A stretch of 64,000 bases of DNA from Pseudomonas fildesensis (lineage in GTDB: Bacteria > Pseudomonadota > Gammaproteobacteria > Pseudomonadales > Pseudomonadaceae). Both the position numbers and the translations under genes were made by a program. This document shows, one piece after another, positions 1 through 64,000 of the stretch. The stretch's first letter is position 1; every line of letters begins with the position of its first letter. The notes beneath the pieces were generated by a model. That model searched no databases, was not told the DNA's origin, and saw nothing but the letters and a program-made list of their open reading frames with translations. The stretch lies in assembly GCF_001050345.1 (NCBI RefSeq), contig NZ_LFMW01000013.1, forward strand, positions 1 through 64,000. The letters run 5' to 3'.

Positions 1-3000
1 AGAAGCCGGCATCGGTCTGGTTCCACAGTTGAAGGATGTGTTGTTGCTCATCCTGACCCAGCAGGTTCAGTTGGCTGATGGGCTGCTGTTGGTCGGCAAC
101 CATCGCCTGCAACAGGTTCTGCCAGTGGTCGGCCATGCGTTCGATGGTCGCCGCGGCGAACAGGTCGGTGGCATAGCTCAACGATGCGCCCAATTGGTCA
201 CCAGACTCCTCGATATCCAGGGTCAGGTCGAAATGCGCGGCGCTTTCGTCCCAGCTCACCGGGCTCATGTCCAACTGCGCCAGGCGCTGCAAATGCTGGC
301 TGGCCAGGCTGATGTGGTGGTTGAACACCACCTGGAACAATGGGCTCAAGCTGAGGCTGCGTTCAGGTTGCAGAGCCTCCACCAGTTGCTCGAACGGCAG
401 GTCCTGATGGGCCTGGGCTTCCAGCGCGCGCTGTTTGACCTGCTGCAGCAACTGGGCAACGCTGGTCTGCTCGTCGATCTCGGCCTTGAGCACCTGGGTG
501 TTGACGAAGAAGCCGATCAGCCGTTCGGTTTCAACGCGGTTGCGGTTGGCGATTGGGACGCCTACGCGGATATCCCGCTGGCCGCTGTAGCGATGCAACA
601 ACGCGTGGTAAGAGGCCAACAACAGCATGAACAGTGTCACACCTTCGCGCTGAGCCAAGACCTTGAGGCTATCGAGCAGTGGGGTCGGCAGCGCAATATA
701 CAAGCGCGCACCGCGATGGGACGGCACCGCCGGACGCTGCTGATCGAACGGCAACTCCAGCACCGGTTGCTCGCCACCGAGCAGTTCACGCCAGTAGTCG
801 AGCTGGCGTGCCTTTTCACCGGCTTCCATCCAGTCGCGCTGCCATCTTGCGTAGTCGGCATACTGGATCGGCATCTCCGGCAATTGCAGCGACTGGCCTT
901 GGCTGTAGGCCGTAAAGAGCTGCACCAGCTCATCGACCATCACCTGCATCGACCAACCGTCGGAGATGATGTGATGTTGCACCAGGACCAGCACATGCTC
1001 GTCTTTGGCCAGGCGCAGAAGACTCACACGCATCAGCGGCCCCTGGCGCAGATCGAACGGTTGAGCCACCAGCGCTTCAACCCTGGATTTGAGCTGCGCT
1101 TCATCGGTGAGCTCCGACACCAGTTCGATCCGCGCCTGTGGGCTGACCACTTGCACCGTGCGGTCGGCCTCTTGCTGAAAATGCGTGCGCAGACTGTCGT
1201 GGCGCGCCACCAGGGTATCGAAGGCACGTTGCAGGGCAGAACGGTCCAGCGGGCCTTTCAAGCGCAGCGCGCTGGGCACATGATAGGCCGAACTGTGCGG
1301 GTCCAACTGCCAGAGGAACCACTGGCGTTCCTGGGCATAGGACAGCAACAACGGCTGATCGCGATCCGCCGCCACCATTGCCGGCGCTGAAGCGCTCACG
1401 GCGGCCAGACTGCTGACAAAATCGCCAAGCACCGGGTGCTCAAACAGCGTCCTGAGTGCCACTTCGATACCCAGGCCATGACGCAACCGCGACACCACCT
1501 GCGTTGCGAGCAAAGAATGTCCACCCATTTCGAAGAAGTGATCGTTGAGCCCTACCCGCTCGGCGCCCAACACCTGGGCCCAGATGGCTGCGACGCGTTG
1601 CTGGGTCTCGGTGACGGGTGCAATCCAATCGGCCAGGGATTGGTTGACATCCGGCTTGGGCAGCGCGGCACGGTCCAGCTTGCCGTTGGGACTCAGTGGC
1701 AGGCGCTCCAGCAGGAGCAAATGCGCCGGCACCATGTAGTCCGGCAACGCTTGGCGCAACGTGGTCTTGAGCTGCGTGGGCAACTCGGCTTGCTGGGTGT
1801 GGGACAACGACTGGCTGGCCACGATGTAGCCGACCAACTGGTTGTCCGCGGCGATCACCAGCGCCTCGCGCACACTGGCCTGGGCCAGCAGACGCGCTTC
1901 GATTTCGCCCAATTCGATGCGGAAACCGCGAACCTTGACCTGGTGGTCGATTCGCCCCACGTACTCAATCATCCCATCGGCGCGATAGCGTGCCAGGTCA
2001 CCAGTGCGGTACAGACGGCCGGTGCCGTCGCTGCAGAAGGGATCGGGAATGAAGCGATGGGCCGTCAGGTCCGGACGATTGAAGTAACCCCGCGCCAGTA
2101 ACGGCCCGCCGATCACCAACTCGCCGGCGACACCTACTGGCACCGGGTTGAGGTTGGCATCCAGCAGGTAGATGGCACGGCCATCCAGCACTCGGCCAAT
2201 CGGCATCATCGACGGCAAGGCTTCACGGCCATCGACATACGCGGCGCAGTCCAGGGCGGTGGCGGTCACCGTGGCTTCGGTAGGCCCGTAGGTGTTGAGC
2301 AGGCGCACATGCTGCAAGCCCGCTGCGCGCCAGGCATTGAGACCTTCGGGTGGCATGGCTTCGCCGCCAATGTGCAGTTGGCGCAAGCGCCCGTAGTCAC
2401 GCGGGCCCAGACCTGCAAAGTCACGCACCAGCGACAGCCAATAGGCAGTGGTCAGGTCGACCACGCAAATATCGTGTTCAAGCAGTTGCCGGTAGAAGGT
2501 GTCGCTATCCCACAGTTCACCACCGCGCACCACCACCGCCGCACCGCAGCACAGCGCCGGGTAGAGCTGCTCGACAAAGCCATCGAAGTTGAACGTGCCG
2601 AATTGCAACACTCGGTCATCGGCTTTCAGCGCAAACAGTTCGGTGAATACCTCCACATGCCGTGCCAGGGATGCCAGGTCGATGCCCACACCTTTTGGCC
2701 TGCCGGTCGAACCGGAGGTGAACATGACGTAGGCCAGGTTGGCCGGCTGCGCCCTCGACGCGGGGTTTTCGGCGCTGTAATCGGCCAGCCAGTCTGCGCT
2801 GGTTTCCAGGCAGACAAGGGTCAGGTTCTCGCTAATCGGCAGATGCTCCACCAACGGCTGCTGGGTCAGCAGCAATTGCAGACCGCTGTCCTCGATCATG
2901 CATTGAAGGCGCTCGGCTGGGTATTTCGGGTCCAGCGGCACATAAGCACCACCGGACTTGAGCACCGCCAGCAGGCCGACGATCATCTCCAGGGAGCGGT

Positions 3001-6000
3001 CCACCGCAACGCCCACCAGGGTGTCGGCGCTGACGCCCAACTCGATCAGGCGATGGGCCAGGCGATTGGCGCGCACGTTGAGGTCGGCGTAGGTCATGCG
3101 CTGCTGATCCAGGATCAGCGCGATGTTTTCCGGGTGCAACGCCGCTTGTTCTTCAAAGCGCTGCAATACGCTGGCCGTGGCAGGTAGAGCGACACCCCGC
3201 GGGTTCCAGTCTTGGAGCACGCGGGTGTATTCATGGTCCAGTAGCAAGGGGACGGCACCCACGGCTTGCTCGGGCGCATGGATAAAGTGCTGCAGCAAGC
3301 CCTGCAGGTAGGCGCCGATGTGCTGCACGGTGTCAGTGGCGAAATCCGCACGCAGGTATTCCAGGTGCAGGCTCAGGCGCTCGCCGCCGTGCACGGTAAG
3401 TGTCAACGGGTAGTTAGTGCGCTCCTGATGACTGACGCTGCTGAAACGCAAACCGCCCTCGCCCGACTGCTCTAGAGTCTTGGCCACCGGGAAGTTTTCG
3501 AACACGACCAGCGTGTCAAATAACGCCTCGCCGGCAGAACCGGCCCAGCGCTGGATATCAAACAGCGGCGTGTGTTCATGTTCGCGCATTTCCAGGTTCA
3601 GTGCCTGTACGCTTCGCACCCAGTCGCTGACGCTTTGCGCCGGGCTGGCGGCGGCAATCAGCGGCAAGGTGTTGATGAACAGGCCGACTTGCTGCTCGAC
3701 ATTCGCAAGCTCTGCCGGGCGCCCGGATACCGTCACCCCACAGGCGACGCTGGACTGGCCGGTGTAGCGCTGCAGCAGCAACAGCCACGCCGATTGCACC
3801 AGGGTGTTGAGCGTCACTTGGTGTGCACAGGCGAAGGCCACCAGGCGCTGAGTCTGGATAGCATCCCACTCACAGAGGACTTCACCATATTCAGTGGCAC
3901 TGTGAGCTGTGCTCTTGGCCACACTGCGCGCCAGGTGCGTCGGCTCGTCCAACTGCGCCAGGCGCTGGCGCCAGAAGACTTCGCCCAACGCCGGGTCCTG
4001 CCGTTGCAACCAGGCGATATGCTCGGAAAACGCCGCGCCAACCGGCGGTAGGGCCTGACCCTTGCAGGCCTGCAACACTTCATTGAGGACCAGGGCATTA
4101 CTCCAGCCATCCATCAGGATGTGATGGCTGGTATAGATCAAGTGCCAGCGGTCTTCACGCGTACGTACCAACGCCACCCGCAGCAACGGCGGACGCGCCA
4201 GCTCGAAGCCCTCGCGATGGTACTCGGCGGCCAGGCTGTCGAGGGCAACGGTAAGGTCCTGACGCCCACGCCAGTCGTATTCGGTGAACGGCAAGCTGAC
4301 CTGGCGATGCACCACTTGCAGGGCCTGGCCCTGGTCGTCCTGCCAGACAAACCCGGTGCGCAAAATGTCATGCCGTGCCAGCACTTGCTCCCAGGCGCGC
4401 TGAAAAACTGCCACGTCCAGCCCCTGCACATCGGCGCGCAGCTGGCTGACGTAGATGTCATCCTCGTCCTGCTGGTAGAGGCTATGGAACAGCATGCCCT
4501 GTTGCATCGGCGACAGCGGGTACAGGTCCTGCACCTCCCGTGCGGGCAGTGCCAAGTCCTCCAGCTGGGGTTGGGTCAGATGTGCCAGGGTCACGTCGGA
4601 CGGTGTCAGGCCGCCATGTTTCGGGTCGACGCAATGAGCGATCAGCGCCAGCAGTTCCTGCTGGAAATCATCCGCCAGGCGCTGGACAGTCGCCACGTCG
4701 AACATCTCACGGCTGAAGCCCCACTGCAGGGCCAGTTCACCGCCGTACACCTGCCCTTCCACAGTCAGCCAGTTGGCCAGCGGCGCCTCCGGGTCCTGGG
4801 CCTGCCCACTGCTCTGGGTGGAGGGAACAAACAGCGCCGATTCGTCGAACTGGCGGTCAAACTGGCCCAGGTAGTTGAAGGTGATGCGCGGCGCGGCCAG
4901 GCCGGCGAGGGAATCACGGGCGTGCGGCGTGCCAAGGTAGCGCAGCAGGCCGTAGCCCAGGCCTTTGTCGGGCACGGCGCGCAGTTGTTCCTTGACCGAT
5001 TTGATCGCCGCCGACAGGTCGCCATCGGCTTGCAAACGCACCGGAAACAGGCTGGTGAACCAACCGACGGTGCGCGTCAGGTCGACCGCGTCGAACAGGT
5101 CTTCGCGGCCATGGCCTTCCAGTTGGATCAGCGCTGCCGCTTGACCACTCCAGCGGCTGACCACGCGTGCCAGCGCGGTCAGCAACACGTCGTTGACCTG
5201 GGTGCGGTAGGCCGCCGGCGCGTCTTGCAGCAGTTGCCGGGTTTGCTCGGCGTTGAGGCGAAGGTCGATCTTGCTGCCCAGGCGGTTTTGCAGGCCGCCT
5301 TCGGGGTGGTCACACGGCAACTCGGCGTCGCTGGACTGCGCCTGCCAGTACGGCAGCTGGTCGTCGAGGGTGTGCGCATGGGTTTGCAACTGTTGCGCCC
5401 AGTGCTGATAGGCGCTCGTCTTGGCCGGCAGTGGCGCGCCGCGGTAAGCCTGTTGCAGGTCTTCGAGCAGGATGCGCCAGGACACGCCGTCCACTGCCAG
5501 GTGATGGACCACCAACAGCAAACGTTGAGTGCCATCGGCCATGGCGACCAGCGCCGCGCGCAACAGCGGGCCTTGTTCCAGGTCGAGACTGCGTTGAGCC
5601 TCATCACACAGCGCTGCCAGTTCAGCATCGGTTGTCGCGTGAGATTGCCACAGCGACGGCTCGGTGACAGGGGCAGCATGGGTTTGTTGCCAGCCATCAG
5701 CCTGCTGCGTGAAGCGCAGGCGCAGGGCGTCGTGATGGTTGATCAATCGCGTCAAGGCCGCCTCCAGCCGTGCAGGCACCAACGCCTCGCGCGGGGTCAG
5801 CAGCAACGACTGGTTCCACCGGTGACGCGCCGGGATCGCTTGCTCGAAAAAGCCTTGTTGCACCGGGGTCAGGATCACCTCGCCGGTGACCGGGCCTTGG
5901 TCGATAACCGTGGCCTGCGCAAAACTTGCCACGAGCGCGAGACTGCGCACGCTCTGGTACTGAAACAGGTCGCGCGGGCTGAGACGAATCCCCGCCTGGC

Positions 6001-9000
6001 GCGCGCGGCTGACCACCTGGATCGAGATGATCGAGTCGCCGCCCAGTTCAAAAAAGTTGTCTTCCAGGCCGACCTGTTCGACGCCGAGCACGTCGCTCCA
6101 GATCGCCGCCAAGGCTTTTTGCAGGGCATTTTCCGGGGCGATAAAAGCCTGTTGCGGCGCGGCATCCGGCAGCGGCAAGGCCTTGCGGTCGAGCTTGCCG
6201 TTGGCGGTCACCGGCAGTTTGGCCAGGGGCACCATATGGGTCGGCACCATGTACTCCGGCAGACTGCTGAGCAGCCAGGCCTTGAGGTCGGTCGGTGCTT
6301 CGTCTTCCAGTACGAGGTACGCCACCAGCTGTTTGCCGCCCTGCACCAGCACCACCGCTTCGCGCACGGACGGGTGTTGCATCAGGCGGGTTTCGATTTC
6401 GCCCAGCTCGATGCGCAAGCCGCGCAGCTTGACCTGGTGGTCGAGACGACCGAGGTATTCGATCACGCCATCGGCGCGTTGGCGCACGCGGTCGCCGCTG
6501 CGGTACAGGCGCTCACCGTTAACGAACGGGCTCGGTACAAAACGTTCGGCGGTTAATGCCGGGCGACGGTGGTAACTGCGCGCCAGCCCGGTGCCGCCAA
6601 GGTACAGCTCGCCGGATACGCCGGCCGGCACCGGGTTGAGCTGGGCGTCCAGCACGTAGGTGCCGAGGTTGGCGATCGGGCGGCCGATGGGCACGCTGTC
6701 GGCGCCTTCGTCGACGCAGGTCCAGTGGGTGACGTCGATAGCGGCTTCGGTCGGACCGTAGAGGTTGTACAGGGAGGCGTTCGGCAGCTTGGTGAATACC
6801 TGGTTTTGCGCATCCAGCGGCAACGCTTCGCCGCTGCATACGATGCGCTTGAGGCTGGCGCAGGCCTGCACGCCCGGCTCATGGATAAACGCCTGGAGCA
6901 TCGACGGCACGAAGTGCAAGGTAGTGATGGCGTGCTGGCCGATGGTTTCGATCAGGCGCGCCGGTTCGCGGTGCTCGCCGGGGGCAGCCACCACCAAACG
7001 TGCGCCGGTCATCAGGGGCCAGAAGAACTCCCAGACCGAAACATCAAAGCTGAACGGGGTTTTCTGCAGCACGGCGTCGCTGGCAGCCAGGCCGTAGGCC
7101 TGTTGCATCCAGCACAGGCGGTTGACCAACGCGCGATGGCTGTTGCCGGCGCCCTTGGGTTTGCCGGTGGACCCGGAGGTGTAGATCACGTAGGCGAGGT
7201 TCAGCGCGCCAAGAGTGACCTTGGGCGATTCGCTGCTGTAGCCGTCGAGCCAGCCCGCCACCTGGTCCAGGGCAACCACCCGAATGCCTTCGGTGGGCAG
7301 CAATGACAGCAGGCTGTGCTGGCTGAGCAGCAGCGCGATGCCGCTGTCTTCGATCATGTAGGCCAGGCGTTCCCGGGGGTATTCAGGGTCCAGCGGCACG
7401 TAGGCGCCGCCGGCCTTGAGAATGGCCAACAGGCCGATCACCATTTCAAGCGAGCGCTCGACGCAGATGCCCACCAGCGTATCGGGGCCAACGCCCTGCT
7501 CGCGCAACGCATGGGCCAGTTGGTTGGCGCGCGCGTCGAGTTGGGCGTAGGTCAATGTGGTCGCGCCGAACACCAGCGCCGGGGCATCTGGCGTGCGTTG
7601 CACCTGGTCTTCGATCAGGTGATGAATACCGCGCTCGGTTGGGTACGCCTCGGCGGTCTGGTTCCAGGCGTGAACCAGCATGTGTTGCTCGTCGGCGGCC
7701 AGCATCGGCAACTCACCCACGCGCTGTTCGCCATCGGCCACCATAGCCTGCAACAGGCTGATCCAGTGACGCGCCATGCGCTCGATGGACGGGGCATCGA
7801 ACAGGTCGTTGGCATAGGTCAGCGCGGCGTGCAGCGTGCCGGATTTTTCATAGGTGTCGAGGGTCAGGTCGAACTGGGTGGTGCGGCCTTGCCACTCCAC
7901 CAGCGCCAGCTCAAGGCCGGAGGCGGTACTGACGCTCGCAATGTCAGCCACGACCGGCTGGTGGTTGTACATCACCTGGAACAACGGCGTATGGCTCAGG
8001 CTGCGCTCGACCTTGAGGGCTTCCACGAGGCGTTCGAACGGCAACTCCTGATGGTCCTGGGCGCCGAGGGCGTGCTCCTTGATGCCTTGCAGCAGTTCAG
8101 CGACGCGGGTCTGCCCGGTCAGCTCGGTGCGCAGCACCTGGGTGTTGACGAAGAAGCCGATCAGCCCTTCGACTTCACTGCGGTTGCGGTTGGCGATGGG
8201 CACGCCGATGCGGATATCGCCCTGGCCGGTGTAGCGATGCAGCAACACGTTGAACGCGCCGAGCAACAGCATGAACAGGGTGACGTTATGCTTTTGCGCG
8301 CACCTGCGCAGTTGCACGGCCAGCGCCGGGTCGATCGCAAAGTTATGGCGGGTGCCCTGGTAGCTGGGCATGGCCGGGCGCGGGTGATCGGTGGGCAGTT
8401 CCAATACCGGGTGCTCATCGCCCAGGCGAGCCTGCCAGTACTCCAGTTGGCGGGCCTGCTCGCCCGCTTCGAGCCAGCGGCGCTGCCACAGGGCGTAGTC
8501 GCTGTACTGGATCGGTAGCGGTGGCAGTTGCGGCGCTTCGTTGCGTTCGTGGGCGTCGTAAAAGCGGATGAACTCATCGATCAGCACGTTCATCGACCAG
8601 CCATCGGAGACGATGTGGTGCAAGGTCAGCAGCAGCACGTGTTCCTGTTCATCCAGCTTGAGCAGTTGTACCCGCAGCAGCGGGCCGTTCTCCAGGTCGA
8701 ACGGCAGCAGCGATTGACGGGTCGCGGCCTCGTTGACGGCCTGCTCGCGCGCAGCGGTGTCCAGGGCGCTGAAATCCAGCTGCTCGACGAGCAACGACGG
8801 CTCGACGGCGACCTGCAATAGGCGCTCGTCGGCCTGGCGCTGGAACACCGTGCGCAAGGTTTCATGGCGCGCTACCAGGCTGGCGAACGCGTGCTCCATC
8901 GCGCTTGAATTCAACGCGCCCTTAAGCCGCACCGCGCCCGGCAGGTTGTAGGCGCCGCTGGCCGGGTCCAGTTGCCAGAGAAACCACATGCGCTGCTGCG

Positions 9001-9163
9001 CGTAGGACAGCGCCTGGCGATCCTGTGCTTCTACCCCTGCCGGAATCGGAAACCGCGAAAAATCCACCCCTTCCTTCTGCAAGGCCTGCAGGAACAGCTG
9101 GCGTTTTTCCAGAGGCAACCCGATAAACCGGCGAGCAAGTTTCAAGGAGTCTTCAGCATTCAT
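1..9163 (-). CDS. pvdI: Pyoverdine-type non-ribosomal peptide synthetase, N-terminal part (runs off window)
   Basis: This multimodular NRPS starts at ATG 9163 and is still open at base 1 (over 3050 residues visible). Approximate domain order: C1 41-488 (HHIVSDGWS), A1 510-1010, T1 1015-1080 (GGDSI), E 1095-1535 (HHLAVDGVSWRIL), C2 1540-1985 (HHILMDGWS, following an E domain), A2 2000-2510, T2 2515-2580 (GGHSL), then C3 from 2600 (HHIISDGWS), cut by the edge. The binding-pocket residues I read are DVWHVSLID for A1, a serine code, and DGEDHGTVT for A2, close to the lysine code of pyoverdine synthetases as I remember it. The product would therefore start D-Ser-Lys. Because it begins with a C domain, it must take a chain from an upstream enzyme, as PvdI takes it from PvdL. 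NRPS identity is certain. PvdI rather than PvdJ or another NRPS is inference. Confidence 0.9.
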   Translation of the reverse strand, partial: MNAEDSLKLARRFIGLPLEKRQLFLQALQKEGVDFSRFPIPAGVEAQDRQALSYAQQRMWFLWQLDPASGAYNLPGAVRLKGALNSSAMEHAFASLVARHETLRTVFQRQADERLLQVAVEPSLLVEQLDFSALDTAAREQAVNEAATRQSLLPFDLENGPLLRVQLLKLDEQEHVLLLTLHHIVSDGWSMNVLIDEFIRFYDAHERNEAPQLPPLPIQYSDYALWQRRWLEAGEQARQLEYWQARLGDEHPVLELPTDHPRPAMPSYQGTRHNFAIDPALAVQLRRCAQKHNVTLFMLLLGAFNVLLHRYTGQGDIRIGVPIANRNRSEVEGLIGFFVNTQVLRTELTGQTRVAELLQGIKEHALGAQDHQELPFERLVEALKVERSLSHTPLFQVMYNHQPVVADIASVSTASGLELALVEWQGRTTQFDLTLDTYEKSGTLHAALTYANDLFDAPSIERMARHWISLLQAMVADGEQRVGELPMLAADEQHMLVHAWNQTAEAYPTERGIHHLIEDQVQRTPDAPALVFGATTLTYAQLDARANQLAHALREQGVGPDTLVGICVERSLEMVIGLLAILKAGGAYVPLDPEYPRERLAYMIEDSGIALLLSQHSLLSLLPTEGIRVVALDQVAGWLDGYSSESPKVTLGALNLAYVIYTSGSTGKPKGAGNSHRALVNRLCWMQQAYGLAASDAVLQKTPFSFDVSVWEFFWPLMTGARLVVAAPGEHREPARLIETIGQHAITTLHFVPSMLQAFIHEPGVQACASLKRIVCSGEALPLDAQNQVFTKLPNASLYNLYGPTEAAIDVTHWTCVDEGADSVPIGRPIANLGTYVLDAQLNPVPAGVSGELYLGGTGLARSYHRRPALTAERFVPSPFVNGERLYRSGDRVRQRADGVIEYLGRLDHQVKLRGLRIELGEIETRLMQHPSVREAVVLVQGGKQLVAYLVLEDEAPTDLKAWLLSSLPEYMVPTHMVPLAKLPVTANGKLDRKALPLPDAAPQQAFIAPENALQKALAAIWSDVLGVEQVGLEDNFFELGGDSIISIQVVSRARQAGIRLSPRDLFQYQSVRSLALVASFAQATVIDQGPVTGEVILTPVQQGFFEQAIPARHRWNQSLLLTPREALVPARLEAALTRLINHHDALRLRFTQQADGWQQTHAAPVTEPSLWQSHATTDAELAALCDEAQRSLDLEQGPLLRAALVAMADGTQRLLLVVHHLAVDGVSWRILLEDLQQAYRGAPLPAKTSAYQHWAQQLQTHAHTLDDQLPYWQAQSSDAELPCDHPEGGLQNRLGSKIDLRLNAEQTRQLLQDAPAAYRTQVNDVLLTALARVVSRWSGQAAALIQLEGHGREDLFDAVDLTRTVGWFTSLFPVRLQADGDLSAAIKSVKEQLRAVPDKGLGYGLLRYLGTPHARDSLAGLAAPRITFNYLGQFDRQFDESALFVPSTQSSGQAQDPEAPLANWLTVEGQVYGGELALQWGFSREMFDVATVQRLADDFQQELLALIAHCVDPKHGGLTPSDVTLAHLTQPQLEDLALPAREVQDLYPLSPMQQGMLFHSLYQQDEDDIYVSQLRADVQGLDVAVFQRAWEQVLARHDILRTGFVWQDDQGQALQVVHRQVSLPFTEYDWRGRQDLTVALDSLAAEYHREGFELARPPLLRVALVRTREDRWHLIYTSHHILMDGWSNALVLNEVLQACKGQALPPVGAAFSEHIAWLQRQDPALGEVFWRQRLAQLDEPTHLARSVAKSTAHSATEYGEVLCEWDAIQTQRLVAFACAHQVTLNTLVQSAWLLLLQRYTGQSSVACGVTVSGRPAELANVEQQVGLFINTLPLIAAASPAQSVSDWVRSVQALNLEMREHEHTPLFDIQRWAGSAGEALFDTLVVFENFPVAKTLEQSGEGGLRFSSVSHQERTNYPLTLTVHGGERLSLHLEYLRADFATDTVQHIGAYLQGLLQHFIHAPEQAVGAVPLLLDHEYTRVLQDWNPRGVALPATASVLQRFEEQAALHPENIALILDQQRMTYADLNVRANRLAHRLIELGVSADTLVGVAVDRSLEMIVGLLAVLKSGGAYVPLDPKYPAERLQCMIEDSGLQLLLTQQPLVEHLPISENLTLVCLETSADWLADYSAENPASRAQPANLAYVMFTSGSTGRPKGVGIDLASLARHVEVFTELFALKADDRVLQFGTFNFDGFVEQLYPALCCGAAVVVRGGELWDSDTFYRQLLEHDICVVDLTTAYWLSLVRDFAGLGPRDYGRLRQLHIGGEAMPPEGLNAWRAAGLQHVRLLNTYGPTEATVTATALDCAAYVDGREALPSMMPIGRVLDGRAIYLLDANLNPVPVGVAGELVIGGPLLARGYFNRPDLTAHRFIPDPFCSDGTGRLYRTGDLARYRADGMIEYVGRIDHQVKVRGFRIELGEIEARLLAQASVREALVIAADNQLVGYIVASQSLSHTQQAELPTQLKTTLRQALPDYMVPAHLLLLERLPLSPNGKLDRAALPKPDVNQSLADWIAPVTETQQRVAAIWAQVLGAERVGLNDHFFEMGGHSLLATQVVSRLRHGLGIEVALRTLFEHPVLGDFVSSLAAVSASAPAMVAADRDQPLLLSYAQERQWFLWQLDPHSSAYHVPSALRLKGPLDRSALQRAFDTLVARHDSLRTHFQQEADRTVQVVSPQARIELVSELTDEAQLKSRVEALVAQPFDLRQGPLMRVSLLRLAKDEHVLVLVQHHIISDGWSMQVMVDELVQLFTAYSQGQSLQLPEMPIQYADYARWQRDWMEAGEKARQLDYWRELLGGEQPVLELPFDQQRPAVPSHRGARLYIALPTPLLDSLKVLAQREGVTLFMLLLASYHALLHRYSGQRDIRVGVPIANRNRVETERLIGFFVNTQVLKAEIDEQTSVAQLLQQVKQRALEAQAHQDLPFEQLVEALQPERSLSLSPLFQVVFNHHISLASQHLQRLAQLDMSPVSWDESAAHFDLTLDIEESGDQLGASLSYATDLFAAATIERMADHWQNLLQAMVADQQQPISQLNLLGQDEQQHILQLWNQTDAGF

Positions 9164-9218
9164 TTCTTGGAGTCCGGAGCAATAGGCGGGAAGCACAAAG
9201 GCACGTCGTCCCTATAAA

Positions 9219-9241
9219 ACGAACCGGAGAGGGAAAAATTA
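9219..9241 (-). promoter_or_regulatory. Candidate PvdS (iron-starvation sigma) promoter upstream of the NRPS
   Basis: On the minus strand TAATT (9241-9237) followed by TTTCCC, then 15 nt later CGT (9221-9219), resembles the PvdS iron-starvation box (TAAAT, 16-17 nt spacer, CGT). It lies about 56 nt before the NRPS start codon, a sensible promoter position. One base of the -35 and the spacer length deviate from consensus, so this is only a candidate. A better TAAAT at 9353-9349 lacks a CGT at the right distance. Confidence 0.35.
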
Positions 9242-9372
9242 GCGGGGGGTGGGAGACGCAGAGCGAGGTGTCATCAAGGGTTACATCAATCTCAGGAAGG
9301 ACACCTGAACTCGGGCTAGCATTGACGCAGACCACTTTTTGCAACTACATTTAGTTACACGCAGGGAACGCC

Positions 9373-9624
9373 GTGTCCAAAAATGAAAAGCTGCTCGCCA
9401 AACTGCTCAACCAGCACATGGCATTTACCTGGCCCGAGCTCGTCACACTGCTGCACCGGCTGGGCTACACACAGATCGAAGGGGCTGGAAGCCGCGTCAA
9501 GTTCGACATAGGCGACCCCAGTGCAATGATCACCCTGCACAAGCCTCACCCCGGCAATGAACTGAAACATTACATTCGGCGCCAGATCATCGAGCAATTG
9601 AAATCAGGAGACCTGATTCAGTGA
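9373..9624 (+). CDS. hicA: HicA-family toxin
   Basis: An 83-residue protein with a GTG start and an AGGGA ribosome binding site 6 nt upstream. It has the small HicA double-stranded-RNA-binding-like fold signature, a GSR turn near residues 44-46 and the conserved histidines in HKPHPGNEL. HicA toxins are mRNA interferases held inactive by HicB. Many HicA proteins carry GSH where this one has GSR; the same family variant seems common in pseudomonads. The stop codon overlaps the hicB start by 4 nt (GTGA), so the two are translationally coupled, toxin first, the usual hicAB order. Confidence 0.88.
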   Translation: MSKNEKLLAKLLNQHMAFTWPELVTLLHRLGYTQIEGAGSRVKFDIGDPSAMITLHKPHPGNELKHYIRRQIIEQLKSGDLIQ

Positions 9625-9986
9625 ACAACCAACTGAAACATAAAGGCTACATTGGCTCTATCGAGGCCAGCATCGAAGACGACTGCCTGTTCGGCAAAAT
9701 CCTGTTCATCAAGGCATTGGTCAGCTACGAGGGGAAAACCGTCGCCGAACTCGACGCGGCCTTCCGCGAGGCGGTGGACGACTATCTCGCGACTTGCCAG
9801 AGCCTGGGTCAAACACCGGAAAAACCTTGCAAAGGTTCTTTTAATGTCCGGGTCGGGCATGACTTGCATCTGGCTGCAGCCCTGGCGGCGACCCGTAAAA
9901 AAGTGACGCTCAATGACCTGACTCGCCAGGCGCTGAATGAGTTTTTGCAGCATCACTGCCCAGACCCAAGCCCGGCGATTGGCTGA
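9621..9986 (+). CDS. hicB: HicB-family antitoxin
   Basis: A 121-residue protein starting at the GTG that overlaps the hicA stop. The N-terminal half (residues 5-70) is the degenerate RNase H-like HicB domain (YKG-like YIGSIE, FIKALVSYEGKTVAEL, FREAVDDYL). The C-terminal third (about 85-113) is a ribbon-helix-helix type DNA-binding segment (GSFNVRVGHDLHLAAALAA, then LNDLTRQALNEFL). It should bind and neutralise HicA and repress the shared promoter. The gene ends directly against the convergent MFS gene, with no spacer. HicB family assignment is firm; activity is inferred. Confidence 0.9.
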   Translation: MNNQLKHKGYIGSIEASIEDDCLFGKILFIKALVSYEGKTVAELDAAFREAVDDYLATCQSLGQTPEKPCKGSFNVRVGHDLHLAAALAATRKKVTLNDLTRQALNEFLQHHCPDPSPAIG

Positions 9987-11159
9987 CTAGCCTAACCGCC
10001 GGTATCCCAGCACCGCCGACCCCAACACCACACTCCCCGCCGCCAGCGCCACCCAAAACCCGCTGGCCGCGCCAAAGTGATCGATCATCCAACCGGAGCT
10101 GGCGGCGCCGATGGCCACACCGATGCTCAAGCCGGTGATCAGCCAGGTCATGCCTTCGGTCAGGCGGCTCGGCGGGACGATCTGCTCCACCAGGGCCATC
10201 GACACGATCAACGTCGGTGCGAAGAACAGGCCGGAGATAAAGATCGCCGCCGCCAGCCCGGGAATATGGGTCACCAGCAGCAGCGGCAAGGTGGTCAATG
10301 CCGTGGCCACGCCGCAGAACAGAAACTGCCTGGGCAACGGCGCCTTGAGCTTGAGCGTGCCAAATGCCAGACCCGCCAGGCACGAACCGATGGCGTACAC
10401 CGACAGCACAATGCTCGCCGCCGCCGGTTGGCCCTGGTGCTGGGCAAAGGCCACGCTGACCACATCCACCACGCCGACGATCACGCCCATGGCCAGCAGC
10501 AGAATCATCAGGATCAGCACCGAAGGCGACGCGATCAGCCAGCGGCCGTGATGGTCATGGTGTTCATGCACCGGTGGTTCGGTTTCGCGTTGCAACACAA
10601 AGAGGGTGACCCCCACTGCCAGCAACAGCGCGGCCAACAAAGGCCCGGCCTCCGGGAACAACACTACGCTCAGGCCGACTGAAATCGGCGGGCCGATGAT
10701 AAAGCACACCTCGTCCAGCACCGATTCCAGGGCAAACGCGGTTTGCAGCTTGGGCTGGCCGCGGTACAACTCGGTCCAGCGCGCCCGGACCATGGCCGAC
10801 ATACTCGGCATGCAACCGGCCAGGGCGGCGAACAGGAACAACGTCCAGTTCGGCGCCTGCAAACGGGTGCACAGCAGCAACATCAACAACGCCCCGCCAC
10901 CGATCAGCGCGGCGATCGGCAGCACCCGGCCCTGGCTGTGCCGGTCAACCAGCCGTGATACCTGCGGCGCACAAAACGCCGTGGCCAGGGCAAACACCGC
11001 CGCTACCGAACCGGCCAGGCCGTAGCCGCCATGCACCTGCGAGAGCATGGTGATCAGGCCGATACCGGTCATGGAGATCGGCATGCGTGCAAGCATGCCT
11101 GCCAATACAAAAGCCCGGGCGCCCGGGGCATGGAATAACTCGGCGTAGGGGTTTGCCAT
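9987..11159 (-). CDS. MFS transporter (12-TM exporter type)
   Basis: A 390-residue membrane protein of about the usual MFS length, with twelve predicted hydrophobic segments. The motif-A-like loop between TM2 and TM3 reads SRLVDRHSQGRVLP. A histidine-rich cytoplasmic loop (HEHHDHHGR, around residue 195) separates the two six-helix halves. The substrate cannot be read from sequence; small-molecule or drug efflux is the usual guess for this type. The start ATG at 11159 lies 28 nt from the MATE gene's stop on the same strand, so the two exporters are probably co-transcribed (MATE first). Confidence 0.85.
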   Translation of the reverse strand: MANPYAELFHAPGARAFVLAGMLARMPISMTGIGLITMLSQVHGGYGLAGSVAAVFALATAFCAPQVSRLVDRHSQGRVLPIAALIGGGALLMLLLCTRLQAPNWTLFLFAALAGCMPSMSAMVRARWTELYRGQPKLQTAFALESVLDEVCFIIGPPISVGLSVVLFPEAGPLLAALLLAVGVTLFVLQRETEPPVHEHHDHHGRWLIASPSVLILMILLLAMGVIVGVVDVVSVAFAQHQGQPAAASIVLSVYAIGSCLAGLAFGTLKLKAPLPRQFLFCGVATALTTLPLLLVTHIPGLAAAIFISGLFFAPTLIVSMALVEQIVPPSRLTEGMTWLITGLSIGVAIGAASSGWMIDHFGAASGFWVALAAGSVVLGSAVLGYRRLG

Positions 11160-11187
11160 GACTAAAAAACCTTCTTTCCTTGATTTA

Positions 11188-12543
11188 TCACACCAACCGC
11201 TTGATCTGCTTATGCCGCCAAACCAACCGGTAATACGCGGTCTGCAACACCAGCATCGCCAGGTACGTCACCGGAAACGCCATCCAGACCCCTTCCAGGC
11301 CGAAGTGCGCGTTGAACAGGTAAGCCATCGGCAGTTCCACGCACAGCACGCAAAAGATCGAGATCGCCACCGGCATCAGCACCACACCGCTGGCCCGCAT
11401 GATCCCGCCGATCACAGCCTGGAACCCGAACACCAGGATGCTCCACAGCATGATGTGCAACAGGTGTTCGGCGTTGACCCGTGCTGCGTCGTCGGTGATG
11501 AACAGGCCCAGCAGCCAGTGGGATAACAGATAACCGAGCAGGATCAGGCCACCGGTCAGGCACATATTGATCAACAGCCCGGTGCGCAGGATCGGCCCGA
11601 TGCGCTCCAGGCGCCCGGCGCCAATCGCCTGGGCACCCAGGATCGAGGCAGTGATGGCAATCGACAGTGCCGGAAACTGTACGTAGTTGACGATCTGCGT
11701 CACCGCGCCATAAGCGGCCGTGGCCTGGGAACCGTGGCTGTTGACCAGGGCGAGGATGACCAATTCCGACAGCGATAACACCACCATCTGTAAGCCGGTA
11801 GGCAGGCCGATGCGCAGGACCTTGCCGAGAATCGCGCGGTCCAGGCGCAGGGCCGCGAGCAGTTCACGGTCCGGTGCCATCACATGGTTTTTGTGGCGCA
11901 GGCGCAGGATCAAAAACAGCATCGCCAAGGCGTTACCCACCAACCCTGCGTACACCGCGCTCTGGATGCCCATCGGCGGCAGGCCGATCCAGCCGCGAAT
12001 CAGCGCGGGAGTCAGCAGCAAGCCCACCACGGTCGAAACCATCAGCGCCAGCAGCGGCGAAATCGTGTCACTGACGCCTCGTAGCAGCTGGGTATAGAGG
12101 ATGAACACCAACAACAGCGGCATGATCAGCATCATCACTTGGGCATAGCCCACCGCATCGTCGAGCACGTCCACCGGCGTCCCCAACGCCTGCAAGGCCG
12201 GGCGGGCAAACAGGCTGCCCAGCACCGCTGCGATCAAGCCCACCAGCGCACCCAGGGTCAGCGTGGCACCGGTAATCGCCTTGACCAGCCCGGTCTCCTG
12301 GGCCCCCCAGGCCTGGCCGATCAGCACCGACGCGCCCGCGCCCAGGCCAATCACCAGGGCAATAAAGAAGAACACAATGGGGAACATCCCCGACACCGCC
12401 GCCAGCGCCTGGGTGCCGAGCATTTGCCCGACATAGATGCCATTGAGCGTGCCGGAAAAACTCTGCAGGAAGTTGGACAGCACCATCGGTGCCAGGAAGA
12501 TCAGGTAGACCTGCCACAACGGGCGTTGCAAAGGGCTTTGCAT
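11188..12543 (-). CDS. MATE-family multidrug/Na+ antiporter
   Basis: A MATE exporter of 451 residues from ATG 12543, with a GAGG Shine-Dalgarno 11 nt upstream. A longer TTG start at 12567 is possible but less likely. It shows the two duplicated six-helix bundles of MATE proteins, with family-like stretches such as GTLNGIYVGQMLG in TM1-2, GLGAGASVLIGQAWGA in TM2-3 and GLPTGLQMVVLSLSE at the start of the second half. Such proteins export cationic drugs or metabolites using H+ or Na+ gradients at the inner membrane. The ribosome binding site lies inside a hairpin (12555-12579). Confidence 0.88.
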   Translation of the reverse strand: MQSPLQRPLWQVYLIFLAPMVLSNFLQSFSGTLNGIYVGQMLGTQALAAVSGMFPIVFFFIALVIGLGAGASVLIGQAWGAQETGLVKAITGATLTLGALVGLIAAVLGSLFARPALQALGTPVDVLDDAVGYAQVMMLIMPLLLVFILYTQLLRGVSDTISPLLALMVSTVVGLLLTPALIRGWIGLPPMGIQSAVYAGLVGNALAMLFLILRLRHKNHVMAPDRELLAALRLDRAILGKVLRIGLPTGLQMVVLSLSELVILALVNSHGSQATAAYGAVTQIVNYVQFPALSIAITASILGAQAIGAGRLERIGPILRTGLLINMCLTGGLILLGYLLSHWLLGLFITDDAARVNAEHLLHIMLWSILVFGFQAVIGGIMRASGVVLMPVAISIFCVLCVELPMAYLFNAHFGLEGVWMAFPVTYLAMLVLQTAYYRLVWRHKQIKRLV

Positions 12544-12554
12544 GAAAAACGGGG

Positions 12555-12579
12555 CCTCGGATAGCAAAAGCGTCCGAGG
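12555..12579 (-). promoter_or_regulatory. Hairpin enclosing the MATE gene ribosome binding site
   Basis: Seven-base arms CCTCGGA (12555-12561) and TCCGAGG (12573-12579) flank an 11-nt loop. In the minus-strand mRNA, the downstream arm contains the GAGG Shine-Dalgarno of the MATE gene, so folding would hide it. No T-run follows, so it is not an obvious terminator. A translational control role is inference. Confidence 0.4.
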
Positions 12580-12613
12580 GTTATACCGTAATTGGATCCT
12601 ATCTTGCTGCGCT

Positions 12614-13222
12614 TTATCCGTTCACTGGCTCAACGACCAAGCAAGCATGACGCACCGTCGCCCGCAGACGCTGGGCATCGTTGTGCAACAGGCACTCGGC
12701 AATCGCCGGCTCCAATTCCACCCGCAAACGTCGACCCAACGCCCACGCGCCAAACCGCACATCGTGCTGGCGGCACAGCCACGCCCGCGCCTGCGCATCC
12801 ACGGTTAACGAACGCTGGTGCAACGCCAGGCGTTGATTGAGTTTGCCGAGTTCGACCTCCAGCAACGCCTCCAGCCACTGAGCGTCGATGGGCTGGAACG
12901 TCAGGATACGGTCGATACGGTTCAGAAACTCCGGTTCGAAGTGAGCGTGCAGCGCGTCTTCCAGCACGGCCGCTTCGCCCCGCGCAAACACCCGCAGCAG
13001 GCGGCGCCAACCCTGGGCGAACCGCAGGCGATGACGGCGCGCCTGGTGCGCGCCGATATTGCTGGTCATGAAGATCAGGCTGTTGCGAAAGTCCAGGGTG
13101 CGCTCGCCGATATCGGCCTTGACCACCTTGAGCAAGCCTTCAACCTGCGCCAGCGCAGCGTCCTGGCCGAAAATACGGCTGCGCAAGGCCATGACCTGGG
13201 CCGGTTCGAAGGTAAAACGCAT
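12614..13222 (-). pseudogene. amiB: amiB-like AAA+ remnant lacking Walker A and B
   Basis: An open 202-codon frame three bases after amiE. Its N-terminus (RIFGQDAALAQVE, residues 17-29) and its C-terminal half (LDFRNSLIFMTSNIGA at 43-58, FEPEFLNRIDRI at about 96-107) are ClpB/AmiB-like AAA+ sequence. The segment that should lie between them is absent: residues LLKVVKADIG run straight into ERTLDFRN, near base 13105. This in-frame deletion removes the Walker A loop, Walker B and the pore region, roughly 90 residues. In P. aeruginosa the amidase operon places amiB, a ClpB-type ATPase, right after amiE, which supports the name. The product could not hydrolyse ATP, so I call it a remnant although the frame is intact. 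Confidence 0.7.
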
Positions 13223-13225
13223 GCC

Positions 13226-14269
13226 CTACCCCGCGCTTTTTTCTTGGCCACCATGGGGCAGTTGCCCCACCGGGCAATCGGCGACGCCCACGGTGTTGCG
13301 GGTGAATGCCTCGACATTCTCCTGGGCCTTTTGCGCGTCCAGCACCCAGGTGCGGTAGAACTCGAACGGGCAGTCGGCCAAGCCCTTATCGCCATCGCCC
13401 GAGGCATGCATGCCGGTATATCCCCGGTGCAACAGCTTGAACAGATGGTTCTGTGACTGGTCGTTGGCTCGCGCATCACGGATCTGCGACACCGACAGCT
13501 GGGCGTATTGAATTCCCATCTCCTCCTCGCCACACTCCCCCAGCGTGCGCCCGTCAAACCCGATGATCGCCGAGTGGCCGAAGTACGAATACACCCCGTC
13601 GAACCCCGCCGCATTCGCCACCGCCACATAGCAATTATTCGCCCAGGCCATGCTCTTGGACATCTGCACCTGCTGCTCCTTGGCCGGGTACATATAGCCC
13701 TGGCAGCGCACGATCAGCTCCGCGCCTTTCATCGCGCAATCGCGCCAGATCTCGGGGTAGTTGCCGTCATCGCAGATGATCAGGCTGACCTTCATGCCCT
13801 TGGGCCCGTCGCACACATAGGTACGATCACCGGGGTACCAACCCTCGATGGGGCACCAGGGAATGCACTTGCGATAACGCTGCACGATTTCGCCGAGGTT
13901 GTTGATCAGCACCAGCGTGTTATAGGGCGCCTTGTGCGGATGCTCTTCGTGGCGCTCGCCAGTCAACGAAAAAACGCCCCACGTATTGGCCTGGCGGCAG
14001 GCCGCCGAGAAGATCGCGGTCTCCTCGCCGGGAATGCTCGCTGCGGTGGCCATCATCTCGTCGTGGTCGTACATGATGCCCATGGTGCTGTATTCCGGGA
14101 ACACCACCAGGTCCATGCCCGGCAGGCCCTGCTTCATGCCGACGATAATCTCGGCAATCTTCTTCGCGTTTTCGATGACCTCGGCCTTGCTGTGCAGGCG
14201 CGGCATCTTGTAGTTCACCACCGCGACACCGACGGTGTCCGGGCTGCTGGAAATGTCGCCATGACGCAT
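13226..14269 (-). CDS. amiE: Aliphatic amidase
   Basis: A 347-residue nitrilase-superfamily amidase, full length for AmiE. It hydrolyses short aliphatic amides (acetamide, propionamide) to the acid and ammonia in the cytoplasm. The catalytic set is present: Glu59 (FPEYS), Lys134 (RKCIPW), Glu142 (IEGW) and Cys166 ([10 protein letters not shown]). The start at 14269 has AGGAG 8 nt upstream. It is the third gene of the fmdA-fmdB-amiE operon, followed by the amiB remnant. The amide sensor and antiterminator genes (amiC, amiR) and the channel gene (amiS) of P. aeruginosa are not nearby, so regulation must differ. Confidence 0.96.
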
Positions 14270-14279
14270 AACAACGCTC

Positions 14280-14627
14280 CTAGTGACTGATCATCCACGG
14301 CCGTGGCCCGGTCCTGGTCTTGAGGCCCAGCGGGTTGGCCTTGCTCGGCACCACCTTTTTGCTGGTGCCGCAGCAACTGCATCCCGCCGGATGTCGACGG
14401 TTCTCCTGGTATTCGCCAACGGTTTGCGGCGCATGGGCGCTACGTTCGTTGCCGGCGATGGCCTTGCGCTGGTTGGCTGAAAGCGTTTGCAGCGCCGGGG
14501 CCGACACCATGAGCTGCCCGCCTGCCCCCGCGCAGTAAGGGCATTGGCTCGGTTCGTGGCGCTGGGCGATCGGGCGCAGCAGGGTGAAAGTGCCGCACGC
14601 CACGCAGGCGTATTCGTAGGTCGGCAT
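14280..14627 (-). CDS. fmdB: FmdB-type zinc-ribbon protein
   Basis: A 115-residue protein starting 2 nt after the fmdA stop. The N-terminal 45 residues form an FmdB zinc ribbon: [12 protein letters not shown], then CPYC at about 33-36 (two CxxC pairs). A further CSCCG cluster lies near residue 84, and the C-terminus is basic ([17 protein letters not shown]). FmdB was named as a putative regulator of formamidase; its molecular role is not established. Its position between formamidase and amidase fits the usual fmdAB arrangement. Confidence 0.88.
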
Positions 14628-14629
14628 GG

Positions 14630-15859
14630 CTAGAGGTCCGGGGCGATGGGCAGGTCGATGCTGCCGTCGAGGAATTTGGTCGGGCCGTTGGCGTTGGGGT
14701 TGATGTCGAACTCGAAGATTTCCGTGGGCAACCACAAGGTCGCGCAGGCGTTGGGGATGTCCACCACGCCGCTGATATGCCCTTGCACCGGCGCCGAGCC
14801 GAGCAGCGCATAGCCCTGGGCCGGCGAGTAGCCGAACTTGGTCAGGTAGTTGATCGCATTCAGACACGCCTGGCGGTAGGCGACGTTGACGTCCAGGTAG
14901 TGCTGCTGGCCCTGCTCGTCCACCGAGATGCCTTCGAAGATCAGGTAGTTCTTGTAGTTCGGCGTGATCGGGCTTGGCTTGAACACCGGGTTCTTGATGC
15001 CGTACTTGGCCATGCCACCCTTGATCAACTCGACTTTCATGTGCACCCAGCCGGCCATTTCGATGGCGCCGCAAAAGGTGATTTCGCCGTCGCCCTGGCT
15101 GAAGTGCAGGTCGCCTACCGACAGTCCCGCGCCGTTGACATACACCGGGAAGAAGATCTTCGAACCCCGGGACAAATCCTTGATATCGCAGTTGCCGCCG
15201 TGCTCACGCGGCGGCACGGTGCGTGCGCCGGTGGCGGCGGCAGCGTCACGGGCCTGGCCCTTGAGCTTGCCCATGTGCGCAGTGGCGGCCAGCGGTGCGT
15301 TGGCCAACGGCGGAACGCGGGTGGGGTTGGTGTCGATCAGTTCCTGTTCGCGGCGGTTCCAATCGGCAAGCATCACTGGGTCGGGCAGGCAGCCGATCAG
15401 GCCGGGGTGGATCAGACCGGCGAAATTCACCCCCGGAATGTGCCGCGAACTGGTGAACATGCCCTTGAAATCCCAGATCGCTTTTTGCGCGCTGGGGAAA
15501 TGATCGGTGAGGAAACCGCCGCCATTCTGCCGCGAGAAAAAGCCGTTGAAGCCCCACTGGGAATCGGCCTTGGCACCGATATCGAGCAAATCCACCACCA
15601 GCAGGTCACCCGGCTCGGCACCGTGCACGCCCACCGGGCCCGACAGGTAATGCACGGTGGACAGGTCCACATCGCGCACATCGCTGGCGTCGTCGTTGTT
15701 CTTGATCGCGCCGGCGGTCCAGTCGTAGGTCTCCAGGATGAAATCGTCGCCCGGCTTCACCCAGCAGGCCATCGGGATATCCGGGTGCCAGCGGTTATGG
15801 ATGTTTTCGTTTTCGGTGACGGGCTGGTTGAGGTCGACTTTGATCAGCGTTTCGGTCAT
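14630..15859 (-). CDS. fmdA: Formamidase (acetamidase/formamidase family)
   Basis: This 409-residue enzyme belongs to the FmdA_AmdA family, which hydrolyses formamide to formate and ammonia. I choose ATG 15859 because AGGAG lies 8 nt upstream; an in-frame extension to 15895 has no site. Recognisable stretches include HNRWHPDIPMACWVKPGD near the N-terminus, GPVGVHGAEPGDLLVVD, GVNFAGLIHPGLIGCLP and FSQGDGEITFCGAIEM, the last typical of the active-site region. It heads the operon fmdA-fmdB-amiE. Together these enzymes would release ammonia from formamide and aliphatic amides, as nitrogen scavenging. Confidence 0.94.
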   Translation of the reverse strand: MTETLIKVDLNQPVTENENIHNRWHPDIPMACWVKPGDDFILETYDWTAGAIKNNDDASDVRDVDLSTVHYLSGPVGVHGAEPGDLLVVDLLDIGAKADSQWGFNGFFSRQNGGGFLTDHFPSAQKAIWDFKGMFTSSRHIPGVNFAGLIHPGLIGCLPDPVMLADWNRREQELIDTNPTRVPPLANAPLAATAHMGKLKGQARDAAAATGARTVPPREHGGNCDIKDLSRGSKIFFPVYVNGAGLSVGDLHFSQGDGEITFCGAIEMAGWVHMKVELIKGGMAKYGIKNPVFKPSPITPNYKNYLIFEGISVDEQGQQHYLDVNVAYRQACLNAINYLTKFGYSPAQGYALLGSAPVQGHISGVVDIPNACATLWLPTEIFEFDINPNANGPTKFLDGSIDLPIAPDL

Positions 15860-15958
15860 GGGCTGGCTCCTGGACGGATGACGGGGTGCGTTCAATCCAG
15901 TCTCAGGGGGCCAGCTAAATCGGGGAATACGTTGGATGACGTATGGGGTGGCTGCCCC

Positions 15959-16867
15959 TCAAAGCTGCCGCGCCATATGCTCCGCAATTCGCCCCCGCAA
16001 CCAACGCTCCGCCGGATCGTTGTCATGCACCCCGCTCCACACCATCGACAACTCCGCCGCATCGATCGCAAACGGTGGGTCTTCGGCGCGTAACGCGGTG
16101 CCTTCGGTCAACGCACACGCGGCATAGTCGGGCACAGTCGCAATGATCTGCGTGCCGGCCAGCAACGCGCGCAACCCGCTGAACTGCGGCACTGCCAACA
16201 CCACCCGCCGCGCCCGGCCGATGCGCGCCAGGTCCTGGTCGATATTGCCGCTCAAGTCCCCCGAAAACGACACCATCGCATGGGGCCGTTCGCAGTAATC
16301 ATCCAGGGTCAACGGCGCTATGCCGTCATCACCACGCAGTACCTTGCACGGAATATCCCGCAGTTTCTTGCGCTTGGCGTTCGCCGGCAATTCCGTGATG
16401 TAGCTCACCCCCACCGTGATCTCGCCGCTGGCCAACAGCGACGACATCAACAGGTAATTGGCCCGGCGAACCACCACGATAATGCCGGGTGCCTCTTCGC
16501 GCAGCTGGCTGAGCAAGGGCGGAAACAGGCCGAACTCGGCGTCGTCAGACAGGCCAATGCGAAATACCGCGCAACTAGTGGAAGGGTCGAAATCCTTGGC
16601 GCGGCTGACCGCGCTTGAAATGGTGTCCATGGCCGGTTGCAACTCCTTGAGTATCGCCACGGCGCGGGCCGTAGGTTCCATGCCCCGCCCGTTGCGCAGC
16701 AGCAACGGGTCGTCGAACAAGTCACGCAAGCGCCCCAACGCCGCGCTCACCGCCGGCTGGCCCATAAACAGCTTTTCGGCGACCCGGGTCAGGTTCTTTT
16801 CGAACATCAGCGCTTCAAAAATCACCAGTAGGTTCATGTCGACGCGGCGCAGGTCGTTGCGGTTCAT
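15959..16867 (-). CDS. LysR-family transcriptional regulator
   Basis: A 302-residue LysR regulator. Start ATG 16867 (MNRNDLRRVDMNLL) fits the family; the upstream in-frame extension is not supported. The N-terminal helix-turn-helix (residues 10-70) contains NLTRVAEKLFMGQPAVSAAL, a sequence type seen in the NodD/LeuO/SyrM subgroup. The rest is the effector-binding periplasmic-binding-like domain. It lies 99 nt upstream of fmdA on the same strand, so it may regulate or be co-transcribed with the amide operon, but effector and targets are unknown. Confidence 0.9.
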   Translation of the reverse strand: MNRNDLRRVDMNLLVIFEALMFEKNLTRVAEKLFMGQPAVSAALGRLRDLFDDPLLLRNGRGMEPTARAVAILKELQPAMDTISSAVSRAKDFDPSTSCAVFRIGLSDDAEFGLFPPLLSQLREEAPGIIVVVRRANYLLMSSLLASGEITVGVSYITELPANAKRKKLRDIPCKVLRGDDGIAPLTLDDYCERPHAMVSFSGDLSGNIDQDLARIGRARRVVLAVPQFSGLRALLAGTQIIATVPDYAACALTEGTALRAEDPPFAIDAAELSMVWSGVHDNDPAERWLRGRIAEHMARQL

Positions 16868-17082
16868 GGCGATATCCAAACGGTTAGCAATAAGCCAGAT
16901 AACCACGCGCACAGCCATCGGGATTGCACGTCTGTGCTGTCTTTTTTCGACGTTTTTCAATGCTGCAGCTGGCAAAATTAACAACGATTAACTCGTCAGC
17001 CAGGCGGCCAAGCGCCAAGAATGAAGCGGTCTACACTGCATCCATTCACCGGGAACGCTCCCATCGACTGCGGATATTCGTC

Positions 17083-17478
17083 ATGGCCCGACTCGAGTAC
17101 TGTGCTCCTCGCTTATCCGCTACCGGCGGCCTATGCCCCCGGCGCGAGCGTATCGCCAAGCAATTGATCCTCGCCAACCTCGGCGAAAGCCTGGCGATTG
17201 CCGACCTGGCACAGGCCTGCGCCCTGTCACGCAGCCATTTTTCCCGCGCCTTCAAATGCACCACCGGGCTTTCGCCACAGGAATGGATTCGCCAGCAGCG
17301 CATCCAGCGTGCCAAGGAACTGATCACCGGCTCCGCCCTGAGCCTCACGCAAATCAGCCTGGAGTGCGGTTTCTGCGACCAGGCACACTTCTGCCATATG
17401 TTCACCCGCAGCGAAGGTGTCAACCCGATGACCTGGAGAAACCACCAAATGCGTCACAAGCAAGTGATTGCGGCCTAG
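17083..17478 (+). CDS. Short AraC-family regulator (DNA-binding domain only)
   Basis: A 131-residue protein, start ATG 17083, consisting almost wholly of the AraC-type double helix-turn-helix (residues 25-125). Visible features are LGESLAIADLAQACALSRSH in the first HTH and SLTQISLECGFCDQAHFCHM in the second. It has no ligand-binding or dimerisation domain, like the stand-alone SoxS/MarA type. It is divergent from the LysR gene (215 nt between starts) and lies 58 nt upstream of the STAND regulator on the same strand. The in-frame upstream extension to 16924 is probably untranslated. Confidence 0.85.
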   Translation: MARLEYCAPRLSATGGLCPRRERIAKQLILANLGESLAIADLAQACALSRSHFSRAFKCTTGLSPQEWIRQQRIQRAKELITGSALSLTQISLECGFCDQAHFCHMFTRSEGVNPMTWRNHQMRHKQVIAA

Positions 17479-17536
17479 TGGTCGCTACGCGCCTGGAATA
17501 TGCTGGCCGAACCCCTGTCCCAGAGCATGTGCCCCC

Positions 17537-20299
17537 ATGAGTGACGTCAGCGATCAGGCCGTGCATTTCGGCCCGTACCGCATCCACCCGCACCAACGCC
17601 TGGTGCTGGAGGCGGGTCGCCCATTGCGCCTGGGAAGGCGCGCGGTGGACATTCTGCTGATCCTGCTGGAACAGGCCGGCAATGTGGTGAGCAAGCAGGA
17701 ACTGATCGCGCGGGTCTGGCCGAAAAGCGTGGTGGAAGACGGCAACCTGCGGGTACATATGGCGGCGTTGCGCAAGGCGCTGGGCGATGGCCAGGCCGGG
17801 CAGCGCTATATCGTCACTGTGGCCCAGCGCGGCTACAGTTTTGTGGCGCCACTGAGCATCGAACCGATGAGCGTTCCAACCGACGGCGCGCCCCACAGCC
17901 AGGGCCATAACCTGCCAGTGCGCAGTACGCGGATGATTGGCCGCCAGGCGTTGATTGACGCCCTGGTGCAGCAATTGCCGCAGCAACGTTTTATCACCCT
18001 GACCGGCGCCGGTGGCATCGGCAAGACCACCGTCGCCCTGCGCGTCGCAGAATTGCTGATCGGCCATTACCGCGACGGCATTCGTCTGCTCGACCTGGCG
18101 CCCCTCAGCGCGCCGGCGATGATCCTGCCCAACCTCGCCGCCCTGCTCGACCTCACTGCCACCGACCATGAGCCGCTGGCCACGTTCGCCCGCAGCTTGC
18201 ACGAGCGTCAGTTGCTGCTGGTGATCGACAACTGTGAACACCTGCTCGACGACATCGCCCTGATCAGTGAAACCCTGCTGCGCCATGCGCCCAAGCTGCA
18301 CATCCTCGCCACCAGCCGCGAAGCCCTGCGCGCTGAGGGCGAGCACGTGCAACGTCTGGAACCCTTGGCCTGCCCGCCCGCCACCGGCAACCGCGCCCAG
18401 GCCTTGGGCTACCCGGCGCTGCAATTGCTGATAGAGCGGGCCATGTCCCATCAGGACCATTTTGAACTCAGCGAAGCCGAACTGCCGTTGGCGATTGATA
18501 TCTGCCAGCGCCTGGACGGCATTCCCCTGGCAATCGAATTGGCCGCTGCGCAGATCGAGCGCTTTGGCTTGTCGGGCTTGCTGGTGCAGTTGGAAGACAA
18601 CTTCCGCCTGCTGACCCGTGACCGGTGCAGTGCGCTGCCCCGTCAGCAAACCCTGCGTGCCACGCTGGACTGGAGTTTCGACCTGCTCACACCTTGCGAA
18701 CAAATCTGCCTGCGCCGGCTGGCGGTGTTTCGGGGTGGATTCAGCTTGGCCAGTGCGGCGGCGGTGATTGCCGGGGAGCAGGTCGCTCCGGCCGAAGTAC
18801 TCGGTTCGATTACTCAACTGGTGGCCAAGTCCCTACTCAATGTTGAGCCCGGCGATGAAGAAGTGGTCTACCGCCTGCTGGACATCACCCGCTCCTACGC
18901 ACTGGAAAAACTCAGCGGCGCCGCCGAACTCGCCGCCACCCGTGAACGCCACGCAGCGCGCTGCCTGGCGCTGATGGAGCAGGCGCAGGACGATTGGGAG
19001 TTGACCGCGACGCAGGTCTGGATTGACCGCTACGCACCGCTGCGCGAAGACATCCGCGCCGCCCTCGATTGGGGCCTCGGCGACCAGGCCGCGCACCTGG
19101 TGGGCATCCGCCTGACGGTCAGCGCGATGCCGCTGTGGCAGGAGCTGTCACTGTTGCGTGAGCATGGGCTTTACGTGGGCAAGGCGTTGGCCCTGATGCA
19201 GCAGTCGAGCGCACCGTGCACGCAGTTGACGATGCAACTGCAATTGGCCCTGGGCAGTCTTTCCTATCATGCCCAGGGCGGCGCGCCCCAGACCATCGCC
19301 GCGTTTACCGGTGCCCTGCAGTTGGCCGAAGCGCGCCAGGATGTCGCGGGCCAACTGCGCGCGGTCTCCGGGCACATGGCGGTCAACCTGTGTGCCGGAC
19401 ACTATCGCGAAGCGTTGGGCCACAGCGTGCATTTTGATCGACTCGACCCGCGTACCGATCCGCTGCTGGATTTGAGTGCCCAGCGTCTGCGGGTTCTGGC
19501 ACAGCATTACGCGGGGCATCAGGCGTTGGCCCTGCACAATGCCGAACAAGTGATCCAACGTATGGCGCACAGCGGCCATCTCAACCGGTTTACCCATCGA
19601 TTCGGCGTGCAATATGACCAGAGTGTTGCCGCGCTCACCGTACTGGCGCGCATCCTTTGGCTGCAGGGTTTTCCCGAGCGCGCCTGGCGCACCGCCCGCC
19701 AGGCGCTGGACTTGGCGCTGCAGATCAACCATGGCACCTCCATCTGCTACACCCTGGCCCTGGCCGGCGTGGTGATCGCCCGCTACAACGGCGATACGGC
19801 CTCGGCGCGTTCGCTGCTGGAGCTGTTGTTGCAACAAGCGCAAAAACATTCGGTGCAGCTGTTTCTCACGTGGGCCCGGCACTACGAAGGTACGGCGCAG
19901 CCGGAAGATTTGCTGGGGCTGGGCCTGGTCAAGGATATCCTCGTGACCTTCAGTGCGGCCGAGGTGGATGAACCTATGTTTGAGCGTGCCAAAGGCGGCG
20001 CGGCCGGCTGGTGCGCACCAGAGATTCTGCGGGTGTGGGCTGAAACGCTGCAGGATGCCCAAGCGGCTGAAGCCCTGCTGCTGGAGGCGCTGGGCCTGGC
20101 CCATCAGCAAGGCGCCCTTGCGTGGGAGTTGCGCAGTGCAACGGCATTGGCGCGGTTGTGGCAGGGTCAGGGCCGAGTGGAGGCCGCCCGCGAACTGTTG
20201 AGTTCAGTCTACGGGCGATTTACCGAAGGCTTTGCCACCCAGGATCTACTCCGCGTACGCCGCCTGCTCGACGAGTTGCAAGACAAACGACCGGCCTGA
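17537..20299 (+). CDS. STAND-type ATPase regulator with OmpR-like winged helix
   Basis: A 920-residue regulator. Residues 10-105 form a PhoB/OmpR-type winged helix (RLGRRAVDILLILLEQ, VWPKSVVEDGNLRVHMAALR, QRGYSFVAP). An NTPase follows with Walker A GAGGIGKTT at 157-165 and Walker B LLLVIDNCEH at about 226-235, then a winged-helix/ARM region. The C-terminal 450 residues are helical and TPR-like, probably the sensor. Such STAND proteins switch on ATP and ligand binding and act as transcription activators; the ligand is unknown. The start ATG is chosen partly because the convergent paralogue also begins MSD before the same winged helix. Its last 54 nt overlap that gene's 3' end. Confidence 0.86.
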   Translation: MSDVSDQAVHFGPYRIHPHQRLVLEAGRPLRLGRRAVDILLILLEQAGNVVSKQELIARVWPKSVVEDGNLRVHMAALRKALGDGQAGQRYIVTVAQRGYSFVAPLSIEPMSVPTDGAPHSQGHNLPVRSTRMIGRQALIDALVQQLPQQRFITLTGAGGIGKTTVALRVAELLIGHYRDGIRLLDLAPLSAPAMILPNLAALLDLTATDHEPLATFARSLHERQLLLVIDNCEHLLDDIALISETLLRHAPKLHILATSREALRAEGEHVQRLEPLACPPATGNRAQALGYPALQLLIERAMSHQDHFELSEAELPLAIDICQRLDGIPLAIELAAAQIERFGLSGLLVQLEDNFRLLTRDRCSALPRQQTLRATLDWSFDLLTPCEQICLRRLAVFRGGFSLASAAAVIAGEQVAPAEVLGSITQLVAKSLLNVEPGDEEVVYRLLDITRSYALEKLSGAAELAATRERHAARCLALMEQAQDDWELTATQVWIDRYAPLREDIRAALDWGLGDQAAHLVGIRLTVSAMPLWQELSLLREHGLYVGKALALMQQSSAPCTQLTMQLQLALGSLSYHAQGGAPQTIAAFTGALQLAEARQDVAGQLRAVSGHMAVNLCAGHYREALGHSVHFDRLDPRTDPLLDLSAQRLRVLAQHYAGHQALALHNAEQVIQRMAHSGHLNRFTHRFGVQYDQSVAALTVLARILWLQGFPERAWRTARQALDLALQINHGTSICYTLALAGVVIARYNGDTASARSLLELLLQQAQKHSVQLFLTWARHYEGTAQPEDLLGLGLVKDILVTFSAAEVDEPMFERAKGGAAGWCAPEILRVWAETLQDAQAAEALLLEALGLAHQQGALAWELRSATALARLWQGQGRVEAARELLSSVYGRFTEGFATQDLLRVRRLLDELQDKRPA

Positions 20300-21715
20300 A
20301 AACGGCCCCAGGTAATGCCCATAACCCTGCTGTAAACGCGCCACCTGCAATGGGTCGCGCAGCTGTGCCAGGGCGTAGCTGCGCACGCTATTGAGCAGCC
20401 GATAACGCGCAGGACCGAGGCCGGGCTCTACCACCAGCAGCGAAGTGTTAACCAGTCGTGCGAGCAGGTAAGGCAAATCGGCGTGCTCCAGTTCCGTGCC
20501 CGCGATCAGCCCGCGCAAGGTGGGCAGGGTCACCGCCATCTTGAACAACCCCAGTTGCAGGAACAGCCAGCGCTCCGGCAGGCTCAAGCGTTCGTACGTC
20601 CAACCCAGCGCAGCGGCCAGGGATTGGTGGCGCTCGACCGCCGTGCGGCGGCCACGGGTCAGCAGTTGCAAGCCACCGCGCAACTGCGCCTGCACGCCAT
20701 GCACGCCGAGGGCGTCAACCTGGGCTGCTGCCAGTTCGAGGGCCAGGGGAATGCCGTCGAGGCGTCGGCAGATGTCACGCAGCGGCGCAAGGTCCTGGGG
20801 CCGCAGCACAAAACCCTGCTGACCGGCACGCACGCGCGCGACAAACAACTGCACTGCCGGGTACGCCATCGCCTGCTCGACATCGCCCCAGGCGGATGGT
20901 ATCGGCAGTGCCAGCCTGGGCACGCGCTGTACCCATTCACCCGGCAACTGCAACGTTTCACGGCTGCTCAAAAGCACCGTCACCTGGGGTGCCTTCTGGC
21001 GCAGCGTGCGCACCAGATGGCGGCAGGCGGCGAGCAACAGGTCGGCACCGTCAAGCACCAGCAGCAGGTGGCGCGAGGCTAATTGGTTACCCAGTTCATG
21101 GGTGTTGCTGCACGGGGCAATTTCGAGGGTCCTGGCCAGATGACGGAGCATCGTCAGCGGCGCCTCTACCGTCGCCAGGTCCACCCACCACACACCATCG
21201 CGGTAGCGCGGCAGCACGCGCTCTGCGAGCGCCTGGGCCAGTTTGCTTTTGCCGACGCCAGCGCAACCGGTGAGGGTCATCAGGCGTTGCCCGGACAGGC
21301 GGCGTACCAAGGCACCCAGCAGCTCATCGCGGCCAATCAACGGGCTAAGCCGGGTCGCGAGGTTGTGCCGGGTTGGCGCGGCCGGTACCGCGCCTGTCAC
21401 CGGTGCGGCGAAGCAGTAGCCCCGCTGTGGCTCATTGAGGATGTAGTGCTGCCCACCCAACGCACGGCGCAGAGCCGCGATGTGCACGCGCAGGTTGTTC
21501 TCTTCCACCACGCTGCACGGCCAGACGTGGGCGATCAGGGTGTCCTTGCTGAAAAACTGCCCAGGCACTTCCAGCAGCACCGCCAGGATATCCAGCGCAC
21601 GTCCACCCAACGGCACCGGCCAGCCAGCCTTGCTGACCAGGCGTTGCTGCCGATGAAAGACATAAGGGCCGAAGCGCACCGCGCCATCGGCATCCACCGC
21701 GTGAAGGTCGCTCAT
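20246..21715 (-). CDS. Truncated STAND-type ATPase regulator, paralogue of the convergent gene
   Basis: A 489-residue paralogue of the neighbouring regulator with the same plan: winged helix (FGPYVFHRQQRLV, ALDILAVLLEVPG, VWPCSVVEENNLRVHIAALR) and an NTPase with Walker A GCAGVGKSK and Walker B LLLVLDGADLLL. It ends shortly after the region RYRLLNSVRSYALAQL, which in the longer protein precedes about 450 residues of helical repeats. That presumed sensor domain is missing here. The final codons are encoded antisense to the end of the convergent gene. It may be a shortened regulator that works constitutively or in combination, or an early pseudogene. Walker B has GAD in place of the NCE of its partner. 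Confidence 0.8.
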   Translation of the reverse strand: MSDLHAVDADGAVRFGPYVFHRQQRLVSKAGWPVPLGGRALDILAVLLEVPGQFFSKDTLIAHVWPCSVVEENNLRVHIAALRRALGGQHYILNEPQRGYCFAAPVTGAVPAAPTRHNLATRLSPLIGRDELLGALVRRLSGQRLMTLTGCAGVGKSKLAQALAERVLPRYRDGVWWVDLATVEAPLTMLRHLARTLEIAPCSNTHELGNQLASRHLLLVLDGADLLLAACRHLVRTLRQKAPQVTVLLSSRETLQLPGEWVQRVPRLALPIPSAWGDVEQAMAYPAVQLFVARVRAGQQGFVLRPQDLAPLRDICRRLDGIPLALELAAAQVDALGVHGVQAQLRGGLQLLTRGRRTAVERHQSLAAALGWTYERLSLPERWLFLQLGLFKMAVTLPTLRGLIAGTELEHADLPYLLARLVNTSLLVVEPGLGPARYRLLNSVRSYALAQLRDPLQVARLQQGYGHYLGPFSGRSFVLQLVEQAAYAE

Positions 21716-21864
21716 ACCTGTCAAAGCGCTGAAACACCCGACCTTGGGCGTCCGCGCATCCTTTTCCATGGGCATGACGTTATCTTGCCAGCTACCCGTG
21801 ACAGGACAATGCTGGCACTGGGAGCATCACGGACATTCAGGTGTGCAAGACGGACATACGCGCG

Positions 21865-22815
21865 TTAACTGAACTGCTGACGGTATTGGGTGGGGTTCAG
21901 GCCGAGCTTGTCACTGAACAGAAAGCGCATATGCCGCACGCTGCCGAAGCCTGCGTGGAAGGCCACGGTCTTGAGCGGCAGGTCGGTGCTTTCCAGCAGA
22001 TGCCGGGCGCGGTCAATGCGCGCGCCCTGCAGGAAGGCCATGGGCGTCATGCCAACCTCCTTGGCGAACGACCGCGCAAAGTGCCGCGCGCTCATGCTGG
22101 CCAGGTCCGCCATGGAATCAATGCTGAACGGCTGTCCCAGATGCTCCAGCACATGGTTCTGCACCCGCGTGATCGCGGTTTCCTGGGGCGCCACGGCAGC
22201 GGTCATCGGGCTGAACTGGGCTTGACCGCCCTGGCGCTTCATCACCACCAACAGCACCTTGGCCACGTCCACCGCCACCTGTTTGCCATGGTCCTGGGCG
22301 ACGATGGAGAGCGCCAGGTCGATGCCCGCAGTGACGCCGCCCGAGGTGATCAAGCGGCCGTCCTGCAGGTAGATGCGATCCGTTTCGACGATGGCCTTGG
22401 GAAAGGCTTTGATCAGGCGGTCGGTGTAATGCCAGTGGGTGGTCACGCGCTGGCCGTCGAGCAGCCCCGCATGCCCCAGCACAAAGGCCCCGGTGCAGAT
22501 CGAACCGAAGCGTCGCGCTTTTGGCGCTGCGGCATTGAGCCAGGGCAGCAGGTCGGGATGGCATTCGTTATAGGCGCCGGGGCCACCGGGCACCAGCAGC
22601 AAGTCATACGGGTCATGGGCCTGGTCCAGCAGCAGGTCGGGCTGCACCATCACGCCATTGGACGCGCGCAGCGGGCCGGGCTCGGTGCCAAGGGTGAGGA
22701 TCCGGTAATGATCCGCCGCAGACAGGTAGCGGTTGGCAATTGAAAACACTTCAAGCGGCCCCGCCATGTCGAGCAGGAGGAAGTCCGGAAACAGCGCCAT
22801 GGCCACGGTTTTCAT
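21865..22815 (-). CDS. GlxA-family regulator (DJ-1/PfpI + AraC HTH)
   Basis: A 316-residue GlxA-type regulator. The N-terminal 190 residues are a DJ-1/PfpI class I amidotransferase-like domain with the nucleophile-elbow motif SICTGAFVLGHAGLL and the strand FLLLDMAGPLEVF. The C-terminal 100 residues carry the AraC HTH pair (SIDSMADLASMSARHFARSF and LPLKTVAFHAGFGSVRHMRF). Such proteins sense small metabolites and activate nearby or catabolic genes. It is divergent from the pirin gene, with 180 nt between them, and pirin is the nearest candidate target. Start ATG 22815 gives a complete DJ-1 first strand (MKTVAMALFPDF). Confidence 0.92.
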   Translation of the reverse strand: MKTVAMALFPDFLLLDMAGPLEVFSIANRYLSAADHYRILTLGTEPGPLRASNGVMVQPDLLLDQAHDPYDLLLVPGGPGAYNECHPDLLPWLNAAAPKARRFGSICTGAFVLGHAGLLDGQRVTTHWHYTDRLIKAFPKAIVETDRIYLQDGRLITSGGVTAGIDLALSIVAQDHGKQVAVDVAKVLLVVMKRQGGQAQFSPMTAAVAPQETAITRVQNHVLEHLGQPFSIDSMADLASMSARHFARSFAKEVGMTPMAFLQGARIDRARHLLESTDLPLKTVAFHAGFGSVRHMRFLFSDKLGLNPTQYRQQFS

Positions 22816-22995
22816 AGAGGAAGACGTCCATCAAGTAGGAATGCGTTGCGCATTATGCCATGCCTTATATTGTCCACCCATATGAGACAGTTATTCAGTT
22901 TTCACATTATTAATGAATATTTTGATAACCAGTAACCTTCATCTCAACGCAAGAGCACTGCATCTCGCAGCCCGCTCTCACTTGAGGACAAGACC

Positions 22996-23718
22996 ATGCT
23001 GACCCTTCGCAAAGCTTCCGAACGCGGCGCCGCCAATCACGGTTGGTTGAAGTCGTTTCACACCTTCTCGTTCGCCAACTACTGGAACCCCGACGAACAG
23101 GGCTTTTCCGACCTGCTGGTGATCAACGATGACCGCGTCGCCGCCGGTAAAGGCTTCGGCCAGCACCCGCACCGCGACATGGAGATTTTCTCCTACGTGC
23201 TCGAAGGCGCCCTGGAACACAAGGACACCCTGGGCACCGGCTCGGTGATTCGCCCTGGCGATGTGCAACTGATGAGCGCCGGCAGCGGCGTGGCCCACAG
23301 CGAGTTCAACCACAGCCAGAGCCGTGGTGTGCATTTCCTGCAAATCTGGATCGTGCCGAGTGTGGCGGGCGCCGAGCCACGCTATCAGCAGGAACACTTC
23401 AGCGAAGCGCAGAAACGTGGGCGCTTGCAGTTGATCATCTCGCCGGACGGTGCCGAGGGTTCGTTGAACGTACGCCAGGATGCGCGGGTATATGCCGGGC
23501 TGTTCAACGGCGACGAAAGCGCCACGCTGGCATTGCCACCGGAGCGTCACGTGTACATCCACGTTGCCCGGGGCAGCGTTGAAATCAACGGCCAGCGCCT
23601 GCAGGAAGGTGACGGTGCCCGAGTGCGCGATGAGCAGCGTATCCACCTGAGCCACGGTGAAGACGCTGAGGTGCTGGTGTTCGACCTGCGCCCTCAGGAA
23701 CGGCCGCAGATGCCATGA
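22996..23718 (+). CDS. Pirin-family bicupin (YhhW-type)
   Basis: A 240-residue pirin-like protein with two cupin barrels. Metal ligands of the N-terminal barrel are visible: HPHRDME (residues 56-62) and GVAHSEFNHS (about 99-108), the His-His-His-Glu set of YhhW/pirins that bind Fe or Zn. Some bacterial pirins are quercetin dioxygenases; others interact with enzymes. A GAGGA ribosome binding site precedes the ATG by 8 nt. It is divergent from the GlxA-type regulator. A role in electrophile or oxidative stress is only a guess. Confidence 0.92.
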   Translation: MLTLRKASERGAANHGWLKSFHTFSFANYWNPDEQGFSDLLVINDDRVAAGKGFGQHPHRDMEIFSYVLEGALEHKDTLGTGSVIRPGDVQLMSAGSGVAHSEFNHSQSRGVHFLQIWIVPSVAGAEPRYQQEHFSEAQKRGRLQLIISPDGAEGSLNVRQDARVYAGLFNGDESATLALPPERHVYIHVARGSVEINGQRLQEGDGARVRDEQRIHLSHGEDAEVLVFDLRPQERPQMP

Positions 23719-23863
23719 CCGCCCCATTGATGGCCCGCGAAACGGGCCATCGCTGGCATCGATAGTCACCATCAGCGCAATGAAGTTCTCTTAAAAAAAG
23801 CAACGCGTAACATCAACCCCATACCCGGCAACACCCAAACTAAAACACTCGGAGCACACCCTC

Positions 23864-24367
23864 ATGAAACGCCAAATCTTGCTTAGCCTCGCTTTCTCGG
23901 TACTCGCTGCAAACGCTTTCGCCCACCCGGTTGTCGCTGAAGGTGGCGCGGACCGCCTGATGGAAAATCGTGTTGCCGAAGGCGGTGCTGATCGCCTGCT
24001 GGAACGTCGTGTAGCCGAAGGCGGTGCTGATCGCCTGCTGGAACGTCGTGTAGCTGAAGGCGGTGCTGATCGTCTGCTGGAACGTCGTGTAGCTGAAGGC
24101 GGTGCTGATCGCCTGCTGGAACGTCGTGTAGCCGAAGGCGGTGCTGATCGTCTGCAAGAACGTCGTGTAGCTGAAGGCGGTGCTGATCGCCTGCTGGAAC
24201 GTCGTGTAGCCGAAGGCGGTGCTGATCGTCTGCAAGAACGTCGTGTAGCCGAAGGCGGTGCTGATCGTCTGCAAGAACGTGGTCTCGCTGAAGGCGGTGC
24301 TGATCGCCTGCTGGAACGTCGTGTAGCTGAAGGCGGTGCTGATCGTCTGCAGGGCAACAACGCATAA
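23864..24367 (+). CDS. Exported 13-residue tandem-repeat protein
   Basis: A 167-residue protein with a clear signal peptide (MKRQILLSLAFSVLAANAFA) and a GGAG ribosome binding site. The mature part is eleven tandem copies of VAEGGADRLLERR, varying only at a few positions (LM/LL/LQ and the last two residues). It is highly charged, has no cysteine and no known enzyme motif. Similar AEGGADR-repeat proteins occur in pseudomonads, and I recall some being labelled 'phage infection protein', but I know of no demonstrated function. The repeated AEGGADR core could be a calcium- or surface-binding turn, or a helix-turn unit. It is followed by an intrinsic terminator, so it is monocistronic. Confidence 0.82.
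   Translation: MKRQILLSLAFSVLAANAFAHPVVAEGGADRLMENRVAEGGADRLLERRVAEGGADRLLERRVAEGGADRLLERRVAEGGADRLLERRVAEGGADRLQERRVAEGGADRLLERRVAEGGADRLQERRVAEGGADRLQERGLAEGGADRLLERRVAEGGADRLQGNNA
23933..24361 (+). repeat. Eleven 39-bp tandem repeats inside the exported repeat gene
   Basis: The coding region holds eleven 39-nt units that differ mainly at synonymous sites and at the LLER/LQER codons. Several neighbouring units are nearly identical at nucleotide level, which implies recent duplication or gene conversion and predicts copy-number variation between strains. Confidence 0.9.
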
Positions 24368-24392
24368 CCCCGCATTGTTCGCGGGGCACCCC

Positions 24393-24419
24393 AAACCGGC
24401 CTGATCAGCCGGTTTTTTT
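24393..24419 (+). terminator. Intrinsic terminator after the repeat-protein gene
   Basis: Perfect 8-bp arms AAACCGGC (24393-24400) and GCCGGTTT (24408-24415) with a 7-nt loop are followed by more T residues to 24419. A smaller GC hairpin (CCCCGC 24368-24373 with GCGGGG 24381-24386) precedes it. The A-rich 5' side means it may also serve the convergent oxidoreductase transcript. Confidence 0.85.
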
Positions 24420-24428
24420 CCGTCTGCG

Positions 24429-25433
24429 TTAAACCGGTTCTCGGTCAACCCACAGCACGGCCTTGCCGATCTGTTGCCGCGCTTCGATGCGTTCATGCAC
24501 CTGCTTCACCGTCTCCAGGGTGTAATGCCCTTCGATCTCCACCGTCAGCGACCCCTCCAGCATCGCCGCGAATACCGCATTGGCACGCCGCTGCACAGTC
24601 GGGCCATCGGCCATATGGTCGGCCAAGCGGGGCCGGGTCAAACACAGTGAGCCCGCCTCGCCCAGTTCAATCGGGTCCAGGTCGGTGATCGAACCCGAGA
24701 CATTGCCGTAATTGACGATCAAACCGCGCGTGCGGCACGCCCGGAAACTGTCGCGCAACGTAGCTTTGCCGAGCGAATCGAAGACCACGTCCACCCCCTG
24801 CCCGCCGGTTGCCTCCAACACGCGGTCGACAAACCCGCCCTCGTCGTACGTCCAGGCCTGATGAGCACCACGCTGCAACGCAATCGCGCATTTTTCAGGC
24901 GTGCTGCCGGTGGTCAACACCGTCGCGCCCAATCGACGGGCCATCTGCACCAGTAACTGCCCAATGCTGCCGGACGCGGCGTGAACCAGGCAGGTACTGC
25001 CGGCGTGCAAACGCGCGACATCGTCAATCAGGTAGTGCGCGGTGCAGCCCTGAAACATCGCCGCAGCCGCCTGATCGAAACCAATGGCATTGGGAATCTG
25101 GGCGACTTTTTCAGCTGGCACATTGGCGTACTCGGCATAGGCGCCCCAGGCGATGCACCAGGCTACCCGATCACCCACGTTCAAATGGCTGACGCCGGCG
25201 CCCACTTCCACCACCACGCCGGCACCTTCCATGCCCAGGGTGCATGGCAACCGCACCGGGTACGTCACCGAGTGGGCGTACTTGCCCTGGCGCGTGTGAA
25301 TGTCCATGAAATTGATACCGGCGCAGGCCACCTTGACCAGCACATGCCCCGGAGTGACCTGGGGCTTGGGCACATCGTGGCGCAGTTGGGCGACTTCGGG
25401 GCCGCCGTAGGTTTGCAGGGTGATGGCTTTCAT
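24429..25433 (-). CDS. NADPH:quinone oxidoreductase (Qor-type MDR)
   Basis: A 334-residue medium-chain dehydrogenase/reductase of the zinc-free quinone reductase type. The N-terminal GroES-like domain holds GINFMDIHTRQGKY and LGMEGAGVVVEVG. The Rossmann domain holds VHAASGSIGQLLVQMARRLGA, the Qor dinucleotide signature. It would reduce quinones or conjugated enones with NADPH in the cytosol. The start at 25433 is chosen for the canonical MKAITLQTYGGPE beginning; GGAG lies 11 nt upstream. A divergent LysR gene begins 102 nt away and is the likely regulator. Confidence 0.92.
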   Translation of the reverse strand: MKAITLQTYGGPEVAQLRHDVPKPQVTPGHVLVKVACAGINFMDIHTRQGKYAHSVTYPVRLPCTLGMEGAGVVVEVGAGVSHLNVGDRVAWCIAWGAYAEYANVPAEKVAQIPNAIGFDQAAAAMFQGCTAHYLIDDVARLHAGSTCLVHAASGSIGQLLVQMARRLGATVLTTGSTPEKCAIALQRGAHQAWTYDEGGFVDRVLEATGGQGVDVVFDSLGKATLRDSFRACRTRGLIVNYGNVSGSITDLDPIELGEAGSLCLTRPRLADHMADGPTVQRRANAVFAAMLEGSLTVEIEGHYTLETVKQVHERIEARQQIGKAVLWVDREPV

Positions 25434-25535
25434 AGGGAAACAACTCCGTTTGCACTGGGAAGCGGCCATGGTAAAAGGACATCTTCAGTAGGAAAATTCC
25501 CCAACCCTTCCCAGCCTCCGTGCGGAAATTACCCG

Positions 25536-26399
25536 ATGTTCGATTGGCAGGACCTGTATTACTTCACCGTATTGGCGCGCACCCAGTCGCTGTCGGCGGC
25601 CGCGCGCGAGCTGCAGGTGGAACACGCCACCGTGGGGCGTCGGGTTGATGCCTTGGAAAAAGCCCTCGGTGTGAAACTGGTGGACCGCCTGCCGCGCAGC
25701 CGGCCACTGACCGCCCAAGGCCTGGCGCTGGCCGAACTGGCGGCAGGCATGGGCGAAATGGCCACCGAAGTGATGCGCCTGTCGCGGGTCGCATCCATCG
25801 AACTCGCCGGCACCGTGCGCGTCAGTTGCCCGCCGTCCATCGCCAACCATTGCATCGCGCCCCATGTGGCGCGGTTACGCGCCCAGTACCCGCAGTTGAA
25901 CCTGGTGCTGATGCCCTCCACCCAACTGGCGGCGCTGGACAAGGGCGAAGCCGATATCGCCCTGCGTACCGTGCGCCCTGACGAAGACGCATTGGTTCGC
26001 CGCAAGGTCGGTATGGTGCGTTTCGGCCTGTATGGCTCGCCCGCGTTCAAGCAACTGCCCGCCGCCCAATGGACGTTCATCGCCTATGACAGCAGCCGCG
26101 ATCACTTGCCGCAGCAGGCATGGATGCACCAACTGCGCGGTCAACGCCCGATCGTGTTCGCCGCCAGTGAATTAATCACTCAGCAAATGGCGGCCAGGAC
26201 CGAGGTCGGCGCGGTGGTATTGCCGACCCTGGTAGGTGATCACGATCCGCTGCTGGCCCGATTACCCACGGCCACCGAAGGTCCCGTACGCGATATCTGG
26301 CTCACGGTGTATCCGGATATACGTCGCTCACCGTCGGTGAAAGTGGTGATGGAGTTTTTGGTGGAGTGCATCGAAGCCGAGGCGCAGTTGCGCCGCTGA
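25536..26399 (+). CDS. LysR-family transcriptional regulator
   Basis: A 287-residue LysR regulator beginning MFDWQDLYYF, a start shared by many members. The HTH (residues 5-62) includes SLSAAARELQVEHATVGRRV, with the unusual H-A-T-V-G-R-R recognition helix of a Pseudomonas subfamily. The effector domain follows and ends near LVECIEAEAQL. It is divergent from the quinone oxidoreductase gene, the standard arrangement for a LysR protein and its target. An in-frame extension far upstream, through the oxidoreductase gene, is not real. Confidence 0.92.
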   Translation: MFDWQDLYYFTVLARTQSLSAAARELQVEHATVGRRVDALEKALGVKLVDRLPRSRPLTAQGLALAELAAGMGEMATEVMRLSRVASIELAGTVRVSCPPSIANHCIAPHVARLRAQYPQLNLVLMPSTQLAALDKGEADIALRTVRPDEDALVRRKVGMVRFGLYGSPAFKQLPAAQWTFIAYDSSRDHLPQQAWMHQLRGQRPIVFAASELITQQMAARTEVGAVVLPTLVGDHDPLLARLPTATEGPVRDIWLTVYPDIRRSPSVKVVMEFLVECIEAEAQLRR

Positions 26400-26400
26400 A

Positions 26401-27360
26401 TCAGCCAAGGGTGGTTAAAAACTTCTTGCGATACGCCGCCGGCAGCATTCCAACACGCTGCTGGAACAGGCGGCGAAACGAGTTGCTGTCTTCATAACCC
26501 ACCGCGTAGGTGATGCTTTCGAGGGTCATGCGCGTGGACTCGAGCAGCTGCTTGGCGCGCTCCAGACGCAGGGTTTGCACGTAGGCGATGGGCGTATAGC
26601 CGGTGGCCTCCTTGAAGCGCCGCTTGAAATTACGCACGCCAAAACCAAAACGCCCGGCCACCTCGTCAATCACCAGCGCCTGGGCAAAGTGCTGCTCCAG
26701 CCAGTGCTGCACCCGCAGGATCTCGCCGTCGCCGTGGCTCTTGGGCAGCGACCACATGGCGTACACCGACTGCTCGGTGCGCACGTTGTCAATCAACAGG
26801 TATTTGCCGCAGGTATGCGCCAGTTCCGGCGAGCCGAATCGGCGGATCAGGTGCAGCATCAAATCCATCGCCGCACTCGCGCCTCCACAGGTGATCACGC
26901 GGTTTTCTTCGCACAGAATCTGCGCGTCATCCAGGCTCACGTCCGCATAGCGCCGCCGAAAAAATTCAGCAAATGCCCAGTGAGTAGTCGCACGCAAGCC
27001 GTGCAACAAGCCCGTTTCAGCCAACAAAAAGGCCGCCGTGCACATCGAGGCCAGCACCGCTCCCTGTGCATGCTGTTCGCGCAACCAAGGGCCGTAAGCC
27101 GCAAACATCGGCAACGCCTCTTTCAAGGTAAAGAGGAAACCGGGGATCAGGATCAGGTCGGTCTGCCGGATCTGAGCTGTCGAGCGATCCACCTGTAAAG
27201 ACTGTCCGCCCCAGGCGCTGACGACCTCGCCGTCGAGGGAAGCAACCTCGATCTCAAACGGCGGGCTGTCGGCAAACAGGTTGGCAGCGCAGAGCATCTC
27301 CAGGGCCAGTGTGGCGCTGGCGGCGGAGCATTGATCGGCCAGGAGCAAGGTAATGTGCAT
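26401..27360 (-). CDS. GlxA-family regulator (DJ-1/PfpI + AraC HTH)
   Basis: A 319-residue regulator with an N-terminal DJ-1/PfpI-like domain (MHITLLLADQCSAASATLAL, nucleophile elbow ASMCTAAFLLAETGLL) and a C-terminal AraC HTH pair (DEVAGRFGFGVRNFKRRFKE and TLESITYAVGYEDSNSFRRL). Start ATG 27360 gives the family's first beta strand; ATGs at 27387 and 27399 are possible, and the latter has a GGTAGG upstream. It is divergent from the thioesterase gene by 107 nt. The effector is unknown. It is only distantly similar to the GlxA protein at 22 kb. Confidence 0.9.
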   Translation of the reverse strand: MHITLLLADQCSAASATLALEMLCAANLFADSPPFEIEVASLDGEVVSAWGGQSLQVDRSTAQIRQTDLILIPGFLFTLKEALPMFAAYGPWLREQHAQGAVLASMCTAAFLLAETGLLHGLRATTHWAFAEFFRRRYADVSLDDAQILCEENRVITCGGASAAMDLMLHLIRRFGSPELAHTCGKYLLIDNVRTEQSVYAMWSLPKSHGDGEILRVQHWLEQHFAQALVIDEVAGRFGFGVRNFKRRFKEATGYTPIAYVQTLRLERAKQLLESTRMTLESITYAVGYEDSNSFRRLFQQRVGMLPAAYRKKFLTTLG

Positions 27361-27467
27361 AAAGAAGCCTGCTTGCGCTTTTCGCATGTAATAAGTCATT
27401 TGCGCACCTACCTTAGCCGATTCCACGCCTTTACAGTGCTGCCACTGATCAACTGCGTGGCGTTCTT

Positions 27468-28010
27468 ATGAATCTCTGGTTTCGATTGCTCTACATGCTC
27501 TGCCGTCGCCCTTGGCGCAAACCTGCGCATGGGCTGGATACCACGGTCGTGCGTATGCGGGTATGGCCGCTGGACCTGGATTTCAACCGGCATGTCACCA
27601 ATGGCCGGTATTTCACCCTGGCGGATGTCGCACGCATGGATTTCGTCTTGCGCACTGGTGCCTTTCGCGTGGCCCTGCGCCACAAGGCACTGCCGATCGT
27701 GGGCGATACCTGGGGCAAGTTTCGACGGGAATTGAAGGTGTTCGAAGCGTTCGAAGTGCACACCCGCATGCTCGGCTGGGACGCCAAGTGGAGCCTGATG
27801 GAGCACCGTTTCGTCAGGAAGGGCCGCGTGGTCGGCGTGGTAGTGATGCGCGGGCTGTTTCGCTCAGCCAAGGGCACCCTGCCCCCGGCGGAGTTTGTGC
27901 GGGAACTGGGCCTGGCGGAAGAATCGCCGCCCATGCCGCAGTGGCTGGAGGACTGGGCGCGTAGTTGTGATGAAATGAGTGTGCAGTTGCGGGGGGAGGA
28001 GCAAGGTTGA
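27468..28010 (+). CDS. Hotdog-fold thioesterase-like protein
   Basis: A 180-residue protein of the 4HBT/THEM6-like hotdog group. Key stretches are VWPLDLDFNRHVTNGRYFTLADVARMDF (residues about 33-60), with the DxNxHxNNxxY-type motif as D-F-N-R-H-V-T-N-G-R-Y, and then VFEAFEVHTRMLGWDAKW. Such enzymes cleave acyl-CoA or related thioesters; the substrate is not known. The first 15 residues are hydrophobic and basic and could associate with the membrane. It is divergent from the second GlxA regulator and converges with the Fic gene. Confidence 0.85.
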   Translation: MNLWFRLLYMLCRRPWRKPAHGLDTTVVRMRVWPLDLDFNRHVTNGRYFTLADVARMDFVLRTGAFRVALRHKALPIVGDTWGKFRRELKVFEAFEVHTRMLGWDAKWSLMEHRFVRKGRVVGVVVMRGLFRSAKGTLPPAEFVRELGLAEESPPMPQWLEDWARSCDEMSVQLRGEEQG

Positions 28011-28016
28011 AAACAC

Positions 28017-29369
28017 TTAACCCGCAGGTGCGAGCTTCTCCAGATTGGCTTGCGCGTCATCTCTCGCAACGTAGAGAAACCCTTTGCCTTCCTGCACCTG
28101 GAACAGCACCTTCATGCTGACCAACTTCTCAAGATCCTTACGTGCGGTATTTTCCGAAATGTCATAGTCATGGGTGAGTTCCTTGGGCGTGAAAATACGA
28201 CCCGGGTGATGGAGCACTTTTTTCAAAAAATGGCCCTGCCGATAATTCAGACCGTCTTTTAAATTGAGCGTGTCCAGCCAATTCGTCAGTTCGACGGCGT
28301 CGCGCTTTTTGTCTTCGAAATACTGCATGAATTCATGGGTAGCGCGCTCTATGACCCGGAGTTGGTAAATCACGAAATAGGTCAGATCGAAAGCATCCGT
28401 TTCCGTATGAATATATGACCGGCCGTATTGCATGGGCGCTTCTTTCAGCAGCGTACTGATCGAAATGTATTCAAAAGGCCAATAGCCACTTTTGAGCATG
28501 AACCAGTAGAACAAACAGCGTGCAGTCCGCCCGTTACCGTCCCTGAAGGGATGTTCATAACCCACCATGAAATGCAGGATAATGGCTTTGACTAAGGGGT
28601 GGATGAAGTGTCTGCCGCCCTGGCCATCATGTCGATCATTCACAAATTGACAGAGCGCCTCAAGCCTCGCCGGCAGCAGCAAGGCCTTGGGTGGTTGGTG
28701 CACGACTTCATCACCTGCCCCACCAACAAAAATGTCGTCATCTGCTCTGATGTGCCCCGGATGAACGTTCTCCTCATCGATGCTCGCGGTTGCAATACCG
28801 TGAAATTCACAGATCAACGCGACAGACAGACTTTCATCCTTGTTGTACTTGGCATGCTTCATCAGATGATAGTTATTAAGGATCATCCGCTCATCATCGC
28901 TTTGAGGCGTGCGCTCCTTGGCCAACATATCCTTGGCGACTTTACGCGTGGTCGCGGCGCCCTCCAATTGCGCACTGGAGATGGCCTCTTCCATCATCAG
29001 GGAATCAACCAGGTACTTGGTGTTATCGCGGTACTGGGGAGAAGATGCCGCTGCCCCACCCAATCTGGATGTGACCGACTCAACGCCGTGAATAACCGCA
29101 TCACAAAAATCGGTGATGTATAAGAAAAACGGGCTGTTGCACTCACTGCGAAGTTCGAGGGTCTTACTCCCACAAGCCCGGGACATTTTGATTGCCGCCC
29201 ACGCAGCCTCTTTATTCACACCCGGCGCGGGGTATCTACGAAACTCATCCCAATGCAGGTACCGCCCCTTGTCATCGACAGCCTTATAGGTATGTGCCAG
29301 CTCAAAAATCTCTAAACCATAGTGTTTGAGTAATACCCCGAATTCGGTGGGTTTCTGAATCTTCGCCAT
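28017..29369 (-). CDS. Fic-domain AMP-transferase with autoinhibitory motif and C-terminal winged helix
   Basis: A 450-residue Fic protein. The catalytic motif HPFRDGNGRTA lies at residues 273-283. SAQLEG at 132-137 matches the (S/T)xxxE(G/N) inhibitory helix, placed N-terminal to the Fic core as in class II Fic enzymes. Residues about 385-440 look like a winged helix (FTPKELTHDYDISENTARKDLEKL). It probably transfers AMP from ATP to a protein hydroxyl, with Glu136 blocking ATP until relieved. A+T content is higher than in the flanking genes, which suggests acquisition by transfer. No partner antitoxin is visible, as expected for an intramolecularly inhibited Fic. The start ATG has a GAG-containing site that falls in a palindrome. 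Confidence 0.93.
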   Translation of the reverse strand: MAKIQKPTEFGVLLKHYGLEIFELAHTYKAVDDKGRYLHWDEFRRYPAPGVNKEAAWAAIKMSRACGSKTLELRSECNSPFFLYITDFCDAVIHGVESVTSRLGGAAASSPQYRDNTKYLVDSLMMEEAISSAQLEGAATTRKVAKDMLAKERTPQSDDERMILNNYHLMKHAKYNKDESLSVALICEFHGIATASIDEENVHPGHIRADDDIFVGGAGDEVVHQPPKALLLPARLEALCQFVNDRHDGQGGRHFIHPLVKAIILHFMVGYEHPFRDGNGRTARCLFYWFMLKSGYWPFEYISISTLLKEAPMQYGRSYIHTETDAFDLTYFVIYQLRVIERATHEFMQYFEDKKRDAVELTNWLDTLNLKDGLNYRQGHFLKKVLHHPGRIFTPKELTHDYDISENTARKDLEKLVSMKVLFQVQEGKGFLYVARDDAQANLEKLAPAG

Positions 29370-29375
29370 AACTGA

Positions 29376-29399
29376 AACTCAATTTATGAAAATTGAGTT
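29376..29399. promoter_or_regulatory. Perfect palindrome over the fic ribosome binding site
   Basis: Ten-base arms AACTCAATTT (29376-29385) and AAATTGAGTT (29390-29399), separated by 4 nt, begin 7 nt upstream of the fic ATG. The gene-proximal arm includes the GAG that would serve as Shine-Dalgarno. It could be an operator for the Fic protein's own winged helix or an mRNA hairpin that hides the start. Both roles are inference. Confidence 0.6.
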
Positions 29400-29432
29400 G
29401 ATCGTTGCGTGCATGCCTCGCAGTGTCAAGCC

Positions 29433-29540
29433 TTACTCGATTCGCCGTCGCGCGGTGGTCTGGGCGATCCCCAGCAAACGCGCGCGCCCGACAGGCTGCC
29501 GGTGCGCTGCATGCCTCCCGAAAGTCTGCGTGATCGTTAG
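29433..29540 (-). pseudogene. C-terminal fragment of a Fis-type HTH regulator
   Basis: In one minus-strand frame, between the molybdoenzyme stop and base 29433, the sequence encodes a short tail ending GRARLLGIAQTTARRRIE and a TAA stop. This looks like the Fis-type helix-turn-helix at the C-terminus of sigma-54-dependent activators, which commonly read RAARLLGIxRTTLxRRL. No start or upstream domain remains. Sigma-54 activators often control organosulfur genes in pseudomonads, so a lost local activator is plausible, but the fragment is only about 36 codons. Confidence 0.45.
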
Positions 29541-29543
29541 CTC

Positions 29544-31817
29544 CTACAGGGTCATAGGGGGCGGATCAAAAGCGGTGATATCGGGCAAGGGTTGATCCCA
29601 CTTTTCCACCTCCACCGTCGCCGTCTGCGCCGAGCAGCCCTGGGACAAACGCGAGGCGCCGACGTCGGCGGTGATCATGTTGGGGTTACCGTGTTTGTCG
29701 AGGCTGTTGGGCTCTCCCGGCGTCACCGGGTCAAACCAGGCGCCCGTCGCAATCTGCACCACACCTGGGCGGATATCCGCAGAGACGATCACCCCCGCGA
29801 GAAACGCACCCCGCTCGTTGAAGACCTTGACCACATCCCCATCGACTATCCCCCGCTCACGCGCGTCATCCACATTGATCGTCAGTGGTTCACGCTGCTG
29901 GACCTTCGAAGCACGGCTGTAGCTGCCATGGTCATACTGGCTGTGCAGCCGCGTCTTTGGCTGGTTGGATAACAGGTGCAAGGGCAATCCGGGCACCGGT
30001 TTGTCCAGCCACACCGGATGCCCCGGACAGTCGGCATAATCAAAGCTCGCAATGCGCTCGGAAAAAATCTCGATTCGCCCCGACGGCGTCGGCAGCGGGT
30101 GGGCGACCGGATCATCGCGAAACGCCTTGAGCAACACGGTATCGGTCTCGGGATACACGACTTCGAACAACCCGTCGCGCCAGAACGCATCGTAATCCGG
30201 CAGTTCGATCCCGTGCTCTTCCGCCCGCCCGCGCGACTCGTCGTAGATAAACCGCAGCCACTGCCCGGCATCGCGGCCTTCGGTGAAACTGTCGGCAAAG
30301 CCCAGCCGCGAGGCGACGCCAGCGAAGATCGCATAGTCATCCCGCGCCTGCCCCACGGGCGTGATGGCTTGCTGCATCGCCAGCATGAAACGGTCGGACG
30401 CCGAGCTGCCGATATCGTTGCGCTCCAGGGCGGTGGTGGCCGGTAGCACGATGTCCGAATACTTGGCCTGGGCGGTCCAGTACTGTTCGTGGACGATCAG
30501 GGTTTGCGGTTTTTTCCAGGCCTCGAGCAGGCGATTGAGGTCTTGGTGATGGTGGAAAATATTGCCGCCCGCCCAGTACACCAGGCGGATATCCGGGTAC
30601 TGCTGGCGCTTGCCGTTGTAGTCGAACGTAGCGCCTGGGTTGAGCAGCATGTCGGTGACCCGCGCCACCGGGATAAACGCCTTGACCGGGTTGGCCCCCT
30701 GGGCAAAGCGTGGCCCGGAGAAGCTTTTGCGACCGCTGCCGGTGTTGTTCATGCAGCCATAGCCCAGGCCAAAACCACCGCCAGGCAAGCCGATCTGCCC
30801 AAGCAGCGCGGCCAGGGTCACGGTCATCCAGAACGGCTGTTCGCCGTGCACCGAGCGTTGCAGGGAATAAGCGATATTGATCATCGTGCGCTGGCGGCCC
30901 ATGCGGCGGGCCAGGTCGGTGATCTGCTGCGCGGGGATATCGGTCAGTGCCTCGGCCCACGCAGGGTTTTTGGGCTGGCCGTCGACAGCGCCCAGCAGGT
31001 AATCGCGAAAGCGTTCATAGCCCACGGTGTAACGCTGGATAAACGCCTCGTTGTGCAGCCCTTCTGTTACCAGCACATAGGCCAACGCCAGCATCAAGGC
31101 GGTGTCGCTGCCAGGGCGAACCGGCAGCCATTGATTGAGCGTCGGGCCGCTGAGGTCGTCGCGCAACGGGCTGACGTTGACGAATTGCACACCGGCCTCA
31201 GACATCGCGTCCAGCGCGTCGCTCAACAGGTGATCACTGGCGCCGCCGGGGCTGGTCTGGGCGTTTTTTGCCGGCAAGCCGCCGAAGGCCACGAACAGCT
31301 CGCAATGCTGCGCGAGGTTTTTCCAGGAGGTGTGCGCCGCCAGCAGCCAATCCATATTGCCGACGATATGCGGCATCAACACGCGCCCGGCGCCGAGGCT
31401 GTAGCTGTCGGTGCTGGCGACGTAGCCGCCAAAGCCGTTGAGAAAACGGTGCAACTGGCTTTGTGCGTGATGAAAGCGCCCGGCGCTGCCCCAGCCGTAG
31501 CTGCCGCCGTAGATCGCCTGGTTGCCGTACTCGGCCTTGACCCTTTTCAGCTCACGCGCCACCAGGTCCAGCGCCACGTCCCAGGAAACTTCGACAAAGG
31601 GTTCCTTGCCACGCAGTTCCGGGTGCGATCCCGGCTCGGCCAGGTAACTGCGACGCACGGCGGGTCGCAAAATGCGCGTCGGCGAAGTAATCGCCTCGGG
31701 AATCGACGCGCCGATGGGCGAAGGGTCTTTGTCCCACTCCGCCGGGGTCATCGACACTAGCTTGCCGTCGACCACCTGCGGGCGGTAGGCGCCCCAATGC
31801 AATGATGTGAACGTCAT
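29544..31817 (-). CDS. BisC-like cytoplasmic molybdopterin oxidoreductase
   Basis: A 757-residue molybdenum enzyme of the DMSO-reductase family, closest in look to biotin/methionine sulfoxide reductases (BisC/TorZ). There is no Tat signal and no N-terminal iron-sulfur CxxC motif, so it should be cytoplasmic and cluster-free. The Mo ligand is probably Ser140 in TDSYSLGAG. Other cofactor motifs are GGSYGWGSAGRFHHAQSQ (104-121), LVYWAGGNIFHHHQDLNRLL and the C-terminal LHLLSNQPKTRLHSQYDHGSY. It begins 2 nt after the ABC ATPase stop and is the last gene of an importer operon, so it probably reduces an imported S-oxide or N-oxide. The exact substrate is unknown. Confidence 0.9.
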   Translation of the reverse strand: MTFTSLHWGAYRPQVVDGKLVSMTPAEWDKDPSPIGASIPEAITSPTRILRPAVRRSYLAEPGSHPELRGKEPFVEVSWDVALDLVARELKRVKAEYGNQAIYGGSYGWGSAGRFHHAQSQLHRFLNGFGGYVASTDSYSLGAGRVLMPHIVGNMDWLLAAHTSWKNLAQHCELFVAFGGLPAKNAQTSPGGASDHLLSDALDAMSEAGVQFVNVSPLRDDLSGPTLNQWLPVRPGSDTALMLALAYVLVTEGLHNEAFIQRYTVGYERFRDYLLGAVDGQPKNPAWAEALTDIPAQQITDLARRMGRQRTMINIAYSLQRSVHGEQPFWMTVTLAALLGQIGLPGGGFGLGYGCMNNTGSGRKSFSGPRFAQGANPVKAFIPVARVTDMLLNPGATFDYNGKRQQYPDIRLVYWAGGNIFHHHQDLNRLLEAWKKPQTLIVHEQYWTAQAKYSDIVLPATTALERNDIGSSASDRFMLAMQQAITPVGQARDDYAIFAGVASRLGFADSFTEGRDAGQWLRFIYDESRGRAEEHGIELPDYDAFWRDGLFEVVYPETDTVLLKAFRDDPVAHPLPTPSGRIEIFSERIASFDYADCPGHPVWLDKPVPGLPLHLLSNQPKTRLHSQYDHGSYSRASKVQQREPLTINVDDARERGIVDGDVVKVFNERGAFLAGVIVSADIRPGVVQIATGAWFDPVTPGEPNSLDKHGNPNMITADVGASRLSQGCSAQTATVEVEKWDQPLPDITAFDPPPMTL

Positions 31818-31819
31818 GA

Positions 31820-32608
31820 CTACCAGCTCTCTCCCAACCCCAGCAGGCCCAGTATCTGCCGCCGCAGGTCCACCAGATAAGGATCATCCCGGTGCCGAGG
31901 ATACGGCCGATCGATGCTCAATTGCGCCTGTATTTTTGCCGGACGGTCGCTGAACACAATCACGCGGTTGGCCAGCAGCAAGGCTTCTTCCACATCGTGG
32001 GTCACCAGCAACGCCGTATAGCCCTGGCGCTGCCACAGGTCGATCAGCTCTTTTTGCATGGTGATGCGAGTCAGGGAATCGAGTTTGCCCAACGGCTCAT
32101 CGAGGATCAGCAGCCGCGGTTGGTTGACCAGCGCACGGGCCAACGCCACGCGCTGCGCCATGCCGCCGGAGAGCTGCCTCGGATAGGCGCGAGCGAATGG
32201 GCTGAGGCCGACCTTGTCCAGGGCTTCGTCAACCCTGGCCGCGTGGGTCTTGAGCAGGCCCTGGGCTTCCAGGCCGAGGGCGACGTTGTCCCACACGCGG
32301 CGCCACGGGTAGAGCGTCGGGTCCTGGAACACCACTACGCGGCTTGGGTCGGGGCCGGTGATCGGCTCGCCATCCGCCAACAGTCGACCTGAATCAGCCG
32401 GTTCCAGCCCTGCTACCAGGCGCAGCAAGGTGGATTTGCCACACCCGGAGGGGCCGAGCAGCGCGACAAATTCCCCCGGTGCCACGTCCAGCGAAACCCG
32501 CTCCAGCACCGGCAGGTGCTGGCCGTCCAACGCAAAGCCGTGGCTGAGGTTTTCGATGCGCAGCGCCAATCCTGTTGAGGCTTCTGGTGCCTTTTCCAGG
32601 GCTACCAT
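31820..32608 (-). CDS. ABC transporter ATPase, sulfonate/nitrate/taurine type
   Basis: A 262-residue nucleotide-binding subunit of the SsuB/TauB/NrtD family. Walker [11 protein letters not shown]-loop [14 protein letters not shown], signature [15 protein letters not shown], Walker [13 protein letters not shown] and the H-loop [11 protein letters not shown] are all present. Start ATG 32608 has AGGAG 8 nt upstream and overlaps the permease stop. The ORF extension further upstream is inside the permease gene and not used. It energises the permease at 32602-33591. Confidence 0.94.
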
Positions 32609-33591
32609 TTCATCGCTCCTTTCTGCCATGCCAGCAACCGGTCGCGCACCAGGAACAACCCGGTGATCAACCCCGAACACGCCAGCGCCATGATCAACAA
32701 CGCCGCGTACATATTCGCGTAGGCGGCCCAGCCCTGCGCCCACTGCAGGTACCAGCCGATGCCGGATTTCACCCCCATCATTTCCGCCACCACCAGGGTC
32801 GAAAACGAAGCGCCCAAGCCCATGAACAGCCCGACGAACACATGGGGCAATGCGGCGGGGATCGCCACTTTGAAGATCAAAAAGCCCTGTTTGGCGCCAA
32901 GTGTGCGCGCCACGTCGTAATAAGCTTTATCGACACTGGCCACGCCGGACCACGTCAGCACCGTGACCGGGAACCAGGTGGCCAGGGCGATCAGGAACAC
33001 GCTCGCGCTCCAGCTGCTGGGAAACAGGAAAAAACACAGCGGCAACAAGGCCGTCGACGGCACCGGGCCGAGGATGCGCAGCACCGGGTGCAGCCAGTAG
33101 CCGATGCGCGTCGACCAACCAATGGCGACGCCGGCGACAAACCCGGTGGCCGCGCCCAGCGCCACGCCCGAACCCAGCAGCAACGCCGAATGCAGCAGGC
33201 TGTCGGCCAGACGTGCGTAGTCTTCGATGTACACCGCCAGCAAGGCCTGGGGCGGTGCGAAAAACGGCACCGGCAACAGCGCGAGTTTGGCGGTGAGCAG
33301 CTCCCAAATAGCCAACAGCACCGGCAAGGCAATCAACCAGGGGCCGGCGTTGCGAAGGCGCTGGCCCAGGATGGAAAACCTGCGCCCCGCCACGCTCAGC
33401 ACGATGAACACCACCGCCACGGCCACACACAGATTGGCCAAGCCCTGGGTCATCGGCCAGTTGCGCGTCGCGTTGGGCCAGTAGCTGATCAACAGTGCGA
33501 CGGCCACCCAGGCCGCCACCACCGCTGCGCCCTGCCACCAGACCTTGAGTGTCAGGGGTGACGTCAGGGTTGTCGCGTCAGCTGAAGACAT
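32602..33591 (-). CDS. ABC transporter permease, sulfonate/nitrate/taurine type
   Basis: A 329-residue inner-membrane permease of the SsuC/TauC type. The EAA-like loop reads YYDVARTLGAKQGFLIFKVAIPAALPHVF, trimmed here to its core ARTLGAKQGFL. It is longer than typical SsuC because of about 75 extra N-terminal residues with two additional membrane segments. Start ATG 33591 overlaps the end of the binding-protein gene by 14 nt, so translation is coupled. It forms an importer with the adjacent ATPase and Tat-type binding protein. Confidence 0.92.
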   Translation of the reverse strand: MSSADATTLTSPLTLKVWWQGAAVVAAWVAVALLISYWPNATRNWPMTQGLANLCVAVAVVFIVLSVAGRRFSILGQRLRNAGPWLIALPVLLAIWELLTAKLALLPVPFFAPPQALLAVYIEDYARLADSLLHSALLLGSGVALGAATGFVAGVAIGWSTRIGYWLHPVLRILGPVPSTALLPLCFFLFPSSWSASVFLIALATWFPVTVLTWSGVASVDKAYYDVARTLGAKQGFLIFKVAIPAALPHVFVGLFMGLGASFSTLVVAEMMGVKSGIGWYLQWAQGWAAYANMYAALLIMALACSGLITGLFLVRDRLLAWQKGAMKW

Positions 33592-34645
33592 CGGCGGTGA
33601 TCTCCTTGGCAAACTCCACCGGGTCGGTGCTTTTGCTGATGACCTCCACGGTTTTCAGGTCGGTGATGTAGGTGGTGATTTCTTTGGTCAGCGCTGCGCC
33701 GACGGCATGGTGGCCGTGGGTGTGATCGTGGAGGATCGCCTGTACTTCTTCGGTGGAGGTGTTCAGCGCATAAGCCTGGAAGCCCTTTGCGACTTCCTCG
33801 GGATGCTGCACGGAATAGTCATGGGCTTCGAGGATCGCCTGGGTCAGCGCCGCGACCACACGTTTGTCTTCGCGCACCAGTTTGCCGGTAACGCCGACCA
33901 CGCAGCAGCTTAGGTTGGCGTATTCCTCGACCAGGTTGGTGGACAACTCCCGCGCCACACCAGACTTAATCAACCGGTACATGAACGGGTCACTGCCGCT
34001 CACCGCCTGCACTTCGCCGCGCTCCAGGGCAGTGCCCAGCAAGTCGGCCGGGTACAGGCGCCATTCCACATCGCGCACTGGGTCGACGCCGTGCTTTTTC
34101 AGCAGGATCGAGAAGAAATTGCGGTCCGGGCTGGCCATGTCGGTTACGCCGATCGTCTTGCCCTTGAGGTCTTCGAGTTTGCTCACACCGCCGTTCAACG
34201 CACTGAGCAAACGCAGGCAACCGCCATGGGTGCCTGCAGTGAGTTTCACATCAAAGCCCTGCTCCAGCGCCTTGAGCCAACGCAGGGCCATGCCCACACC
34301 GGCATCCGCCTTGCCGGTGGCGATGGCTTCGAGCAGCACCTCGGTGGAGTTGCCGAAGTTGACCAACTCGACGTCCAGGTTGTGCTTGGTGAAGAAGCCT
34401 TGGCCGTGGGCGATCACCACCGGGGCCAGGCAGACGGCGTTGAGGTTGACCGCCAGTTTCAACTTGCGCGGGGCGTCCAGCCGGATGAAGTCACCGGTGC
34501 CGGCGGGCTCCTGGGCCGTGTTGTGGCCGGCGTGTTCGTCGGCGGCGAAGGTCACGCCTGGCAGCGACATCAGCAGTGGGCTGGCCAGGGTGATGCCGGC
34601 CATGCCGAGCAAGCGGCGACGGGTTAAGTGATCGAAAGTAGCCAT
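33578..34645 (-). CDS. Tat-exported ABC substrate-binding protein (SsuA/NrtA-like)
   Basis: A 355-residue periplasmic binding protein. The N-terminus has a twin-arginine signal (LTRRRLLGMAG at residues 7-17) followed by a hydrophobic stretch ending near TFAADE. The mature domain is of the NMT1/SsuA type (LNAVCLAPVVIAHGQGFF, GMALRWLKALEQG, GKTIGVTDMASPDRNF). Two histidine clusters (DEHAGH after the signal and HDHTHGHHA near residue 310) might bind metal. It is the first gene of the operon binding protein-permease-ATPase-molybdoenzyme. The Tat signal suggests folding before export, which is uncommon in this family. Confidence 0.9.
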   Translation of the reverse strand: MATFDHLTRRRLLGMAGITLASPLLMSLPGVTFAADEHAGHNTAQEPAGTGDFIRLDAPRKLKLAVNLNAVCLAPVVIAHGQGFFTKHNLDVELVNFGNSTEVLLEAIATGKADAGVGMALRWLKALEQGFDVKLTAGTHGGCLRLLSALNGGVSKLEDLKGKTIGVTDMASPDRNFFSILLKKHGVDPVRDVEWRLYPADLLGTALERGEVQAVSGSDPFMYRLIKSGVARELSTNLVEEYANLSCCVVGVTGKLVREDKRVVAALTQAILEAHDYSVQHPEEVAKGFQAYALNTSTEEVQAILHDHTHGHHAVGAALTKEITTYITDLKTVEVISKSTDPVEFAKEITADVFS

Positions 34646-34703
34646 ACGAAATGTCCCTTTAAAATTGATGTACTCAGCTCTAACTGCGGCGAGCGGGGCT
34701 GTC

Positions 34704-34871
34704 GTGGCGAGCGGGCTTGCCCCGCGTTGGGCTGCGAAGCGGCCCCAGAACAGTCACCGCAGTCTTTCAGACACATCGTGGCGGCAGGTTTTAGGGCTGC
34801 TTCGCAGCCCAACGCGGGGCAAGCCCGCTCGCCACAACAAGCCCGCTCGCCACGACAAGCCCGCTGACCAC
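34704..34871. repeat. REPIN (GTGGCGAGCGGGCTTG type)
   Basis: An inverted pair of REP elements: a forward arm at 34704-34745 starting GTGGCGAGCGGGCTTGCCCC and its reverse complement at 34794-34835, with about 48 nt between. The right side continues with two truncated copies of the arm (34836-34871, CAAGCCCGCT...CCAC twice), a sign of local expansion. The element fills the 238-nt gap between the ABC operon and the LLM monooxygenase gene. Confidence 0.9.
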
Positions 34872-34883
34872 GTAGATAGCGTT

Positions 34884-36209
34884 TCAAGCCTCCAGATCAG
34901 CCAGCCCCAAATGCTCACGCAAGGTCGAGCCTTCATACGCTGTGCGGAACAACCCCTTGCGCTGCAAATGCGGAATCACGCTCTCGACAAACTCCGTAAA
35001 CGACCCCGGCAAATACCCCGGCGAGATCACAAACCCATCACAACCGCCCTGCTCAAACAGTTCGGCCAATTGGTCGGCAATCTGCGCCCCGGTGCCCACC
35101 AGTTGCGGCACCCGCACGCTGCTGGAGAAGATGCGGCCGAGTTGTTCCAGGCTTATGTCGGGGCCTTGCATCAACAGTTTTTCGGCGGCCGCCGGGTGGA
35201 TCAGCGGCGACCTGGCGACCTCGGCCAAGGTGGCGGATAGCGGAAATGGCGACAGATCGATATTCAATTGCGAGGCCAGTGTCACCAACCCCAATTCGGG
35301 TCGCGCCAGGGCGTTGTGCTGGTCGCGCTTGGCACGGGCTTCGGCTTCGCTGCCGCCAATGAACGGCATGATGGCCGTCAGCACCTTGCAACTGTCGGCA
35401 TCGCGGCCTTGCTGCACCACCTGGGCGCGCACGTCATCGCGAAACGCGCGCATGGCCGCCAAGTGCGGGTGGATGGTGAAAATCGCCTCGGCCCAGCGAG
35501 CGCCAAACCGGCGTCCGCGCCCGGACGAACCGGCCTGGATCAACACCGGTCGGCCCTGAGGCGTGCGCGGAATATTCAGCGGGCCTTCGACGTTGAACCA
35601 CTCGCCCTGGTGCTGCACCGAGCGGATCAAATCAGGGTCGGCCAACACGCCCCTTTCGCGATCCAGCTTGAGCGCATCCTTGCCCCAGCTATTCCAGAGT
35701 TTCAGCGCGACTTCGACAAACTCGTCGGCGCGGTCGTAGCGCAGGTCGTGTTCCAGGTGCTTGTCCTTGCCGAACAGGCGCCCTTCGCTGTCGTTCATCG
35801 ACGTGACGATATTCCACGCCGCGCGGCCCTTGGACAGGTGGTCGAGGGTGGCGAATTCGCGGGCGATGTGCGCGGGTTCGTAATAGGTGGTGGACCGCGT
35901 CGCACCCAGGCCGAGCTTGGTGGTCTTGCCCACCAGGTAAGAGAGGATCGGCAACGGGTCGAGGCGCGTGGCGTCCTGGGCGCCGTAGCGCAAGGCGAAT
36001 TCACGGGAGCCGCCCATTTGGTCGCCCACCGCCAGGCGATCGGCGAAGAACAGGAAGTCGAACAGCCCTTCTTCCACCACCTTGGCGACGCGTGAGTAGT
36101 ACTCGGGGTCGAGGTAATTGCCGACCGTCTCAGGGTGGCGCCACACCGCATGGCTGTGCACCACCGGGCCACTCAGCAGGAAGGCCGACAGATGAATTTG
36201 GCGGCTCAT
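34884..36209 (-). CDS. LLM-class flavin-dependent monooxygenase (NtaA/SnaA/DszA type)
   Basis: A 441-residue flavin-dependent monooxygenase of the luciferase-like NtaA/SnaA/DszA group, about normal length. Family stretches are HSHAVWRHPETVGNYLDPEYY near the N-terminus (shortened here), FADRLAVGD, GLGATRSTTYYEPAHIAREF, GRAAWNIVTS and PVLIQAGSSGRG. It uses FMNH2 supplied by a separate reductase to oxidise C-S or C-N bonds. It starts at ATG 36209, overlapping the stop of the upstream binding-protein gene by 4 nt (ATGA). Coupling to a sulfonate binder suggests desulfurisation of an imported organosulfur compound. Its flavin reductase is not in this window. Confidence 0.92.
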   Translation of the reverse strand: MSRQIHLSAFLLSGPVVHSHAVWRHPETVGNYLDPEYYSRVAKVVEEGLFDFLFFADRLAVGDQMGGSREFALRYGAQDATRLDPLPILSYLVGKTTKLGLGATRSTTYYEPAHIAREFATLDHLSKGRAAWNIVTSMNDSEGRLFGKDKHLEHDLRYDRADEFVEVALKLWNSWGKDALKLDRERGVLADPDLIRSVQHQGEWFNVEGPLNIPRTPQGRPVLIQAGSSGRGRRFGARWAEAIFTIHPHLAAMRAFRDDVRAQVVQQGRDADSCKVLTAIMPFIGGSEAEARAKRDQHNALARPELGLVTLASQLNIDLSPFPLSATLAEVARSPLIHPAAAEKLLMQGPDISLEQLGRIFSSSVRVPQLVGTGAQIADQLAELFEQGGCDGFVISPGYLPGSFTEFVESVIPHLQRKGLFRTAYEGSTLREHLGLADLEA

Positions 36210-37144
36210 GGTGTGGGCGTCCACACGGTGATGTCGCTGACCTTCAATACTTTGGGAATCAGCTTGGCCGCGTAGTAGGTGTCGGCAATGCGCTGCTGCT
36301 CGGCAAGGTTTTCCACCTTGACCGGGATGATGTCGTAGCTGCGTCGGCTATTGGCGCGCTCCACCGTGGCGGGAGGGATATTGCCCCACAGCGGGCCGAG
36401 AATTTCAGCAGCTTCCCTGGGATGGGCTTTGACCCATTGGCCGGTCTCGCGCAGGGTGTCGAAGGTGACTTGCAACACCTCCGGGTGGGCCTTGGCGAAC
36501 TTCGTCGTGGCCAGGTAGAAGCGGTTGTAATTGGCCAGGCCGTCCTTGCCGTCGGCGATCACGCGCACATGATGTTCAAGTTGCTGGGTGGCGAGGAACG
36601 GGTCCCAGATTACCCAGGCGTCGACGCTGCCGTTGGCAAACGCCGCGCCACCGTCCGGCGCTTCAAGGTAGCGCGGGGTGATATCGGCCAGGGTCAGCCC
36701 GGCTTTTTTCAAGGCGGCGATCAGCAGGAAGTTGCTGCCCGAGCCTTTGGATACGGCGACGGTCTTGCCCTTGAGGTCGGCGATGCGGTGGATCGGTGAC
36801 GTGTCCTGGACGATGATCGCCTGGGCGCCGGGCGATGAGTTTTCCTGAGCGTAATAGGTCAGCGGCGCATCGGCGGCCTGGGTGAACAGCGCAAAGGCGT
36901 CAGCCACATCGGCGTGCAAGTCGACACTGCCGGCGTTGAGTGAGCTGAGCAGGCCGGTGCTGAATTCATGCCAACTGACGGTGAAACCCAGAGGTTTCAG
37001 GCGTTGTTCGAGCTGGCCGTTTTGCTTGAGCAGAATCCACAAAGTGGAGGAGCGCTGGTAGCTGATATCGAGGGTTTGCTCGGCCTGGGCCGCCGCTGCA
37101 ACAAGCAGCAGGCTGGTGGCGGCGATAAGTTTTTTCAGCGTCAT
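36206..37144 (-). CDS. Aliphatic sulfonate ABC substrate-binding protein (SsuA-like)
   Basis: A 312-residue periplasmic binder with a Sec signal (residues 1-21, ending AQA). It has SsuA-like motifs: ISYQRSSTLWILLKQNGQLE, WHEFSTGLLSSLNAGSVDLH (20 residues), GKTVAVSKGSGSNFLL and DAWVIWDPFLA. It delivers sulfonate-type ligands to an ABC permease, possibly one encoded elsewhere, as no permease is adjacent. It is the first gene of a pair with the LLM monooxygenase. It is clearly paralogous to the divergent gene at 37343, but diverged in the loops after the binding pocket. Confidence 0.92.
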   Translation of the reverse strand: MTLKKLIAATSLLLVAAAAQAEQTLDISYQRSSTLWILLKQNGQLEQRLKPLGFTVSWHEFSTGLLSSLNAGSVDLHADVADAFALFTQAADAPLTYYAQENSSPGAQAIIVQDTSPIHRIADLKGKTVAVSKGSGSNFLLIAALKKAGLTLADITPRYLEAPDGGAAFANGSVDAWVIWDPFLATQQLEHHVRVIADGKDGLANYNRFYLATTKFAKAHPEVLQVTFDTLRETGQWVKAHPREAAEILGPLWGNIPPATVERANSRRSYDIIPVKVENLAEQQRIADTYYAAKLIPKVLKVSDITVWTPTP

Positions 37145-37207
37145 GAAAGGCCTTGGCGTGGGATATAAATATTTTTTGATTATATTAATGACGAGTAATT
37201 ATGAAAG

Positions 37208-37227
37208 AACCATATAATTCTATGGTT
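37208..37227. promoter_or_regulatory. Palindrome in divergent AT-rich promoter region
   Basis: Arms AACCATA (37208-37214) and TATGGTT (37221-37227), with a 6-nt AT-rich loop, sit in the strongly AT-rich 198-nt gap between the two divergent SsuA-like genes. Such a gap in a sulfonate locus is where CysB or a sulfur regulator would act. I cannot match the CysB consensus with confidence. Confidence 0.4.
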
Positions 37228-37342
37228 ATGCCAGTTTCGCCGAAACGCTAAAAAAGCACCCTAAGCTCAGATCGAAAGAGTATTTATCGAATGGTTTTTA
37301 GATCATTAAGCTTGGGATTATTTCGTTGAGATCGAGCGCGCC

Positions 37343-38287
37343 ATGTCTATTCGTCGTCCCCTCGCCGCCGTCATCGGGCTATTGGCCTTTTCCCTGACGG
37401 TGAGTGCCCAGGCTCAGGAAACCGTACGTATCGGTTACCAGAAGTCCTCGACCCTGATCACCCTGCTGAAAACCCAGGGCACCCTGGAAAAGGCCCTCAA
37501 GGCCGACAATATCGACGTCAGCTGGCATGAGTTTCCCAGTGGCCTGCCGCTGCTGGAGGCGCTGAACGTGGGCAACGTGGATATCAGCGCCGATGTGGCC
37601 GACACCGTGCCGATCTTCGCCCAGGCCGCCCAGGCCAAACTCACTTACTTCGCCCAGGAAGCGCCTTCGCCGTCGGCCCAGGCCATCGTGGTGCGCAAGG
37701 ACTCGCCGATTCAAAAACTGGGGGATTTGAAAGGCAAGAAAATCGCCGTGACCAAGGCCGCCGGCGCTCACTATCTGTTGATCGCCGCACTGAACAAGGC
37801 CGGCCTGGCGTTCTCGGATATCGAGCCTGCTTACCTGTCCCCTGCCGATGGCCGCGCCGCATTTGAAAACAACAAGGTCGACGCCTGGGTCACCTGGGAA
37901 CCGTTCCTCACTGGCGTGCAGCGCCAACTGCCGACGCGCACCCTGGCGGACGGCGCGGGCCTGGCCAGCTACAAGCGTTACTACCTGACCGGCACGCCCT
38001 ACGCAAAGGCGCACCCCGAGGTGTTGAAGCGGGTGTATGAGCAGCTGGAGAAAGCGGGAAAATGGGTGAAAGCCAACCCGCAGGACGCGGCCAGAGTGCT
38101 CGGCCCGCTGTGGGGTAACCTGGATGTGGCGACGGTTGAGGCCGCCAACGCGCACCGCAGTTATCAGGTGCAGCCGGTGACAGTTGATCAGTTGGGCGAG
38201 CAGCAGAAGATTGCGGACGCGTTCTTCAAGGAGGGGTTGTTGCCCAAGGCGGTGGATGCGAAGGATGTCGACACCTGGAAGCCGTAA
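37343..38287 (+). CDS. Aliphatic sulfonate ABC substrate-binding protein (SsuA-like)
   Basis: A 314-residue periplasmic binder with a Sec signal (cleavage probably after VSAQAQ, about residue 25). Its motifs mirror the divergent paralogue: IGYQKSSTLITLLKTQGTLE, WHEFPSGLPLLEALNVGN, GKKIAVTKAAGAHYLL and DAWVTWEPFL. It should bind sulfonates and feed an ABC permease located elsewhere. It stands alone, followed by a REPIN. Two divergent paralogous binders suggest that the locus distinguishes at least two related ligands. Confidence 0.92.
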   Translation: MSIRRPLAAVIGLLAFSLTVSAQAQETVRIGYQKSSTLITLLKTQGTLEKALKADNIDVSWHEFPSGLPLLEALNVGNVDISADVADTVPIFAQAAQAKLTYFAQEAPSPSAQAIVVRKDSPIQKLGDLKGKKIAVTKAAGAHYLLIAALNKAGLAFSDIEPAYLSPADGRAAFENNKVDAWVTWEPFLTGVQRQLPTRTLADGAGLASYKRYYLTGTPYAKAHPEVLKRVYEQLEKAGKWVKANPQDAARVLGPLWGNLDVATVEAANAHRSYQVQPVTVDQLGEQQKIADAFFKEGLLPKAVDAKDVDTWKP

Positions 38288-38296
38288 CTAACGGCT

Positions 38297-38424
38297 CGTT
38301 CCCACTCTGCGTGGGAATGCATCGCGTAACGCCCTGCGTCACCACTTCGCAGGGCTGAAGTCTGGCGTTGGTTCGCGGGACGCGGAGCGTCCCAGGATGC
38401 ATTCCCACGCGGAGCGTGGGAACG
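38297..38424. repeat. REPIN (CGTTCCCACGC...GTGGGAACG type)
   Basis: A second REP class: arm CGTTCCCACTCTGCGTGGGA starting at 38297 and an inverted arm ending GCGGAGCGTGGGAACG at 38424, with a further GGGACGCGGAGCGTCCC hairpin (38377-38393) inside. It fills the space between convergent genes and may help terminate both transcripts. Confidence 0.85.
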
Positions 38425-38425
38425 A

Positions 38426-39901
38426 TCAATACAGGGTGCGGGCCAGGGCTTTTTTCCATGCTTCATAACGACCCGCCATCGCCGGATCATTTACCGGTTC
38501 AAATCGCTCACGCTGACGTTCCAATTGCACGAGTGCCTCATCATCAGACCAAACCCCCAACGCCCTCCCCGCCAAATGCGCAGCCCCCAACGCTGACACC
38601 TCCGGCGACAGGCTGCGCACCACCGGGCGTTGCAGCAGGTTGGCCAGAAACTGCATCAACCAGCGGTTACGCGTCGCGCCGCCATCCACCCACAGTTCCT
38701 TCAATGGGCTGCCAATGTCCTGCTGCATCGCCTCAAACACATCACGAATCTGATAGCCGATGGACTCCAGTGACGCGCGCAGGATATGCGCACCGGACGT
38801 GGCTTCAGTGAGCCCGCAGATCAAACCGCGCGCATCGGCCTTCCAGTGCGGCGCCCCCAGCCCGGACAGCGCCGGTACAAAGTACACGCCGCCATTATCC
38901 GGCAGTTGCGCGGCCTGTTCGGTCAGGGCATCCAGGGATTCCCCCGCTACCAGCCGCGAGGCCCACTGCACGGCGGCGCCGGTGTGGACGATATTGCCTT
39001 CCATGCCGAACGTGGGTTTGCCGCCGTCATGCCAGGCCAGGGTGGTCGACAGGCCGTGGGTTGAAGCAATCGGGCCGCTCATGGGGGTCATCAAGGATGA
39101 GCCGGTGCCAAGGGTCGCCTTGACCAGCCCGGGGGCGAAACCGCCCTGCCCGTACAGCGCCGCATGGGAGTCGCCGATCATCGACATCACCGGGATACCG
39201 GCGGGCAAGCTGCCCACGGCGACGGTCTCGGCGAAGAAGCCGGCGCTGGGCTGGATCGGTGCCAGTGCTGCCAACGGAATCGCGAACAGATCCAACAGTT
39301 CAGGATCCCAGGCGCAGGTGTGCAGGTTGAACAATTGGGTGCGCGCAGCGTTGGAATGGTCGGTGGCGAACACCTGGCCGCCACTGAGTTTCCACAGCAG
39401 CCAGCTGTCGACCGTGCCCAGGCAGATGTCACCGGCTGCGGCACGGGCGTGACCGTTGTCCAGGTTGTCGAGAATCCAACGCAATTTACCGGCGGAAAAC
39501 ATCGGGTCGAGCGCCAGCCCGGTCTTTTCCAGGATCAGCGCTTCATGACCCTGCTCATGCAGTTGCGTGCACAGCGCCGTGGAGCGTCGGCATTGCCAGC
39601 TGATGCACGGCGACAAAGGCTCGCCGGTATGGCGATCCCAGGCCACCACCGATTCACGCTGGTTGCTGATGGCCAGCGCGGTGATCGGGCGATCCACCTG
39701 GGCCAGGCATTCTTCAATCGCGGCCAGGGTGTTCTGCCAGATCAGCAGCGGGTCCTGCTCGGAAAAACCGGTGCGCGGATGACTGATGCTCAACGGTCGC
39801 GAGCCCCGGGCGATCACCTGCCCGAGTTCGTTGACCAGCACCGCCTTGGCGTTGCTGGTGCCTTCATCTATCGCCAGGATCAGCGGAGTGTTGTTAGTCA
39901 T
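38426..39901 (-). CDS. FGGY-family carbohydrate kinase
   Basis: A 491-residue sugar kinase. The phosphate-1 motif is ILAIDEGTSNAKAVLV. Other family features are DSWLLWKLSGG, the adenosine-side GTGSSLMTPMSG and GLGAPHWKADARG, and the C-terminal LWVDGGATRNRWLMQFLA with GAAHLAG. It resembles glycerol and pentulose kinases, which phosphorylate a polyol or ketose with ATP. The start ATG 39901 has GGTGA 8 nt upstream; a GTG at 39910 would overlap the transketolase stop. As third gene after the two transketolase subunits, it most likely makes the ketose phosphate that those enzymes use. The true substrate cannot be read. Confidence 0.92.
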   Translation of the reverse strand: MTNNTPLILAIDEGTSNAKAVLVNELGQVIARGSRPLSISHPRTGFSEQDPLLIWQNTLAAIEECLAQVDRPITALAISNQRESVVAWDRHTGEPLSPCISWQCRRSTALCTQLHEQGHEALILEKTGLALDPMFSAGKLRWILDNLDNGHARAAAGDICLGTVDSWLLWKLSGGQVFATDHSNAARTQLFNLHTCAWDPELLDLFAIPLAALAPIQPSAGFFAETVAVGSLPAGIPVMSMIGDSHAALYGQGGFAPGLVKATLGTGSSLMTPMSGPIASTHGLSTTLAWHDGGKPTFGMEGNIVHTGAAVQWASRLVAGESLDALTEQAAQLPDNGGVYFVPALSGLGAPHWKADARGLICGLTEATSGAHILRASLESIGYQIRDVFEAMQQDIGSPLKELWVDGGATRNRWLMQFLANLLQRPVVRSLSPEVSALGAAHLAGRALGVWSDDEALVQLERQRERFEPVNDPAMAGRYEAWKKALARTLY

Positions 39902-39906
39902 CGCAT

Positions 39907-40839
39907 TCACCGCAACCGAGTGGCAGCCGCCACAATCCCAGCCGCGTCGATGTTATGCAAGGCGCGGGTCGGTTCACGTGCGCCGGCGGCGGCATATTCG
40001 CCATCGCCGATGCCCAGGCGGATCAGGCGGATACCCAGCCCGGCCTCGGCCAGCACTTCGGCAACGATGCTGCCGACACCGCCGTTGATGTTGTGTTCTT
40101 CGACGCTGATCACTGTGCGCGTGCCGCTCAGGGCGCTGAGCAATACATCACGCTGCAACGGCCGGATCGACGAGAGGTTGATCACTTGTGCCTGGACGCC
40201 CTGCTCCGCGAGCAACCGCGCCGCCTCCACCGCTTCATGCGCCACCGAGCCGAGCGCGACGATGCTCACGTCCGCGCCCTGGCGCAGGATATCCACCTGG
40301 CCGGGTTTGAATTGATAGTCGCCAGCGTGCACATCGGGCAAGGCTTTACCGTCGAGGCGGATGTACACCGGGCCGTGATAGCGCAGCGCGTAATCGACGA
40401 TTTGCCGACACTCAAAGGCATCCGCCGGGGCGAAAATCTGCACATTGCCAAAGCCGCGCATCACCGAAATATCATCGATGCTGTGATGGGTGCTGGCGAG
40501 CGGACCGTAGCTGGCGCCGGCATTCAGGCCGAACATTTTGACGTTGGCCTGGTTGTAGCAGACGTCGACCTTGATCTGCTCGTTGGCCCGCGAGATCAGA
40601 AACGGTGCCGCATTGCAGGTGGCCGCGATCTTGCCGCCCAGGGCCAGGCCCGCCGCGACGCTGACCAGTGACTGTTCGGCAATACCGACGTTGATCAGCC
40701 GCTCGGGAAAGCGCTGGGCAAACGGGCCGATCTTGGCCGTGGAGGTGGAATCGCTGACCACCGGCACCACGTCCAGCCCGGCGTCGACTGCAGCAATAAA
40801 AGCTTCCACCATGACGCTCGCCAAATGTTCACTCGCCAT
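39907..40839 (-). CDS. Transketolase, C-terminal subunit
   Basis: A 310-residue protein corresponding to the pyrimidine-binding and C-terminal domains of transketolase. It shows VVSDSTSTAKIGPF, the GIAEQSLVSVAAGLAL motif with the catalytic Glu that activates thiamine diphosphate, THHSIDDISVMR and, in the C-domain, VISVEEHNINGGVGS. It overlaps the N-terminal subunit by 11 nt. Split transketolases are usual in dedicated catabolic clusters and in archaea, while housekeeping Pseudomonas transketolase is one chain. It should pair with the 278-residue subunit. Confidence 0.93.
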   Translation of the reverse strand: MASEHLASVMVEAFIAAVDAGLDVVPVVSDSTSTAKIGPFAQRFPERLINVGIAEQSLVSVAAGLALGGKIAATCNAAPFLISRANEQIKVDVCYNQANVKMFGLNAGASYGPLASTHHSIDDISVMRGFGNVQIFAPADAFECRQIVDYALRYHGPVYIRLDGKALPDVHAGDYQFKPGQVDILRQGADVSIVALGSVAHEAVEAARLLAEQGVQAQVINLSSIRPLQRDVLLSALSGTRTVISVEEHNINGGVGSIVAEVLAEAGLGIRLIRLGIGDGEYAAAGAREPTRALHNIDAAGIVAAATRLR

Positions 40840-41665
40840 GGTTCAACTCCTCCAGTGCTGCGTTGATTTCGTCACCCTTGGGTACACGGTGGTGCCATTC
40901 GGGGCGGGCTTCGATAAACGACACGCCCTTGCCTTTGATGGTGTGCGCGATCAGCACCTGGGGCTTGCCGGTTTTGGCCTGCATGGTCTCCAGGGCTTCG
41001 ATCAACTGGCCCACGTCGTTGCCGTTGCACTCGCTGACGCTGAAGCCGAAGGCGGCCCATTTCACATCCAGCGGGTCGAGCGGCATGATCTCGGCGGTCA
41101 GGCCGGCCAGTTGCAGCTTGTTCTTGTCGACGATCACAAACAGGTTGTCGAGGCCGTACTTGGCCGCCGCCATCGCCGCTTCCCAGTTGGAGCCTTCGGC
41201 CAGCTCACCGTCGCCGGTCAGCACGTAGATGCGTTTTTTGCTGCCGGACATTTTTGCCGCCAGCGCCAGCCCTACCGCCACGGGCAAACCATGACCGAGG
41301 GCGCCGGTGTTCAGCTCGATGCCGGGGGTTTTCTGGCGCACCGGGTGGCCGGGCAGATGGGAATTGAAGTGCTGGTACGTCGGCAGCCATTCAGTCGGGA
41401 TGTAGCCCGCCTGCGCCAGGCAGCAATACAAACCGCCGACGCCATGGCCCTTGCTTTGGATATAGATATCGCGCTCAGGGTCTTCGGTGCGTTCCGGGCC
41501 GGTATTGAGGATGCGGAAATACAGGGTGGCGAGGATGTCGGTTTCCGACAGGTCGGCCCCGGTATGCCCGCCCGCCGGTGAGTCGGCATTCAGACGGATC
41601 ACGTGGCGCCGGATCAGGCGGGCCTGTTCTTTGATCTGGTGGGCGTCGTACTGGAAGGCATTCAT
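40829..41665 (-). CDS. Transketolase, N-terminal (ThDP-binding) subunit
   Basis: A 278-residue subunit with the thiamine-diphosphate fold: conserved HTGADLSETDILATLYF, SKGHGVGGLYC, GALGHGLPVAVGLAL and the GDGELAEGSNWEAAMAA...N motif that binds Mg and diphosphate. Start ATG 41665 has AGGAG 8 nt upstream; the ORF extension is untranslated leader. It is the first gene of a minus-strand operon with the C-terminal subunit and the FGGY kinase, divergent from the sugar ABC operon. It would transfer two-carbon ketol units from a ketose phosphate; which ketose is not known. Confidence 0.93.
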   Translation of the reverse strand: MNAFQYDAHQIKEQARLIRRHVIRLNADSPAGGHTGADLSETDILATLYFRILNTGPERTEDPERDIYIQSKGHGVGGLYCCLAQAGYIPTEWLPTYQHFNSHLPGHPVRQKTPGIELNTGALGHGLPVAVGLALAAKMSGSKKRIYVLTGDGELAEGSNWEAAMAAAKYGLDNLFVIVDKNKLQLAGLTAEIMPLDPLDVKWAAFGFSVSECNGNDVGQLIEALETMQAKTGKPQVLIAHTIKGKGVSFIEARPEWHHRVPKGDEINAALEELNHGE

Positions 41666-41955
41666 GCAGCGGCTCCTGTGGGCTGACCACGCGAGGTATG
41701 CATTGGGGATATGCATTGGAGATAAAAGTGTCGAAAGCTGCATTTGAATATTTATTCAGCAGTGACAATATATTTCTATTTAGACGCCGAACGCTCATCA
41801 GGTCAAGTGAGCACGCTGCGGAAAAATGAAATAAACCTCGGAAATACCCCGCGGACAAACGGCAAAAATCCTACACGGACTACTCTAGCCCGTGGCTTTG
41901 CGGCTTAAAAAATCTGCGGTTTAGCGGTATACATGAAAAATTAAGCGCTTGACTT

Positions 41956-41968
41956 TGACACGGTGTCA
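41956..41968. promoter_or_regulatory. Candidate operator/promoter between the divergent sugar operons
   Basis: The 387-nt gap between the transketolase and permease genes contains a 13-nt palindrome TGACACGGTGTCA that overlaps a TTGACA-like -35 box (41955-41960), about 85 nt before the permease start. The spacing to a weak -10 near 41977-41983 is acceptable. It is a candidate site for the SorC-type regulator of the cluster. The rest of the gap is AT-rich and shows no gene. Confidence 0.45.
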
Positions 41969-42052
41969 CTGGAATCTGAATTAACAGTCAGGCACGCATA
42001 AATATTCAGCGCACCTGAAAGCACTCCAAAAAAAATAAATCAGGAGAACACT

Positions 42053-43060
42053 GTGGACACCAAAGCTATTGTCCAGCATCCGGCCGAACTCAAGCCGCCC
42101 CACCGCCCACGGCTGGTGAAACTGCTCCCCAGCAATATCGGCGGCCCGCTGATCGGCCTTGTGCTGCTGGTGCTGGTTTTCTCCTTCAGTTCCGAATTCT
42201 TCTTCTCTTTGCGCAATGGCCTGAACATTCTTGATCAGGTCACCGTGCTGGGCATCCTCGCGATTGGCATGACGGCGGTGATCGTGATCGGCGGCATCGA
42301 TCTGTCGGTCGGCTCGGTGCTGGCCTTCTCGATGATGATGCTCGGCTGGCTGTATCAGGATCAGGCGGTGCCGCTGGGTTTCGCGATTCCTGTCTCGATT
42401 GCCACCGGCATGCTGGCCGGGCTGGTGTCCGGCGGGTTGATCACCTATGCCAAGCTGCCGCCCTTTATTGCCACGCTGACCATGATGTCGGTGGCCCGGG
42501 GCCTGGCGAACATTCTCACCGAAGGCCGGCAGATCGTCGGCTACCCGGACTGGTTCACCAGCCTGGCCACGGTGCGTCACTTCGGTTTTCTCTCGGCCAC
42601 CGTCGGTTTGTTCCTGGTGATGCTGGTAGTGGCCTGGGTATTCCTGCGCTTTCGGGCCGGCGGGCGCAACCTCTACGCCATGGGCGGCAGCCCGGAAGTA
42701 GCGCGCCTGTCCGGCATCAAGGTGCGCGCGATCACCCTGTGGGTGTACGCCATCAGCGGAGCGTTGGCCGGCATCGCCGCCGTGACCCTCGCCGCGCGCC
42801 TCGACTCTTCCCAACCCAGCGCCGGCCTGAGCCTGGAACTGGATGCCATTGCCGCCGTGGTGATTGGCGGTGCCAGCCTCAGCGGCGGCGTCGGCAGCAT
42901 CGGCGGCACGCTGGTCGGTGTGCTGATCATTGGCGTGTTGCGCAATGGCCTCAACCTGCTTGGCGTCTCGCCCTTCATTCAACAAGTGGTGATCGGCGTG
43001 GTCATCGCCCTTGCCGTCACCATCGATACCTTGCGACGCCGCTCCAGCACTGCCCGTTAA
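42053..43060 (+). CDS. Ribose-type ABC transporter permease (RbsC family)
   Basis: A 335-residue permease with about ten membrane helices, of the RbsC/XylH family. It starts at GTG 42053 after a strong CAGGAG site (6-8 nt). Family stretches are GGIDLSVGSVLAFSMM, PPFIATLTMMSVARGLANI, NLYAMGGSPEVARLSGI and IGGASLSGGVGSIGGTLVG. A homodimer would form the pore for the binding protein and ATPase that follow. It is the first gene of the plus-strand operon. Confidence 0.94.
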   Translation: MDTKAIVQHPAELKPPHRPRLVKLLPSNIGGPLIGLVLLVLVFSFSSEFFFSLRNGLNILDQVTVLGILAIGMTAVIVIGGIDLSVGSVLAFSMMMLGWLYQDQAVPLGFAIPVSIATGMLAGLVSGGLITYAKLPPFIATLTMMSVARGLANILTEGRQIVGYPDWFTSLATVRHFGFLSATVGLFLVMLVVAWVFLRFRAGGRNLYAMGGSPEVARLSGIKVRAITLWVYAISGALAGIAAVTLAARLDSSQPSAGLSLELDAIAAVVIGGASLSGGVGSIGGTLVGVLIIGVLRNGLNLLGVSPFIQQVVIGVVIALAVTIDTLRRRSSTAR

Positions 43061-43110
43061 ACCTGTTCGACAGTTGACACCCTCCAACAATAAAACCAGG
43101 AGTCACCGAC

Positions 43111-44043
43111 ATGTTCAGCCCCAAGAAACTGCTGTTGGCCACCGCTCTCGCTGCCGCCACACTCACCGCCGCCGGCACCACCTGGGCCAAGGACCTGACC
43201 ATCGGCCTCGCCGTGGCCAACCTGCAGGCCGACTTTTTCAACCAGATCAAGCAATCAGTGGAAGCCGAGGGCAAGGCCAAGGGGATCAAAGTGATCACCG
43301 TGGACGCCCAGGGCAACTCGTCGACCCAGGTCAGCCAGATTGAAGACCTGATCACCCGCCAGATCGACGTGCTGATCTACATCCCGGCCGGTGCCACCGC
43401 CGCCGGTGTGCCGGTGAAAGCCGCCAAGGCCGCGGGCATCCCGGTGATCGCCGTCGACCGCAACGCCCCCGATGCACCGGGCGACACCTTTATCGCCAGC
43501 GACAGCGTGGCCGGCGCCAAGACCCTGGCCGAATACGTCGGCAAGATTACCGACGGCAAAGGCCGCATCGCGATCCTGCAAGGCCAGCTCGGCACCACGC
43601 CGGAGAACGATCGCGCCAAGGGTTTCGAAGCGGGATTGAAAGCCTTCCCGGACCTCAAGGTCGTCGCCCAGCAACCGGCCGAATGGGCGCAGGACAAAGG
43701 CTTCGCCGTGGCCCAGGACCTGCTCCAGCGTGACCCGAATATCACCGTCTTCTTCGGCCGTGCCGATGCCATGGCGTTGGGCGCTGCGCAGGCAGTCAAG
43801 GTCGGCAACCTCGATCACAAGGTGGTGGTGGTTGGTTTCGACGGCGACGTGGCCGGACTCAAGGCCGTCCAAAGCGGCGTGCTGAATGCAACCATGACCC
43901 AACAGACCCAGAAAATGGGCCGCCTGGCCGTGGCCTCGGCGATTGACCTGAAAGCCGGCAAGGCCGTGCCCAAGGAACAATTGCTGCCGACCGTGCTGAC
44001 CACCAAAGAAAACGTCGCGCCGTTCCTGCAACAGCACCCGTAA
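43111..44043 (+). CDS. Ribose-type ABC substrate-binding protein (RbsB family)
   Basis: A 310-residue periplasmic sugar binder (peripla_BP_4 type) with a Sec signal ending TWAKD, near residue 27. The fold motifs include IGLAVANLQADFFNQIKQSV, VDRNAPDAPGDTFIASD, GKIAILQG-like GRIAILQGQLGTTPENDRAKGF and GFDGDVAGLKAVQSG. Aromatic and acidic residues at ligand positions suggest a small polyol or pentose, but I cannot assign it. An AGGAG site precedes the ATG. It lies between permease and ATPase genes. Confidence 0.93.
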   Translation: MFSPKKLLLATALAAATLTAAGTTWAKDLTIGLAVANLQADFFNQIKQSVEAEGKAKGIKVITVDAQGNSSTQVSQIEDLITRQIDVLIYIPAGATAAGVPVKAAKAAGIPVIAVDRNAPDAPGDTFIASDSVAGAKTLAEYVGKITDGKGRIAILQGQLGTTPENDRAKGFEAGLKAFPDLKVVAQQPAEWAQDKGFAVAQDLLQRDPNITVFFGRADAMALGAAQAVKVGNLDHKVVVVGFDGDVAGLKAVQSGVLNATMTQQTQKMGRLAVASAIDLKAGKAVPKEQLLPTVLTTKENVAPFLQQHP

Positions 44044-44058
44044 GCCTCGGAGGTCGTC

Positions 44059-45567
44059 ATGCAAGCAGCAGCTCTGGACATAGCAGCCGACGCGGTGCTG
44101 TGCCTGCGCAACATCAGCAAGGCCTATGGCCCGGTGCAGGTGCTGTCGCAGGTCAACGTGGACATTCGCCCCGGCGAAGTCCTGGCCCTGCTCGGCGAGA
44201 ACGGCGCAGGCAAGTCGACCTTGTCGTCGATCATCGCCGGCCTCGTGCAACCGGAAGTCGGGGGCAGCATGACCTGGCTGGGCGAGGCGTATGCGCCGGG
44301 CTCGCCGGGGGCCGCCTTGGGTGCCGGGATCGGCCTGATCCACCAGGAAATCCGCCTGCTGCCGCAATTGTCGATCGCCGAGAACATCTTCGTCGGCCGC
44401 CTGCCCATGCGTCACGGGCGGGTCGACCGCGAGTACATGGAGGCCCAGGCGCAGATCCAGCTGGAACGCCTGGGGCTCAAGGTGCCGGCATCGCGCAAGG
44501 TCGAAGGCCTGAGCGTGGCGGCCCAGCAACTGGTGGAAATCGCCAAGGCGCTGACCCTCAAGGCACAGCTGCTGATCCTCGACGAACCCACCGCTGCGTT
44601 GGGCGGTGAAGAGACCGAGCTACTGTTCCAGCAGGTCGAGCGGCTCAAGGCCGAGGGCGTGTCGTTTATCTATATCAGCCATCGCTTGGAAGAGATCGCG
44701 CGCATCGCCGACCGCGTGTTGGTGCTGCGCGACGGTCGCCAGATCGCCTTGCATGCCACGGCCCAGGTGCCGGTGCGTGAATTGGTCGAGCAAATGGTCG
44801 GGCGCAGCCTGGAACGGATTTTCCCCGCGCTGCAGCCACCGCAGGAACGGGTGATGTTGCAGGTCAAGGATTTGAGTTGCCGTGAGTTTGCGCTGCATGG
44901 CATTGATTTCAGCGTGCGCGCGGGTGAAGTGTTCGGCATTGCCGGTGTGGTCGGCGCCGGGCGGACCGAGCTGGTGCGCACCATTGCCGGTGCGGCCCAG
45001 GATATTCAGGGCCATATGGTGCTCGACGGCGAGGTGCGCCGCCTGCGCTCACCCTTCGAGGCGATTCAGGCCGGCGTGGTGCTGGTGCCCGAGGACCGCA
45101 AGCAGCAAGGCGTGGTCGTCGAGCATCGTATCGAAGACAACCTGATTTATGGCAACACCGACCTGCTGGACAAGCGTGGTTGGGTGTTCCCTGCCCCGCT
45201 GCGCGAATTTGCCCGCACGGCGGTGGCGCGGTTGGGCGTGAAGGGTGCGCCGCAGCAGCGGATTTCCAGCCTGTCCGGCGGGAACCAGCAGAAGGTCATT
45301 ATCGCCAAGTGGCTGGCGCGCAATCCCAAGGTGTTCATTCTCGATGAACCGACACGCGGGATTGATGTGGGCGCGCGGGCGGCGATTTATGAAGTGATCG
45401 CCGATTTGGCGGCCAAGGGCATGGCGGTGATTGTGGTGAGTTCGGATCTGGATGAAGTACTTGGGCTGTCCCATCGGGTGATGGTGATGAGCCGGGGCCG
45501 GCAGATGGGGATTCTGGAGCGTGGCGAGGCAACGCCCGTTTCGGTAATGGAAATGGCCACGGCCTAA
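44059..45567 (+). CDS. Sugar ABC transporter ATPase (RbsA family, two NBDs)
   Basis: A 502-residue protein with tandem nucleotide-binding domains, the usual size for RbsA/XylG. The first domain has a full Walker A (GENGAGKST), a signature-like LSVAAQQLVEIAKAL and LLILDEPTAALG. The second has the typical degenerate Walker A (GVVGAGRTEL) with LSGGNQQKVIIAKWL and VFILDEPTRGIDVGARAAIY. It powers the RbsC-like permease. It starts 15 nt after the binding-protein stop. Confidence 0.95.
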   Translation: MQAAALDIAADAVLCLRNISKAYGPVQVLSQVNVDIRPGEVLALLGENGAGKSTLSSIIAGLVQPEVGGSMTWLGEAYAPGSPGAALGAGIGLIHQEIRLLPQLSIAENIFVGRLPMRHGRVDREYMEAQAQIQLERLGLKVPASRKVEGLSVAAQQLVEIAKALTLKAQLLILDEPTAALGGEETELLFQQVERLKAEGVSFIYISHRLEEIARIADRVLVLRDGRQIALHATAQVPVRELVEQMVGRSLERIFPALQPPQERVMLQVKDLSCREFALHGIDFSVRAGEVFGIAGVVGAGRTELVRTIAGAAQDIQGHMVLDGEVRRLRSPFEAIQAGVVLVPEDRKQQGVVVEHRIEDNLIYGNTDLLDKRGWVFPAPLREFARTAVARLGVKGAPQQRISSLSGGNQQKVIIAKWLARNPKVFILDEPTRGIDVGARAAIYEVIADLAAKGMAVIVVSSDLDEVLGLSHRVMVMSRGRQMGILERGEATPVSVMEMATA

Positions 45568-45606
45568 TTAAAGCCAACAAAGATCAATTGTGAGAGCAAG
45601 GCCTTT

Positions 45607-45634
45607 GTGGTGAGCGAGCTTGCTCGCTCGCCAC
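45607..45634. repeat. Single REP palindrome
   Basis: GTGGTGAGCGAGCTTGCTCG, continuing to CTCGCCAC, is a REP-class palindrome in the 102-nt gap between the ABC ATPase gene and the first dehydrogenase. It could attenuate transcription between transport and enzyme genes. Confidence 0.8.
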
Positions 45635-45669
45635 AGGGTGTTAACCAATATTGAATTATGGAGTGTTCC

Positions 45670-46434
45670 ATGCAGCTTTTTAGTCTTCAGGGCCAGGTGG
45701 CTTTTGTGACCGGTGCCGGCAGCGGCATTGGCCAGGCTATCGCCGTAGGTCTCGCCGAAGCCGGCGCGGATGTCGCGTGTTTTGATCTACCCGGCAGCCC
45801 CGGTATCGCCAGCACCGTCGAACGCATCCAAACCCTCGGCCGCCGCGCCCTGGCCTTGAGCGGCACAGTCACCGAACGGGCCGCACTGGATGCCGCCGTC
45901 GCCCGCACCGAAAGCGAATTGGGCGAGCTGAGCGTGGCGGTCAATTGCGCCGGCATCGCCAATGCCCAGGCTGCCGAAGACCTGGAATTGCAACGCTGGC
46001 AAACCACCCTGGACATCAACCTCACCGGGATTTTCCTCAGTTGCCAGGCCCAGGCTGCGGTGATGTTGCCCCGTGGCAAAGGCGCCATCGTCAACATCGC
46101 CTCCATGTCGGGCAGCATCGTCAACCGTGGCCTGTTGCAGGCGCACTACAACACCTCCAAGGCCGGGGTGATCCACCTCAGCAAGAGCCTGGCGATGGAA
46201 TGGGCCGATAAGGGCCTGCGGGTCAATTGCATCAGCCCCGGCTACACCGCCACGCCGATGAACTCACGGCCGGAAGTCGCCGACCAGGTGAAGATTTTTG
46301 AACAGACCACGCCCATGGGCCGCATGGCCAGCGTGGAAGAAATGGTCGGCCCGGCGATTTTCCTGGTCAGCCAGGCCTCGTCTTTCTGCACCGGTGTCGA
46401 CCTGTTGGTCGATGGCGGTTTTGTTTGCTGGTAA
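45670..46434 (+). CDS. Short-chain dehydrogenase, polyol type (SDR 1)
   Basis: A 254-residue SDR. NAD(P)-binding TGAGSGIG at 14-21, NCAGI at 92-96, catalytic Ser in NIASMSGS (about 145-149), Tyr160 and Lys164 (HYNTSKAG). The C-terminal end DGGFVCW resembles arabitol and related polyol 2-dehydrogenases, which typically end in DGGYTCW. It therefore probably oxidises a polyol to a ketose. Start ATG 45670 has GGAG 8 nt upstream. It is the first enzyme gene after the importer. Confidence 0.92.
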   Translation: MQLFSLQGQVAFVTGAGSGIGQAIAVGLAEAGADVACFDLPGSPGIASTVERIQTLGRRALALSGTVTERAALDAAVARTESELGELSVAVNCAGIANAQAAEDLELQRWQTTLDINLTGIFLSCQAQAAVMLPRGKGAIVNIASMSGSIVNRGLLQAHYNTSKAGVIHLSKSLAMEWADKGLRVNCISPGYTATPMNSRPEVADQVKIFEQTTPMGRMASVEEMVGPAIFLVSQASSFCTGVDLLVDGGFVCW

Positions 46435-46452
46435 GCAGTGGAGCCCCTCGTC

Positions 46453-47253
46453 ATGTCGCAACGTTTCAGCGGTAAAACCGTAGTGATCACCGGCGCCTGC
46501 CGTGGCATCGGCGCCGGCATTGCCGAGCGCTTCGCCCAGGAAGGCGCCAACCTGGTATTGGCCTCCAACGACCTGGAGCGGGTGACCTTCACCGCCGAGC
46601 AACTGGCCCAGGAATACCAGGTCGACACGCTCGCCCTGGGCATCGATGTCACGAACGAAGCCGATATCGAAACGCTCTACCGCGAAGGCCACGCGCGCTT
46701 TGGCAGCATCGACGTGTCGGTGCAAAACGCCGGCATCATCACCATCGACCACTACGACAAGATGCCCCGCGCCGACTTCGACAAGGTGCTGCAGGTCAAC
46801 ACCACCGGCGTGTGGCTCGGTTGCCGCGAGGCGGCCAAATACATGGTCAAGCAAGGCAGCGGGCGGTTGATCAACACCTCCTCGGGCCAGGGCCGCCAGG
46901 GGTTTATCTACACGCCGCACTACGCCGCGAGCAAAATGGGCGTAATCGGAATCACCCAAAGCCTCGCGCTGGAACTGGCGCGGCACAACATCACGGTCAA
47001 CGCGTTCTGCCCCGGTATCATTGAAAGCGAAATGTGGGACTACAACGACCGCGTATGGGGCGAGATCCTCAGCACCGATGAAAAGCGCTACGGCAAGGGT
47101 GAATTGATGGCCGAGTGGGTCAAGAACATCCCCCTGCGCCGCGCCGGCAAACCCTCGGATGTCGCGGGCCTGGTGGCGTTCCTCGCCTCGGATGACGCGG
47201 CCTACCTCACCGGGCAGGCGATCAATATCGACGGTGGCCTGATCATGTCGTAA
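46453..47253 (+). CDS. Short-chain dehydrogenase (SDR 2)
   Basis: A 266-residue SDR, 18 nt after SDR 1. The cofactor motif is TGACRGIG (13-20), NAG at 92-94, Ser143/144, Tyr157 and Lys161 (HYAASKMG). The substrate loop includes GIIESEMWDYNDRVWGEIL, like sorbitol and butanediol dehydrogenases. A second polyol oxidoreductase next to the first suggests either two substrates or an oxidation and inversion of configuration (oxidise at one carbon, reduce at another). The start ATG 46453 follows GGAG at 11 nt. Confidence 0.92.
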   Translation: MSQRFSGKTVVITGACRGIGAGIAERFAQEGANLVLASNDLERVTFTAEQLAQEYQVDTLALGIDVTNEADIETLYREGHARFGSIDVSVQNAGIITIDHYDKMPRADFDKVLQVNTTGVWLGCREAAKYMVKQGSGRLINTSSGQGRQGFIYTPHYAASKMGVIGITQSLALELARHNITVNAFCPGIIESEMWDYNDRVWGEILSTDEKRYGKGELMAEWVKNIPLRRAGKPSDVAGLVAFLASDDAAYLTGQAINIDGGLIMS

Positions 47254-47298
47254 GGGTTTGGTATCCTCACGGCCATTGAGTCAACAACTGAGGCCTTC

Positions 47299-48252
47299 AT
47301 GAGCCAGATCGAAGAACAGCGCCTGATCACCAAGATCGCGAGCCTCTATTACGAAGAAGGGCTCAAGCAGTCCGAGATTTCCACGCAGCTGGATTTGTCC
47401 CAGTCCTTTATCAGCCGCGCCCTGCGTCGGGCGCTGCAGGACGGCGTGGTGAAGATCAGCGTAATGCGCCTGCAAGGCCTGCACCTGGAGCTGGAAAATC
47501 AACTGCAGCGCCGCTACGGCGTGCGGCGGGTGATCGTGGTGGAAGCCACTGAGCCGGGCAATGATGAAAGCATCAAGCAAGCCATCGGCTCGGCCGCCGC
47601 GCACTACCTGGAGACCAGTCTGTCGCCCCAGGACCACATCGGCATTTCATCGTGGAGCAGCACCATTCGCGCCATGGTCGGCCATCTGCATGCCCAACCG
47701 GGCAAACAAGGCGCCCAGGAAGTGGTACAACTGTTGGGCGGCGTCGGCAACAAAGGCGCCTTTGAAGCCACCCTGCTCACCCAGCGCCTGGCCACCCTGC
47801 TCAACTGCCCGGCGTTCCTGCTGCCGTCGCAAAGCATCGAGCAATCGGTGGAAAGCAAGCAGCGCATCGTCGAGATGGAAGAGGTCAAGGAAGTGCTGCA
47901 ACGCTTTGACAGCATCACCCTGGCGATCGTCGGCATCGGCGATCTGGAGCCCTCACAACTGCTGCGCAACAGCGGCAACTACTACACCGAAGAGATGCTG
48001 CGCCTGCTGGCTGAACGTGGCGCGGTCGGCGATATCTGCCTGCGCTACTTCGACGCACAGGGCAAACCGGTGCTGGAAGAAGATGAAGAATTCGTAGTGT
48101 CGGTGGCGCTGCCCAAGTTGCGCTCGATCCACCGCGTGCTCGGCCTGGCCGGCGGGCTGAACAAGGTCCAGGCGATTCGTGGCGCGCTCAAGGGCGGCTA
48201 CCTCGACATCCTGATCACCGACCTCGACACCGCCCAGGCCCTGAACCACTAA
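47299..48252 (+). CDS. SorC/DeoR-type sugar-binding transcriptional regulator
   Basis: A 317-residue SorC-family regulator. The N-terminal HTH is YYEEGLKQSEISTQLDLSQS (residues 17-36), followed by FISRALRRAL. The rest is the sugar-phosphate-binding domain (GISSWSSTIRAMVGHL, VVQLLGGVGN, IVGIGDLEPSQLL, LGLAGGLNKVQAIRGAL). Such regulators respond to a phosphorylated intermediate of the pathway they control. It is inside the operon, so the cluster is probably autoregulated, acting at the divergent promoter near 41.96 kb. Confidence 0.92.
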   Translation: MSQIEEQRLITKIASLYYEEGLKQSEISTQLDLSQSFISRALRRALQDGVVKISVMRLQGLHLELENQLQRRYGVRRVIVVEATEPGNDESIKQAIGSAAAHYLETSLSPQDHIGISSWSSTIRAMVGHLHAQPGKQGAQEVVQLLGGVGNKGAFEATLLTQRLATLLNCPAFLLPSQSIEQSVESKQRIVEMEEVKEVLQRFDSITLAIVGIGDLEPSQLLRNSGNYYTEEMLRLLAERGAVGDICLRYFDAQGKPVLEEDEEFVVSVALPKLRSIHRVLGLAGGLNKVQAIRGALKGGYLDILITDLDTAQALNH

Positions 48253-48276
48253 CCCCTTTTCTGGAGACTGCCGCTC

Positions 48277-49200
48277 ATGACGTCCAAGCTCGAACAACTC
48301 AAGCAATTCACTACCGTGGTCTGCGACACCGGCGACCTCGACGCCATTAGCCGCTTGCGCCCGGTCGACGCCACCACCAACCCTTCGCTGCTACTCAAGG
48401 CCGCCGCCATCCCGGACTACGCCGAGCTGCTGCGCAATGCCGTAAACCTGTCAAAAGGCGATGTAGGCCTTGCCTGCGACCACTTCGCCGTGTCGGTGGG
48501 TGCCGGCATTCTGAAGGTAATCCCTGGGCGTATCTCCACCGAAGTCGACGCGCGCCTGTCCTTCGATGAAGACGCGCTGTGGGCCAAGGCCAACCAGTTG
48601 ATCGCCCTGTACGACCAGGCCGGTGTCGGCCGCGACCGCGTGCTGATCAAACTGGCCTCCACCTGGGAAGGCATCCGCACCGCCGAACGCCTGGAAAAAG
48701 CCGGCATCCAGACCAACCTGACCCTGCTGTTCTCCTTCGCCCAGGCCGTCGCCTGCGCCGATGCCGGGGTGTTCCTGATCTCGCCGTTCGTGGGCCGCAT
48801 CTACGACTGGTACCGCAAGAACACCGGCCTGGACTACACAGGCGTTGAGGACCCGGGCGTGCAGTCGGTAACGCGTATCTACAACTACTACAAGGCCAAC
48901 CAGATCAGCACCGTGGTGATGGGCGCGAGCTTCCGCACCCTCAGCCAGATCGAACAGCTGGCGGGGTGTGATCGCCTGACCATCAGCCCGGACCTGCTGC
49001 AAAAGCTCGACGAAGACCAGGGCACGCTGGAGCGCAAGTTGGTGCCGGTGACCGACGGCGAAGCGCGTCAGCCAATGAACGAAGCGCAATTTCGCTGGGC
49101 GTCGAATGAAGATGCGATGGCGACGGAGAAACTGGCGGAAGGGATTCGGCAGTTTGCGCGGGATCAGGAGAAGCTTGAGGCTGTGCTGGCCGCGCTATAA
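48277..49200 (+). CDS. tal: Transaldolase
   Basis: A 307-residue class I transaldolase of the TalB type. The Schiff-base lysine is Lys125 ([13 protein letters not shown]), Asp17 lies in VVCDTGD, and [18 protein letters not shown] and [11 protein letters not shown] are family signatures. It swaps a dihydroxyacetone unit between sedoheptulose 7-phosphate and glyceraldehyde 3-phosphate in the cytosol. Coupled to the sugar cluster 24 nt after the regulator, it with the split transketolase forms a dedicated non-oxidative pentose-phosphate module. It may also be the cell's main transaldolase. Confidence 0.95.
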
Positions 49201-49220
49201 CGCTATTGCACTGTAGGCGC

Positions 49221-49243
49221 GAGGGGGGCCTGAGTTCCCCCTC
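49221..49243. terminator. Hairpin between convergent tal and lipoprotein genes
   Basis: Arms GAGGGGG (49221-49227) and CCCCCTC (49237-49243) with a 9-nt loop lie just after the transaldolase stop and reach into the end of the convergent lipoprotein gene. No T-run is present, so termination may be weak or factor-assisted. Confidence 0.45.
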
Positions 49244-50141
49244 ACGGCGAAACGCTTTGCGCCGCCATATTTTCAAACGGCATCGGCACCGATTTGATCG
49301 CGCCGTCCAGGTTACGGTAACGGTGGTAGACACCGGCCGAAGGTAACAACCGACCGCGCTCCACCACGCGACGACCGTCCAGTACATAACGTACGGTCTG
49401 CTCGCCAGCGTCAGCCACGCCCTCACCTGCGCGCAAGTCCTGGGCGAAGACGCGCATGGCCTCGTCGATGCAGACTTCGAGTTGCTCGTTCACCTTGGCC
49501 CATTCCAGGTGACCGTCGTCGATGCATTGCGCACCACAACTGCGAAAGGGCTGCCCGACCACTTCGATCCGCCGTTGATACAGCACCGACCCGGCGATGT
49601 CCTGGACCTGTACCCGGTTGACCAGGATAAAGCTGCCCCGGTCCGCGCTCAGCACCAGCCGCGGCTCGACCAGCACCAGCGCGCTGATCTGCCCCTGCGC
49701 CGCAGGCAGGCCCGCCGCCTGGCTGGTCTGTTGATAGCGTCGCGAAATAGCCGCTTCCAGGTTCTGCTCAGCGAGCAGCGTCGTCATCGGGCGGGCATCG
49801 TGTTCTGCGCTATTGCGCGCATCGCGCTCCAGTACACCCACGCCGGTCTGGGTATTGATGGCACTGGCGATCAACAAGCCCACCACGCCCCCCGCGTTCA
49901 CGGCACTGCGCGTGACATTGTCGCTGACTTGGGCCGCGTCCGACGCACGCTTGCTGTCAATCACCATCGACGCCGTGACGAAGCCCTGGGCCGGCAACCG
50001 CACCTCGACCTTGGCACCGTGGGTATTGATGTACGACAGGGCGGACGGCGTATTGAAGCCGGGTTCAGGCAGCTGATGCTGGGCGCACGCTCCCAGCATC
50101 AGGCCACTGGCGATGAGCAACGCACTGCCCAGTTGCTTCAT
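49242..50141 (-). CDS. Putative lipoprotein of unknown function
   Basis: A 299-residue protein with a lipoprotein signal: a hydrophobic stretch then LMLGAC at residues 14-19, so Cys19 would be lipidated. The mature part has no motif I recognise. It contains a glycine-rich segment (NAGGVVGLLIASAINTQTG) that may be a membrane-associated hairpin, and two cysteines in SCGAQC near residue 203. Start ATG 50141 overlaps the upstream lipoprotein stop by 4 nt (ATGA), so the two are translated together and probably act together at the envelope. Confidence 0.8.
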   Translation of the reverse strand: MKQLGSALLIASGLMLGACAQHQLPEPGFNTPSALSYINTHGAKVEVRLPAQGFVTASMVIDSKRASDAAQVSDNVTRSAVNAGGVVGLLIASAINTQTGVGVLERDARNSAEHDARPMTTLLAEQNLEAAISRRYQQTSQAAGLPAAQGQISALVLVEPRLVLSADRGSFILVNRVQVQDIAGSVLYQRRIEVVGQPFRSCGAQCIDDGHLEWAKVNEQLEVCIDEAMRVFAQDLRAGEGVADAGEQTVRYVLDGRRVVERGRLLPSAGVYHRYRNLDGAIKSVPMPFENMAAQSVSP

Positions 50142-50833
50142 TGGGCGAACGGAGTGATGACCAGTTGGCGGCTGCTGTCCACGGCCTGGTAGTAGGCGTT
50201 CGACAAGTTGCTGTAGTTGGGTTGGTCCCACTCGCCCTGCGCCGGTTGCGTCACGGCAAACGGCTTGTACCACAGCAGGTGATTGTCACGCAGATCGACC
50301 ACCAGGCCGATGCCGCCCACTTGCGGGGTCGGCACGCTGGTCGGCACCACGCTGTAGTACGTCCGGTACGCGCCGCTCGCCGTGTAGGAAATCAACAGCA
50401 GGCGATCCACACCGTACTTGGCTTGCAACGGCGTCAGGTCACGGCCGAAGAAGCCTTCGCGGAACTTGTTTTCCTTGAATTTGGTGAGGTCGATCGACTC
50501 GTCCACGCGCTTGGCCTTGTAGCCCTTGGCGACCAGCTTGGCGACGATTTCGTCAGGGATACTCGCGGCGTCCTGCAGCTTCCAGGTACTGACCTGAGTG
50601 CTGAGCTTGCTGTTGATGCCCTTGTTGATCGCCAGGTCCAGCAACCCCTGTTGGCCGCCCAGCACCAGCTCCGAGGGCGGCAGCGTGGTCATGGCCACGC
50701 CGATGGTCTGGCTCTTGTCGCTCCAGAACTGCGCGTCGAGCTCGACGGGCTTCTGGATGTTGGCCGCGCAGCCATACAGGCCGGAACAGATGAAAATCAG
50801 GGCGATACAGTTTCGGAGCGTGCGAAATGCCAC
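50138..50833 (-). CDS. Putative lipoprotein of unknown function
   Basis: A 231-residue protein. I choose the GTG at 50833 because AAAAGGA lies 8 nt upstream and gives a proper lipoprotein signal ending LYGC (Cys22 or so); an ATG at 50908 would put 25 unneeded residues before it. The mature protein is charged and soluble-looking (FWSDKSQTIGVAMTTLPPSE, LLISYTASGAYRTYY). No family recognised. It is the first gene of a two-gene lipoprotein operon. Confidence 0.78.
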   Translation of the reverse strand: MAFRTLRNCIALIFICSGLYGCAANIQKPVELDAQFWSDKSQTIGVAMTTLPPSELVLGGQQGLLDLAINKGINSKLSTQVSTWKLQDAASIPDEIVAKLVAKGYKAKRVDESIDLTKFKENKFREGFFGRDLTPLQAKYGVDRLLLISYTASGAYRTYYSVVPTSVPTPQVGGIGLVVDLRDNHLLWYKPFAVTQPAQGEWDQPNYSNLSNAYYQAVDSSRQLVITPFAQ

Positions 50834-50992
50834 TGGAAAAGTCCTTTTAGAGAGTGGTTTGCTAGCAGTACCTGGTGAGGTAGTGGGCAAAGGCCATCGT
50901 GGTGCCATTAGCCGCTGGCGATATTAGAAGGAGGAGAAAATGGCGTCAACTTAATAACTTTTTGCGTAATGAAAGGCGACCAACGGTAGGAC

Positions 50993-51009
50993 CGGGCTTC
51001 TAAAGCCCG
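50993..51009. repeat. Short hairpin in intergenic space
   Basis: CGGGCTT (50993-50999) pairs with AAGCCCG (51003-51009), extended by GGAC/GTCC with one bulge. It lies in the 250-nt gap between the 5' end of the lipoprotein operon and the 3' end of the SotB-like gene. It could terminate the upstream transcript, though no T-run follows. The rest of the gap shows no gene. Confidence 0.4.
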
Positions 51010-51083
51010 TGTCCAGTTTCCTTTCATTGTGCAGTTGTACGCAGGTTGCAAGAGCAAAGACTAGGCGTCTGCTTAGCGCCTAC

Positions 51084-52268
51084 TCAGGCTTGGGCCACAC
51101 CCTGCCCAAACCGCCGAATCGCCAGGCAATACCCTATCAACGCCACCGCCGCCAGCAACCCGCCCGCCGCGCCGATCCAGGCGAAGCCGAAGTGGCTGCC
51201 GACCCAGCTGCCCATCAGGGCGCCGCCGCCGATGCCGATGTTGTAGATGCCGGAGAACATCGCCATCGCGACGTCGGTGGCGTCCGGTGCCAGCACCAGT
51301 ACCTTGGACTGCATCGCCAGGCCGAAGCCCATAATTGCCATGCCCCAGAACACGCTGAGGCCAACCAGGTACGACTCGGCGCCGCTCAGCGGCAACATCA
51401 GCGCCAGGCACGCCGTGAGCAGGAACACGGCGCTGATCACAAAGATGTGCGGGTTGAAGCGGTGCACCAGGCTGAACAGCAGCGAGCCGATGATGCCAGC
51501 GCCGCCAAATACCAGCAGGAACAGGGTCACAGCGTTGCCGCTCAGGCCTGCGACGCCTTCGACGAAGGGTTCGATGTAGCTGTAGGCGGTGAATTGCGCG
51601 GTGACCACCATCGCGGTCAGCACGTAGAGCGCCACCAGTGCCGGGCGTTTGAACAGCAGTGGCAGGCTGCGCAGAGAGCCGGAGTTCTGGCTCGGCAGCA
51701 GCGGCAAGGTACGCGCCAGCCAGAACACCAGGGCGGCGGCGAACGCGGCGATGACCAGGAAGGTGGTGCGCCAGCCCATGGCTTCGCCCAGCAGGCGGCC
51801 GAGCGGGATGCCGAGAACCATCGCCAGGGACGTGCCGGTGGCCAACAGGCCGAGGGCTTGCACCTGCTTGCCTTCCGGCGCCAGGCGCACGGCGAGGGAT
51901 GCGGTGATCGACCAGAACAGCGCATGGGACAAGGCGATGCCGATGCGGCTGACCATCAACAGGCCAAAGCTGGTGGCCACGCTGGAAAGGATATGGCTGG
52001 CGATAAACAGGCCAAACAACACGATCAGCAGCTTGCGCCGTTCGATGTTGCGGGTCAGCAGCATCACTGGCAGCGAGGTTAGGGACACGATCCAGGCGTA
52101 GATGGTGAGCATCAGGCCTACGCTGGCGATGGGCATGTCGAAGCTGGCGCCGATGGCGCTGAGCAGTCCGACCGGCACAAATTCGGTGGTATTGAACACA
52201 AAGGCGGCCAGCGCGAGGGCGATGACCGGTTGCCAGTTGGCTTGGGGTGTTGCGGCTGAAAGGCTCAT
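51084..52268 (-). CDS. Sugar/arabinose efflux transporter (SotB-like MFS)
   Basis: A 394-residue MFS exporter, near the length of SotB. The N-terminal [18 protein letters not shown] is the hallmark of the SotB/YdhP branch, and [20 protein letters not shown] and [15 protein letters not shown] follow. These transporters export sugars such as arabinose, IPTG-like compounds or drugs across the inner membrane. Start ATG 52268 is chosen to match family length; its ribosome binding site is weak. It stands alone between the lipoprotein pair and the broken pilin gene. Confidence 0.9.
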
Positions 52269-52390
52269 TGAACGGCGCGGCACTCTGACGATGATCAAAC
52301 GGCCACGCCGTAGAAGCGCCGCCGCCGAGCATTCTATAGGTTTCTCGGTCGGCTGTTGGCGCAGATCCTACGCATTCGTCGCCCGATGCC

Positions 52391-52719
52391 TCATGGCGCG
52401 GTGAGGGTAATCACGTAGTTTTCGGCTGAATCGGCTTGCCGCCGCCGTCCACCAGCAGATAACGCTGGTCGTAATAACGCCCGCCGCCGCTGTCCGCAAC
52501 CAGCAGCACGTGGGCCGCCGGGTCGCCCAGTGCCTTGACGCTGGCCACCGGGGCCACACTTCGCACGTCGACCCGGGTGCCACGGCTGGCGTTGGCGCAT
52601 CCCGTCAATTGAATCACCGCACCGCTGCGCGCATTTGTCGCACAGCCTGACTCCACGATAGCGCCTGTGAACTGAATCGTTCCATGGCTCGCGGGCTGAG
52701 CCGCACCGCATGCGCCCAC
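52391..52719 (-). pseudogene. Type 1 fimbrial-type pilin gene with a 3' frameshift
   Basis: The frame from GTG 52719 reads as a small pilin: GTIQFTGAIVESGC (residues 13-26), LTGCANASRGTRV and YLLVDGGGKPIQPK, then stops at 52411. The usual C-terminal strand NYVITLTAP appears in the next frame and ends with a stop at 52391. One extra A in the run of four at 52419-52422 would join them. The N-terminus also lacks a proper start and signal: the frame is open back to an ATT codon, after a TAG. So the gene is decayed or has a sequencing error. Two cysteines (positions 26 and 41) match the pilin disulfide. Confidence 0.7.
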
Positions 52720-52787
52720 CCAGAAACACCGGAGGCCCGCAATCTAATGCCGATCAGTTAGGAAATAGAAAGAGCGGGAAGTAACCT

Positions 52788-52923
52788 GTGGCGAGGGAGG
52801 CCTCCCAGCCTGCAAACAGGCTGCGCTGTCGCGCAGAGAACCTGCCGATAAATCGGAAAATTATTTATGTTTAAAATCAATAAGATAAATTTTGCTCTAT
52901 AAGAGCTTGCTCCCTCACCACAG
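52788..52923. repeat. Degenerate REPIN next to the array
   Basis: A left arm beginning GTGGCGAGGGAGG at 52788 and a right arm AGAGCTTGCTCCCTCACCAC ending near 52921 belong to the same class as the adjacent array. The arms have diverged and the interior is replaced by an AT-rich stretch (52855-52900). Confidence 0.65.
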
Positions 52924-52964
52924 GGATGGTGTTTGGCCTAATTGTGGCTGACACACTGCTTATT

Positions 52965-53640
52965 GTGGCGAGGGAGCTTGCTCCCGCTGGGCTGCGCAGC
53001 GGCCCCAGTCGGATGAAACAGGTAATTCAGGCAGACCGCGTTGGCAGGCTTTGGGGCCGCTTCGCGGCCCAACGGGAGCAAGCTCCCTCGCCACAGGGAC
53101 GGTGTCTGGCCTTAATTGTGGCTGACACACTGCTTATTATGGCGAGGGAGCTTGCTCCCGTTGGGGTGCGAAGCAGCCCCAGTCGCATGAACGAAGATAT
53201 TTCAGGCAGACCGCGTTGGCAGGCTTTGGGGCCGCTTCGCGGCCCAACGGGAGCAAGCTCCCTCGCCACAGGGACGGTGTCTGGCCTTAATTGTGGCTGA
53301 CACACTGCTTATTGTGGCGAGGGAGCTTGCTCCCGTTGGGCTGCGCAGCGGCCCCAGTCGGATGAACGAAGATATTTCAGGCAGACCGCGTTGGCAGGCT
53401 TTGGGGCCGCTGCGCGGCCCAACGGGAGCAAGCTCCCTCGCCACAGGGACGGTGTTTGGCCTAATTGTGGCTGACACACTGCTTATTGTGGCGAGGGAGC
53501 TTGCTCCCGTTGGGCTGCGCAGCGGCCCCAGTCGGATGAACGAGGTAATTCAGGCAGACCGAGTAGGCAGGCTTTGGGGCCGCTTCGCGGCCCAACGGGA
53601 GCAAGCTCCCTCGCCACAGGGACGGTGTCTGGCCTTAAAT
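52965..53640. repeat. Tandem array of four ~174-bp REPIN units
   Basis: Units start at 52965, 53139, 53314 and 53488 (spacing 174, 175, 174). Each holds an inverted REP pair (GTGGCGAGGGAGCTTGCTCC outward, with a second GC-rich palindrome inside) of about 133 bp, then a conserved non-palindromic linker containing TTGTGGCTGACACACTGCTT. Copies are almost identical. Reading frames run across it on both strands but reflect the palindromes, not genes. Confidence 0.92.
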
Positions 53641-53685
53641 GATCGGTATTAGGCCAGTAAACACCGAAATACCTTTAACACTCAT
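53635..53685 (-). CDS. 16-codon open frame with strong ribosome binding site, abutting the REPIN array
   Basis: ATG 53685 has AAGGAG 7 nt upstream, an excellent site, but the frame encodes only MSVKGISVFTGLIPII before a TAA that lies in the array linker. Either it is a leader peptide or small protein, or the array has replaced the rest of a gene. No homology can be judged from 16 residues. The 84 nt from 53686 to 53769 hold only its leader. Confidence 0.35.
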   Translation of the reverse strand: MSVKGISVFTGLIPII

Positions 53686-53769
53686 GCCGACGCTCCTTCT
53701 TGGGCTGTTAAAAAGTCAGTCGTCTGGCCTTGCGTTAACTTAAGGTTATTCGTCGACTCTTTCGAGCCG

Positions 53770-54768
53770 TCACGGGTCCACCTGGCCCATCATTTCCGGG
53801 ATGCTTTCCGGCCGGTTGGCATAACGCTGGGCCAGCGCTGCACACACCATCAGTTGAATCTGGTGAAACAGCATCAGCGGCAGAATCAATACGCCCATGC
53901 TCGCCCCGGCAAACAGCACCTGGGCCATTGGCACGCCAGTGGCCAGGCTTTTCTTCGAGCCGCAGAACAGGATGGTGATGCGGTCTTCCTGATTAAAACC
54001 GAACGCCTTGCCCAACACCGTGGACGCCACCAGCACCAGCGCGAGCAATACGCAGCACGCCACCACCAGGCCGCCGAGTTCCCACAGCGGGATCTGGTGC
54101 CAGATACCTTCGTTGACCGCTTCACTGAACGCGCCGTAGACCACCAGCAGGATCGAGCCCTGGTCGACGAACTTCAGCCAGGATTTGTTGCGGCCCACCC
54201 ACTCGCCGATCCAACGACGGGCGATCTGCCCGGCCACAAACGGCAGCAGCAGTTGCACGCTGATCTTCAGGATCGCGTCGACGGTGGATGCGCCGTCGCC
54301 ATGGACGTTGAGCAACAGCGTCACCAGCAACGGCGTCAGGAAGATCCCGAACAGGCTCGACGCCGCCGCGCTGCAGATTGCCGCCGGAATATTGCCGCGC
54401 GCCAGCGATGTGAAGGCAATCGCCGATTGCACGGTGGCCGGCAAGGCACAGAGGTAGAGCATGCCCATGTACAGGTCTTTGCCGATCAACGGCGACAGCA
54501 CCGGCTTGAGCGCCAGGCCCAGCAGCGGGAACAGCACGAATGTCAGGCTGAACACCAGCAGGTGCAGGCGCCAGTGGCCGGCACCGGCGACGATGGCCTG
54601 GCGCGACAGTTTGGCGCCATGCAGGAAAAACAGCAGCGCGATGGCCAGGTTGGTCACCCAGCCGAAAGCCACGGCGGTCTGGCCGCTGGCGGGCAGCAAG
54701 GACGCAAGGATTACCGTGGCAATCAGGATCAGGGTGAAGTTGTCGGGCAGAAAACGGGGGCGGGTCAT
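53770..54768 (-). CDS. Bile acid:sodium symporter-like transporter (SBF/YfeH type)
   Basis: A 332-residue membrane protein with about ten helices, of the SBF-like family. Signature stretches are LHGAKLSRQAIVAG, CALPATVQSAIAFTSLARGN, the conserved unwound-helix segment, and FCGSKKSLATGVPMAQVLF near the second crossing. Relatives include YfeH, whose substrate is not certain. It is divergent from an AraC regulator with 86 nt between starts; in E. coli a similar arrangement pairs NimR with an exporter, so this AraC protein is the likely regulator. Confidence 0.9.
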   Translation of the reverse strand: MTRPRFLPDNFTLILIATVILASLLPASGQTAVAFGWVTNLAIALLFFLHGAKLSRQAIVAGAGHWRLHLLVFSLTFVLFPLLGLALKPVLSPLIGKDLYMGMLYLCALPATVQSAIAFTSLARGNIPAAICSAAASSLFGIFLTPLLVTLLLNVHGDGASTVDAILKISVQLLLPFVAGQIARRWIGEWVGRNKSWLKFVDQGSILLVVYGAFSEAVNEGIWHQIPLWELGGLVVACCVLLALVLVASTVLGKAFGFNQEDRITILFCGSKKSLATGVPMAQVLFAGASMGVLILPLMLFHQIQLMVCAALAQRYANRPESIPEMMGQVDP

Positions 54769-54854
54769 AAGCAGGATCTTCCGGGGGTTGCCAAGAGCGT
54801 CATCACGACTCTAACGTAACGGCTTGTTACCGACTAACGCCAATGAGCCAGTAA

Positions 54855-55643
54855 ATGCCGCCTAAAGGACATGCCAACACCGTGCGCCGCAGTGTGCCCG
54901 GGCTTTCCAGCCTGCCTCGTCCGGTGTACGGGCGTACGGAATCCCTGCCCAATCGCGCGCTCACTCGCCGGCACAGCCACCCGTGGGTGCAATTGTCTTA
55001 CGCGATTTCCGGTGTGTTGGAGATCCAGACCAACGTCGGCCGCTTCGTCGCACCACCGCAGCGCGCGGTGTGGATTCCGGCGGGCATGCCGCACCGGGTG
55101 TACAGCTCGCCCCACACCGAGATGCGCAGCCTGTACCTCGATTGCAGCGTCACCGCCTGGGCGGATGAGCGCTGCCAGGTGCTGGAAGTCAGCAGTTTGC
55201 TGCGCGAGTTGATTCGCAGCTTCAGCGAATTGCCGGTGGAATATGCCGAGGAGGGTCCGGACGGACGGCTGGCCCAAGTGGTTCTGGACCAACTGGCGGC
55301 GGCGCCTCAAGTGGATTTGATGCTGCCACTGCCCCTGGATCCGCGACTGCGGCAGATCTACCGCAGCTTGAATTTGCACCCGGAGCAGCAGACCACCTTG
55401 GGTCACTGGAGCCAGAAGCTGGGAGTGAGCGAGAAGACCCTCAGCCGGTTGTTCCTGAGTGAAACCGGCTTGACCTTTCGCGCCTGGCGCCAGCGCCTGC
55501 GACTGCTGAGCGCCCTGCCCGCCCTCGAGCAAGGTGAGCGGGTAACGGATGTGGCGCTGGGCTGTGGCTATGAATCGACATCGGCGTTTATCAATGCGTT
55601 TCGGCAGCAGTTCGATGCCACACCCGGCGAATTCTTCCGCTGA
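54855..55643 (+). CDS. AraC-family regulator with cupin sensor (NimR/RipA-like)
   Basis: A 262-residue AraC regulator. The N-terminal 140 residues are a cupin-type ligand domain (RRHSHPWVQLSYAISGVLEI, WIPAGMPHRVYSS). The C-terminal HTH pair reads TLGHWSQKLGVSEKTLSRLF and VTDVALGCGYESTSAFINAF. Start ATG 54855 follows GAGCC at 7 nt. It is divergent from the SBF-like transporter gene. The histidines of the cupin could bind metal or a small ligand; the ligand is unknown. Confidence 0.92.
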   Translation: MPPKGHANTVRRSVPGLSSLPRPVYGRTESLPNRALTRRHSHPWVQLSYAISGVLEIQTNVGRFVAPPQRAVWIPAGMPHRVYSSPHTEMRSLYLDCSVTAWADERCQVLEVSSLLRELIRSFSELPVEYAEEGPDGRLAQVVLDQLAAAPQVDLMLPLPLDPRLRQIYRSLNLHPEQQTTLGHWSQKLGVSEKTLSRLFLSETGLTFRAWRQRLRLLSALPALEQGERVTDVALGCGYESTSAFINAFRQQFDATPGEFFR

Positions 55644-55689
55644 CCCTCAGACAACGATTTTTGACTGCATTTCACATCAGGATTAGGGA

Positions 55690-56703
55690 TCAGCTGCCAT
55701 TCCCGCCGTGGGCCTCTTCAAAGAAGTAGTCCTTCCAGCTCGCCGCCTTGTTTTTCAGCACGCCCAACTCTTGCAACTTCTCGGCATAGATGTAGGTGCG
55801 CTGCGGCACGATGGTGAAGTCGATTTCCGGGTCCTGGACGATCTTCTCCACCAGGTCCAACGGCAACTTGGATTGCTCGACGCGGATATACGCCTTGGCG
55901 GCGGCGGGCTTGTCGGCCTTGATGATCTTCTCCGCCTCGGCCAGTGCGTCGTAGAACGCTTTATAAGTCTTGGGGTTTTCGTCGTGGAATTTCTGCGTGG
56001 TGTAGAGCACGTTGAACGTGGCCTGCCCGCCGAGGATGTCGTAGGAACTGAGCACCTTGTGCACGTTGGGGTTCAACAGCTCCTGGTACTGGAACGGCGG
56101 GCTGGAGAAGTGCGAATTGATCTCCGAACCACCGGCAATCAACGCCGCCGTGGCATCGGGGTGGGCCAGGCTGATGGAAATGTCGTCAAACTTTTTGTAG
56201 TTGGCAGCGCCGAACTGCTTGGCGGTCTCAATCTGCAAGGTGCGCGACTGGAAGCCTACACCTGCGGCGGGCACGGCAATGCGATCTTTCTCGGTGAAGT
56301 CCTTCAAGGTCTTCACGTTGGGGTTATTGGTCAGCAGGTAATTGGGCATCGAACCCAGAGAGGCGATGGCCTTGACGTTCTGCTTGCCCTTCGTGCGGTC
56401 CCACAGGGTGAGCATCGGCGGCACCCCGGCGGAGACCACGTCCAGCGCACCGGCCAGCAACGATTCGTTCATTGCAGTGGCGCCGGAAATGCTGTTCCAC
56501 TCCACCTCGATGTCCAAGCCCTGTTCCTTGCCGTGTTTTTCGATCAGGTGCTGGTCGCGCACCACATCGAGGATCAGGTAACCGATACCGAATTGCTGGG
56601 CGATGCTGATCTTGCCCTCGGCCTGCGCACCAGGGCTGAGCAAAGCGCTCGCAGCGGCCAGGGACACGGCCAGGAGGGTCAGGGAGGGACGCTTGAAAGT
56701 CAT
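55690..56703 (-). CDS. Orphan ABC substrate-binding protein (NrtA/SsuA/TauA-like)
   Basis: A 337-residue periplasmic binding protein of the NMT1 type with a Sec signal ending AQAEG (residues 25-30). Visible stretches are ISIAQQFGIGYLILDVVRDQ, EWNSISGATAMNESLLAGAL, DVVSAGVPPMLTLWDRTKG and AAGVGFQSRTLQIETAKQFG. It has no adjacent permease or ATPase, so it must use a system elsewhere or be a relic. Nitrate, sulfonate or aromatic sulfonate ligands are possible. Confidence 0.88.
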   Translation of the reverse strand: MTFKRPSLTLLAVSLAAASALLSPGAQAEGKISIAQQFGIGYLILDVVRDQHLIEKHGKEQGLDIEVEWNSISGATAMNESLLAGALDVVSAGVPPMLTLWDRTKGKQNVKAIASLGSMPNYLLTNNPNVKTLKDFTEKDRIAVPAAGVGFQSRTLQIETAKQFGAANYKKFDDISISLAHPDATAALIAGGSEINSHFSSPPFQYQELLNPNVHKVLSSYDILGGQATFNVLYTTQKFHDENPKTYKAFYDALAEAEKIIKADKPAAAKAYIRVEQSKLPLDLVEKIVQDPEIDFTIVPQRTYIYAEKLQELGVLKNKAASWKDYFFEEAHGGNGS

Positions 56704-56869
56704 GGGGGATCTGCCGCGTTTTCGAGGAGGTGATGGAGCCTAGCGGCGATTTTTAAGACTGGAAAAGAATATCGGGATCTATTGTTATGCAAATGATCCC
56801 CAAACCTGCGTCCGGCTGGTATCGTGCGGCGCTTTGAAAAACCGCTCACCACCTGCGAGGAAATGGACG

Positions 56870-57301
56870 TTGAACACTGACGAAAAAATGACCGGGGACT
56901 TGTTCGAGGTGGATAAGCGCCTGTCACTCAAGCCCGTGGTGGACTTCAACACCTACCTGCGCAGCGCGTTCGGCGACGGCCCTTGCACGTGTGTGCGTTG
57001 CACGGCCAGTGGCGGGGATGAAACCGGCTATGCGTTTCAGCACACTTTCAATTTTGACGGCAAACCCACCCACCGCCGCTTCGCGTCCACGGCGGGCAGT
57101 GATGTGCTGTTGATGCTCAAGAAAGCATGGTTGTCCTACACCAAGGCCGAACTTACCGGCGCGGGTAACCTGGCAATAGATGGGGTGAAGGACTTTGTCG
57201 AACCGCAGTTACACAAACGCTTATTGCCGCTTTTTTTGGCCAGTGGGTTGGTCAAGGAAGTTGATGGAGAACTGCGGTTATTACCACAGTCGGCAGCCTG
57301 A
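56870..57301 (+). CDS. Hypothetical protein with a CxCVRC motif
   Basis: A 143-residue protein from TTG 56870, chosen because AGGA lies 8 nt upstream; a TTG at 56834 is an unsupported alternative. It is soluble and has a cysteine cluster PCTCVRC near residues 37-43, which could bind metal, and no other recognisable motif. It lies 145 nt upstream of the large helicase on the same strand and may share its transcript. Function unknown. Confidence 0.6.
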   Translation: MNTDEKMTGDLFEVDKRLSLKPVVDFNTYLRSAFGDGPCTCVRCTASGGDETGYAFQHTFNFDGKPTHRRFASTAGSDVLLMLKKAWLSYTKAELTGAGNLAIDGVKDFVEPQLHKRLLPLFLASGLVKEVDGELRLLPQSAA

Positions 57302-57446
57302 TAAGGCTCGGACTCTGCGAGAAAACTGACCTCCGCTTGGATGGCAGGCAATTTCCAGGTATGTGAGTCGCGTTGTACCATCAGAAAGTCACGAGCGTGC
57401 CGCCGAACAGGGACAATCCGGCGTCAACCACAAAGGAATGAAGTTG

Positions 57447-60400
57447 ATGAATCAAGAATGCATCACCCGCTACTGGCACGCCGTTGAGCTGTTACAACCT
57501 CAATCAGCCCCGAAAATAGAAAAGCGCGACGGCCTGTTTTCGTCGTTTTTCCACGACGTCAACGCTGCTCGAACGGTGATGCCTTGGTCTGAAGAGAGTC
57601 CCGTCGCAGGCCAGCAGATCCCAGGCAAGAGGGTCTGGAGCCATACCCTATTCGCCCACCTGTACGACAGCCAGGCAGTGGCCGATGAGCTCAAGCAGCT
57701 TTACGGCGCCGACCAAGGCTACAAAGAACATCCAAAACGCCGAGAGTCTGCACTCTTTGCTCTGAAATTCACGGCTCAGGGCATGATGGTCCAAGACAGC
57801 CTGGTGCTCTCCAGCGAAGCCTGGTTCCTTGGCCGCGCGCTGAGCAAAAGGGATTGGACCCGAGGTTTCGACGACGACCAGAATTGCTTGCGTGAAGACA
57901 TTAAGGTGCTGATGGGTGGCCAGGTCGACGCGGACGCGCTGCTCCAGTTGACGGTCAACATTCGCCAGTTCCTTGGCCTGGATAATTTTTTCCCAGAGCC
58001 CGCTCAACTTCGCCACCGGTGGCGCTCCACCCCCGTCAAGGAAAAGAAACCGGAGCAGGAAGACGACCCGCTCAACAGTTTCCTGCTCTCAGACCTCGCC
58101 GACGTGTCAGACAGCTTGCGAAAAGGCCTGTCGAGCAAGGCGCTTGATCAATACCTTGCGCGGCACGCCCCGGACAATCGCCTGCACATCGATGATGACG
58201 ATGCCAGCTTGTCAGTCATCGAGCGATTGACGCCCAAGCATTACGCATCGGGATGCTGGCCTGCGGAACACCATCTTGGGCTGGTGCATTCTCAGCAACT
58301 GGCAGTGAACACCATCATGCGCACGCTGGGCGATGGCGAGGGCATACTCGGTATCAACGGCCCGCCCGGTACTGGCAAGACCACCTTGCTACGGGATCTT
58401 ATAGCCGCCGTGGTCACTCAGCGAGCCGATAAACTCGCCAGCCTGCCTCGCGCCTCTGCAGCGTTCATCGACGATGTACCGGAAAAGGCCGGCGACGGTA
58501 ACGATGCCCAAAAAATCCATAAGCTCAACCCTGCCCTGCTCGGTTTTGAAATAGTCATTGCGTCTTCGAATAACGGGGCTGTTGAAAACGTCACTCTGGA
58601 GCTGCCCCAACGAGACAAGGTCGACCCAAGCTGGCTGCCGGAAGCCGACTACTTTAGCGAACTGGGCGAATTGGTCAGTGGTAAACCCGCCTGGGGCTTG
58701 ATTTCAGCAGCGCTGGGCAGCAAAACCCGGCGTAATGCGTTCATCAGCCGATATTTCTACGGGAAATCACCCGAAAAGCCCAAGGCCGGCAGCACGCTCG
58801 ATGACCACAACGATTGGATGACGGCTATGGACGCCGAAGCACTTGAGGATCAACAGGAGCCCAACGAATCTGAATCGGGCGACCTGCCTGATGACGCCGA
58901 AGAACCGGGACCTCAAGGCTTTCTGGGCTGGCTGAAAATTCAAGTCGATGTCACGCGGACCACCGCTCAACGCCTGCAAACCTGGAAGCAGGCGGTCGCC
59001 GCCTATAACGCGGCGAAGTCACATGCCGAACAACTGAGTGCCGACGCCCTGCGCATCAATGCGCATATTCAGGCCCTGAATGATCTACGCCATCAGGTTA
59101 CTGAGCAGACCGACACGCTCAAGCAGTTGAGCGGCAAAATCAAAGACGTCGATGGGCGACTCGCACACCTTGACGAGGTCGAATTCAAACCCGCTGAGGA
59201 GGCTCTTCAACAGTGCCTGCGCGAACTGCAATCACACCAGCAGGACACGCCAGGCTTCTTTGCCAATTTGTTTAGCCTGTGGGGAGCGCAACGCAGCTGG
59301 AACACCGTAGGCCGCCTTATCAACGCGAGGCGTTCAGTCGCGCAAGAGGGCTTTGAACGCGTCAAGCGCAGTACGCTTCGCCAAGCAGCCGAACGCAAAC
59401 TGCTTGAGGGCCTGTATAGCGAAGCCAACGCAACGCTGGTGCACCTGCAGTCACGTCAGCGCCAGCACGGCGAACACATCACTGCCCTGGCACAGGCCTG
59501 CAAAGCCGACCATTTGTTGGCCTGGCTCAAGCACGGCATCATCGGACGCGGTGAGGCCATAGAGCTTGTTGAGCCTTGGGCGATTGCTGGGTGGCGACAG
59601 GCACGGGCACGCGTTTTCATCCAGGCACTCAAGCTACATCAATGCTTGTTCGAACTCGAAGCCAAGCGTATTCGCACCAACCTGTTTTTCATTAACAGCG
59701 TACTGCAAGGGGGCCGTTTCCGTGGCCTCTCCCGCGATGCAATCCGCTCTGGCTGGGCGTCATTGTTCATGCTTGTTCCTGTTTTGAGCAGCACTTTCGC
59801 GTCGTTTGCGCGCTCATTCGGCTCATTGGGTGTAGGCGAAATCGGCTGGCTACTGGTGGATGAAGCAGGCCAGGCCACACCGCAGGCAGCAGTGGGCGCA
59901 CTGTGGCGTGCTCGGCGCGCGGTATTGGTGGGAGACCCTTTGCAACTCAAGCCTATCGTCACCGTATCGGATGCCGTACTGGAACATATGCGCACACGCT
60001 ATGGGGTCGATGAGCACTGGCTCCCAAGCCGCCAATCCGCGCAAACTCTGGCCGACGAAGCCACGCAATGGGGTCGCATGATGGGCCCGGTGGATGATAA
60101 GCGATGGGTCGGCTTGCCCCTGGTGGTCCACCGTCGCTGTGATAGACCGATGTACGCGCTAGCCAACCGGATCGCCTATGACGGGGTGATGGTATTTGGC
60201 ACTCGCCCCCCTCCCCCGGAAAAAGAAACCACCGCCAGCTTGCCTACAGGTTGGGTTCAGGCCAGCGGCGGGTCCACCGGGAATTGGGTTCCCGCAGAAG
60301 GAGATGCGCTGATGCGCTTGCTGACAAGCCTTCGTGCAGACGGCGTAAGCATCTCCGACATATCTGTTATTACGCCTTTCCAAGCAGTGCGGGACCGCCT

Positions 60401-60683
60401 CAGGGATCTGCTTCCACGCAAGATGGTCTACGGCACCATCCATACGATGCAGGGCAAAGAGGCAGCGGTGGTCATCATGGTGCTGGGTGGCAACAGTGAA
60501 AACCCGGCTGCGCGTGATTGGGTGGTCAGCGAGCCCAATCTACTGAACGTTGCAGCAACACGAGCCAAGCGACGCTTCTATGTGATCGGTGATCGCAACG
60601 ACTGGCGCGACCGCTTGTTGTTCTGTGACGTAATGGACTTACTGGTACCACAGGTACTGACGGAGCTGGCTCCGTTCAAATGA
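57447..60683 (+). CDS. Large Upf1/DNA2-like SF1 helicase
   Basis: A 1078-residue superfamily 1 helicase. Start ATG 57447 has AAGGA 9 nt upstream. The first 290 residues match nothing I know. Walker A GPPGTGKT lies at 305-312, motif II VDEAGQA at about 804, motif III VGDPLQLKP at about 829, TIHTMQGKE at about 996 and motif VI NVAATRAKRR at about 1034. Between motif I and II is a 490-residue insert with long charged helices (about 520-685, coiled-coil-like). It is probably a 5'-3' helicase or translocase on nucleic acid. Helicases of this COG1112 kind occur in several antiphage systems, so a defence role is possible but unproven. The only same-strand neighbours are the small unknown gene and an AraC remnant. 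Confidence 0.9.
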   Translation: MNQECITRYWHAVELLQPQSAPKIEKRDGLFSSFFHDVNAARTVMPWSEESPVAGQQIPGKRVWSHTLFAHLYDSQAVADELKQLYGADQGYKEHPKRRESALFALKFTAQGMMVQDSLVLSSEAWFLGRALSKRDWTRGFDDDQNCLREDIKVLMGGQVDADALLQLTVNIRQFLGLDNFFPEPAQLRHRWRSTPVKEKKPEQEDDPLNSFLLSDLADVSDSLRKGLSSKALDQYLARHAPDNRLHIDDDDASLSVIERLTPKHYASGCWPAEHHLGLVHSQQLAVNTIMRTLGDGEGILGINGPPGTGKTTLLRDLIAAVVTQRADKLASLPRASAAFIDDVPEKAGDGNDAQKIHKLNPALLGFEIVIASSNNGAVENVTLELPQRDKVDPSWLPEADYFSELGELVSGKPAWGLISAALGSKTRRNAFISRYFYGKSPEKPKAGSTLDDHNDWMTAMDAEALEDQQEPNESESGDLPDDAEEPGPQGFLGWLKIQVDVTRTTAQRLQTWKQAVAAYNAAKSHAEQLSADALRINAHIQALNDLRHQVTEQTDTLKQLSGKIKDVDGRLAHLDEVEFKPAEEALQQCLRELQSHQQDTPGFFANLFSLWGAQRSWNTVGRLINARRSVAQEGFERVKRSTLRQAAERKLLEGLYSEANATLVHLQSRQRQHGEHITALAQACKADHLLAWLKHGIIGRGEAIELVEPWAIAGWRQARARVFIQALKLHQCLFELEAKRIRTNLFFINSVLQGGRFRGLSRDAIRSGWASLFMLVPVLSSTFASFARSFGSLGVGEIGWLLVDEAGQATPQAAVGALWRARRAVLVGDPLQLKPIVTVSDAVLEHMRTRYGVDEHWLPSRQSAQTLADEATQWGRMMGPVDDKRWVGLPLVVHRRCDRPMYALANRIAYDGVMVFGTRPPPPEKETTASLPTGWVQASGGSTGNWVPAEGDALMRLLTSLRADGVSISDISVITPFQAVRDRLRDLLPRKMVYGTIHTMQGKEAAVVIMVLGGNSENPAARDWVVSEPNLLNVAATRAKRRFYVIGDRNDWRDRLLFCDVMDLLVPQVLTELAPFK

Positions 60684-60761
60684 CGGTTGACGCAGCCATT
60701 ACTGCTTCAATCCTGCCTGTTTCTGCTTTTGGCTTGCGCAGCGTTCGTGGGAAGGGACAGC

Positions 60762-60941
60762 ATGGCCACTATGAACGCTCAATTGATCGAACTGCGCGCC
60801 TTGGCCACCAAGGCTGAAAACCACAGGACCGAGACCGGCATCCCTCGGGAGGCAATGGTGCAGATACGGCGCGGGTTCTGGACGAAACGAAAGATCAGCA
60901 CCGGTAAATCCAAAGAGTTGCAGATCTGCTGTTCGCGTTGA
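60762..60941 (+). pseudogene. N-terminal fragment of an AraC-family regulator
   Basis: The 59-codon frame from ATG 60762 begins NAQLIELRALATKAENHRTE, then GIPREAMVQ. That looks like the start of the AraC_N sensor domain in Pseudomonas regulators (typically xTxIPRLxLxR). It then loses similarity and stops at 60941, 15 nt before the permease start. It is probably a decayed regulator; a genuine small gene cannot be excluded. Confidence 0.4.
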
Positions 60942-60956
60942 TAACAAGGAGCTTTG

Positions 60957-62264
60957 ATGCCCGCACCAAGCAAAAAGATGAGCCTGCTGGGCCTCACCAC
61001 CCTGGTGGCGATCAATATGATGGGCTCGGGGATCATCATGTTGCCTGCGAGCATGGCGCAACTTGGGGCAATTTCGTTGCTGTCGTGGGTCGTCACGGCG
61101 ATCGGTTCGATGGCGATTGCGTATGGCTTTGCCCAATGCGGCATTTTCTGCACGCGCAGCGGCGGTATGTCGGCTTACACCGAAGAGGCCCATGGCAAGT
61201 CCGGGTTCTTCATGTGCTCATTTCTGTATTTTCTCTCGCTGATCATCGCCAATGTGGCGATCGCCATTTCGGCGGTGGGCTATCTGTCATCGTTTATTCC
61301 GTGGCTGGGCAGCGGGCAAGTGCCGCTGTTTATTGGCAGCCTGGCGCTGATCTGGCTGACCACCGCAGCCAACTTTGGCGGCCCGCGCGTCACCGGGCGC
61401 ATCGGCGTGGTGACGGTGTGGGGCGTTATCATTCCGGTGGTGGGACTGTGCGTGATCGGATGGTTCTATTTCAAAGCGCAGGTATTCAGCGCCGCCTGGA
61501 ACCCGCACGATCTGCGCCTGTGGGACGCCGTAAGCGCGAGTATTCCGCTGACCCTGTGGGCCTTTCTCGGTATGGAGACGGCCGCCCAGGGGTATGACGC
61601 CGTCGAGAATCCCACGCGCACGGTGCCCCTGGCCTGCCTGTTCGGTACCCTTGGTGTGGCGGTGGTGTATGTGCTGTCGACGTCGGTGATCCAGGGCATC
61701 GTACCTAACACCGAACTGGCCGCTTCGTCTGCGCCGTTTGCACTGGTTTACGCACAAATGTTCAGCCCCTGGGTGGGCAAGGTCGTGATGGCCCTGGCAG
61801 TCCTGGCCTGCATCGGCTCATTGCTGGGCTGGCAATTCACCCTGGCGCAAACGGCAAAAATGTCAGCAGATCAGCGTCTGTTTCCGCGCTTTTTCAGTCG
61901 GGTCAACGGGGCGCATGCACCCGTGCTGGGGCTAGTGGCGTGTGCGACATTGCAGAGCCTGATTGCCTTGTCGACCATCTCGCCCAATGCCAGCGCACAG
62001 TTCAACCGCCTGGTTAATCTGGCGGTAGTGACCAACCTGGTGCCCTATGTGACCGCTCTTTCCGGCTTGCTGGTGATGATGCACAAAGCACGGGTGAGTG
62101 CATCGATACAGGCACGTAATACCCTGGTGGTGCTGGTGGCCGTAGGGTACTCACTGTATGCGATTTATGCCTGCGGTGAAGACGCGGTGTTTGGCGCGAT
62201 GCTGGTGCTGGCGTTCGGGTATTTGCTGTATGGATTCCTGGCCAAGCGGTTCACAGAGGCCTGA
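60957..62264 (+). CDS. APC-family amino acid/polyamine antiporter (PotE-like)
   Basis: A 435-residue membrane protein with twelve helices, of the APC superfamily. Start ATG 60957 has AAGGAG 7 nt upstream. Signatures are LVAINMMGSGIIMLPASMAQ near TM1 (the GSGI-type unwound helix), LTLWAFLGMETAAQGYDAVE in TM6 and NPTRTVPLA. It resembles PotE, the putrescine:ornithine exchanger, and related CadB/ArcD proteins. The exact amino acid pair is not readable. No decarboxylase lies next to it in this window. Confidence 0.9.
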   Translation: MPAPSKKMSLLGLTTLVAINMMGSGIIMLPASMAQLGAISLLSWVVTAIGSMAIAYGFAQCGIFCTRSGGMSAYTEEAHGKSGFFMCSFLYFLSLIIANVAIAISAVGYLSSFIPWLGSGQVPLFIGSLALIWLTTAANFGGPRVTGRIGVVTVWGVIIPVVGLCVIGWFYFKAQVFSAAWNPHDLRLWDAVSASIPLTLWAFLGMETAAQGYDAVENPTRTVPLACLFGTLGVAVVYVLSTSVIQGIVPNTELAASSAPFALVYAQMFSPWVGKVVMALAVLACIGSLLGWQFTLAQTAKMSADQRLFPRFFSRVNGAHAPVLGLVACATLQSLIALSTISPNASAQFNRLVNLAVVTNLVPYVTALSGLLVMMHKARVSASIQARNTLVVLVAVGYSLYAIYACGEDAVFGAMLVLAFGYLLYGFLAKRFTEA

Positions 62265-62270
62265 ACGCAA

Positions 62271-62292
62271 AACGGCACGCAAGCGTGCCGTT
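62271..62292 (-). terminator. Intrinsic terminator between convergent genes
   Basis: Perfect 10-bp arms AACGGCACGC (62271-62280) and GCGTGCCGTT (62283-62292) with a minimal loop. On the minus strand the second arm runs into TTTT, so it ends the solute-binding protein transcript well and may also stop the permease transcript. Confidence 0.85.
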
Positions 62293-62308
62293 GATTACCT
62301 GGGTGCAA

Positions 62309-64000
62309 TTACTTACGCGCCGCCTCCCACGACTTGAGCAGGTCGTTGTAGTTCACGGTCTCCCCTTTCGGTTTCTCGTTGGCCAGTTTCGGCTTCGGTG
62401 CGCCCGGCTGGTCGAACCAGTACTGCGCGTCACGCTCGGGGTTCATTTTCGGCCCACACACCGGCTGCACCTTGGAACGCTCCAGGCGCGTCATGATCGC
62501 GTCCTGGTCCTTGGCCAAGCCGTCGAGGGCCTGTTGTGGAGTTTTCTCGCCGCTGGCGGCTTCCGAGATGTGGCTCCACCACAACTGCGCCAGGCGCGGG
62601 TAGTCCGGCACGTTGGTGCCGGTCGGGGTCCACTCCACCCGGGCCGGGCTGCGGTAGAACTCCACCAGGCCACCGAGTTTCGGCGCCAGGTCGGTCATGG
62701 CCTGGGAGTTGATGTCCGATTCACGAATCGGCGTCAGGCCAACGATGGTTTTCTTCAGCGAAACGGTTTTCGAGGTCACGAACTGCGCGTACAGCCAGGC
62801 CGCGAGTTTCTGCTTCTCAGGCGTCGACTTGAGGAAAGTCCAGGAACCCACGTCCTGATAACCCTTCTTCATACCCTTTTCCCAATAAGGCCCGACTGGC
62901 GAGGGCGCCATCCGCCATTTCGGTGTGCCGTCGGCGTTCACCACCGGCAGGCCGGGTTTGGTCATGTCGGCGGTAAACGCGGTATACCAGAAGATCTGCT
63001 GGGCGATGTTGCCCTGGGACGGCACCGGGCCGGATTCGGAGAAGGTCATGCCCGCCGCTTCCGGTGGCGCGTAGGCTCTCATCCAGTCCACGTATTTCTG
63101 CGTGGCATACACCGCCGCTGGCCCGTTGGTGTCGCCACCACGGGTCACGCTGGAGCCCACCGGGTGGCAGTCCTCCACGCGAATGCCCCACTCGTCCACC
63201 GGCAAACCGTTGGGCAAACCCTTGTCGCCACCGCCGGCCATGGAGAACCAGGCATCGGTGAAACGCCAGCCCAGGGACGGGTCTTTCTTGCCGTAGTCCA
63301 TGTGACCGTAGACGCGCTTGCCATCGATCTCCTTGACGTCTTCGCTGAAAAACTTGGCGATGTCTTCATAGGCGGACCAGTTCACCGGCACGCCCAACTC
63401 ATAGCCGTATTTTTCCTTGAACTTGGCTTTAAGGTCGGCGCGTTCAAACCAGTCGGCGCGGAACCAATAGAGGTTGGCGAACTGCTGGTCGGGCAGCTGG
63501 TAGATCTTGCCGTCCGGCGCGGTGGTGAAGGAGATGCCGATAAAGTCCTTGATATCGAGGGTCGGCGAGGTGAAGTTCTTGCCTTCGTTGGCCATCAGGT
63601 CGGTGATGGATTCGGTCTTGCCGTAGCGAAAGTGCGTACCGATCAGGTCCGAGTCGTTGACCCAGCCGTCATAGATATTCTTGTCGGACTGCATCTGGGT
63701 TTGCAGCTTCTCCACCACGTCGCCTTCCTGCAGCAGGTCGTGGGTCAGCTTGATCCCGGTGATTTCACTGAAGGCCTTGGCCAGCACCTTGGATTCGTAC
63801 TCGTGGGTGGTGAGGGTTTCCGACACCACGTTGATCTTCATCCCACGGAACGGTTCTGCCGCCTTGATAAACCACTTCAGTTCCTCAAGCTGCTGGTCAG
63901 CCGTGAGAGTGGACGGTTTGAACTCGCTGCCGATCCATTTTTTCGCCGCATCTTCATACGCATCGGCCCAGGCCGTGGCGCTCAAACCGCTGAGGGCCAG
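62309..64000 (-). CDS. Large family-1 extracellular solute-binding protein, C-terminal part
   Basis: The frame is open at base 64000, where residues LALSGLSATAWADA are the end of a signal peptide, so about 560 residues of mature protein are visible and only the start is missing. The length (about 580) and the stretches SETLTTHEYESKVLAKAFSE, DLIGTHFRYGKTESITDL, RADWFERADLKAKF and GDTNGPAAVYATQKYVDWM resemble the glycerol-type ABC binder GlpV rather than the usual 400-residue sugar binders. That identification is from memory. The transporter genes would lie beyond the window. Confidence 0.85.
   Translation of the reverse strand: MALSGLSATAWADAYEDAAKKWIGSEFKPSTLTADQQLEELKWFIKAAEPFRGMKINVVSETLTTHEYESKVLAKAFSEITGIKLTHDLLQEGDVVEKLQTQMQSDKNIYDGWVNDSDLIGTHFRYGKTESITDLMANEGKNFTSPTLDIKDFIGISFTTAPDGKIYQLPDQQFANLYWFRADWFERADLKAKFKEKYGYELGVPVNWSAYEDIAKFFSEDVKEIDGKRVYGHMDYGKKDPSLGWRFTDAWFSMAGGGDKGLPNGLPVDEWGIRVEDCHPVGSSVTRGGDTNGPAAVYATQKYVDWMRAYAPPEAAGMTFSESGPVPSQGNIAQQIFWYTAFTADMTKPGLPVVNADGTPKWRMAPSPVGPYWEKGMKKGYQDVGSWTFLKSTPEKQKLAAWLYAQFVTSKTVSLKKTIVGLTPIRESDINSQAMTDLAPKLGGLVEFYRSPARVEWTPTGTNVPDYPRLAQLWWSHISEAASGEKTPQQALDGLAKDQDAIMTRLERSKVQPVCGPKMNPERDAQYWFDQPGAPKPKLANEKPKGETVNYNDLLKSWEAARK

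What the first reader, a model, noticed from the sequence alone, without database searches (positions are those of the whole stretch)
56870..60941. Upf1/DNA2-like helicase with unknown N-terminus and a small Cys-cluster partner
The 1078-residue helicase has an unfamiliar 290-residue N-terminus and a long coiled-coil insert. It follows a small protein with CxCVRC and is flanked by gene debris, the look of an exchangeable locus. COG1112-type helicases are parts of antiphage systems, so this pair is a candidate defence module.
Basis: inference. Interest (0 to 1): 0.6.

Follow-up and report, generated by a model that had tools for sequence, protein, structure and literature searches.

The report
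Solitary mobile Upf1-like helicase gene
A large, intact, frequently gained-and-lost bacterial helicase gene, related to helicases of known antiphage systems but without their nuclease part, sits beside an unrelated small resident gene; it is a plausible single-gene defence candidate, not a proven one.

Summary
57447-60683 encodes an intact 1078-residue UPF1/DNA2-like SF1 helicase with a family-specific N-terminus and a coiled-coil arm (537-684). 56888-57301 encodes a 137-residue protein with CTCVRC. The proposed pair is not supported. The small gene is a clade-level resident of Pseudomonas (165 of 398 genomes). The helicase is patchy (19 of 398 at 54% identity or more) and beside the small gene in 4 of those 19. 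Their raw co-occurrence (p 2e-5) disappears on an rpoB tree. The site is exchangeable: from the small gene to the next conserved gene is 79 bp to 12.2 kb in the 31 of 40 genomes where both were found, but it is not clearly a defence island. The helicase moves between genera, lies on plasmids and ICE-like elements, and in a few loci has CBASS, SIR2 or HNH defence genes nearby. Its core is homologous to Mokosh MkoC, but the C-terminal PLD nuclease is missing and the N-termini do not align. It also resembles CoCoNuT CnuH, without CnuE. Best reading: a stand-alone accessory helicase, probably anti-phage or anti-plasmid; inferred, not shown.

The parts
57447..60683 (+). Helicase, 1078 aa, UPF1/DNA2-like superfamily 1 (COG1112-type) with the SF1 motifs intact
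   Evidence: ORF; Pfam AAA_11 1.5e-15, AAA_12 4.9e-13; PADLOC MkoC 1.8e-62 over residues 278-1051; AlphaFold model pLDDT 83.7; VIA Z 18.8 to Ighmbp2, 17.9 to Upf1, 17.8 to Dna2
57447..58280 (+). Family-specific N-terminal region, residues 1-278 (folded part about 1-200, then a linker with conserved LNSFLL at 209)
   Evidence: No Pfam match; model of it alone pLDDT 80.4; best Foldseek PDB match E 0.53, VIA best Z 2.6, best BFVD match E 0.18; not alignable to MkoC (hhalign probability 0.2)
59055..59498 (+). Coiled-coil arm, residues 537-684, two long antiparallel helices inserted in the first RecA-like domain after Walker A
   Evidence: AlphaFold helices 537-599 and 613-684, block pLDDT 86-95; mean column conservation of 491-700 is 0.49 against 0.76-0.81 in the flanking motor parts
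56888..57301 (+). Small conserved resident gene, 137 aa, CxCxxC plus His; anchor of the variable site, not shown to be part of the helicase system
   Evidence: 165 of 398 Pseudomonas genomes; C33, C35, C38, H52 in 74 of 74 rows
60687..60941 (+). Remnant of the start of an AraC-family regulator gene; the stretch is also present in a helicase-less site of another genome
   Evidence: 78% identity over 59 residues (60687-60863) to an intact copy, which is AraC_N + HTH_18; blastn match from 60708 on in helicase-less L088
57302..62308 (.). Variable interval between the small gene and the conserved solute-binding protein gene at 62309 (name by eye); holds helicase, AraC remnant and a permease-like ORF here
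   Evidence: The same interval is 79-12227 bp in the 31 of 40 genomes in which both ends were found

Best explanation
The helicase is a stand-alone, horizontally mobile accessory gene of the UPF1/DNA2-like SF1 family. Most likely it protects the cell, or the mobile element that carries it, against phages or competing elements. Proposed mechanism: the SF1 motor loads on single-stranded RNA or ssDNA exposed by an invading element and translocates with ATP. The variable coiled-coil arm and the family-specific N-terminal domain supply target recognition and contacts with a host or invader complex. Interference comes from stripping or blocking replication or transcription complexes, or from handing the substrate to a host nuclease, because no nuclease domain is recognisable in the protein. 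Shown here: intact motor motifs, predicted architecture, patchy distribution, inter-genus transfer, homology to the MkoC core, lack of a PLD match, lack of a conserved neighbour. Inferred: nucleic-acid substrate, defence role, the roles of arm and N-terminus. The neighbouring CxCxxC gene is read as a bystander that anchors the insertion site.
For: MkoC homology over motor and arm (PADLOC 1.8e-62; hhalign 100%, E 1.2e-39, 662 columns). Patchy: 19 of 398 Pseudomonas genomes, 19 changes on the rpoB tree. Transfer: a Pseudomonas row inside the Xanthomonas clade, a Pantoea row inside Pseudomonas, Shewanella next to Vreelandella. Mobile carriers: three Pseudomonas plasmids with mobI and ParM genes nearby, two of them also with a Y-family polymerase gene, a Simplicispira plasmid typed conjugative, ICE-like loci with ParA/ParB-like neighbours. 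Defence neighbours in some loci: SIR2 PDC-S65 (L025), CBASS cyclase (L026, same cluster in L027), Ppl-like (L028), HNH PDC-M68A (L035). The commonest neighbour cluster is in only 7 of 39 loci. Helicase-less sites.
Against: No experiment. As far as the listing shows by eye, many Pseudomonas chromosomal copies lie among metabolic or housekeeping genes. The cargo of this site in 40 genomes looks mainly metabolic (Pfam, 25 of 90 families listed); PADLOC at 1e-10 gave, besides the helicase itself, HerA (one protein), PDC-S48 1.4e-30 (not traced), mad2, mad3, mad8 and DEDDh. There was no matched control for defence enrichment, and some PADLOC hits among neighbours look like housekeeping paralogues. 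No nuclease or other effector domain is recognisable.
Confidence: 0.5

Rival explanations
1. The helicase serves the mobile elements themselves (plasmid or ICE replication, transfer or repair), and the chromosomal copies, including this one, are left behind by such elements.
For: Copies lie near mobI and ParM genes on three Pseudomonas plasmids, near a MobH relaxase and beside a traG-type gene on a Klebsiella plasmid; ICE-like loci; 615 of 743 plasmid records with a match are predicted conjugative (548 of the 743 are Klebsiella, so they are not independent).
Against: Many chromosomal copies have an intact frame and, by eye, no transfer genes nearby; the motor is strongly conserved, so it is kept without an element. 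Defence genes are also common plasmid cargo, so location does not separate the two.
Confidence: 0.25
2. A two-gene defence module: the CxCxxC protein and the helicase work together.
For: Adjacent and co-oriented in four genomes of one helicase clade (145 bp apart in the window); in a fifth genome (G413) a ~40% relative of the helicase lies convergent, about 40 bp from the same small gene; raw co-occurrence 20 of 24 against 145 of 374, Fisher p 2e-5.
Against: The small gene is in 165 of 398 genomes, mostly without the helicase; 15 of 19 close carriers do not have the two adjacent; on the corrected rpoB tree the small gene does not differ in 12 or 13 of 14 independent pairs that differ in the helicase, and in the other 1 or 2 it goes the same way, too few to test; in G413 the genes are convergent, not an operon.
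Confidence: 0.07
3. An ordinary accessory helicase with a stress-related RNA or DNA processing role, gained and lost neutrally.
For: UPF1/DNA2-like helicases act in RNA surveillance and DNA repair in eukaryotes (established knowledge); several copies are broken into two or more frames (L061, which is G132, and L055, L059, L063, L064).
Against: Strong conservation of the motor, transfer between genera, and placement at several loci near known defence genes. Decay is also usual for defence genes.
Confidence: 0.18

Closest known systems
Mokosh type II, MkoC
   Same: COG1112/UPF1-like helicase core and helical arm homologous along 662 columns; single gene
   Different: No C-terminal PLD nuclease (MkoC has PLDc_2 at 1016-1141; no HxKx4D in P0002); N-termini not alignable; full-length MkoC in 11 of 298 Pseudomonas genomes scores 1043-1367 bits over the whole profile against 208 here
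CoCoNuT CnuH helicases (eLife RP94800, PMC11090510; passages read)
   Same: UPF1-like SF1 helicase with a large helical, coiled-coil insertion after Walker A
   Different: No CnuE-type gene downstream here and no conserved neighbour in 39 loci; Foldseek found no OB fold or toxin-like fold in the N-terminal model
Eukaryotic UPF1, IGHMBP2 and DNA2
   Same: Motor fold (VIA Z 17.8-18.8) and SF1 motifs
   Different: About 20% identity; long coiled-coil arm; N-terminal region without a detected match of its own

Membership tests
UPF1/DNA2-like superfamily 1 helicases | SF1 motor with intact Walker A, Walker B and motifs III, V, VI and UPF1-like fold | tested here: met
   Motifs located; Pfam AAA_11 and AAA_12 in 43 of 43 rows of the family alignment; VIA Z 17.8-18.8
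Mokosh type II (MkoC) | COG1112 helicase domain | tested here: met
   PADLOC MkoC 1.8e-62, hhalign 100%
Mokosh type II (MkoC) | C-terminal PLD nuclease in the same protein (definition: passages of PMC11672841, and PMC10952713 Table 1) | tested here: not met
   Match ends at profile position 945 of 1136; no PLD Pfam hit (none among the 25 of 29 families listed); no HxKx4D
Mokosh type II (MkoC) | Full-length match to the family profile | tested here: not met
   208 bits over 248-945 against 1043-1367 bits from position 1 to 1132-1135 in 11 full-length members
CoCoNuT type II/III (CnuH) | UPF1-like helicase with coiled-coil insertion after Walker A | tested here: met
   Walker A at 305-312; arm 537-684; definition from PMC11090510 passages
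CoCoNuT type II/III (CnuH) | Downstream CnuE (wHTH fused to an effector, generally a nuclease) | tested here: not met
   In the window the next ORF is an AraC remnant, then a permease-like ORF; no conserved neighbour in 39 loci
CoCoNuT type II/III (CnuH) | OB-fold/stalk domain attached to the motor, as in UPF1 | tested here: inconclusive
   Whole-model alignments start at residue 1, but the N-terminal model alone gives no significant match
CoCoNuT type II/III (CnuH) | Associated CnuB/CnuC (McrBC-like) genes | tested here: inconclusive
   None among the window neighbours by eye; neighbours of other loci were scanned with Pfam, but only 25 of 134 families were listed
Antiphage system in general | Experimental protection against phage | not testable with these tools
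   Needs plating assays

The most novel reading that the evidence does not exclude
A single-protein defence system without a nuclease: a UPF1-like motor with a coiled-coil arm and an N-terminal domain without a detected fold relative recognises and disables invading nucleic acid or its machinery, a branch of the MkoC/CnuH helicases that has dispensed with, or predates, the dedicated effector nuclease.
Probability: 0.3. Interest if true: 0.6.

Novelty: new variant of a known kind. Interest (0 to 1): 0.36.

Why it matters
UPF1-like helicases recur in antiphage systems (Mokosh, CoCoNuTs), where they are paired with a nuclease or other effector. A widespread orphan branch with an intact motor and no recognisable nuclease would show whether the helicase alone can interfere, or which host nuclease it borrows. 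It is one gene, so it can be tested directly in laboratory strains, and sister genomes with and without the gene at this site give natural comparisons.

Tried and rejected
Operon-partner reading: rejected on distribution, tree-corrected co-occurrence and loci. My first rpoB tree was wrong: a longest-frame rule seems to have taken antisense frames in 21 rows, which sat on a false branch of length 5; one search repeated it with the frame fixed by the RpoB start motif, and only that tree is used. The Fisher test (p 2e-5) does not depend on the tree, but is confounded by clade. That the 66 non-carriers lack the helicase, and which of them lack the small gene, is inferred from their not being listed as positive.

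Defence-island reading of this site: stretches after the small gene were collected in 40 genomes. 111 cluster representatives were scanned (PADLOC, Pfam; two 10-protein follow-ups): mostly metabolic as far as listed. One HerA gene was traced, to L170, about 12 kb from the small gene in a stretch where the second border gene was not found. PDC-S48, mad2, mad3, mad8 (beyond the HerA protein) and DEDDh hits were not traced. The ORF caller is crude and some representatives are antisense frames.

Phage-borne reading: 2 loci in the viral contigs (a pattern scan that finds close relatives) and 5 of 50,697 phage records with any match, 1 of them over at least 80% of the query at 29% identity; not a phage gene as a rule.

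N-terminus as a nuclease: no Pfam hit, no PLD motif, and the invariant columns of A4 (W126, F141, N210, S211, F212, L237) hold no catalytic set; no significant fold match in PDB or BFVD. This does not show a new fold. The N-terminal region was looked for in 244 genomes of the order: 5 matches, in frames of 997-1185 residues, so no other fusion was seen there.

Promoters and terminators: 0 promoter-like and 3 terminator-like sites, no more than shuffles; uninformative. tRNA genes lie in 7 of 40 loci scanned; no consistent site. Literature, PMC open library only: Mokosh, PLuB, COG1112 with phage and Upf1-like helicase with antiphage gave listings in which I saw no paper on this family; that does not show that none exists. 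Passages were read of PMC10952713, PMC12278908, PMC11672841, PMC11291487 and PMC11090510. The original Mokosh paper was not seen.
Full report
What is there. The window lies in a 6.3 Mb Pseudomonas genome (G000:C8; named relatives of the locus include P. rhodesiae). ORF 57447-60683 (+) encodes 1078 residues. Pfam finds AAA_11 and AAA_12; the SF1 motifs are intact. The small ORF 56888-57301 encodes 137 residues with CTCVRC and matches nothing in Pfam, PADLOC or NCBIfam. Downstream, 60687-60941 holds the beginning of an AraC-type regulator gene, then a permease-like ORF and a solute-binding protein ORF (names by eye).

Structure. AlphaFold on an alignment of 43 rows (A1) gave pLDDT 83.7 and pTM 0.80. 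The motor matches IGHMBP2 (Z 18.8, rmsd 8.6 over 466), UPF1 (17.9, 6.1 over 477) and DNA2 (17.8, 3.5 over 446). Two long helices, 537-599 and 613-684, form an arm inserted in the first RecA-like domain; 446-486 has pLDDT under 50. The N-terminal 278 residues folded alone gave pLDDT 80.4 and no significant match in PDB or BFVD. In the full-model comparison the alignments begin at residue 1, so a diverged UPF1-type stalk or barrel there is not excluded.

The pair. The small gene occurs in 165 of 398 Pseudomonas genomes; the helicase in 19 of 398 at 54% identity or more (one of them, G132, split in two frames), with 5 further genomes at 36-43%. The two are adjacent in 4 of the 19 (G000, G004, G319, G386; for carriers whose small-gene position was not printed, one search found no small gene within the flanks held). 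The window and the three public records with the small gene (L023, L024, L050; 3 of 60 loci) form one clade of the helicase tree with support 100. In G413 a ~40% relative lies convergent about 40 bp from the small gene, perhaps because the site is permissive. Carriers of any relative have the small gene in 20 of 24 cases against 145 of 374, but on an rpoB tree of 88 genomes the small gene changes 7 times and the helicase 19 times, and in 14 independent pairs that differ in the helicase the small gene does not differ in 12 or 13, going the same way in the other 1 or 2. The association is best explained by phylogeny. The rpoB sample was 24 carriers plus 66 non-carriers taken by a fixed step (two replaced because they were carriers); 2 non-carriers were lost (no rpoB match, or an incomplete one).

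The site. In 40 genomes with the small gene, the solute-binding gene that follows in the window was found in 31, 96-98% identical, at 79 to 12,227 bp; in 9 of 40 it was not found in the stretch fetched. L088/L143 (both G340) has the small gene, the AraC remnant stretch and the permease without the helicase. The site exchanges cargo, mostly metabolic as far as listed; in one genome a HerA-type gene lies about 12 kb on. It is a variable site, not clearly a defence island.

Distribution and mobility. 60 loci in public genomes encode relatives, from Pseudomonas, Xanthomonas, Shewanella, Burkholderiales, Pantoea and others, with distant ones in Campylobacter and Catenulispora. The tree puts a Pseudomonas row (KUIN-1) with Xanthomonas, a Pantoea row in a Pseudomonas clade, and Shewanella next to Vreelandella: transfer between genera. 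Relatives occur on 743 plasmid records, 105 of them over at least 80% of the query, 548 of the 743 in Klebsiella. On three Pseudomonas plasmids the gene is near mobI and ParM, on two of them also near a Y-family polymerase gene. Several loci are ICE-like, with ParA/ParB-like neighbours (the name Tn4371-like in my notes is recalled). Several copies are broken.

Neighbours. In 39 loci no neighbour cluster is shared by more than 7, so no conserved partner was seen. Of 148 neighbour representatives within 2.3 kb, 29 PADLOC families were hit at 1e-10 (25 listed, each by one member); some are likely housekeeping paralogues. Ten proteins picked by eye were scanned singly and 5 of 10 matched at 1e-8: SIR2 PDC-S65 (L025), CBASS cyclase (L026; same cluster in L027), Ppl-like (L028), HNH PDC-M68A (L035), and weakly a PLD-like protein (L033). 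There is no matched control, so this is suggestive only.

Relation to known systems. PADLOC gives MkoC at 1.8e-62 over 278-1051, profile 248-945 of 1136. Full-length MkoC proteins in 11 of 298 Pseudomonas genomes score 1043-1367 bits; close relatives of this protein score 148-222 bits for their best piece, over the motor only. Profile comparison with MkoC is certain over motor and arm and gives nothing for the N-terminus. MkoC ends in PLDc_2, the nuclease that defines Mokosh together with the helicase (passages of PMC11672841 and PMC10952713); this protein has no such match. CoCoNuT CnuH helicases also carry a coiled-coil insertion after Walker A and are typically followed by CnuE (passages of PMC11090510); no such gene follows here. 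So it may work like either, but is not filed as a member of either: an orphan branch.

Verdict. An ordinary kind of motor in an unusual, solitary setting; a reasonable defence candidate whose decisive test is experimental.

Noticed in passing
window 52909-53638: Tandem array, 175-bp unit, 4.2 copies, 94% matches; the unit contains inverted GGGAGC-type motifs (by eye).
   Followed up: no
L118 9854-13204 (Klebsiella plasmid pRJA166a): A ~32% relative of the helicase lies beside a traG-type gene; 548 Klebsiella plasmid records have some match to the helicase.
   Followed up: partly
L187 6332-9748 and 9788-10267 (G413): A ~40% helicase relative convergent about 40 bp from the small CxCxxC gene: an apparently separate arrival at the same anchor gene.
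   Followed up: partly
L069-L074, around 9856-10732: Six Burkholderiales records share a colinear stretch in which only the C-terminal fragment (residues 840-1073) of the helicase was found.
   Followed up: no
L033 7181-8443 (P. donghuensis): A separate PLD-like gene (PLDc_2 2.3e-11) lies about 1.6 kb from the helicase, recalling the Mokosh helicase plus PLD pairing.
   Followed up: partly
L026 6238-13273 (Shewanella sp. ANA-3): Patatin-like ORF (by eye), CBASS cyclase, an unassigned 585-aa ORF and the helicase follow one another on one strand; the patatin-like and cyclase clusters are also in Vreelandella L027.
   Followed up: partly
L119 4998-5402 (P. fluorescens plasmid): A 43% relative of the small CxCxxC protein follows ParA and a partitioning-determinant gene on a plasmid.
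   Followed up: no
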